35,822 bases of DNA from Candidatus Zixiibacteriota bacterium (GTDB lineage: Bacteria; Zixibacteria; MSB-5A5; WJJR01; JAJRUJ01), in contig JAGVQM010000028.1 of NCBI GenBank assembly GCA_020051695.1, positions 1-35,822 on the forward strand. The letters are read 5' to 3'. Positions 1 through 35,822 of the stretch are shown one piece after another. The position numbers and the translations under genes were made by a program. Under the pieces are notes generated by a model that was given only the letters and a program-made list of their open reading frames with translations, had not been told where the DNA came from and searched no databases. Each line of letters starts with the position of its first letter. Position 1 is the stretch's first letter.

Positions 1-30
1 AACCCCTGTGGTTTCGACAAATCAATGCAC

Positions 31-2799
31 TCAGGGAAACGCCGGGCAATTTGTCGGGTACGGCTCGCACGCGCATGGATCGCACGGACCGACACCGGAT
101 GAGCGGTACACAAACTGAACGTACCAGATAACATCTATGGGCGCAATGGTCCCGTCGCAATTCCAATCACCGCTTTCTCCGGGGCACGCAGTCTGCAAGC
201 GGGAATCAAGCGAGCGGAAGACATAATTGACCATGATTGCCACGTCCATCGGAGAGAACGATCCATCGGCGTTGACATCGCAGTGGAACGGACAGGCGCA
301 GCTGCACCCGACGGTCAGTGCCCCCAGCCGGACTTGACAACCGTTGTTTTCCGGGGCACAGGGAGAAGATGGTTGCAGACGGTAATCCCCGGCGGCGCCG
401 TCGCAGAATACCGGGTCGGCCGATAAATTGTTGTTGAGGTCCTGTTGTCCGGCGAGACAACCCACCCAGTTGCCCCCGGCATTGCCATAGATGTCGGTGC
501 ATGATGCCGAAGCGGTCGCGCCGCCTTCCAGGCAGTATACCGCCTGTCCCTGAAGATTGAAGGCAATCACACAATTTTCCATGACCGCCAGCGCCCGGTC
601 ATAGGAGAACACGGCGGCGCCCAGCATCCCGCTGTTGCCGACGAAGGTGCAGTTGACCAGTTCGACCGTGTCTTTATAAACGTAGACAGCTCCCCCCGCC
701 AGGGCGGAATTGCCGTAGAAAACGCAATCACGGACGATCGGTGCGGCCTGATTGCATAATAGACCTCCGGCGCTCGAGACACCATTGAAATACGGGCCGT
801 AACCCCCGCGCAGAGTGAACCCTTCAATGATGCACGTCCCCGGTGGAACGTCTTTCACCATCAGGCAATGCCGCGGGGTTCCCGCACTCGCCTGGGCGTC
901 GATGATCGTCGACGCCGGCCCGTTGAGCGAACGAAAATGAATGCGCCGGGAATGGAGATCGATTGTCCCGTTTTCCGTACCTGCGTACGTCCCATTCCCG
1001 ACGATTACCGTGTCGCCGTGCATGGTCGAGTCGATGGCCTGCTGAATAGTCGGCGCGTCGCCGCTGCCGTCGTGTGCAACATACCACGACCGAATGACCT
1101 CGCAACTGTCGCCGATACCGTCGCCGTCAAGGTCCTCCTGGGCCGGGTTAAAGTGATTCGGGCAGTTGTCGCAGACGTCACCCAGGATGTCACCGTCAGT
1201 GTCGGCCTGGTTGGGATTATATGTCGAAGGGCAGTTGTCGACCAGCCCGCAGACACTGTCGGCGTCGATATCGTTTGTTGGGTCGTAAGGACAAAAATCA
1301 CAATCGTCGCCGAGACCGTCCGCGTCGGCGTCAGTCTGCCAGGGGTTGTCGACGGTCGGGCAATTATCACAAGCGTTGCCCAGCGTGTCGGTGTCGTAGT
1401 TGGCTTGGGACGGGTTATAGGTGAACAGGCAGTTGTCGGCCTGGTTGAGGGCGCCGTCGAAATCGAAATCCCCGCCGTTGCCGAAACTGTGCACCGTTGC
1501 CAGCGAGGCCTTGATCATGCGCGTGGTGTAATCGAAGTTAATATATGTCGTACTGTCCCGGCTTGAATGGTATTGTTCCGAAAAGTAATATTCAATGAGG
1601 AAAACCACGTCATACCCGTTCTGATAAAATGGGTAGTGGTCGGAACCGGCGGACATCCCCGTCATATAACCGGTAATCCCGGCATATGTCTGTGCCATCG
1701 CCTGCCACAGCGAGGGGAAGAAGGTATTTTCACTATGGATCAAATAGGCTTCGTTGGTGTTGGGCCAGAAACCGATCATGTCCATATTGAACATGAGCAG
1801 GATCTGATCGCCCTGCGCCGCCGCGCGGTTCGCGTAGTGCCACGAGCCGTTCAGGCCGCCCTCCTCGAAGTCAAAGGCGATAAAAATGAAGGTGACATCG
1901 GTTTCGATCCCGCTCAGCGCGCGCGCGATTTCCAGCACGCCGGCCACCCCGGAGGCGTTGTCATCGACTGCTGGAGAAATGGATACGCCGTCAAAATGCG
2001 CCCCCACGACGATCTGATAATCCGGGTATATTGTCCCGGGCTTCGTCGCAATGACATTGTAATAGGGCGTGGCCCCTCCCGTATAGAATTCGTCGGTGTA
2101 TGCCGTCGCGTACCCGAACTCCTGAAATTTGGCCAGGATCCAGTCCCGTGCGGCGTAATTCGAATCCGTGCCCGCCAGACGGCGATAGAAGGCCTGAAGG
2201 CGGTACATATACGCTTCCACGGAATCCTGACTGACCAGGCCGACAATCGAATCAATGTCTGCCATCTTAAACAAGGCAGCGTCCCTGCGGTCGGCGGATG
2301 CGGTCGCCGGAGAGGTGTACACGATTTCGGCGCGCCATTCTCCGATCCGCCACAGCTCGCCGACCGCCTCGCCTAAAGACAGCTCGTCCGGCTCCACACG
2401 GAACACCCGGATTTTCTCCTGCGCATACAATAGTTCGTAACGGTCCATGTTTTCTTCATCGGTCCGCCGGTCAAGGGCCAGGCACCTCTTGTCCACATCC
2501 TCAGCCAGCAGTTCGATCGGCAGACCTAGATGGCGCAGGCGGCGGGCGAGGGACTCATCGCCATGGACAAGGTATGTATTCCCCATTCGTAGCAGCGGTT
2601 CGAGCTGTCCCAGCCGCAGCGTGGCGGCGTCTGCCCGGCAAGACAGTGTGACCAGATAGAGATTGCCGTTTACCGTTTCAAGTGCGGCTGTCGCCTGCCG
2701 GCGGGGTACGGCCCCGGGCGCGAATAAAGCCGCGCTGATGGTGATGATCCCGACCAACAGGATCACACGCCTGACAAACCGTTGGCGAGAGTTAACCAT
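31..2799 (-). CDS. Secreted multidomain M28 metallopeptidase with TSP3 repeats, beta-helix and dockerin-like tail
   Basis: A 922-residue exported zinc peptidase. Residues 1-37 form a signal peptide (RR, then a hydrophobic run). After an N-terminal region without clear identity, about 190-440 is an M28 aminopeptidase domain with the expected metal and catalytic residues visible: AHFDGV, DDNASG, DFEEGG, NMDMIG and the late QYHSS histidine. About 445-566 is a run of calcium-binding thrombospondin type 3 repeats (DxDxDGxGDxCDNCP-like). About 570-823 is a right-handed beta-helix (pectin-lyase-like) beginning with a PTIQQAID signature. About 833-908 is a dockerin-like pair (DVNADGS and NCDGT calcium loops). 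The ATG is preceded by GGTGAG. It probably acts outside the cell or on its surface, degrading peptides. The substrate is unknown, and the repeats may anchor or space the enzyme. Peptidase family certain, tail roles inferred. Confidence 0.92.
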
Positions 2800-2858
2800 A
2801 AGATCTCACCTGTCCCTTTCCGGACAAGGGTCGGCCAAGTAACGATTATTCGTACAAA

Positions 2859-2888
2859 ATAAGATAACCAAATGTAGCGGTTCGTCAA
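2859..2888 (-). promoter_or_regulatory. Candidate promoter for the M28 peptidase gene
   Basis: Read on the minus strand, TTGACG (2883-2888) and TCTTAT (2859-2864) are separated by 18 bases, about 60 bases upstream of the peptidase start, in a locally AT-rich stretch. The -35 box is strong (5 of 6) and the -10 box weak (4 of 6). Alternative -10 registers lie within two bases. Confidence 0.4.
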
Positions 2889-2987
2889 TATCCATCTGCC
2901 ATTGTTTAATCGAAAGCGGTAATTCATTGTAATTCCATGGGATGCTTATATGACAGACTCCCGTGCCGCCAGGAATCCCGTGGACAT

Positions 2988-3016
2988 AAAAAATCCCAAG
3001 CCCGACAGGGCCTGGG
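2988..3016 (-). terminator. Intrinsic terminator after tRNA-Leu
   Basis: On the minus strand, CCCAGGCCC and GGGCTTGGG form a 9-bp stem (one G-U pair) with a 4-base loop. An A and then six T residues follow. It lies 11 bases beyond the tRNA 3' end and would end the gap-pgk-tpiA-secG-tRNA transcript. Confidence 0.85.
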
Positions 3017-3027
3017 TCAATCCTTTA

Positions 3028-3110
3028 TGCGGAAGGCGGGATTTGAACCCGCACAGGCAAAGCCCACCACCCCCTCAAGATGGCGTGTCTACCAATTCCA
3101 CCACTTCCGC
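3028..3110 (-). tRNA. tRNA-Leu (anticodon GAG)
   Basis: The minus-strand sequence folds as a class II tRNA of 83 nt. The acceptor stem is GCGGAAG/CTTCCGC with discriminator A. The D-loop contains AATTGGTAGAC. The anticodon arm is CCATC-TTGAGGG-GGTGG, giving GAG. A variable arm and a T-arm with GGTTCAAATCC follow. The 3' CCA is not encoded (the next bases are TAAAGGA). It starts 31 bases downstream of the secG stop with no terminator between, so it is probably processed from the same transcript. A secG-tRNA-Leu(GAG) neighbourhood is also known in E. coli (secG-leuU). Confidence 0.95.
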
Positions 3111-3141
3111 ATCATATCGGCAAATCAGATAATTATCGCAA

Positions 3142-3594
3142 TTAGCCGCCCGTGCCGGGTTCGGGTTCCTGATTCCCCGCCGGTGGCGGAGTTTGATCGG
3201 GTTGCGCCGCTGGTTGTTGACCCGCTGGCTGCTCGGTCGATTGGCCGGCGGGCTGACCCGTTGCCGGAAGAGTCTGATCCTGCTGGACCGGAAGCTCCGC
3301 CGCTCGTTCACGCGCCGCTTTTTCAACCGCCGATTCCGTCGTTCCATCGGCAGTGGTCACCCGATCGGGGGAGAGGAAGGTCAGGACAATGCACGACAGG
3401 AAAAACGCCACCGCCAGCCCGCTGGTCGCTTTAGCAAGGAAAGGGGCCGCGCCCCGGCCGCCGAAAACCGTGCCGGTCAGCGCTGATCCGCCGAACGCCC
3501 CGGCCAGGCCTTCGCCCTTGGCCGACTGCATCAGGACGGAAATCATCATCCCGACGCAAATAATGATGTGTAATGCAATGAAAAAACCGTACAC
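3142..3594 (-). CDS. secG: Preprotein translocase subunit SecG
   Basis: A 150-residue inner-membrane subunit of the SecYEG channel. Two membrane helices (about 4-24 and 55-75) flank the conserved cytoplasmic loop seen here as QSAKGEGLAGAFGG and TGTVFGGRGA. The C-terminal 70 residues are a Gln/Pro/Ala-rich tail, longer than in E. coli SecG (110 residues) and low in complexity. The start is GTG with a good GGAGG site 5 bases upstream. It is the last protein gene of the glycolytic operon, 39 bases after tpiA. secG after gap-pgk-tpi is common in several bacterial phyla. Confidence 0.93.
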   Translation of the reverse strand: MYGFFIALHIIICVGMMISVLMQSAKGEGLAGAFGGSALTGTVFGGRGAAPFLAKATSGLAVAFFLSCIVLTFLSPDRVTTADGTTESAVEKAARERAAELPVQQDQTLPATGQPAGQSTEQPAGQQPAAQPDQTPPPAGNQEPEPGTGG

Positions 3595-3633
3595 CGAAAC
3601 CTCCAGAAACTACGTGTTGCAGTTCGCGTTGTG

Positions 3634-4389
3634 TTATTCCGCCGCCCGGATAATCCCGTCGAACAAATCGGCTTTCAACGATGCCCCGCCGACCAGCGCC
3701 CCGTCAATATCAGGATGCGCCAGCAACGCGGCGGCATTGTCCGGTTTGACCGAACCGCCGTAGAGTATTCGCACTCGCTCCGCAATATGATGGCCGAATG
3801 TTTCATTCAGCCAGGAGCGGATGAACTCGTGCACTTCTCCGGCCTGTTCGATGGTGGCGACTTTTCCGGTCCCGATAGCCCACACCGGTTCGTAGGCTAT
3901 CGTGACCTCGTTCATCTCCTCAACTGTTACGCCCGCTAGCCCGTCTCGCAATTGCTTTTTAACAACTTCGACGGTCCGGCTGGCTTCTCGTTCATCCAAT
4001 GTCTCTCCAACACAGACAATCGGCAACAGACCGGCATGCAACGCCTTTTTCACCTTCCGGTTTACGCCGGTGTCGGTTTCACCGAACAGCTGTCTGCGTT
4101 CGGAGTGGCCCAATATAACCCATTTGCAGCCCACCGTCAACAACATCCCGGCGGAGACCTCAGCGGTGTAGGCCCCGGCGTCCTCGTGGTGCATATTCTG
4201 GGCGCCCAGCTCGATCGGCGAACCGGCGACGGCCTCGGCGACGGCGGGCAGGGTCACAAATGGCGGGCAGACAACGACATCCACGTCAGGCCAGCCCCCG
4301 GCCGCGTCCAGCAGGTCTTCCACCAGACTCGTCCCTTCGGCCGGATCGAGGTTCATCTTCCAATTCCCGGCAATCAAAATTCGTCGCAT
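3634..4389 (-). CDS. tpiA: Triosephosphate isomerase
   Basis: A 251-residue cytosolic TIM barrel that interconverts dihydroxyacetone phosphate and glyceraldehyde 3-phosphate. The N-terminal AGNWKMN carries the substrate-binding Asn and Lys. ILGHSERR carries the catalytic His, AYEPVWAIGTG carries the catalytic Glu and loop 6, and YGGSVKPDN is the phosphate-binding loop. Full length for the family. The ATG is preceded by GGGAGACGC. It lies 14 bases after pgk, so translation is probably coupled within the operon. Confidence 0.97.
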   Translation of the reverse strand: MRRILIAGNWKMNLDPAEGTSLVEDLLDAAGGWPDVDVVVCPPFVTLPAVAEAVAGSPIELGAQNMHHEDAGAYTAEVSAGMLLTVGCKWVILGHSERRQLFGETDTGVNRKVKKALHAGLLPIVCVGETLDEREASRTVEVVKKQLRDGLAGVTVEEMNEVTIAYEPVWAIGTGKVATIEQAGEVHEFIRSWLNETFGHHIAERVRILYGGSVKPDNAAALLAHPDIDGALVGGASLKADLFDGIIRAAE

Positions 4390-4403
4390 CAGCGTCTCCC
4401 GGA

Positions 4404-5627
4404 TTATTTAACCGTCGATTCGGCCGGCTGCTGTTGTTTTTCAGTCAGGGCGGCGATACCCGGCAGGATTTTGCCTTCGGCGAATTCCAGCGAAGCTCCG
4501 CCCCCGGTGGAAACATGCGAAATCCGTTCGGCTAGCCCGGCGGCATTCACCGCAGCCACCGAATCCCCGCCGCCGACCACCGAAATCGCCCCGCGATCGG
4601 TGGCGATAGCAATGGCCTCGGCAATGGCCCTGGTCCCGCAATCGAACGGGGGCGTCTCAAAAACGCCCATCGGCCCGTTCCAAAATATTGTCCGCGCCTG
4701 ATGAATGATTTTGGTGAATTCCCGCACTGTCACCGGGCCGATATCCAAACCCAGAAGGTCTTCGGGAATGGCGTCCGCAGGGCAGACTTTCGTCGGGATG
4801 CCCGCCTTCAGTTCGGTTGCGCAGACGCAATCGGTGGGGAGAAGCAGCCGCTTGCCCACCTGTTCGACCCGCTGTAGGATCGTCGCCGCCAACTCGATTT
4901 TGTCTTCCTCTAGAAGCGACTTGCCGATGGCCAGTCCCTGCGCTTTGTAAAAAGTAAACGCCATGCCGCCGCCGATCAACAAGGCATCGACCTTTTCCAG
5001 CAGGTTTTGGATGACGTCGATTTTGCCGGATATTTTGGCCCCGCCAAGGACCGCAATATACGGCCGTTTATATCCCGTGAGCAACCGGCCGAGGAAATCA
5101 ATTTCTTTCTGCATCAGGTAACCGGCCGCGCACTGGTCGAAACATTTTGTCACACCCTCGGTCGAGGCGTGCGCGCGGTGGGCGGTGCCGAAGGCATCGT
5201 TGATATACAGTTGGCCCAACCCGGCCAGGGCTTTGGCAAAACCGTCGTCGTCGTCGGTTTCTTCTTTATGGTAACGCAGGTTCTCCAATAAAACGACATC
5301 ACCGTCGACCATCGCCTTGACTGCCGCTTCGGCTTCCGGGCCGACACAATCCGAGGGGAATCCGACCGGTTTTCCCAGGAGCCGGCCCAGGTGCTGCGCC
5401 ACCGGACGCAGGCTCATTTCGGGCACCGCCTTGCCCTTCGGCCGTCCCAGATGCGACATCAGGATCGCCCGGCCCCCGTCGCCGATGATTTTCTTGATCG
5501 TCGGCAGGGCGCTTTTGATCCGCGTGTCGTCGGCTATTTTGCCGTCCTTGAGCGGGACATTAAAATCAACGCGTACCAATACCCGCTTGCCGCGGAGTTT
5601 CATATCATCTATCGTCAGCTTGGCCAT
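4404..5627 (-). CDS. pgk: Phosphoglycerate kinase
   Basis: A 407-residue two-lobed cytosolic enzyme making ATP and 3-phosphoglycerate from 1,3-bisphosphoglycerate. Visible signatures are [13 protein letters not shown] near the N-terminus, [10 protein letters not shown], the substrate-lobe [21 protein letters not shown], the hinge-region [10 protein letters not shown] and the nucleotide-lobe GGGDSVAAV. The frame is open further upstream, but MAKLTIDDM is chosen because GAGGG lies just before that ATG and the upstream part would overlap gap. Eight bases separate it from the gap stop codon. Confidence 0.96.
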
Positions 5628-5635
5628 TGTTTCCC

Positions 5636-6631
5636 TCACGCCATTTTCAGCAGCATGTCGACCATGCGGTTGGAGAAGCCCCACTCGTTGTCGTACCAGG
5701 ACAGAATTTTGACTAGGTTCCCATTGATTACCTTCGTCGTCAGGGAGTCAAAGACCGACGAGTGCGGATTATGAATGACATCCACCGAAACAATCGGGTC
5801 GCTGCAATATTCGAGGTAGCCCTTCATCGGTCCCTCGGCGGCCTTTTTCATCGCCTGATTGATCGCGTCGATTGTCGCGGTCTTTTCGACCACAGCAGTC
5901 AAATCCACCAGCGAGCCGTCCGGTGTGGGGATGCGGATGGCGAACCCGTCCAATTTTCCCGCCAGCTCCGGGATCACCTGGCTGATCGCCTTGGCCGCCC
6001 CCGTGGACGTGGGGATGGCCGAGACCGCTGCGGCGCGGGCGCGCCGCAGGTCTTTATGCGGCAGGTCCAAAATCCGCTGGTCGTTGGTGAACGCATGGAT
6101 CGTGGTCATGAAGCCATATTTGATGCCGAAGGTATCGTTCAGGACTTTGGCCACGGGTGCCAGGCAGTTGGTCGTGCATGAGCCGATGGAGATGATCTTG
6201 TGTTTGTTTTTGTCAAAACTCTTGTCGTTGACACCGAAAACGAAAACGCCGTCGGCATCGGAACTCGGCGCGGAAATCAGCACCGATTTGGCGCCGGCTT
6301 CCAGATGTTTGGCCGCCAATTCCCGTTTGGTGAACAACCCGGTCGATTCTATGACAATATCCACGCCGAGTTCTTTCCAGGGCAGTTTGGCCGGGTCGCG
6401 CTCGGCGGTGACTTTGAATGAATCTTTGCCGGCAGTGATCGAATCCCCGTTCACCGTAACCGGACCTCCGATGATGCCATGGACCGAATCATATTTCAAA
6501 AGATGCGCCAGCGTTTTGGTATCGGTGATGTCATTGACCGCCACGATATCGACTGCGTCGTTGTTCATGACCACGCGGTACACCAGCCGCCCGATACGCC
6601 CAAAACCGTTGATCCCGACTTTGATTGCCAC
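5636..6631 (-). CDS. gap: Glyceraldehyde-3-phosphate dehydrogenase (type I)
   Basis: A 331-residue NAD-dependent enzyme of lower glycolysis. [13 protein letters not shown] is the NAD-binding start. [12 protein letters not shown] holds the catalytic Cys. IHAFTNDQ holds the catalytic His. [13 protein letters not shown] is the conserved C-terminal motif. The Asp of AVNDITD suits NAD rather than NADP, by family knowledge. The start is GTG with AGGGAGGG upstream. First gene of the glycolytic block. It lies 87 bases after an outer-membrane protein gene with no obvious terminator between, so partial read-through is possible. Confidence 0.96.
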
Positions 6632-6718
6632 GATAGGAACCCTCCCTGATTGTTGACTGATGATGGACCCCGGATGGGGTTGTGTCCTGCTTCCCTGCCT
6701 TTTTTCCGCTCACATAAG

Positions 6719-7417
6719 CTATCTATAGGTATAAGCGGCGCCCACCAGAATCTGTGCGCCGGAAAAATCTTTCACCCCGGCCAGTTCCTTGCCGAATTCA
6801 GCATACTGGTACTTGCCGATGAAGGACAAGGCAAAATTGCGGCCCAGCACCCAGTCAACCCCGGCGCCGGCATACCAGCCCACCGCTTCGCGGGATTCAG
6901 ATTTGAGCCCGTAGAATCCCCCAAAATAGTTGCTGTATCCGGAGGTGCTGATGGTTTCCGTGCCGATGATTACCGATCCGCCCGCGGCAAGAAACGGCTG
7001 TATTTTCTGATCCGGCCGCATCGCCAGCGGAAGATAGGCCAGCCCTGCGCCCAAAGGATAGACCAACGCCGTGCCGAACCCCTCTTCCACCTCTGCGCCG
7101 GGCGGGTCGTAATCCAGATGGATATCGCCGCGCGAAACTCCGCCGAAACTGAGGTCCAGATACAGCGGGCCTTTCAAATGGTAAAGATAGAACAACTCCA
7201 GGTGAAATGCCGTTGACGACGAATACACTTGCACGTATTCGGTCTGGATGTCCGCCGTCAATCCGTTGGCCAGCCACGGCCCCAGCCGGACCCCCACCAT
7301 GTTTTTGCCGACTAAGTCGACTTGCGCTGCCGTCGGCGCGCCCATCAGGAATACAAGAATCAGCGCAAGTGCCGGTACCGGCCCTATTCCGGACGCCCGC
7401 CTTGGTCGTTTTCTCAT
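6719..7417 (-). CDS. Outer-membrane beta-barrel protein, unassigned
   Basis: A 232-residue exported protein with a basic N-terminus, a hydrophobic signal (ALALILVFLMGAPTAA) and cleavage near AAQ. The rest alternates polar and hydrophobic residues with many Gly/Tyr and ends in AAYTYR, as expected for a small beta-barrel of the OmpA/OmpW size class. The closing strand with an aromatic near the C-terminus fits outer-membrane insertion. The frame is open 29 codons upstream, but the ATG at 7417 has AGGGGAG at proper spacing and starts directly with the signal peptide. I cannot assign a specific family or ligand. Confidence 0.75.
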   Translation of the reverse strand: MRKRPRRASGIGPVPALALILVFLMGAPTAAQVDLVGKNMVGVRLGPWLANGLTADIQTEYVQVYSSSTAFHLELFYLYHLKGPLYLDLSFGGVSRGDIHLDYDPPGAEVEEGFGTALVYPLGAGLAYLPLAMRPDQKIQPFLAAGGSVIIGTETISTSGYSNYFGGFYGLKSESREAVGWYAGAGVDWVLGRNFALSFIGKYQYAEFGKELAGVKDFSGAQILVGAAYTYR

Positions 7418-7494
7418 CTCAAACTCCCCTGTCCATCTTACCGTTATGTCGTCGTCCCGACGGCGGACGATGAGCGCCATGTTCCCCGACCACC

Positions 7495-7503
7495 ATTGTA
7501 CCA
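7495..7503 (-). promoter_or_regulatory. Candidate extended -10 promoter for the barrel gene
   Basis: On the minus strand this reads TGGTACAAT: a TGn extension followed by TACAAT (5 of 6 to consensus). It would give an untranslated leader of about 70 nt. No good -35 box is visible at 16-18 bases, as is usual for extended -10 promoters. Confidence 0.4.
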
Positions 7504-7711
7504 CCTATACGACTAAACGCCTGTGAACGGCAGATATTCCTTCATCATCATTTTCTTCCCCCGGTCGCCACGAATAAGACTTCCGTTCCCGGCAGGGTCA
7601 AGGTGCTTCTTGGACCGGCAGGCGTCTGCCGGGGCCGCACTTAGAGTATCGGCCCGGTTCGGCCAATGGACAAGTCGGTTAATCCGTATGGTGCACATGA
7701 AAAACGGCAGT

Positions 7712-7746
7712 CCGGGTCTTTTTCGTTGTCCAGACCGGTTTTTTTT
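7712..7746 (+). terminator. Intrinsic terminator-like hairpin with no assigned upstream gene
   Basis: CCGGGTCT (7712-7719) pairs with AGACCGG (7732-7738) with one bulged G, followed by eight consecutive T residues (7739-7746). It is plus-strand oriented and ends about 100 bases before the nucleotidyltransferase start. No convincing plus-strand gene precedes it, so it could end a small RNA or act as an attenuator. Confidence 0.5.
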
Positions 7747-7848
7747 CGCTTGTTGGCGCAGCGCCCTTATGCCGCTGGGGCGGGATTGGATCATTGGCGG
7801 CCCGGCAGGTGCTGAGGTCGTCGCAAAAGGTCCGCGAGAGGAAGGGAA

Positions 7849-8826
7849 ATGAAAGTCATAATTCCGGCTGCGGGGATCGGTACCCGGCTGCGGCCGCATA
7901 CATATTCGACACCAAAGGCCCTGCTGCACGTGGCTGGGAAACCGATTCTGGCCCATATTATGGACCGCCTGCTTGCCTTGCCGGAACTTGACGAAATCAT
8001 TATTGTAACTGGTTTCCTGGGCGATAAGGTGCGGAAATATCTCAGCGCCGCGTATCGGGTAAATATCCGTTTCGTGCCGCAGGAACAACTCCGTGGCCTC
8101 GGTTATGCCATTTATTTGGCGGCCAAACACTTAGACGGCGAACCGGCGCTGGTCGTCCTGGGCGATACGATACTTGATACCGACTTTTCACATTTTATCA
8201 AACCGGGCGAGGATGTCATCGGCGTGCGGGAGGTCGAAGATCCGAGCCAGTTTGGCGTGGTGGAAATTGTCGATGGCCGCATCTCCCGCCTCGTCGAAAA
8301 ACCCGAAAAACCAAAATCCACGTTGGCCGTGGTCGGCATTTACGGGATTACCAGCGTCGGGTTGCTTCAGGAGTGTCTGGGCGAGATTGTCGAGCGGGGC
8401 CTGACCACCCGCGGCGAAATCCAGGTGACCGATGCCCTGCAGCTGATGGTTGATCGCGGATCAGTCATGGTCCCGCACCGCGTCGGTGGCTGGTTCGACT
8501 GTGGGACGGTGGAGACGCTGCTGGCCACCAACCGCCATCTGTTGGAGGGATTCAGCGGTACACCGCAGCCGGCCGGCTCAGTGGTGATTGCGCCGTCATA
8601 TATCGCCCCGACCGCCGAAATCGTCCGTTCGGTAATCGGACCATACGCTTCAATCGGGGCAGGGGCGCGCATCGTCGAATCGGTGATCCGGGATTGTATT
8701 GTCGGAGAAAACGCGCGGGTCAGCCGAATGCTGCTGGAAAATTCGATGATCGGCACGGCCGGGAAAATTGACGGAACGTTCGATCATTTTAATATTGGAG
8801 ATTATTCGGAGATCGGTTATCAGTAA
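7849..8826 (+). CDS. Sugar-phosphate nucleotidyltransferase with C-terminal left-handed beta-helix
   Basis: A 325-residue cytosolic enzyme of the NTP_transferase superfamily, which transfers NMP from an NTP to a sugar 1-phosphate. The nucleotide-binding start is GIGTRLRPHTYSTPKALL. The metal-binding VLGDTILD and VVEIVDGRISRLVEKPE follow. From about residue 245, hexapeptide-like repeats (IAPSYIAPTAEI, SVIGPYASIGAGARI) form a left-handed beta-helix, as in GlmU-like and RmlA-like long forms. Which sugar and nucleotide are used cannot be told. A strong GAGAGGAAGGGAA site precedes the ATG. It begins a plus-strand run with metK and ahcY and may supply activated sugar for the PglC/PglD-type genes 3-4 kb downstream. 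Confidence 0.88.
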   Translation: MKVIIPAAGIGTRLRPHTYSTPKALLHVAGKPILAHIMDRLLALPELDEIIIVTGFLGDKVRKYLSAAYRVNIRFVPQEQLRGLGYAIYLAAKHLDGEPALVVLGDTILDTDFSHFIKPGEDVIGVREVEDPSQFGVVEIVDGRISRLVEKPEKPKSTLAVVGIYGITSVGLLQECLGEIVERGLTTRGEIQVTDALQLMVDRGSVMVPHRVGGWFDCGTVETLLATNRHLLEGFSGTPQPAGSVVIAPSYIAPTAEIVRSVIGPYASIGAGARIVESVIRDCIVGENARVSRMLLENSMIGTAGKIDGTFDHFNIGDYSEIGYQ

Positions 8827-8870
8827 CTGGTCGGATATATTCCGCAACGAAGGTACTGAGGGAGTAGTGT

Positions 8871-10031
8871 ATGGCAGGGGATTTTCTCTTTTCTTCCGAG
8901 TCGGTGACCGAAGGTCACCCGGACAAAGTCTGCGATCAAATTTCCGACGCTGTCCTCGATTCAGTGTTGCGGCAGGACGCCACCGGACGTGTTGCCTGCG
9001 AAACATTCATTACCACCGGGCTGGTGATTGTCGGGGGAGAGATTACAACAAAAGGATACGTCGATATCCCCACTCTTGTGCGCAATCTGGTCGCCGATAT
9101 CGGGTATACGCATGCGAAATACGGCTTTGATGCCAAATCGTGCGCCATCCTTAACGCCATTGGCCCGCAATCGCCGGACATCGCCCAGGGTGTGGATAGC
9201 GGCGGGGCCGGTGATCAGGGATTGATGGTCGGGTACGCCTGCGATGAGACCCCGGAACTGATGCCGATGCCGATCTCCCTGGCGCACAAGTTGTGCAAAC
9301 AACTGGCCTCCGTGCGGAAAAAGGGGACATTGCCATACCTGGGCCCGGACGGCAAAGCGCAGATTACCGTGGAATACCGCGAAAATGTCCCGGCGCGGGT
9401 CGATACTGTAGTCGTCTCCTCTCAACATACCGCCGAAATCCTTGATGCTGACGGCAGCCATATTACCGAAGACGCCCGCCACGAGATTATTGACGCGGTG
9501 GTCAAGCCGGTCATTCCCGCCAAAATGCTGGATGACCGGACACGTTATCTGGTTAATCCGACCGGCAAATTTCTCATCGGCGGGCCGCAGTCCGATACCG
9601 GGATGACCGGCCGCAAGATCATCGTCGATACGTACGGCGGGATGGCCGCCCACGGAGGTGGGGCGTTTTCCGGCAAGGACCCGACGAAAGTAGATCGTTC
9701 GGCGGCCTACATGGCGCGTTACATTGCCAAAAACGTGGTCGCCGCCGGACTGGCCAAAAAATGCACGATCCAGCTGGCGTACGCCATCGGAGTTGCCGAT
9801 CCGGTGTCGATCATGATGTGGTGTGACAATACCGAACAGATTCCCACGGAGCGGATCGCCGGGCTGGCTCGCAAGCTGTTCCCGCTGACCCCGCAGGGGA
9901 TTATCGAAATCCTCGATTTGCGCAAATGTGAGTATGTCAAGACTGCGGCGTATGGCCATTTTGGCCGGGAAACCGAGGGATTCGCCTGGGAACGTACCGA
10001 TATGGCTGCCGATTTGCAGCGGCATGCCTAA
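8871..10031 (+). CDS. metK: S-adenosylmethionine synthetase
   Basis: A 386-residue cytosolic enzyme making S-adenosylmethionine from ATP and methionine. All three signatures are visible: [17 protein letters not shown] near the N-terminus with the catalytic His, [16 protein letters not shown] (hexapeptide-type motif), and [19 protein letters not shown] (P-loop-like nonapeptide motif). Length is normal. The ATG is preceded by GAGGGAG. It sits 45 bases after the nucleotidyltransferase and 40 before ahcY. With ahcY it covers both ends of the methylation cycle. I saw no SAM riboswitch in the short spacer. Confidence 0.97.
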
Positions 10032-10070
10032 CTTAACGGCTGGAATACGCTGGTGATCAGGGGAGAACAT

Positions 10071-11324
10071 ATGAAATGTGATATCGCCGATCGAAAACTG
10101 GCCGGCGCTGGGCGGCTCCGGGTGGAATGGGCCGAGCGCAATATGCCGGTGCTGCGCCTGATCCGTGAACGGTTCGCCAAAGAAAAACCTCTGGATGGTT
10201 TGCGGATTGGCTGCTGTTTGCATGTGACCACCGAGACGGCGAATTTAATGGTTACGTTGCAGGCCGGCGGTGCGCAGCTGGCCTTGTGCGCGTCGAATCC
10301 GCTGTCGACGCAGGACGATGTCGCGGCAATGCTGGTCGCCGATCATAAAATCTCGGTGTTTGCGGTGCGCGGCGAGGACAACAAACGTTACTACCAGCAC
10401 ATCAGCGACGTTTTGGACCTCGATCCGCATATCACCATTGACGACGGCGCCGATCTGGTCTCGACTTTGCACAAACGTAAAACACTGCCCAAGCATCTCC
10501 TTGGCGGACTGGAAGAGACGACCACCGGTGTCATCCGGCTGCGGGCCATGGAAAAAGACCAGGCCCTGCGCATGCCGATGGTGGCGATTAATGATTCGAA
10601 CACCAAGCATTTTTTTGATAACCGCTATGGCACCGGGCAATCGACGCTCGACGGCGTGCTGCGCGCGACGAACATGCTGATTGCAGGTTCGACCGTGGTC
10701 ATCGCCGGGTACGGCTGGTGCGGCCGCGGGCTGGCCACGCGCGCCAAAGGCATGGGTGCGCACGTGATCGTCACCGAAGTCGACCCGCTGAAGGCCCTGG
10801 AAGCAGTGATGGACGGTTATCAGGTCATGCCGATGGCGGCTGCGGCGAAGTGTGGTGATTTATTTATCACCGTCACCGGCAATCTCAATGTTGTTCGCGC
10901 CGAACATTTCAAAGCCATGAAAGACGGCGCGGCGGTCTGCAACTCCGGCCATTTCAATGCCGAGCTTGATCTGCCTGCCCTGGAAAAGCTCACCAGCCAC
11001 AAACGGGTCATCCGGCACGAACTGGTGGAATACACGCTTTCCGGTGGCAAGAAAGTTTATGTGCTGGCCGAGGGACGGCTGGTCAACCTGGCCGCCGCAG
11101 AAGGCCACCCGGCGATGGTCATGGATATGAGTTTTGCCAATCAGGCGCTGGGTGTGGAGTATCTCAAGGACCACGGGGCGCGGCTGGCCAACCATGTATA
11201 CCCCATGCCCCGGGAGATTGATGACGAAATCGCCCGGTTGAAACTCCAGTCCAAGGGGATTAAGATCGACCGGCTGACACTGGAACAGAAAAAATATCTG
11301 GCGACCTGGGAAATGGGGACCTGA
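10071..11324 (+). CDS. ahcY: Adenosylhomocysteinase
   Basis: A 417-residue NAD-containing cytosolic enzyme that splits S-adenosylhomocysteine to adenosine and homocysteine, relieving product inhibition of methyltransferases. Visible are the N-terminal [22 protein letters not shown], the substrate-domain [18 protein letters not shown] (with the Lys/Asp/Asn cluster), the Rossmann motif [22 protein letters not shown], and the C-terminal LTLEQKKYL. The frame can start at a GTG six codons upstream, but ATG at 10071 has AGGGGAG at ideal spacing. Length matches the shorter form without the roughly 40-residue insert found in some bacterial homologues. Confidence 0.96.
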
Positions 11325-11485
11325 TCGATTATCCTCGATGATCAGCATGGTCATCGTGTGCGGCCGCAGGACCATCTGCCCCGGCGGAGGGACTTCCTGG
11401 GAGGGTGCCCTTGAAGCCGGGGCTGCGCGGCCGCATGCAGGCCTGATCTTGTATAAATTTTCCGCTGCGACGGGAAGAAACCCTG

Positions 11486-12106
11486 ATGTACATGCGGTGG
11501 GGCAAAAGGGCCCTGGACATTGTTGCGTCGGTTGGTGGCTTGATTATCACGATGCCGTTAATGGTGCTTGTGGCTGCGCTCATCGTGCTGGGTGAAGGCC
11601 TTCCGTTACATTTTCGCCAGGTGCGCGCAGGTTTCCGCGGCCGGCCGTTTGTCTTTCTGAAATTCCGCACAATGAACAATGACCGTGACAGTGCGGGGGA
11701 GTTGCTGCCCGACGAACAACGGTTGACCGCCCTGGGCCGCTTCCTGCGCAGTACGAGTCTGGATGAATTACCGGAACTGTGGAATGTGCTCAAGGGGGAC
11801 ATGAGTCTGGTCGGTCCCCGGCCCCTGTTGACCGAGTACCTCGATCGCTATACGCCCGAGCAGGCCCGGCGTCATGACATCAAACCCGGCATCACCGGGC
11901 TGGCGCAAATTAGCGGCCGCAATGCCCTGCACTGGGAAGAGCGTTTTGCCCTCGATGTTTGGTATGTCGAAAATTGCTCTTTGTGGCTGGACTTAAGCAT
12001 CCTGGCCCGGACGCCGCCGGCGGTCCTGCGCCGCAGGGGGATTACTGCGCAGGGCAGCGCAACTATGCCGCCATTTCAGGGGGGGGAGTCGCATGGCCGG
12101 AGATGA
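11486..12106 (+). CDS. PglC-type monotopic phosphoglycosyl transferase
   Basis: A 206-residue bacterial sugar transferase that moves a sugar phosphate from a UDP-sugar to undecaprenyl phosphate, the first membrane step of a glycan. The N-terminal re-entrant helix (about 9-34) precedes FRQVRAGFRGRPFVFLKFRTM. The catalytic Asp-Glu pair is in RSTSLDELPELWNVL, followed by GDMSLVGPRP and KPGITGLAQISGRN. The short length matches the catalytic core only, as in Campylobacter PglC, without the extra helices of WbaP. The last codons overlap the PglD-like gene by 14 bases, so the two are co-translated. A TATAAA lies upstream near 11454 without a clear -35. Confidence 0.92.
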   Translation: MYMRWGKRALDIVASVGGLIITMPLMVLVAALIVLGEGLPLHFRQVRAGFRGRPFVFLKFRTMNNDRDSAGELLPDEQRLTALGRFLRSTSLDELPELWNVLKGDMSLVGPRPLLTEYLDRYTPEQARRHDIKPGITGLAQISGRNALHWEERFALDVWYVENCSLWLDLSILARTPPAVLRRRGITAQGSATMPPFQGGESHGRR

Positions 12107-12722
12107 TTCCATAATTGTCCTCGGGGCGGGTGGACACGCCAAGGTCGTCATTTCGACCCTGCGCGCGGCGGGATATAGTATTGAACGCCTGTTGGACGAT
12201 GATCCTTCGCGGCAGGGTGTGCCTGTCCTCGGCGTGCCGGTCTCCGGGCTGCTGTCGGATATCGCAAAATTCCCCGGTTGTAACGCCGTCATTGCCATCG
12301 GGGACAACCACCACCGCCGGCATGTTGCCGCACAATGCGGTAACGTCCAATGGGCGACCGTTGTTCACCCCACTGCCATCATCGACCCGACGGCCGCTAT
12401 CGGTCCGGGGACGGTCGTTTTTGCTGGCGCGATCATTCAGCCGGATACAATAATCGGCAGGCATGCAATTATCAATACCGGCGCGACCATCGATCACGAC
12501 TGCCGCATCGGCGATTACGCCCACATCGCTCCGGGGTGTCACCTATGCGGCAATGTCGTGGTCGGCGAGAGCACGTTGCTGGGGGTTGGTAGCGTGGTCA
12601 TTCCGGGCAAGACCATCGGCGCCCGATCGGTGGTGGGGGCGGGAAGTGTGGTGGTGAAAGATATACCGCAAGGCATCGTGGCAGCGGGCGTGCCTGCTCG
12701 TCCTGTCACTACAGTCGATTGA
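12093..12722 (+). CDS. PglD/NeuD-type sugar O- or N-acyltransferase
   Basis: A 209-residue acyltransferase. The N-terminal Rossmann-like part starts with IIVLGAGGHAKVVI, the usual PglD/NeuD nucleotide-sugar site, and IAIGDNHHR lies in the same domain. From about residue 85, hexapeptide repeats form a left-handed beta-helix, ending in IVAAGVPARPV. The likely catalytic His is in TGATIDHDCRIGDYAHIAPG. In Campylobacter, PglD acetylates a UDP-4-amino sugar that PglC then uses, so overlap with the PglC-type gene supports the same pairing. The aminotransferase (PglE) and dehydratase (PglF) partners are not in this window. A strong GGGGGGAG site precedes the ATG. Confidence 0.9.
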   Translation: MAGDDSIIVLGAGGHAKVVISTLRAAGYSIERLLDDDPSRQGVPVLGVPVSGLLSDIAKFPGCNAVIAIGDNHHRRHVAAQCGNVQWATVVHPTAIIDPTAAIGPGTVVFAGAIIQPDTIIGRHAIINTGATIDHDCRIGDYAHIAPGCHLCGNVVVGESTLLGVGSVVIPGKTIGARSVVGAGSVVVKDIPQGIVAAGVPARPVTTVD

Positions 12723-12737
12723 ATGCCCACATTCTCC

Positions 12738-15317
12738 TCAATTCCTGATCCGCGCCAGCATGATCACACCCGCGATAAAAAATATCGCAATCGGCGTCCA
12801 GGCGGAAATCTCAGGAGTAAGATAGCCGTTATGCCCGAAGGCGCGGAAAACCTCGATCAAGACGCGAAACACAAAAGTCACCGCCATGGCAATGCCGAAA
12901 TTGAGCGCCATCCCGCTTTTGCGCACCCGCACCGCGATAGGTAAGCCGAACAACACAATGACCACATTGATCAGTGGATAGGAGAATTTCCACAGGAAGT
13001 CCGTGCGTTCGGTCGTCGTGTCCCCCCCGACCGCCTCTTTGGCTTTGAGATAGCGGTATAACTCACGATACCCCATGTTCTCCGGCGAAACCTGTTTGGC
13101 GACGAAATCCTGGGGCTGTTCGGCCCAGTCCCGGTAGACTTTATTGATAAACGGCGCAAACTCGGCAGAGGCATCGGCGGCCGAGGAATCGCTGAAAGTC
13201 CGCGAGCGTCCCTTACGGCCGACCCAGAGCGAATCTTCATATTTCAACGATTCCATTTCTTCGACCGCGACAAGTTTTCCCTCGGCAAAGGTTTGCACGA
13301 TCGCCTGCGTGCCGGAGCCGGTCCGGGGTTCGAACGCCTTGAAATAAAACAGACGCCCGTCGCGGCCCTGCGCATACAGGTTGTTGATCAACATTCCCGA
13401 ACGATCAACAATACCCTTGAGTTTTTCCCGCCGCCATTCCTCGCGGTGCTGGTCGGCCCAGGGCAGGACATATTCACCTGCAGCCACAACCAGTATCACG
13501 ACAAGCGCTGCAAATGTCACCAGCGGTCTCCCCAGCCGGTGCAGGGGAATGCCGGAAGAGCGCACGGCCAAAAGTTCGTTGCGCCGTCCCATGAACCCGA
13601 TACAAAACAGCGTAGCCAGCAGCATGGCGATCGGCAGCGTCAAAATCAGAATATATGGTGTGTAGTAAATATAGTAATCCAGTACCTGGGCGAACGTCAG
13701 GCCCCGGTCGATGTACTTGTCGAGCCGTTCGACCAGATCGATGATGATAAAGATAAACCAAAACGCCGCCTCCGCCCACAGGAGGTTGAAAATGAAACTT
13801 TTCAACACATAGGAATTCAGCCGTTTCAAGCAGGGGAGGTGGAATGTTGCCCGGGGTTTGCCGCCCGCCTTGTGCCGGGCCTCGCGGGCGTCGGCGCTGA
13901 AAGCATTGTTCCACCACTCGCCGAGCCGGCTCAGCCATTTCGGTGCCGGAAACGGTGCATCGCGGGTCACCCGCCAGATCAGGACCGCCCCCACCAGCCC
14001 GATCAGGACATTGGCCGACCACATCGCCACGCCGGGCGAAACAAAACCACGGTCGGAGAGGTCTTCACCGCCGATCAGGAATGCCCAGTACAACACAAAC
14101 ATCCCCAGACTCATCCCCAGCCCGACGCCGATTCCGCCGCGCCGGGCGACAATCCCCAGCGGTCCACCGATCATGACAAACACAATGCAGGCGGCCGGGA
14201 TGGAGTATTTTTTGTGAATCTCCAGCAGAAAAGTGCTGATCAGCCGGTTCTGGTTTTCAATGCCCCGGAGTTCCTGCTGAATCTTGGCCAGTACCCGCGA
14301 ATTGGTATTGACCGCCGCAGCGATAGCTGTCGAATCGTCCGGCGGGGGATAGGGGTTCTCCGGGTCGGCCGCCCAATGCGCGCGGGTGGCCGAATCTGCC
14401 GGCGTGAACAACCGCTCCACCGCTTCGGCGACCCGTTCATTGATTTGGTCTCGGTGCCCCGGGATCAATGCCCGCCACTGCTCGACATCCTGGCGCATCT
14501 CCGCTGCGGATTTTTCACGGTCGGTGCGCATCTCCGTTTCGCTTTGCGTGAATTCCGAACCGACGCCGGTCAGATAGAATGTCTGGTAGTCGAAACTCAT
14601 GCGCCGGTACTTGTCGGGTGCTTCCGGATCGATTTCGTGGATTTCCCCGTCGCGCAGCCGGACAATCAGTGTATTGCCGTCGGCCGAAAACGCCAGTTTG
14701 CCGCTGCGGGCGGTGATCGTGCGGGGCATTTCCCGTGATTTATGATCGAAAATGGTTACGTCCTCGATTTCCGAGGTCCGATAGTCCAGTTTCCGCACCA
14801 GCAGGTGATACCCGGTAATCCGGTCGGACAGCACGTTTTCCTTGATTTCCAGCATCGGGCGCGTCCGGCGGATGTCCGACATCAGTTGGCGCGCGCGATG
14901 GTTGGCGTCGGGCAGGACTTCGTTGTTGAAATACACCAACCCGAGGCCCAGAAGGGTGGCGACAACCAGTACCGGTGTTAAAATCCGCAACGGGGAGACC
15001 CCCGAGGCCTTCATCGCCAAAACTTCAGCTTCGGCCGACAGCCGGCCGAAAGCCATCAGCGTCCCGGAGAGGACAGCCATGGGTATCGACAACGCCAGCA
15101 TCCAGGCCAGGTTCAGGACAAAAACCTGGACGATGATCCAGGTATCCAGTTTTTTGCTGATCACCAGCTTGACCACATCGGGCACAAAATCCACGATCAG
15201 TACCAGCGTGATGACCACGAACGCAAATAGAAAAGGGCCGATGAATTCAGCCACGATGTATCGCGACAGTCTCCGCACGGTGGCTAATATACGTTGCCGT
15301 TGGCCCGGCTCAAGCAC
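12738..15317 (-). CDS. Fused LptF-LptG lipopolysaccharide export permease
   Basis: A single 859-residue inner-membrane protein with two complete YjgP/YjgQ (LptF/LptG) units. Unit 1 (about 14-455) starts LSRYIVAEFIGPFLFAF, has three N-terminal helices, a periplasmic beta-jellyroll-like part, a charged helical insert (about 255-360) and three C-terminal helices. A linker of about 40 residues is rich in Arg, Lys and Pro. Unit 2 (about 493-859) starts again with LKRLNSYVLKSFIFNLLW and IIDLVERLDKYIDRG, typical of LptG. In E. coli the two are separate proteins of about 360 residues that pair with the LptB ATPase and LptC to lift LPS to the periplasmic bridge. The start used is GTG with a poor ribosome site; a GTG 13 codons later is an alternative. 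It ends 15 bases from the convergent PglD-type gene. Confidence 0.88.
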   Translation of the reverse strand: MLEPGQRQRILATVRRLSRYIVAEFIGPFLFAFVVITLVLIVDFVPDVVKLVISKKLDTWIIVQVFVLNLAWMLALSIPMAVLSGTLMAFGRLSAEAEVLAMKASGVSPLRILTPVLVVATLLGLGLVYFNNEVLPDANHRARQLMSDIRRTRPMLEIKENVLSDRITGYHLLVRKLDYRTSEIEDVTIFDHKSREMPRTITARSGKLAFSADGNTLIVRLRDGEIHEIDPEAPDKYRRMSFDYQTFYLTGVGSEFTQSETEMRTDREKSAAEMRQDVEQWRALIPGHRDQINERVAEAVERLFTPADSATRAHWAADPENPYPPPDDSTAIAAAVNTNSRVLAKIQQELRGIENQNRLISTFLLEIHKKYSIPAACIVFVMIGGPLGIVARRGGIGVGLGMSLGMFVLYWAFLIGGEDLSDRGFVSPGVAMWSANVLIGLVGAVLIWRVTRDAPFPAPKWLSRLGEWWNNAFSADAREARHKAGGKPRATFHLPCLKRLNSYVLKSFIFNLLWAEAAFWFIFIIIDLVERLDKYIDRGLTFAQVLDYYIYYTPYILILTLPIAMLLATLFCIGFMGRRNELLAVRSSGIPLHRLGRPLVTFAALVVILVVAAGEYVLPWADQHREEWRREKLKGIVDRSGMLINNLYAQGRDGRLFYFKAFEPRTGSGTQAIVQTFAEGKLVAVEEMESLKYEDSLWVGRKGRSRTFSDSSAADASAEFAPFINKVYRDWAEQPQDFVAKQVSPENMGYRELYRYLKAKEAVGGDTTTERTDFLWKFSYPLINVVIVLFGLPIAVRVRKSGMALNFGIAMAVTFVFRVLIEVFRAFGHNGYLTPEISAWTPIAIFFIAGVIMLARIRN

Positions 15318-15374
15318 GATTCCGCGCCAAACTTCACGAAAAAACCCGGTTTTGGCGTTTGGCGGATAATTTCA

Positions 15375-15395
15375 CTTGACTCAAGGGCTTAAGCC
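15375..15395. repeat. Two adjacent palindromes in the divergent lptFG/yhaM region
   Basis: CTTGA-C-TCAAG (15375-15385) is followed directly by GGCTTAAGCC (15386-15395). Both are perfect. They lie midway between the lptFG start and the yhaM-like start, a position suited to an operator acting on either gene. TTGACT inside the first palindrome could be a -35 box for the rightward gene, but no good -10 follows at 17-18 bases. Confidence 0.4.
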
Positions 15396-15454
15396 GCAGA
15401 AATATCCAGTGCTGTTCCGGGCCCGGGCGGCCCGCGGCGTATATTGGTGTACAT

Positions 15455-16447
15455 ATGGCATTAATCGATTACAACATCGGTGACAAATTGACGGCGTTTG
15501 TGGCCATTCGGCGCCTGCAGCGCAAGGAATATAACGACCGTCCGTTCCTGGCCTTGAACCTCGGCGACAAAAGCAAATCGATCGAGGCGGTCATGTGGGA
15601 CGGTTTCGAGCAAGTCGCCGACCGGCTCCGTCCCGGCGTGGTGGTCAGGATTCAGGGGACAATTTCCGAATACCGCGGGCAGCCGCAGATAAAACTGGAG
15701 CGAATCCGTCTGGCAGATGAACAGGAATACGATCTTGCTGATTTCCTGCCGACGTCAAAATTCTCGACGGAACAACGTGCCGCGCGGCTTGATGAGATCA
15801 TTGGTTCGTTAAGCGACCCCTACCTGCGGCAACTCCTGGAATCGCTGCTTGGCGCAGGTGAGACACGCGAGGCCTTTTTGCAGATCCCCGGCGGCCAGCG
15901 CTGGCACCATGCCTATATCGGGGGCCTGGCCGAACATACCTTCGGGATCGTGGATATTTGTAATTTCTGCGCCGGTTTATACCCGGAACTGGACGGCGAG
16001 CTGCTGATTTGCGGGGCTTTATTGCACGACCTGGGCAAAATCAAACAATACGCTATTTCATCCGTTTTTGAGTATACTGATTCCGGTCGGTTGTTGGGCC
16101 ATATCGTTGAGGGCGATGAATTAATCGCCAATGCCATCCGGGGCATTGACGGTTTTCCCGGAGAGAAAGAAATGCTGTTGCGGCACATGGTCCTGGCCCA
16201 TCACGGCGAACTGGAGAGCGGTTCGCCGGTGGTTCCGCAGACCCGTGAGGCATTCATCCTGTGCCATGCCGACGATATGGATGCCAAAATGGGGGCGTTG
16301 CGGCAAATCGCCGAGAAGACCGGCGATGAACCGTGGAGTGAATATGTTCGTCTGATCAATCGCTTTATTTATTTTGGACGTGAGCGGTCGTCCCCGGCAG
16401 GGGACAACGTCTCACGTGGGAACACCGCCGCAGGCGGGGAGGACTAA
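15455..16447 (+). CDS. YhaM-like 3'-5' exoribonuclease (OB fold + HD domain)
   Basis: A 330-residue cytosolic protein. About 1-100 is an OB-fold nucleic-acid-binding domain ([19 protein letters not shown] ... [19 protein letters not shown]). About 150-305 is an HD phosphohydrolase domain with the metal ligands H in [11 protein letters not shown] in [13 protein letters not shown] in LAHHGE and D in CHADDMDAK. This order is that of YhaM, which trims RNA (and single-stranded DNA) from the 3' end in Gram-positives. The last 15 residues look unstructured. Its TAA overlaps the mreB ATG by one base, so the two are translationally coupled. Confidence 0.88.
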
Positions 16448-17475
16448 TGGGGTTTTTTGATTTAATTTCGAACGATATCGGCATCGACCTGGGGACAGCC
16501 AATACCCTGGTCTGGGTCCGGGGTGCGGGGATTGTGCTCAACGAGCCGTCGGTCGTTGCGGTGGAAACCTCCAACGGGAAAGTCATGGCCGTCGGCACCG
16601 AGGCGCGGGAGATGCTTGGCCGCACGCCGGACAATATCCGCGCCGTCCGCCCGCTCAAGGACGGGGTGATCGCCGATTTTGAGATTACCGAAAAAATGCT
16701 GTCCGATTTCATCCGGCGCGTGATCCGCCACCGTTACCTGATGAAACCGAAGGTCGTGATCTCCGTCCCTTCGGGGATCACCGAAGTGGAAAAACGCGCG
16801 GTCCGCGATTCGGCGGAAAATGCCGGTGCGCGGGAAGTCTACCTGATCCAGGAACCGATGGCCGCGGCGATCGGGGTCGGGCTGCCGGTAGATCAGCCCT
16901 CCGGGATTATGGTCATCGATATCGGCGGCGGGACCTCCGAAATCGCGGTTATCGCCCTGTCGGGGATCGTCAACAATATTTCCATCCGCATCGCCGGTGA
17001 TGAGATGAATGAAGCCATCGTGATCTACCTCAAGAAAAATTACAACCTGCTCATTGGCGAGTTGATGGCCGAAGAAATCAAGATTCGCATCGGCTCGGCG
17101 TTTCCCTTGGAGCGCGAGGAATCGATGGAAATCCGTGGGCGCGACCTTATCGCCGGGGTGCCCAAGACGATGACTATTTCCTCGGTGCAGGTCCGCGAGG
17201 CCCTGTCCGAACCGGTGGACTCGATTATCGAGGCATTGCGGCAATCGCTGGAGCGCACGCCGCCCGAATTGTCCTCCGACATCCTCGACCGCGGGATCGT
17301 GCTCACCGGCGGCGGTGCGTTGCTCCGCGGGCTGGATAAACGCTTGCGCCAGGAGACCAATTTGCCGGTCAACCAGGCCGATGATCCGCTGACTTGCGTT
17401 GTCCGGGGGACCGGCCGCGTACTCGAGAATATGACGATGTACGATAAAGTGCTGATGAAAAGCCGCCGCGATTAG
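16447..17475 (+). CDS. mreB: Rod-shape-determining protein MreB
   Basis: A 342-residue bacterial actin that forms membrane-bound filaments guiding lateral wall synthesis. Actin-fold signatures are visible: [13 protein letters not shown] (phosphate 1), [13 protein letters not shown] (phosphate 2), the connecting [19 protein letters not shown], and [14 protein letters not shown] (adenosine motif). Full length for the family. It starts on the overlapping TAATG of the YhaM-like gene. mreC, mreD and a penicillin-binding protein, the usual partners, do not follow; RNase R does, about 90 bases later. Confidence 0.96.
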
Positions 17476-17517
17476 CACGCAGCCGGGCTTCCGTTGCCGG
17501 GAGAATAAAACGTTACG

Positions 17518-17550
17518 GGCGGCGTCGAAGCGGCGCCGCCTGTCTGTTTT
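17518..17550 (+). terminator. Possible weak intrinsic terminator after mreB
   Basis: GGCGGCG (17518-17524) pairs with CGCCGCC (17534-17540) around a 9-base loop and is followed by TGTCTGTTTT. The T tract is interrupted, so it may only attenuate transcription into rnr, which begins 18 bases later. Confidence 0.4.
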
Positions 17551-17567
17551 AGTCAAGTGGAAACCAG

Positions 17568-19724
17568 ATGATAACTGCCGAAGATGTCCTTTCGTTTTTT
17601 TCCGGCCCCCGGGGCCGGCCATGCAAGCGGCGCGAACTTGCCCGTGAACTCGGTGTCGATAATCGGGAGTACACTGCATTTCGCGGAGTGATCCGTGAAC
17701 TGATTAAGTCCGGCCGCGTGGTTAAACTCAAGCGCGGCCGGCTGGCCCCGCCCGATCCGTTGAACCTCGTAGTCGGCACCGTTTCACTCAAACCGCAGGG
17801 CTTTGCGTTTGTCCATGTGGAAGACCGGCCGGACCTGCCCGAAGTGTTTGTCAAAGCCCGCCGAACAACCACCGCGTTGGACGGCGACCGGGTGATGGTC
17901 CGGTTGTTGCCCCTGGCGGATGGTCCTACCCCTGAAGGCGAAATCATCCGCGTGATCGAACGGGCGGACAAGCCGCTGCCGGGCATCTTCGGCAAAACGA
18001 AATTCATATCCTATGTCCGGCCCACGCCGCCGTCGCCGATTACCGAGATTTATATCTATCCCGACCGCACCAAAAAAGCCAGACCGGGACAGCAGGTCCT
18101 GGTGCGCATCGATGAGTGGCCGGCGGCCGATCTCACGCCGGAAGGGCATGTCACCAAAGTCCTCGGTTTCCCCGATGAGCCGGGTGTGGATATCCAGCGC
18201 GTGATTCACGAACATAACCTGCCGCTCAACTTCCCCCGGCGGGTATTGGCTGAAGTCCGCACCTTGCCCGCCGAGATTACCGCCGGCGAATTGGAAGGCC
18301 GCCGGGATTTCCGCGAGACGATCACGTTCACCATTGACCCGGAGGACGCGAAGGATTTTGATGATGCCGTCTCGCTGGAGGAAACACTGGATGGCTGGCG
18401 GATCGGCGTGCATATTGCCGATGTCGCACACTATGTCCGGCCGGAAACTGCGCTGGACCGTGATGCCTATGAGCGGGGGACCAGTGTCTATCTGGTTGAT
18501 CGTGTCGTGCCGATGTTGCCGACACGGTTATCCAATGATCTGTGCAGCTTGAAACCGAAGGTCGACCGGTTGACCATGAGTTGTCTGGCCGAGATCACCA
18601 GGGACGGGGAAGTCCGAAATTTTGAATTATTCAACTCGGTGATCCATTCCCGCGCACGGCTGAACTACAAGCAGGTCATGCAGTTTTTTGTGACGGGGGA
18701 ACCCGGTCGCATACCGGCCGCTGTTGCCGATAAGCTGACAATCATGCGCCGGGCCGCCGGTGCGCTGCGTGACCGCCGGTTCAAGTTGGGGAGTCTGAAC
18801 CTGGAACTGCCCGAGGTGAAAGTGATCCTCGACCCACAGGGCGTGCCGGTCAGGATCGAACAGGAGACCGGCGATGAATCTCATTGGGTCATCGAGGATT
18901 TGATGCTGATGGCCAACCAATGTGTGGCCGCCTATTTCCTGCGCAAAACCGCGCCGCTGTTGTATCGCATTCACGCCGCGCCCGAGCGGGAAAAGATCGA
19001 GGAATTTGCCGGTTTCGTGCAGCAACTCGGCTATCGTTTTTCGCCTAAGGGCGGCCTGACCACCAGAAAGCTCGGCCGCTTGCTGGACCAGTTTGCCGCC
19101 GACCCGCGCCGCCATATGATCTACATGCTGTTGCTGCGATCGCTGAAAAAAGCGGAGTACGCGCCGGATAATGTCGGGCATTTCGGCCTGGGGTTCAGCC
19201 ATTATTGCCATTTCACCTCCCCGATCCGCCGGTATCCCGATTTATGGGTCCACCGCCATTTGAAGCTGCTGCTGGCCGGTCAATTGAGCGTGACGCAGAA
19301 AAAGCGCGCCCATGGCGATCTGCCCGCGATTGGCCGCTGGACTTCCGAGCGCGAGCGCGCGGCCATGGAAGCTGAGCGTGAATCGGTCCGGATCAAGCAA
19401 ATGCAATACCTCGGCAATCATCTCGGAGACGAGTACCAGGGTGTCATCTCCGGTTTCCTCGATTTCGGTTTTTTTGTGACGCTGGATGATGTCTGGCTGG
19501 ACGGGCTGGTGCGATTTTCGGGAATTGACGACGATTACTATGCGTACAACCCGGAACGTTTTAAAGTGACAGGCCGGCGCCGGAACCGTACTTTCTCTTT
19601 GGGTGATCAAGTGCGGGTGCGGGTGATCAAAGTCGATATGGAGCGGCGGCAGGTCGACCTGATCATGGCTGACGCCCCGCTGGAACAGTCAACCCGGCGC
19701 CGCTGGAGCAGGCAGGGACGATAG
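17568..19724 (+). CDS. rnr: Ribonuclease R
   Basis: A 718-residue processive 3'-5' exoribonuclease of the RNase II/R family that degrades structured RNA. An N-terminal winged-helix (about 1-70) precedes cold-shock domains (about 70-240). The RNB catalytic domain contains DPEDAKDFDDAVSL with the metal-binding aspartates, then DRVVPMLPTRLSNDLCSL and HYCHFTSPIRRYPDL. A C-terminal S1 domain (about 625-705: GVISGFLDFGFFVTLDD ... VIKVDMERRQVDLIM) and a short basic tail follow. The tail is shorter than the Lys-rich tail of E. coli RNase R. GTGGAAACCAG precedes the ATG. A sigma-54-type regulator starts 16 bases after its stop. Confidence 0.95.
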   Translation: MITAEDVLSFFSGPRGRPCKRRELARELGVDNREYTAFRGVIRELIKSGRVVKLKRGRLAPPDPLNLVVGTVSLKPQGFAFVHVEDRPDLPEVFVKARRTTTALDGDRVMVRLLPLADGPTPEGEIIRVIERADKPLPGIFGKTKFISYVRPTPPSPITEIYIYPDRTKKARPGQQVLVRIDEWPAADLTPEGHVTKVLGFPDEPGVDIQRVIHEHNLPLNFPRRVLAEVRTLPAEITAGELEGRRDFRETITFTIDPEDAKDFDDAVSLEETLDGWRIGVHIADVAHYVRPETALDRDAYERGTSVYLVDRVVPMLPTRLSNDLCSLKPKVDRLTMSCLAEITRDGEVRNFELFNSVIHSRARLNYKQVMQFFVTGEPGRIPAAVADKLTIMRRAAGALRDRRFKLGSLNLELPEVKVILDPQGVPVRIEQETGDESHWVIEDLMLMANQCVAAYFLRKTAPLLYRIHAAPEREKIEEFAGFVQQLGYRFSPKGGLTTRKLGRLLDQFAADPRRHMIYMLLLRSLKKAEYAPDNVGHFGLGFSHYCHFTSPIRRYPDLWVHRHLKLLLAGQLSVTQKKRAHGDLPAIGRWTSERERAAMEAERESVRIKQMQYLGNHLGDEYQGVISGFLDFGFFVTLDDVWLDGLVRFSGIDDDYYAYNPERFKVTGRRRNRTFSLGDQVRVRVIKVDMERRQVDLIMADAPLEQSTRRRWSRQGR

Positions 19725-19740
19725 AGCGGATAAACCGAAG

Positions 19741-21207
19741 ATGGCAGCACAGGCGGGACTTTTCTTTCTGGTCATCAGCGCCGATGACTCCCTTGCCGCA
19801 CGGCTGGGCCAGGCGGCCCAAAACCGGCAGCCGGAGATCCTTCGCCTGGACGGCTATGTCAGCGCGTTCCGGCTGCTGGAGCAACGTGCTGTCGATTATA
19901 CTTTCGCCGATTGCCGCGGCGCCGAAGTCTCCCTTCGCGAACTGCTCACTCGTTTGAATTACCGCTGTCCTTCCGCCGAGCTGGTCGCGGTGGCCGATGC
20001 CGGCTCACTGGGCGAACGGCTTACTCCCTATGATTTCGGCTGCAGCGCGGTCCTCGCGCCGGATGTCGGCGCGGCCGAGCTTCGCCGTTTGATCGAAAGC
20101 ACACAACGCGGCCGGGTCGAGGTCGCCCGCTGCGGCTGGGTGGGCAAATCACCGGCGGTGCGCTCGCTGTCCTCGTTGGTTTTGACTGCCGCACCGACTG
20201 CGGCAACGGTGTTGTTTATCGGTGAAAGCGGCACCGGCAAGGAACTGGCCGCGCGCGCCATTCACGACAATTCCCCGCGAAAAGACAAACCGTTCATCGC
20301 CGTGAATTGTTCGGCCCTGGCCGAGGGTGTGCTGGAAAGCGAACTGTTCGGCCACGAGAAAGGCGCGTTCACTCATGCTTTCGCGCAAAAGCAGGGGGTG
20401 TTCGAGGCGGCGCACGGCGGCACGATCTTCCTTGATGAAATCGGCGATATGCCCCTGCCCCTGCAGGCCAAGCTCCTGCGCGTGCTGGAGGAACGCCAGG
20501 TCCGGCGCGTGGGGGGGACCGTCACCCTCGATGTTGATATCCGTGTTGTCGCCGCGACCAACCATGATTTGAGTGTGGCGGCCGAGGAAGGCCGGTTCCG
20601 CCGCGATTTATTTTATCGCCTGTCGGTGATTCGTCTGGAAATGCCCCGATTATTCGACCGGCTGCATGATATCCCGCTGCTGGCGCAGAGTTTCCTTGCG
20701 GCGGCAGGCAATGACGGGAAATTCGCTTTCGATGATGAGGCCTACGACCGGATGCTGGCCTATCACTGGCCGGGGAATATCCGGGAGTTGAAGAATTTTG
20801 TCGAGCGGTTGTCGGTGTTGGTACCCGGCAAGGGGATTACTGCCGGAATCGTGCGCGAATTTCTGGAGGAGCAACACAGCACTGTCCGCAACCTTCCGGT
20901 GATTACCGGCCGCACCCCGGAGACCGCCCGCCACGATTTGATCCTCGCCGCGTTGGCCGAATTGAAACGCGATCTCAATGAAATTAAGCAGGCCGTCGGC
21001 GCGGGCAGCCGCCTTCAACCCCGCTTTGCCGAGCGCGAAGCGGTGGAAGTCACCTCGGACGACAAGCCCTCCAATCTCACGCATCTTGAAATCGAGGCGA
21101 TCAAAGACGCCCTTAAACAAGTGAACGGCAACCGGCGTCAAGCCGCTAAACTCCTCGGCATCGGCGAACGGACCTTATATCGCAAGATCAGGCAGTATGG
21201 GCTATAG
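19741..21207 (+). CDS. Sigma-54-type AAA+ transcriptional regulator with atypical receiver and GAFTHA loop
   Basis: A 488-residue NtrC-family regulator. The N-terminal ~125 residues resemble a receiver fold (ISADDSLAARL, YTFADCRG), but the usual switch Lys is absent (LAPDVGAAEL), so phosphorylation is doubtful. The AAA+ domain (about 130-370) has Walker A GESGTGKE, Walker B GGTIFLDEIGDM and arginine-finger FRRDLFYRLSV. The sigma-54-contacting loop reads GAFTHA at residues 208-213 instead of GAFTGA, with His at 212. The C-terminus is a Fis-type helix-turn-helix (NRRQAAKLLGIGERTLYRKI). It follows rnr by 16 bases, probably on the same transcript. Targets are unknown; no cognate kinase gene is adjacent. 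Confidence 0.9.
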   Translation: MAAQAGLFFLVISADDSLAARLGQAAQNRQPEILRLDGYVSAFRLLEQRAVDYTFADCRGAEVSLRELLTRLNYRCPSAELVAVADAGSLGERLTPYDFGCSAVLAPDVGAAELRRLIESTQRGRVEVARCGWVGKSPAVRSLSSLVLTAAPTAATVLFIGESGTGKELAARAIHDNSPRKDKPFIAVNCSALAEGVLESELFGHEKGAFTHAFAQKQGVFEAAHGGTIFLDEIGDMPLPLQAKLLRVLEERQVRRVGGTVTLDVDIRVVAATNHDLSVAAEEGRFRRDLFYRLSVIRLEMPRLFDRLHDIPLLAQSFLAAAGNDGKFAFDDEAYDRMLAYHWPGNIRELKNFVERLSVLVPGKGITAGIVREFLEEQHSTVRNLPVITGRTPETARHDLILAALAELKRDLNEIKQAVGAGSRLQPRFAEREAVEVTSDDKPSNLTHLEIEAIKDALKQVNGNRRQAAKLLGIGERTLYRKIRQYGL

Positions 21208-21256
21208 GTGATGCTTAAATTACCGACCAAGAACTGTAAGCTTCTTATGGCAGATA

Positions 21257-22918
21257 ATGAAGATGGAAATCATTTATGAGTTTTTAAAGGGTCTAGTTAG
21301 TCAGCAGTGGCATTATATCTTTCTTGTTCTAATTATCATATTATTTGGTTTTGTCCGCAAGAAAAAGGAACTTCTAAAAATATTCAAAGACAGGTGGTTT
21401 TGGATTCCTAGTATTATATGTCTGCTACTTTTCGGCGTCTTTCAAGTCATTCATCTGTTTCCACCACAAATGCCTAAAGACAAACTCGTCGTAGCCATTG
21501 CGCGTTTTACCCCGATAAGTGAGGGGGCTGAAGACGAGGCGGCCAACATTACTCACCGCATAGACCAAGGATTGCAACAAAAAATGAGGGATGGGGCGCC
21601 ACTAAACGTCCTACCCCTCTCCAGTAAAGTCGATTACGGCGGAGATGAGCAGATCAGGCGGCAAAAAGCGATCGATCTTTGTCGGGATCAAGCTAATATC
21701 ATATTATGGGGTGATGTCCGATTGGATGAAGGAGAATCTTATATACTACCTCGGCTTACAGTGGTGAAAGAAATGCAAAACGTTGATATTGAGGAAAAAG
21801 AACTCGACCCATTTGTGACCACTGAGCCGAAGCACTTGGAATTTAAAGAGCGATTATCGGAAAATATCGCTGATATTGTCCTATTAGTGCATGGGCTGGC
21901 ATATTTTAACGCAAATATGTGGGATCGTTCTCTGGAAATCCTCCGCCATTCTAACCTATCTGAGTCGAATTTTTATAAGGGACGATGCTACTTTGAGCGA
22001 GCGATGCAAATAGAACCCCCGGTACCGCTTTTAGATTCTGCGATAATGCAATATGACAAGATTTTAAATGATTCTGCGCGATCAGCAAATAGTTTTTTTG
22101 TGTCATCCTCATTTAATCGGGCGATTGCACTGGCTCAAAAAGCGGCCAATTCAACAGATTCCATATCTTTAGCTTGCCTGATCGAATCGGCCAATACATG
22201 GAAATCGGGTTTAAATGCTTTCTCTGAATCAAAATACCCGCATGAATGGGCCGTAATTAACGCCAATCTTGGAAGTGCCTTGTTTGAGCTGGCCTTACGT
22301 TCTTCTGAATTTACCCGCGTGCAATATCTTTTTGGCGCAAGAGAGTCCTATTCCGACGCGCTACGCTTTTTTACCAAGTCCAACTGGCCTCTTGAGTGGG
22401 CCAGACTCCATAGAGGGATTGGCAATGCATCAGCTCTTTATGGTGCGACGTTTTTCTTTGGAAATTGTACTGAGTCCAATGAGGAGGCTCTAGATCATTA
22501 TGATTCAGTGTTGACCGTCTACAGCAGAGGCCATATGCCATGGGAATGGGCCACGACACAATTCTATATCGGAAAATCTTATCATTTGATGAATAACTGC
22601 ACTTTTGGTGAGGACGCGGCGCATTATCTGCCGCTGGCCCTCGAACACCTTCAAGACGCCCTAACAATTTGCACACGCGAGAGATATCGATCCGATTGGG
22701 CAATGATACATACTGAGTTAATCTTCGTCTACTTTCAAATTGCTGAACGTGATTCTGGTCAGTCTAGAAAAGAATATTTTAATTTGGCGGAAGAAAGTGC
22801 AAACTGTGCTCTTTCATATTATGATTCAACAAAATACCCTAAAGACTTTGAAATAATTAATGATATGAAATCGAGTATTGTCCACTTGAGGGATTCTTTG
22901 GCTAATACGACACCTTGA
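21257..22918 (+). CDS. Membrane-anchored TPR protein with FlgO/TolB-like domain, AT-rich
   Basis: A 553-residue protein of unknown function. Two hydrophobic helices (about 18-34 and 48-66) flank a basic loop. About 75-185 resembles the FlgO/TolB-N-type fold often found before TPRs (KLVVAIARFTPIS ... ANIILWGDVRLDEGESY). About 200-540 holds repeats with a P-x-x-W-A core: YPHEWAVINANLGSAL, WPLEWARLHRGIGNA, MPWEWATTQFYIGKS, YRSDWAMIHTELI. This is the TPR variant common in cyanobacteria and NACHT-type proteins. Codon and base composition is clearly more AT-rich than both neighbours, suggesting acquisition. The ribosome site is weak. It may be a scaffold for protein contacts; partners are not visible. 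Confidence 0.75.
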   Translation: MKMEIIYEFLKGLVSQQWHYIFLVLIIILFGFVRKKKELLKIFKDRWFWIPSIICLLLFGVFQVIHLFPPQMPKDKLVVAIARFTPISEGAEDEAANITHRIDQGLQQKMRDGAPLNVLPLSSKVDYGGDEQIRRQKAIDLCRDQANIILWGDVRLDEGESYILPRLTVVKEMQNVDIEEKELDPFVTTEPKHLEFKERLSENIADIVLLVHGLAYFNANMWDRSLEILRHSNLSESNFYKGRCYFERAMQIEPPVPLLDSAIMQYDKILNDSARSANSFFVSSSFNRAIALAQKAANSTDSISLACLIESANTWKSGLNAFSESKYPHEWAVINANLGSALFELALRSSEFTRVQYLFGARESYSDALRFFTKSNWPLEWARLHRGIGNASALYGATFFFGNCTESNEEALDHYDSVLTVYSRGHMPWEWATTQFYIGKSYHLMNNCTFGEDAAHYLPLALEHLQDALTICTRERYRSDWAMIHTELIFVYFQIAERDSGQSRKEYFNLAEESANCALSYYDSTKYPKDFEIINDMKSSIVHLRDSLANTTP

Positions 22919-22920
22919 TT

Positions 22921-22950
22921 TTGATTCGAAATTGTAACTTAACGTAAAAT
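22921..22950 (+). promoter_or_regulatory. Candidate promoter for the Ppx/GppA gene
   Basis: TTGATT (22921-22926) and TAAAAT (22945-22950) are 18 bases apart, about 25 bases before the TTG start, in the AT-rich spacer after the TPR gene. Confidence 0.4.
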
Positions 22951-22973
22951 ATTGATATGAATGAGGTATTGGA

Positions 22974-23909
22974 TTGACCCCCCTCGCCGTCATCGATATC
23001 GGCACCAACTCCGCCCTCCTGCTCGTGGCCCAACGCCAGGGGAAAGATTTTATTTCGCTCCATGAGGAATCCCAAACCCCTCGCCTCGGCGCGGGTCTGG
23101 CTAAGACCGAACGAATCGCCCCGGTTTCGGCAGAGCGATTAATTTGCACCCTCACTCACTACCGGAAAATCAGCGAATTATTGGGGGCGGCAAAACTCAT
23201 CGCCGTCGGCACCCGTGTCTTTCGCGCAGCAAAAAACGCCCGGCAAGTCATCGATAAAGTCACCCGGCAAACCGGTATCCGGATTCGGGTCCTCTCGGCA
23301 AAACAAGAGGCGGCCTATGCGCTCGGCGGCGCGTTAACCGGCTTCCTTCATATTCGCAAAGGCGTACTAGTGGATATCGGCGGCGGTTCGACCGAATTTG
23401 TCTTGTTCAAACAACGAAAAATCGTCCACTCGCTGAGTATCCCCATTGGCGCGGTTGTGCTGGCCGAAACCGGGTTGCGGCGCTTCCGGCATATCTCCGA
23501 TCGGCGGATTGAACAGGTCCAAAACGACATCCACCGTCATTTTTCCCGTTTACCCCGGGAATATTACGGGCAGTCCGGGGGTGTTATCGCGGTCGGGGGG
23601 ACCGCCACGACTTTGGCGGCCCTGAACGCAGAATTGACAAAATATAACCCTGAGCGGGTCCACGGGGCTGAGTTGACCGACAAGGGGATCGAGCGATATG
23701 TACAGCGGTTTCGGGCGGGGACAATCGCGGACATCCGGCGCTCGATCCCGTTCGACCCGGCGCGGGCGCGGGTATTGCCTGCTGGAACTTTTATCTTGGC
23801 CGAGGTGTGTAAACACCTTGATATAAAACGCCTTCGGGTATCGCACCGGGGGCTGCGGTGGGGGATAGCCCAGGAACAGTTCACCAGCCGTCGGAAAGGC
23901 CGCGATTGA
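22974..23909 (+). CDS. Ppx/GppA-family phosphatase
   Basis: A 311-residue cytosolic member of the actin/Hsp70-like Ppx/GppA family, which hydrolyses polyphosphate or pppGpp. Visible are AVIDIGTNSALLLV (phosphate 1), LSAKQEAAYALGGA with the catalytic Glu, VDIGGGSTEFVLF (phosphate 2) and IAVGGTATTLAAL. It covers the two core domains only and lacks the C-terminal helical and HD-like domains of the E. coli enzymes (about 500 residues), as is usual for the short class. The start is TTG, with GAGG 8 bases upstream. GC-rich again, unlike the preceding gene. Polyphosphate versus pppGpp cannot be told from sequence. Confidence 0.9.
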   Translation: MTPLAVIDIGTNSALLLVAQRQGKDFISLHEESQTPRLGAGLAKTERIAPVSAERLICTLTHYRKISELLGAAKLIAVGTRVFRAAKNARQVIDKVTRQTGIRIRVLSAKQEAAYALGGALTGFLHIRKGVLVDIGGGSTEFVLFKQRKIVHSLSIPIGAVVLAETGLRRFRHISDRRIEQVQNDIHRHFSRLPREYYGQSGGVIAVGGTATTLAALNAELTKYNPERVHGAELTDKGIERYVQRFRAGTIADIRRSIPFDPARARVLPAGTFILAEVCKHLDIKRLRVSHRGLRWGIAQEQFTSRRKGRD

Positions 23910-24081
23910 TTTGTACTTGATTTTGGCGGGATGAGTTTATTCCTTCCCCGGTTGCGGTTTAACACGGTCCGGGCCGCGACCGGCCGCCGGTTCAAGCAGT
24001 CAGCCGTTTCGGCGCCGCAAAGGAGACCATATCGACCGATAGCCAAAGTGAAGCGTAAACCGTTAACCGAGACGGGAGTAT

Positions 24082-26601
24082 ATGTCAAACAACAGATTGA
24101 CGTTTAGCCGGCCGGCCCCGCTCCTAAGCAGGGTGGCTGTTTTTTTATTGTTGGGGCTGACCCTGATCCTGGTGCAGGCCCCCCCGGCCCTTGGCTGGTT
24201 TCATCACACTCTCGAAACCCCGGACTCCATTCTGGGCTCCAACACCATCGTGGATATCAAATACGACGGCGCCTATGTCTGGCTGGCCACCGGCAAAGGG
24301 CTTACCAGGGCCACACTGGACGGTTCGGAATTCATCAATTTCGGTGAGGACATCATTAATGCCGGCGAAATTTCGGCCATTGCTGTAGCGCCGGGCAAAG
24401 TCTGGACCAGTCCCAGTTTTTCGGAGGTCCGCTCCAACCAGTTGGTGCCGTTCGGCGCGGGTTTCAATTATACCACCGATGACGGGCTGACCTGGGGGAC
24501 CTCCACGCCGTCACAAGCAAGCGGCGGGGGGAAAATCTGCTATGACCTGGCTTTCCTGAATGCCAACAACTCGATCTGGGCGGCCTGTTTTTACGGCGGG
24601 TTGATCCGTTCGCTGAATAATGGCCAGACGTGGGAAAACGTATTCCCTTCGACGACCGCCGCCAATGATTTTATCAATGAAACATATACTGATCTGAATA
24701 ACCGTTTTTTCTCGGTGGTGACTGATGAGACCAATCCGGATTCGCTGATCATCTGGGCCGGTTCGGCCGGAGGGATCAAGGAATTCATTTTCCTCGACGC
24801 CTCCCTCAAACTCACCGGGTCATACGCCAACGATCTGTTCCTGGCCGGTGACACGATCTGGCTGGCTTCCGAAACCGGAGCATCGTTTACCATTGATGGG
24901 GGGAATATCTGGCGCACGTTTGCCGTGGCGGACGGTTTCCCGACCACGTACGTTTCCACAGTGTCTGCCGATGCCGCAGGGGTCTGGGCGGGAGCCGGCT
25001 CTTTCATTGATACTACCGGCGCCGGGATTATGCATTCACCCGACGGCGGCCGGACTTGGGAGTTGTCCGAACCGGCGGAGGCTGTCGGTCCCGGCCGGCT
25101 GGTCGGCGATTTCGCATCGGTCAACGGCGCAACGTATGCCGCCTGTTCCGAGGGCGGCTTGATCTATACGATTGATGGCGGGGTTACCTGGGAACAGGTG
25201 CAACCGGCCGCGGCCGACGCCGGCGCCTATTATTCCCTGGCCACCCTAAATATCACCGCTGATACTACATTAATGTGGGCTGGCACTGATGACGATTTAT
25301 ACGAGTTCGTGTTCACCAGTTCGGTGGTCCCGGACACGATGATCAAACGGCCGGTGATTATCGCCTCTGACGGCGATACGACCGACTTGTCGCCCGCAGT
25401 CCGGGTCGTGCGCCTCCAGCCGCTGCCCAGCGGAAATACGGTCTTGTGGACGCTGCATCAATCGACCGGCGGTAACGACCTTGACGGGTTCGCGTATTCT
25501 GACGACCGCGGCCGGAACTGGCAGCGGATCATCGGTTCATTCAAACCGTTTGATATCGGATTTGCCGATTCGGTGTTTTATCTCGGCACCGAGAACGGCG
25601 TGGTTAAAAGCCATGTGCGTGAACCGGCGGTTTTCCAGGTCTGGTTGGACAATCTGCATGATGTTTTGGGTGGAGACGATGACACCGCCGATGTGCGTTC
25701 GGTCCTGGTCTCCGGCAGTTCGCTATGGGTCGGCAGTGATGTCGGTATTGCCGTATCGTCCGACTCGGGGACGACCTGGTCGAAAATCGTCTCCAATCCC
25801 AACGATGAAATCCCGGACGATACGTTGCATAGTTATTACGGCAGCACCACAAGACCGCTGATGGGTAATTTTGTGACCGCGCTGGGACTATCGAACCACC
25901 CTGGCGGCAAACGCATCTGGGCCGCTATCCAGCAGACTAGTTCGTACCAGACCAGCGGTATCGCCCGGAGCGCCGACAACGGTACCACATGGGATACTGT
26001 GGTCGCGAACATATTTGCCTGGAATTTCGCCTTTGACGGGCCGTGGGCCTATGCGGCGACCTCGCAGGGGCTGCTGGTTTCGGCCGATTACGGCGCAACG
26101 TGGGACACGGTTACGGCTTTTGTGGATGACCAAAGCGGCGAGATGATTGAGGAAAACACCGAAATCTATGCCGTCCTGGCCGTGGGCGCGACCTTATGGG
26201 TCGGCACTGAAAACGGTCTGGCCCTCAGTTTCGACCGGGGAGAGACCTGGCGGGTTATCCGCCGGTTTGAATCACTGGCCGGCGCCGAAGCGGCCAAGCC
26301 CTACGCCACGCCGGTCCCCTTTTCACCGTCGGACGCCATCACGCCGGGGAAACTTTATTTCCATTTTGTCCCACCGGTGGAGGGAACGGCCAAAATCACC
26401 ATCCTGGATTTTTCGAACCGCGTGGTGACCGTCATCGAACCGGATACGCCGTTGCAGGCCGGCGTGCAGACCGACCACACGCATTACTGGGACGGCAAAC
26501 ATACCGACACCGATGAGAGTGTCGCGGTGGGAACGTATTTCTTCGTTATTGAGTTCAGCGACGGTTCGACGCAGTGGGGCAAGCTGGTCATTCTCCCGTG
26601 A
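24082..26601 (+). CDS. Secreted Asp-box beta-propeller protein with FlgD/type IX-like C-terminal domain
   Basis: An 839-residue exported protein. The signal peptide (about 1-37) has a hydrophobic core VAVFLLLGLTLILV. The body carries about ten BNR/Asp-box-like motifs (SxDxGxTW type), including SLNNGQTW, SPDGGRTW, TIDGGVTW, SSDSGTTW, SADNGTTW, SADYGATW and SFDRGETW. These predict one or two beta-propellers like sialidase or Ycf48 folds. No sialidase catalytic set was recognised. About 755-839 is an Ig-like domain of the FlgD/T9SS-sorting type, ending in WDGKHTDTDESVAVGTYFFV and KLVILP. GGGAG precedes the ATG. Two PorV-like genes follow directly, so secretion through a type IX-like route is plausible but inferred. 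Confidence 0.85.
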   Translation: MSNNRLTFSRPAPLLSRVAVFLLLGLTLILVQAPPALGWFHHTLETPDSILGSNTIVDIKYDGAYVWLATGKGLTRATLDGSEFINFGEDIINAGEISAIAVAPGKVWTSPSFSEVRSNQLVPFGAGFNYTTDDGLTWGTSTPSQASGGGKICYDLAFLNANNSIWAACFYGGLIRSLNNGQTWENVFPSTTAANDFINETYTDLNNRFFSVVTDETNPDSLIIWAGSAGGIKEFIFLDASLKLTGSYANDLFLAGDTIWLASETGASFTIDGGNIWRTFAVADGFPTTYVSTVSADAAGVWAGAGSFIDTTGAGIMHSPDGGRTWELSEPAEAVGPGRLVGDFASVNGATYAACSEGGLIYTIDGGVTWEQVQPAAADAGAYYSLATLNITADTTLMWAGTDDDLYEFVFTSSVVPDTMIKRPVIIASDGDTTDLSPAVRVVRLQPLPSGNTVLWTLHQSTGGNDLDGFAYSDDRGRNWQRIIGSFKPFDIGFADSVFYLGTENGVVKSHVREPAVFQVWLDNLHDVLGGDDDTADVRSVLVSGSSLWVGSDVGIAVSSDSGTTWSKIVSNPNDEIPDDTLHSYYGSTTRPLMGNFVTALGLSNHPGGKRIWAAIQQTSSYQTSGIARSADNGTTWDTVVANIFAWNFAFDGPWAYAATSQGLLVSADYGATWDTVTAFVDDQSGEMIEENTEIYAVLAVGATLWVGTENGLALSFDRGETWRVIRRFESLAGAEAAKPYATPVPFSPSDAITPGKLYFHFVPPVEGTAKITILDFSNRVVTVIEPDTPLQAGVQTDHTHYWDGKHTDTDESVAVGTYFFVIEFSDGSTQWGKLVILP

Positions 26602-26643
26602 CCGACGATAACCGGATAACCATAGCAACCAACAGGTGAACGC

Positions 26644-27642
26644 ATGAAAAATACATTAGGGAAGACATGCCGGATCGGCGTGGCGGCGGTTGTGCTTGCT
26701 CTCGCGTGCGGCATGAGTGCGATCTCCGTTTCTGCGGCTGATGACGGCGGATATGCCGGCGCATTTTTGCGGTTGGACATCGATCCCCGTGCAGCGGCCC
26801 TGGGCGGCGCGTACACGGCTTTGGCCGAGGGCCCCGCGGGCTTCCATTACAACCCGGCCGGACCCGCCTGGGCGCGCAAACGGATGGTCGAAGCGTCATA
26901 CCGTAAGATGAGTTTTGACCGGCGGTTCGGCTCGGCGGCGTTGTTGTGGACCCTGCGCAATGAGGCCGCGGTGGTGGGTTCGTGGGTGCATGCCGGGGTC
27001 AGTGAGGTGTATGAACGTGACCTGGAAGGCGCCATTGGGGACGACATCGGCGAATCGAACAACTCCATTAGTTTCACCTTTGCCAAACAGTTTACGCCCT
27101 TTTTCTCCCTGGGGATCAATTTGCGCTACGTGCAGATGAATATCGCGCTGATCGAGGCCTACACTGTCGGTTTTGATTTCGGCGCGCTGGTGGCTCTTTC
27201 GCAAAAGCAGTTTTCCCTGGGCGGGCCGAAGGGATTGACCGATGTCCGGCTGGGCCTGGTCCTCGAGCGCATCAACTACAAATATCCCTGGAATACCCGC
27301 GATTACTGGGTGACCCTGAATGAAACCGGCCAATCCTTTGAGGAGCGCTGGCCCTTGAATTTCCGGGGTGGGGTCTCGGCGTCGGTGTATGAACGGCACG
27401 TGATCCTGGCCGCTGACGTGGAAATCAATGAGGAGTCCGGCGCGCAGTTCCATGCCGGAGCAGAGGTCCTCCCGCTTAAATCGCTGGCGTTGCGCGGGGG
27501 CATCAACGGCAGCCATCCCGCCGCGGGCCTCGGTCTTCTCGTACCCTGGAATCGGAACACGCTCATCGTGAATTACGCCTTCGCGATGACCGATGATATC
27601 ATTGATAACGAACATCTGATCTCGATCGGAGTGAGGTTTTGA
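26644..27642 (+). CDS. PorV/PorQ-family outer-membrane protein (first copy)
   Basis: A 332-residue exported beta-barrel protein. The signal peptide (about 1-31) ends near VSAAD. The N-terminal signature DPRAAALGGAYTALAEGP followed by HYNPAGPAW is typical of the PorV/PorQ (UPF0164-like) family, whose barrels resemble FadL. In Bacteroidetes, PorV hands type IX cargo to the attachment complex at the outer membrane. The chain ends in a beta-strand with terminal Phe (ISIGVRF), as for an assembled barrel. AGGTGA precedes the ATG. It starts 42 bases after the propeller gene, and its stop lies just before the second copy, so the three probably form an operon. Confidence 0.87.
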   Translation: MKNTLGKTCRIGVAAVVLALACGMSAISVSAADDGGYAGAFLRLDIDPRAAALGGAYTALAEGPAGFHYNPAGPAWARKRMVEASYRKMSFDRRFGSAALLWTLRNEAAVVGSWVHAGVSEVYERDLEGAIGDDIGESNNSISFTFAKQFTPFFSLGINLRYVQMNIALIEAYTVGFDFGALVALSQKQFSLGGPKGLTDVRLGLVLERINYKYPWNTRDYWVTLNETGQSFEERWPLNFRGGVSASVYERHVILAADVEINEESGAQFHAGAEVLPLKSLALRGGINGSHPAAGLGLLVPWNRNTLIVNYAFAMTDDIIDNEHLISIGVRF

Positions 27643-27647
27643 AACGA

Positions 27648-28577
27648 ATGATTTGCCGTGCGCTCCGGGTGTTTGCGGCGGGTATCATGATTGTGGCCGC
27701 TGCGGCCGCGGCCGCGGCCCAGGATGAGTTAGTCAATTCCGGCGCGAAATTTCTTGCGATCGGCGGTGGCGCGCGGGCGCTGGCTTTGGCCGAAACATAC
27801 GCCGCTGAAACCGGCGATCCCTTCAGTTTGTTCTATAATCCGGCGGCGGCCGCAGGCGTGCTGCCGGCCCGCCTGGGTCTGGCGCACAATGAACATTTTC
27901 AACATGCGCATGGTGAGTATATCGCCGTGACCATGCCGTATGGCAAATGGGGCGCAGGCGTCGGCTTGCAATATATGGCTGTTAACGACATCCCCCAGCG
28001 TATCGGTCCGTCGAGCGAGCCGCTGGCGTATTTCGATGCTGCCGATTTCATGCTGCAGGCATCGATTAGTTATCAGCTCGCCCCGCGGGCCAGGGTCGGT
28101 GTCTCCGGCAAGGGTGTGTTTGAAAAAATCGGCTCGGAAGTCGCCAACGGGGTGGCTTTTGATTTGGGCGGCATCGTCGACATCTCCAATCATGTTCAAC
28201 TTGGCGCCGCACTCAACAATTTGGGACCGGAGATGTCGTTTAATAATAGTCCATATAAACTCCCTGGTTTGTTCCGGCTGGGCGGTACCTATCGCTTTCC
28301 GAAATGGAGTGTCCGAAGTGAACTGGTATCTCAGAACAACGAATCGGCCACCTTCCATCTGGGCGGGGAATATCTCATCGCGGTGTCCCCGGAGGAGATC
28401 GCTCCTGTCCGCACTTCCCTGAGTTTGCGGGCCGGGTATGTTTTCGGCCACGACACGCGGTCCTGGGCGGCTGGTGTCGGGATCGGCATCGACCGGCTGG
28501 GCATCGATTATGCCTTTGTCCCGTACTCAGACGATTTGGGCAATACCCACCGTTTCGGCCTGCGGTTTGATTTGTAA
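27648..28577 (+). CDS. PorV/PorQ-family outer-membrane protein (second copy)
   Basis: A 309-residue exported beta-barrel protein paralogous to the preceding gene. After an Ala-rich signal (IMIVAAAAAAAAAQ) the signature reads KFLAIGGGARALALAETYAA, then LFYNPAAAAGV. The C-terminus is HRFGLRFDL, with aromatic-containing last strands. A TTG at 27639 would overlap the previous stop by 4 bases, but it lies only two bases from the GAGG site; the ATG at 27648 has GTGAGG at 11 bases and is preferred. The two copies differ clearly in sequence, so this is not a recent duplication. Partner role with the propeller protein is inferred from order only. Confidence 0.85.
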   Translation: MICRALRVFAAGIMIVAAAAAAAAQDELVNSGAKFLAIGGGARALALAETYAAETGDPFSLFYNPAAAAGVLPARLGLAHNEHFQHAHGEYIAVTMPYGKWGAGVGLQYMAVNDIPQRIGPSSEPLAYFDAADFMLQASISYQLAPRARVGVSGKGVFEKIGSEVANGVAFDLGGIVDISNHVQLGAALNNLGPEMSFNNSPYKLPGLFRLGGTYRFPKWSVRSELVSQNNESATFHLGGEYLIAVSPEEIAPVRTSLSLRAGYVFGHDTRSWAAGVGIGIDRLGIDYAFVPYSDDLGNTHRFGLRFDL

Positions 28578-28675
28578 GAGCCTAACGCCTTCCTACGTCG
28601 CCGATTATCGGTCCCGCCGTCCCCCGGATTGTCAAATTTTACCGGCTAAGTCACCACAATTCGGCGAATTACTCA

Positions 28676-28704
28676 TTGCCCGGTCATACCGGACTGTGTA
28701 TTCT
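28676..28704 (+). promoter_or_regulatory. Candidate promoter for the M32 carboxypeptidase gene
   Basis: TTGCCC (28676-28681) and TATTCT (28699-28704) are separated by exactly 17 bases, about 55 bases before the start codon. Each box matches 4 of 6, so this is only a candidate. Confidence 0.35.
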
Positions 28705-28757
28705 GCCGTATCGTAGTGAAGTAGCAGGCCATGCGGCAGCACATATGAGGTAAAAAT

Positions 28758-30275
28758 ATGAAGAAGAAATCCCAGAAGGCGAAAGAAGAATTGTATCGGC
28801 GGGGCAAGGATGTCGCCAACTTGTCTGCTTGCCAGGCCCTCATCGAATGGGACGAGCGGACCTATATGCCATTGAAAGCCGCCGATCAGCGGGCGGAAAT
28901 GAACAGCCTGCTGGCCGGGTTGATCCATGACAAGTTTACCGATCCGAAAATCGGTGACTTGATTTCCGAGTTGGAAAATTCCGATGCAATTAAAGACCCC
29001 GAGGCGGTTGATGCCGTCAATATCCGCGAATTCCGCCGCAGCTATGACCGGGCGACCAAAGTCCCCAAACGGTTAGTCGAGGAACTGGCCCGGGCAACCT
29101 CGCTGGGCCAGGGCGTCTGGACCAAGGGGCGGCATTCCGGTCACTTTGAAGAATTCTACCCGCTGCTCGAACAAATTCTCAAGTTGCGCAAGGAACAAGC
29201 CGAGGCCCTGGGGTATAAAGACGATCCGTACGACGCGTTGCTTGAGGATTATGAACCGGGTGCGACCATTGCCGAGATTTCACGTGTTTTTGACGGTTTC
29301 CGTCCGGAGCTGGTCAAATTCGTCCACGCCATTATCGATTCCGGCAAACGGCCGGATGTCTCGCTGATCACCCGCAGCTATCCCACCGAACGCCAGGAAA
29401 TGTTCGGAGAGATGGTCTCGACCGCCATCGGTTTTGATTACACTGCCGGCCGGCTGGATGTGACCACTCATCCGTTTTGCACCAGTTTCGGACCGGGGGA
29501 CACCCGCATCACCACGCATTACGACCCCAACAATTTTGCCAAGGCCTTCTTCGGGATCATCCATGAAGCGGGACACGGCATTTATGACCAGGGTTTGCCC
29601 GTGGAGCATTGGGGCACACCGATGGGCGAGTTTGTTTCGCTGGGGATCCATGAATCGCAATCCCGGATGTGGGAAAACATGGTTGCCCGCAGCCGGCCGT
29701 TCTGGGATAATTTCCTGCCCATTGCGAAGTGCTTTTTCCCCGATGCCCTGACCGGTGTCAAAGTTGAGGATTTCTATTTTGCGGTCAATGATGTCCGGCC
29801 GTCCCTGATCCGCATCGAAGCCGACGAGGTCACCTACAACCTGCATATCATGCTGCGTTTCGAAATGGAGCGGGCGTTTTTCTCCGGGGACCTGAAAGTC
29901 CGCGATATCCCCGGCGCCTGGAACGAAAAATTCAAAAAGTACTTCGGGATCGCGCCGCGCAACGACGCCGAAGGTTGTTTTCAGGATGTCCACTGGAGCG
30001 CCGGGTATATCGGGTATTTCCCGACTTATGCGCTGGGGAACCTCTATGCCGCGCAATTTTTTGTGCAGGCCGAGAAAGAACTCGGCAACCTGCACGACAT
30101 GTTCTCGCGCGGCGAATTCATGCCGTTGAAAAACTGGTTGAACGAAAAAATCCACTCCCAGGGCAAGCGGTATCGCGCCGGCAAACTCTGCGAGGTCATT
30201 ACCGGGAAACGCCTGTCGCACAAACCGATGATGAAGTATCTCAAGGGAAAATATTCCCCGTTGTATGGATTGTAA
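28758..30275 (+). CDS. M32-family metallocarboxypeptidase
   Basis: A 505-residue cytosolic zinc carboxypeptidase of the Taq/Pfu type that removes C-terminal residues from peptides. The zinc site is IIHEAGHGIYDQG (HExxH), with the downstream Glu in LGIHESQSRMWEN. Other family marks are HPFCTSFGPGDTRITTHY, EADEVTYNLHIMLRFEME and the late YIGYFPTYALGNLYA. Length matches the family (about 500). GAGGT lies at good spacing before the ATG. It is monocistronic by appearance: 180 bases of spacer precede it and a clear terminator follows. Confidence 0.95.
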   Translation: MKKKSQKAKEELYRRGKDVANLSACQALIEWDERTYMPLKAADQRAEMNSLLAGLIHDKFTDPKIGDLISELENSDAIKDPEAVDAVNIREFRRSYDRATKVPKRLVEELARATSLGQGVWTKGRHSGHFEEFYPLLEQILKLRKEQAEALGYKDDPYDALLEDYEPGATIAEISRVFDGFRPELVKFVHAIIDSGKRPDVSLITRSYPTERQEMFGEMVSTAIGFDYTAGRLDVTTHPFCTSFGPGDTRITTHYDPNNFAKAFFGIIHEAGHGIYDQGLPVEHWGTPMGEFVSLGIHESQSRMWENMVARSRPFWDNFLPIAKCFFPDALTGVKVEDFYFAVNDVRPSLIRIEADEVTYNLHIMLRFEMERAFFSGDLKVRDIPGAWNEKFKKYFGIAPRNDAEGCFQDVHWSAGYIGYFPTYALGNLYAAQFFVQAEKELGNLHDMFSRGEFMPLKNWLNEKIHSQGKRYRAGKLCEVITGKRLSHKPMMKYLKGKYSPLYGL

Positions 30276-30303
30276 TCCGCGCGCATGAGTGGGCTTGAAC
30301 TTG

Positions 30304-30335
30304 GGCGGCAGGTTTTGCATCTGCCGCCTTTCTTA
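30304..30335 (+). terminator. Intrinsic terminator after the M32 gene
   Basis: GGCGGCAG (30304-30311) and CTGCCGCC (30321-30328) form a perfect 8-bp stem with a 9-base loop, followed by TTTCTTA. It lies 28 bases past the stop codon. Confidence 0.75.
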
Positions 30336-30421
30336 TGATTTGCACGACTTGTGCGCGGATGAATTGCGTGCTTCGATTGGCGGTAAGAAGTCCGCGAGGT
30401 CGCAGTCATTTGATAGACCGA

Positions 30422-30988
30422 TTAGATGGACATCGTATGCTCCAGCACGATCTTGATCCCGATCGCAATCAGGATTAACCCGCCGATCCGTTCGGTATGT
30501 TTCCCCAGCCGTGGTCCCAGTTTGCAGCCAAGGACCATGCCGATCGCGGTCATTGCCGCGGCGACCACACCGATGATGATACTGGGCGTCCATACAGCAA
30601 CACCCAGAAAAGCCATGCTGAACCCCACGGCCAGCGCATCAATGCTGGTGGCCACCGACAACCCGACCAGCGACCATTTGCGTGTGGGGTCCGCCGGCAA
30701 TACTTCCCGCGGTCTGTCCCTGAACGATTGGAAAACCATCCGGCCGCCGATCCAGACCAGAAGACCGAACGCCACCCAATGATCGATGCTTTGGAGATAC
30801 TGGTCCAGCCGGCTGCCGAGATACCAGCCGACGACCGGCATCATGAACTGGAACAAGCCGAAATGGAACGACAGCCGAAACAGCGGGCGCGGCGCGAAAC
30901 ATCCGGGCATTGAACCAACGATGACGGCCACGGCAAAGGCGTCCATCGCCAGCCCTAGGGCGATACCGACAATGGTCAACCAATTCAT
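30422..30988 (-). CDS. mntP: Manganese efflux pump MntP
   Basis: A 188-residue inner-membrane protein with six predicted helices, exporting Mn(II). Two pseudo-repeats carry the conserved Asp in GLAMDAFAVAV and SIDALAVGFSMAF, and the intervening HWVAFGLLVWIGGRMVFQSF is typical of the family. In E. coli, mntP is controlled by MntR and a yybP-ykoY riboswitch. Here only about 40 bases separate the start from the upstream rocD terminator, so no such riboswitch fits. The ribosome site GAAGG lies very close to the ATG, and GATAAT further up may be a -10 box. Confidence 0.93.
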   Translation of the reverse strand: MNWLTIVGIALGLAMDAFAVAVIVGSMPGCFAPRPLFRLSFHFGLFQFMMPVVGWYLGSRLDQYLQSIDHWVAFGLLVWIGGRMVFQSFRDRPREVLPADPTRKWSLVGLSVATSIDALAVGFSMAFLGVAVWTPSIIIGVVAAAMTAIGMVLGCKLGPRLGKHTERIGGLILIAIGIKIVLEHTMSI

Positions 30989-31030
30989 GGCCTTCAGCTT
31001 GTTGGATTATCGTCGTTCGTTTGCGATCAC

Positions 31031-31078
31031 AAAAAAGCCGGATTTTGTCCTTCGCCCAGGCAAATCACAAAATCCGGC
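31031..31078 (-). terminator. Intrinsic terminator after rocD
   Basis: On the minus strand, GCCGGATTTTGT and ACAAAATCCGGC form a perfect 12-bp stem with an 18-base loop, followed by six T residues. It lies about 20 bases beyond the rocD stop, so mntP needs its own promoter or read-through. Confidence 0.9.
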
Positions 31079-31098
31079 CGGTCTTCCAGCGCTTGTCA

Positions 31099-32379
31099 TT
31101 ATGAGCGGACTTTGGCTGCCATACCTCCGGCGATCTTTGCATCCAATTCCGTAAAGGTCTGTTTGATTTGCTTCATGGCGTCACGGACCTGGTTTTCGGT
31201 AATCATGCACGGAGGCGTGAACCGGATAATATGTCGATGCGTCGGTTTGGCCAGAATCCCCTTGTCTTTCAAGGCCAGGCAGACATCCCAGGCCTCGAGG
31301 TTTTTCTGTGGTTTAATCACGACCGCATTCATCAATCCCCGGCCGCGGACCAGTTCGATGAGCGGCGAATCGATCTCTCGCAACCCGGCGCGGAAGATTT
31401 CACCCATGGCCTCGGCGTTTTCCGAAAGTCCCTCGTCTTTGAGTACCTTCAGCGCGGCGATGGAAATGACACAGGCCAGCGGGTTGCCGCCATAAGTGCT
31501 GCCGTGCTCACCGGGTTTGATGGTCAGCATTACCTCCCGTGATGACAGCACCGCGGACATCGGGATAATCCCCCCGGTCAGCGCCTTGCCCAAAATCAGC
31601 ATGTCCGGGTGGACGCCGTCATGGTCACAGCACAGCATCCGGCCGGTACGCGCCAAACCCGATTGGATTTCATCGGCGATCAACAGCACGTTGTATTTTT
31701 TGCAGATCTCACCGACCTTCTTCATGTACCCGTCGTCGGGCACATACACGCCCGCTTCCCCCTGCAACGGCTCCACCAGGAAGCCGGCGACCGATTTACC
31801 TTCAACGCGCAGCAATTTTTCCAGCGCCACGGTGTCGTTATAGGGGATCGTGATGAATCCCGGGGTGAACGGGCCAAAATTCGTCCGGCAATCGGGGTCG
31901 GTGCTGAAACTGATAATCGTGGTCGTCCGGCCGTGGAAATTGCCCTCGCACGTGACAATCCTGGCCTGGTTTTCGGGGATGTTTTTTTTCACATAACCCC
32001 AGCGCCGGGCCAGTTTGATCGCGGTCTCCACGCCTTCAGCCCCGGTGTTCATCGGCAGGACCATTTCGAAGCCGAAATATTCGGTGATATATTTTTCCCA
32101 ATCGCCGAGTTTATTGTTAAAAAAGGCCCGCGACGTCAGAGTGATCAAACCCGCCTGTTCGCGGCAAGCCTGCACGATTTTCGGATGGCAATGCCCTTGG
32201 TTCACTGCGCCGTACGCGGAGAGAAAATCGAGGTACCGGCTCCCCTCCGGGTCCCAGACATAAATTCCTTCGCCTTTGGCCAGCACGACCGGCAGCGGAT
32301 GGTAATTGTGGGCGCCATAGTGTTCTTCCAGGCGCATTGCTTCGGCAGAGTCGATATTCCCGCAGACGAGCTTTTTCAT
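31099..32379 (-). CDS. rocD: Ornithine aminotransferase
   Basis: A 426-residue PLP-dependent class III aminotransferase converting ornithine and 2-oxoglutarate to glutamate-5-semialdehyde and glutamate, linking arginine and proline metabolism. EEHYGAHNYHPLPVVL and YLDFLSAYGAVNQGHCHPKI are characteristic of ornithine rather than acetylornithine aminotransferases. MNTGAEGVETAIKLAR binds the cofactor phosphate. LIADEIQSGLARTG holds the PLP-binding Asp, and ILGKALTGG the Schiff-base Lys. AGAGGAAT precedes the ATG. A perfect 12-bp terminator follows. The C-terminal extension past the last motif is about 15 residues. Confidence 0.92.
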   Translation of the reverse strand: MKKLVCGNIDSAEAMRLEEHYGAHNYHPLPVVLAKGEGIYVWDPEGSRYLDFLSAYGAVNQGHCHPKIVQACREQAGLITLTSRAFFNNKLGDWEKYITEYFGFEMVLPMNTGAEGVETAIKLARRWGYVKKNIPENQARIVTCEGNFHGRTTTIISFSTDPDCRTNFGPFTPGFITIPYNDTVALEKLLRVEGKSVAGFLVEPLQGEAGVYVPDDGYMKKVGEICKKYNVLLIADEIQSGLARTGRMLCCDHDGVHPDMLILGKALTGGIIPMSAVLSSREVMLTIKPGEHGSTYGGNPLACVISIAALKVLKDEGLSENAEAMGEIFRAGLREIDSPLIELVRGRGLMNAVVIKPQKNLEAWDVCLALKDKGILAKPTHRHIIRFTPPCMITENQVRDAMKQIKQTFTELDAKIAGGMAAKVRS

Positions 32380-32513
32380 AGTATTCCTCTTATCGGCTTA
32401 GTGGTCCCGCTGAAACTACGGCCGCCGGCTCGTCCCGGCAAGCCCTGCTTTTGACAAAAAATGATTGGGACTGCGGCTGGCGGACTATTTCTTGGCTGCG
32501 GAGGCGAAATTGC

Positions 32514-32633
32514 ATGATTTGTCCCAAATGCCGTATCAAAATGGTGGAACACAAACGGACGTTCCATAAGCAGCGCAAATGGGTATGTCCCCGATGCAAA
32601 CTGGTGCGGATGCAAAAAAAACTGGTTAGGTGA
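32514..32633 (+). CDS. 39-residue zinc-ribbon protein
   Basis: A very small protein made almost entirely of one zinc ribbon: CPKC near the N-terminus and CPRC about 20 residues later, with basic residues in between and a Lys/Arg-rich end. ATG at 32514 is chosen because GGAGG lies 9 bases upstream and the ribbon starts right after it; the frame is also open upstream from a TTG at 32451, but that part has no identity. The stop is three bases before the DUF72 start codon, so the two genes are translated together. It may bind nucleic acid or a protein partner; function unknown. Confidence 0.7.
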   Translation: MICPKCRIKMVEHKRTFHKQRKWVCPRCKLVRMQKKLVR

Positions 32634-32636
32634 ACC

Positions 32637-33431
32637 ATGACCGAACATGCGAAAAACAGGGGGAGTATCCGCATCGGCACATCGGGATATTCGTTTGGCG
32701 ATTGGGTCGGGCCGTTTTACCCGGAAAAAATCGCCAAGGGCAAAATGCTGGATTATTATGTAAAACATTTTGATACGGTGGAGATCAACTCCACATACTA
32801 CCGCATTCCGCATGCCGCCGTCTTTTATCAAATAGAACAGAAAACGCCGCCGAATTTCGAGTTTATCGTCAAAGCCCACCGCAGTTTTACCCATGATCGT
32901 ATGGGTCATGTCCAAGCGGCACAACAGCTATACGAAGCGGTAGACCCGCTGCGCCGCAGCGGCAAGCTCCAGGGCATTCTGGCGCAATTCCCCTGGTCAT
33001 TCAAATGTTCGCCCTCGCACCTGGAATATGTCCGCTCGGGCAAAGAGCTTTTTGCCGATTTGCCGCTTTTTGTTGAATTTCGGCACAATTCCTGGGTGCG
33101 GCCGGAAGTTTTTGCCGGACTTCAGGATAAGGGGATCGGTTACTCCTGCGTCGATGAACCGCAATTGCCGGGTATGATTGCTCCCGGCGAACAGGCGACC
33201 ACTGATACCGGCTATGTCCGTCTGCACGGCCGCAATGCCGAAAAATGGTGGGGTGGAGGCGGTGAACGGTATGATTATTCATATACCGACCAACAGCTTA
33301 GAGAATGGACGACCCGGTTGGAGCAGATGCGCAACAAGACGAAAAAAGTGTTCGTTTTCTTCAATAACTGTCATCAGGGTCAGGCCGTCAGGGATGCGCG
33401 GCGGTTTGTCGAATTATTGAAAATTAGCTGA
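32637..33431 (+). CDS. DUF72 family protein (YecE-like)
   Basis: A 264-residue TIM-barrel protein of DUF72. Family marks are RIGTSGYSFGDWVGPFYP at the N-terminus, FDTVEINSTYYRIP, FEFIVKAHRSFTHDR, PLFVEFRHNSW, and GYVRLHGRNAEKWWGG followed by RYDYSYTDQQLREW and VFVFFNNCHQGQAV. No biochemical role is firmly known. The conserved acidic and His residues sit where TIM-barrel hydrolase active sites would be. It is coupled to the tiny zinc-ribbon gene upstream (3-base gap). No ribosome site stands out in the spacer, which supports coupling. Confidence 0.92.
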   Translation: MTEHAKNRGSIRIGTSGYSFGDWVGPFYPEKIAKGKMLDYYVKHFDTVEINSTYYRIPHAAVFYQIEQKTPPNFEFIVKAHRSFTHDRMGHVQAAQQLYEAVDPLRRSGKLQGILAQFPWSFKCSPSHLEYVRSGKELFADLPLFVEFRHNSWVRPEVFAGLQDKGIGYSCVDEPQLPGMIAPGEQATTDTGYVRLHGRNAEKWWGGGGERYDYSYTDQQLREWTTRLEQMRNKTKKVFVFFNNCHQGQAVRDARRFVELLKIS

Positions 33432-33440
33432 TTTTTTTAG

Positions 33441-33467
33441 TTGCCTCGCCTCGGCGGCCGATATAAA
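33441..33467 (+). promoter_or_regulatory. Candidate promoter for the D,D-carboxypeptidase gene
   Basis: TTGCCT (33441-33446) is followed by TATAAA (33462-33467). The 15-base gap is short; an alternative TAAAGT register gives 17. It lies about 20 bases before the start codon, so the leader would be very short. Confidence 0.3.
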
Positions 33468-33487
33468 GTAAAGGCTGGGAGAAGCGT

Positions 33488-34447
33488 ATGAAAAGGGGGG
33501 ATTGGTACAAGGCAGGGTGTCTTTTTGCTCTTGTTCTTCTTTTAGGTACGCTCTACCTGTACACCCGTACTGAACTCGCCGATGGCGCCCAAGCCGATGT
33601 GCTTGCAGTCGATTCGGCCGCCCAAATGGGTGATGCCCCTGATCCCGCCCCGCCCCCGCTGGCCTACTCGGAAATCTACGAAGAAGTGACCAGCAACAAA
33701 CGGCGGCGGCCGTCGCTGAATTGCGAGGCCGCGCTTGTTGTCGACAACAAGACAGGCAAAATCCTGTACGGCAAAAACGAACATGAATTGCGGTCGATCG
33801 CGTCTTTGACCAAGTTAATGACCGCTATGGTCTATCTGGACAGCAAGCCCGACATGACCCGGCTGGTGACGATCAGCAAAGAAGACGCTGCCAATTCCGC
33901 GAAGTCGCAACTGGCGCGGGGTGAAACATTCGTCGCGCTCGATTTGTTGCATGCGGCGCTGATGTCCTCCGATAATCGCGCGGCGCGGGCCATCTCCCGG
34001 GCCAGCGGTTTAAGCAAGGCCGAGTTCGTCCGGCGGATGAACCGCAAAGCCGCTTTGCTGGGTTTGAAAGACACGCGCTTTGAGGAAGTCACCGGGTTAT
34101 CACAGAACAACGTCTCCACGGCTTATGATTGCGCGTTGTTGCTGCATTCGGCGCTGGAATACCGTCTGATTAAAGAGATCACCACGATGGAGCGTTTCCA
34201 ATACTACTCGCGCAACAAGAAACGTGCGCATCGGGCTACCAATTCCAATCGACTTCTTTCGTCGCAGCATAAAATCGCCGGGGGAAAAACCGGGTATATT
34301 ATAGCTTCCGGCTGGTGCCTGGCCACCCGGGGTTGCGATTCGCAGGGCCGCGATATCACTGCAGTGGTCCTTGGTTCCACCTCCAACAGCCAGCGCTTCC
34401 GCGACGCCGACCGCGCCCTGACCTGGGGCTACAACAACGCGGGCTAG
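33488..34447 (+). CDS. D-alanyl-D-alanine carboxypeptidase (peptidase S11)
   Basis: A 319-residue periplasmic penicillin-binding protein that trims the terminal D-Ala from peptidoglycan stems. An N-terminal hydrophobic segment (about 8-26) exports or anchors it. The three penicilloyl-serine transferase motifs are present in order: SLTK near residue 105, SDN near 161 and KTG near 266 (GGKTGYIIASGWCL). The protein ends soon after the catalytic domain and lacks the C-terminal beta domain and amphipathic helix of PBP5, so it resembles the PBP7 class. GGGAG precedes the ATG. It fits functionally with mreB elsewhere in the window. Confidence 0.93.
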   Translation: MKRGDWYKAGCLFALVLLLGTLYLYTRTELADGAQADVLAVDSAAQMGDAPDPAPPPLAYSEIYEEVTSNKRRRPSLNCEAALVVDNKTGKILYGKNEHELRSIASLTKLMTAMVYLDSKPDMTRLVTISKEDAANSAKSQLARGETFVALDLLHAALMSSDNRAARAISRASGLSKAEFVRRMNRKAALLGLKDTRFEEVTGLSQNNVSTAYDCALLLHSALEYRLIKEITTMERFQYYSRNKKRAHRATNSNRLLSSQHKIAGGKTGYIIASGWCLATRGCDSQGRDITAVVLGSTSNSQRFRDADRALTWGYNNAG

Positions 34448-34494
34448 CAGGCCGAGTCTTTTCCGTCATTTCTTTTATCCATCAGAAATTGGCC

Positions 34495-34667
34495 GTGGCT
34501 TCAGCCACAGTTTACGCCGCCTCATGTCATTCCGGGCTTGACCCGGAATCCAGACATACCGTGGCACGGGCATCTTGCCCGTGCATGAGCAAGCCGATAC
34601 GGCCATGCTCATGATAGGGACTTTTTCAGCAAGCCCAAAGCTGTGGGGCACCCGGCAAAGCTCCGGG
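34495..34667. repeat. Cluster of short palindromic repeats
   Basis: The spacer after the D,D-carboxypeptidase holds a row of inverted repeats. These are GTGGCT-TC-AGCCAC (34495-34508), ATTCCGGG-CTTGA-CCCGGAAT (34529-34549), GCACGGGCA-TCT-TGCCCGTGC (34564-34584), ATGAGCA...TGCTCAT (34585-34612) and CCCGG-CAAAGCT-CCGGG (34651-34667). The second and third resemble palindromic intergenic repeats dispersed in many bacterial genomes. None has a T tract like a standard terminator. The surrounding 34448-34704 has no gene I can support. Confidence 0.65.
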
Positions 34668-34704
34668 CCACGCCAGCCGACACACGCCAATCGGAGACCC
34701 ACTA

Positions 34705-35724
34705 TTAGTTCACCAATTCCGCTGGTGTGGCAATCCATCTACCCCTGTCCTGATGGATTACAAGAGTACTGCCGAATTCAGGCAAAGTTATTTTGAATGA
34801 TCCCTTTTTCTCAAGAAGGTCACGGACCTCATTTCGTCTCTGGTAAAGATGTTTAATGAACTCTTTGAACAAATTGAATAACATGTCCCACGTCTCATAT
34901 TTCATAACAAAGCCTTCTTTTTCTCCCCCAATATTCGGTGCATTTGAAATCATTCCATGTTCAATTAAAAAATCACTGTGAACGAAATGATTCCGTACAA
35001 CATTATAATATAAAGCGTCAAGCACTTTGCCGACCGCAAAACCCGCGGAACATGCCTCTCGAATAATCGATGTCCATGTGTTGCCTGTCTTTTGGTTTGA
35101 ATCGAGTATAAGCCTTGGGTTATATTTCTTCCCCTTCGCAATTTTGATTAATGACCAGATCAATCTCTGTATCTCTACACATTCCCACAATTGGCTATAG
35201 GCCAAGATTTGGTTCCATCTCAGAAAGGTCGCGGTGCTTTCATCGTGTACTTTTGGATCTTGATCGACAAAGCCAAGAAACTGATTGAATTGATTGATTA
35301 TCCAAAATCTTGTATGATCATTGGTTATATGGGCTTTCCCCATCATATATTCGCGGCTGACATCAATGACGGCTAAGTATACGCGCTCTTGTGATTTCTT
35401 GATTGCTCTTTCGAATAACTCAGCCACTGCCTGTTTTACGTCCGGGCTGGAAACGAATGCGTTTTGAAAATCCTCATCAGTTATTACTTTGTGTTTGGGG
35501 ATTTCAATTGGTATCTCGGCGAGCGAGATTAGGAATTTATTATGTTCTTCTTGATCTTGTATGTAACACCTCTCGCAGTCCGCAGCCCTTCTGAACCTAA
35601 TCATATTGCTGATATCTCCACGTATATAAGCAGAACGAGCTAATGCTTCATATGCATATGAGAGAGAAATGCCGCGCAATCCGTTATCGAGGCAATATTC
35701 AACAGCTTTTTAAGCATATTCAGA
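34705..35724 (-). pseudogene. 5'-truncated AT-rich gene of unknown function, interrupted by an IS element
   Basis: The open part (34705-35709) encodes about 335 residues with no ATG start. The first residues after an in-frame TAA (35710-35712) read KAVEYCLDNGLRG, then SYAYEALARSAYIRGD. This resembles, from memory, a helical repeat segment that normally continues upstream. On the other side of the stop the frame continues as SEYA and then meets the IS end. The loss therefore combines an insertion with one nonsense codon. The C-terminal part has VVRNHFVHSDF, an Rx4H arrangement typical of HEPN domains, within a helical region. An internal TTG at 35679 could still start a shorter product. Composition is AT-rich, unlike the core genome. 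Function unknown. Confidence 0.6.
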
Positions 35725-35822
35725 GAGTGTGTCCGGAATTTTGTGTAAGCGACCGGTTCACGTTGGTTCGAACCTTCCCTCGAACATAATGCTGAAATGA
35801 TTCAAGGCCGCAACCCAATCTT
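35725..35822 (-). mobile_element. End of an IS256 (Mutator)-family insertion sequence, partial
   Basis: On the minus strand the window begins inside a transposase gene: the last 20 codons (35820 to the TGA at 35758-35760) read DWVAALNHFSIMFEGRFEPT. This matches the conserved C-terminus of Mutator-type transposases (W..ALN.F.I.FE.R). Beyond the stop lies TTACACAAAATTCCGGACAC (35729-35748), like an IS256-family terminal inverted repeat. The exact outer edge is uncertain by a few bases (35722-35731). The other end and the target duplication lie beyond the window. The element interrupts the AT-rich gene described next to it. Confidence 0.72.

What the first reader, a model, noticed from the sequence alone, without database searches (positions are those of the whole stretch)
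34705..35822. IS256-family element has cut the 5' end off an AT-rich gene with a HEPN-like motif
The same minus-strand frame shows a transposase C-terminus, its stop, an IS256-like inverted repeat, then SEYA, a TAA and KAVEYCLDNGLRG. The last part resembles the interior of a helical domain, not an N-terminus. So the host gene lost its start, and the first codons after the junction also carry a nonsense codon. The remaining protein has an Rx4H motif (RNHFVH), which in HEPN proteins marks RNase or toxin activity, so an inactivated defence gene is possible.
Basis: partly seen in the sequence, partly recalled or inferred. Interest (0 to 1): 0.6.

Follow-up and report, generated by a model that had tools for sequence, protein, structure and literature searches.

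The report
Transposon-split gene with RNase-like motif
A bacterial gene that probably encoded an RNA-cutting protein (possibly a defence or toxin gene, unproven) was split in two by a common jumping element and also carries a stop codon; the missing half was found on another contig, so this is an ordinary gene-inactivation event in a little-known protein family.

Summary
The window is a whole contig (C28) ending 98 bp inside the right end of an IS256-type element. The missing half of the gene sits at the end of contig C4: ATG, 83 codons, then the same 8-bp target duplication (TCTGAATA), then 99 bp of the IS left end. So the IS interrupted the gene; it did not delete its 5' end. A profile of a small helical (TPR-like) family spans the junction: 51.7 bits on the C4 half, 20.5 on the window half, 86.8 jointly over 150 of 153 positions. 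The TAA four codons past the junction is a second lesion inside that domain. The remaining 262 residues form a separate domain found standalone in Zixibacteria, Alphaproteobacteria, Bacteroidota and one viral contig, with RNx3H invariant in all members aligned. No Pfam, NCBIfam or PADLOC model matches the window protein. HEPN membership is supported by the motif and a weak profile match with good controls, but not by fold search. A defence role is unproven. The fusion was not seen elsewhere. Overall: ordinary IS inactivation of an AT-rich, probably acquired orphan gene in a HEPN-like family absent from the libraries searched.

The parts
35725..35822 (-). Right end of an IS256-family insertion sequence (last 98 bp; transposase C-terminus 35820-35761, TGA 35760-35758, right terminal inverted repeat about 35725-35755)
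   Evidence: Identical end at the starts of contigs C13 and C27; 21 of 30 positions match the IS left end on C4; sister left end on C3 encodes a PF00872 N-terminus
35717..35724 (-). Target site duplication TCTGAATA, right copy; the left copy is at the end of contig C4 (18166-18173)
   Evidence: a second copy of the element shows its own 8/8 duplication TGATTTGC (C13 end / C27 start)
35710..35712 (-). In-frame TAA nonsense codon, inside the N-terminal helical domain
   Evidence: the domain profile aligns across it in frame
35515..35709 (-). Second half of the N-terminal small helical (TPR-like) domain; first half is C4:17923-18171
   Evidence: Family HMM: 51.7 bits (C4 half), 20.5 bits (window half), 86.8 bits joined with X at the stop, model 1-150 of 153
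34708..35493 (-). C-terminal HEPN-like domain, equivalent to standalone proteins of about 260-340 aa elsewhere
   Evidence: Homologues; alignment A4
34978..34995 (-). RNHFVH motif (Rx4H, followed by SDF)
   Evidence: R, N and H invariant in the 14-sequence alignment A4
34705..35679 (-).
   Evidence: no homologue begins at either codon

Best explanation
This is a pseudogene. The original horizontally acquired gene encoded a two-domain protein of about 418 codons: an N-terminal helical, TPR-like domain of about 150 residues, fused to a C-terminal HEPN-type domain of about 260 residues. An IS256-family element transposed into codons 84-86 and duplicated TCTGAATA. This left an 83-codon 5' remnant on C4, whose stop is formed at the IS junction, and a 3' remnant in this window that also carries a TAA four codons past the junction. 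Shown: insertion, duplication, both halves, the fusion, the nonsense codon and the conserved motif. Inferred: that the intact protein acted as a metal-independent RNase through RNx3H, with the helical domain as sensor, adaptor or restraint, in a growth-arrest or defence setting. The order of the two lesions is unknown.
For: The same 8-bp duplication stands at C4's end and at the window's end, with matching IS ends. One protein-family profile runs continuously through both halves. C4 has the natural start: an AGGAG upstream of the ATG at 17923. The C-terminal domain has homologues with invariant R-N-x3-H. Profile comparison with PF18735 HEPN proteins of the same phylum scores 29.0 with RNxxxH in register; 60 column-shuffled controls reach at most 17.1, reversed controls 12.9-14.2, motif-masked 17.4. 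HEPN definition (Rx4-6H, polar residue after R, RNase activity): PMC3710099. The 8-bp A/T-rich duplications are typical of the IS256 family: PMC7780238.
Against: The HEPN assignment is not confirmed by fold: AlphaFold models (pLDDT 69 and 81) gave no significant Foldseek match. The profile match is weak (probability 14.6, E 0.0018 for one comparison) and rests mostly on the motif. No consistent defence neighbours were seen. The remaining 334 codons carry no further stop, which fits recent inactivation but also a retained product. The joint was inferred from contig ends, not read across.
Confidence: 0.78

Rival explanations
1. The C-terminal domain is still made: IS read-through transcription plus an internal start (ATG 35604 or TTG 35679) yields a truncated HEPN-like protein, equivalent to the standalone homologues.
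For: Transposase and remnant lie on the same strand; 334 codons stay open with the motif intact; standalone homologues exist; a GGAG lies 11 nt upstream of the ATG.
Against: Homologues begin at about 35480, where the window has no ATG, GTG or TTG; the available starts lie inside a broken helical domain; no promoter-like site was found at the junction; an unrestrained RNase might be harmful.
Confidence: 0.12
2. The TAA was the natural end of a short upstream gene and the downstream part was always a separate overlapping gene, so only the IS is a lesion.
For: The HEPN-like domain is standalone in all relatives found, and the small helical family is standalone in all other genomes found.
Against: The TAA falls in the middle of the small helical domain, whose profile continues in the same frame for about 65 codons beyond it and runs open into the HEPN-like domain.
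Confidence: 0.05
3. The TAA is an assembly or sequencing error of the contig and the IS insertion is the only lesion.
For: It is a single codon with the frame kept on both sides; the genome is fragmented (43 contigs) and reads cannot be inspected.
Against: No direct evidence of error; the codon lies outside the repeated IS sequence.
Confidence: 0.1
4. The C-terminal domain is not HEPN; the RNx3HSDF motif is a structural or other catalytic signature of an unrelated helical family.
For: No Pfam or PADLOC hit for the window protein; no fold match.
Against: In-register profile match above all controls; one member has a sub-threshold PF18735 hit covering the motif and one a sub-threshold RTasHEPN hit; motif and helix placement as in HEPN.
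Confidence: 0.25

Closest known systems
IS256-family insertion sequences (copy-out/paste-in, e.g. ISCth4, PMC7780238)
   Same: PF00872 transposase N-terminus on a sister copy, imperfect inverted repeats with a TGTAA-type subterminal motif, 8-bp A/T-rich target duplications
   Different: No full copy is assembled in this genome; only ends and a degenerate copy on C3
HEPN superfamily RNases (PF18735 HEPN_RiboL-PSP the nearest found)
   Same: RNxxxH motif, polar residue after R, following long helix, weak in-register profile match
   Different: Below every curated cut-off; no fold match; larger domain with extra N-terminal helices and C-terminal strands
LA2681 HEPN family (fused to or in operon with TPR, per PMC3710099)
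   Same: TPR-like plus HEPN-like architecture
   Different: PF18733 finds nothing in this genome; profile comparison shows only the motif in register, E 0.24; the helical domain is a different family
Uncharacterised small helical family (about 153 aa, no Pfam match above cut-off), e.g. C41:47566-48024
   Different: All other members found are standalone proteins

Membership tests
IS256 family | Transposase of the mutator type (PF00872) | tested here: met
   Sister copy on C3 with the same left end and MVDKRDE start hits PF00872 at 28.2 bits, cut-off 21; the inserted copy itself is only 98 + 99 bp of ends
IS256 family | Imperfect terminal inverted repeats | tested here: met
   21 of 30 positions identical between the ends, core TTTTGTGTAAG
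IS256 family | 8-bp A/T-rich target duplication | tested here: met
   TCTGAATA (C4/window) and TGATTTGC (C13/C27), 8 of 8 each; third copy without a match
HEPN superfamily | Rx4-6H motif with N, D or H after R | tested here: met
   R, N and H invariant in 14 aligned members
HEPN superfamily | Profile similarity to a known HEPN family | tested here: inconclusive
   hhalign 29.0, E 0.0018, probability 14.6; controls at most 17.4; sub-threshold PF18735 hit of one member
HEPN superfamily | Four-helix bundle fold | tested here: inconclusive
   Helical model, pLDDT 81, motif at a helix followed by a long helix, but no Foldseek match
HEPN superfamily | Ex3[K/R] second motif | tested here: not met
   An invariant E lies upstream, but with no K/R at +4 in most members; this motif is not universal in HEPN (PMC3710099)
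HEPN superfamily | RNase activity | not testable with these tools
   Needs a bench assay on a homologue
HEPN_LA2681 (PF18733) | Pfam profile match | tested here: not met
   No match in the window's genome, none in Pfam scans
Anti-phage defence system | Match to a PADLOC model or consistent defence neighbourhood | tested here: not met
   PADLOC: none for the window protein; neighbours of homologues vary, a few suggestive (TIR, KAP NTPase, NTase-HEPN)

The most novel reading that the evidence does not exclude
The C-terminal domain founds an undescribed HEPN-like RNase family, present as solo genes in several phyla, that in this lineage had been fused to a small TPR-like domain acting as its sensor or restraint. 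The double inactivation would be a case of a toxic gene being silenced.
Probability: 0.3. Interest if true: 0.45.

Novelty: new member of a known kind. Interest (0 to 1): 0.27.

Why it matters
The insertion itself is routine. Its value is as a worked example: an apparent truncation at a contig end was resolved into a clean IS insertion with both halves and duplication recovered. It also points to a HEPN-like family missing from Pfam, NCBIfam and PADLOC, with intact homologues that could be tested for RNase or anti-phage activity.

Tried and rejected
Single-sequence scans of genome and viral collections found nothing; alignments were needed. Pfam, NCBIfam, PADLOC and PHROGs gave no significant match. 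PDB sequence searches were empty. Foldseek on two models, PDB and viral libraries, was negative, so the fold could not be settled. LA2681 HEPN was considered because of its TPR fusions and rejected. An outward promoter at the IS junction was sought and not found. Programmed frameshifting was considered and rejected because both sides of the TAA are in the same frame. A constant partner gene was sought and not found.

Full report
Observation. The window is the whole contig C28 of a 3.5-Mb, 43-contig genome. The last 98 bp are the right end of an insertion sequence that also begins contigs C13 and C27. This explains why the assembly stops here.

Finding the other half. A 74-residue query from just after the TAA weakly matched an intact 153-aa paralogue at C41:47566-48024. 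Searching with that paralogue hit the end of contig C4 and the window's end, covering residues 9-88 and 86-137 respectively. The C4 end reads: AGGAG, ATG at 17923, 83 codons, TCTGAATA at 18166-18173, then 99 bp beginning AGGGGTGTAAGTATTTTTGTGTAAG with a transposase start MVDKRDETDKLI. The window side reads ...CCGGACACACTC then TCTGAATA. The two IS ends match at 21 of 30 positions. A second copy (C13 end / C27 start) has its own perfect duplication, TGATTTGC, so the pairing by duplication is internally controlled. A third pair of ends (C12 start / C13 start) shares no 8-mer.

Proof that it is one gene. An HMM of the small helical family, built from relatives in other genomes of the phylum, scores 51.7 bits on the C4 half (model 1-81), 20.5 bits on the window half (model 95-150) and 86.8 bits on both together with X at the stop (model 1-150 of 153). 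The TAA at 35712-35710 therefore lies inside this domain and in frame. The gene has two lesions: the insertion and the nonsense codon.

The C-terminal domain. Relatives were found in other Zixibacteria (G001, G101, G119, G125, G130), Alphaproteobacteria (Kaistia, Chelativorans, Cohaesibacter, Agrobacterium and Rhizobium plasmids), Bacteroidota (Aquiflexum, Saprospiraceae, Hymenobacter plasmid) and one viral contig. The Zixibacterial homologues begin at the equivalent of window position about 35480, so none supports the TTG at 35679. None found carries the small helical domain, and none of the small helical relatives carries this one. Within this sample the fusion is unique to the window's genome.

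Is it HEPN? R, N and H of RNx3H are invariant in 14 aligned members, which fits the HEPN active-site definition in PMC3710099. Profile comparison with PF18735 proteins from the same phylum aligns the motifs and the next helix: score 29.0, against at most 17.1 in 60 column shuffles, 12.9-14.2 reversed, and 17.4 with the motif masked. So the match rests mainly on the motif. One member has a sub-threshold PF18735 hit that includes its motif. AlphaFold gives a mainly helical domain with the motif helix followed by a hairpin and a long helix (pLDDT 81), but Foldseek finds no HEPN structure. I take HEPN-like RNase as probable (about 0.65-0.7), not shown.

Defence? PADLOC does not match the window protein. 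Neighbourhoods are inconsistent. Suggestive cases are TIR and KAP NTPase genes and NTase-HEPN genes nearby (as annotated; by my reading of the ORF); other homologues sit among unrelated genes. On C4 the neighbours look like ordinary chromosomal genes: a ComM-type chelatase, M16-type peptidases and a probable DNA ligase (my reading of the ORFs, not tested). The split gene is AT-rich (0.405-0.45 against 0.57), consistent with acquisition.

Verdict. The event is ordinary; the family is a modest lead.

Noticed in passing
21257-22918 (+): Second AT-rich gene (region GC 0.42-0.45), 553 aa with an N-terminal membrane segment and TPR-like repeats by eye, between a sigma-54-activator-like gene and a Ppx/GppA-like phosphatase gene.
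   Followed up: no
G000 C12 start / C13 start (L131, L024): Third copy of the IS has left flank AATTGGCC and right flank GCCAGAAT, with no shared 8-mer: a sign of recombination between copies, adjacent deletion, or additional unassembled copies.
   Followed up: partly
L007 (C3:15231-18440): Degenerate relative of the same IS: intact left end and transposase N-terminus, then a truncated frame of about 100 codons.
   Followed up: partly
34526-34552 and surrounding 34480-34700: Intergenic palindrome-rich stretch (GTCATTCCGGGCTTGACCCGGAATCCA) between the split gene and the convergent D-Ala-D-Ala-carboxypeptidase-like gene; only one copy in the window.
   Followed up: partly
L102:2280-2846 (-): In G125 a 188-aa gene lies directly upstream of the HEPN-like gene on the same strand, end to start; a possible operon partner not seen with other homologues.
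   Followed up: no
C41:47566-48024 (L097): Small helical family of about 153 aa with conserved YEALARA and LATI segments, matched in 17 of 98 related genomes at E <= 0.001, without a Pfam match above cut-off.
   Followed up: partly
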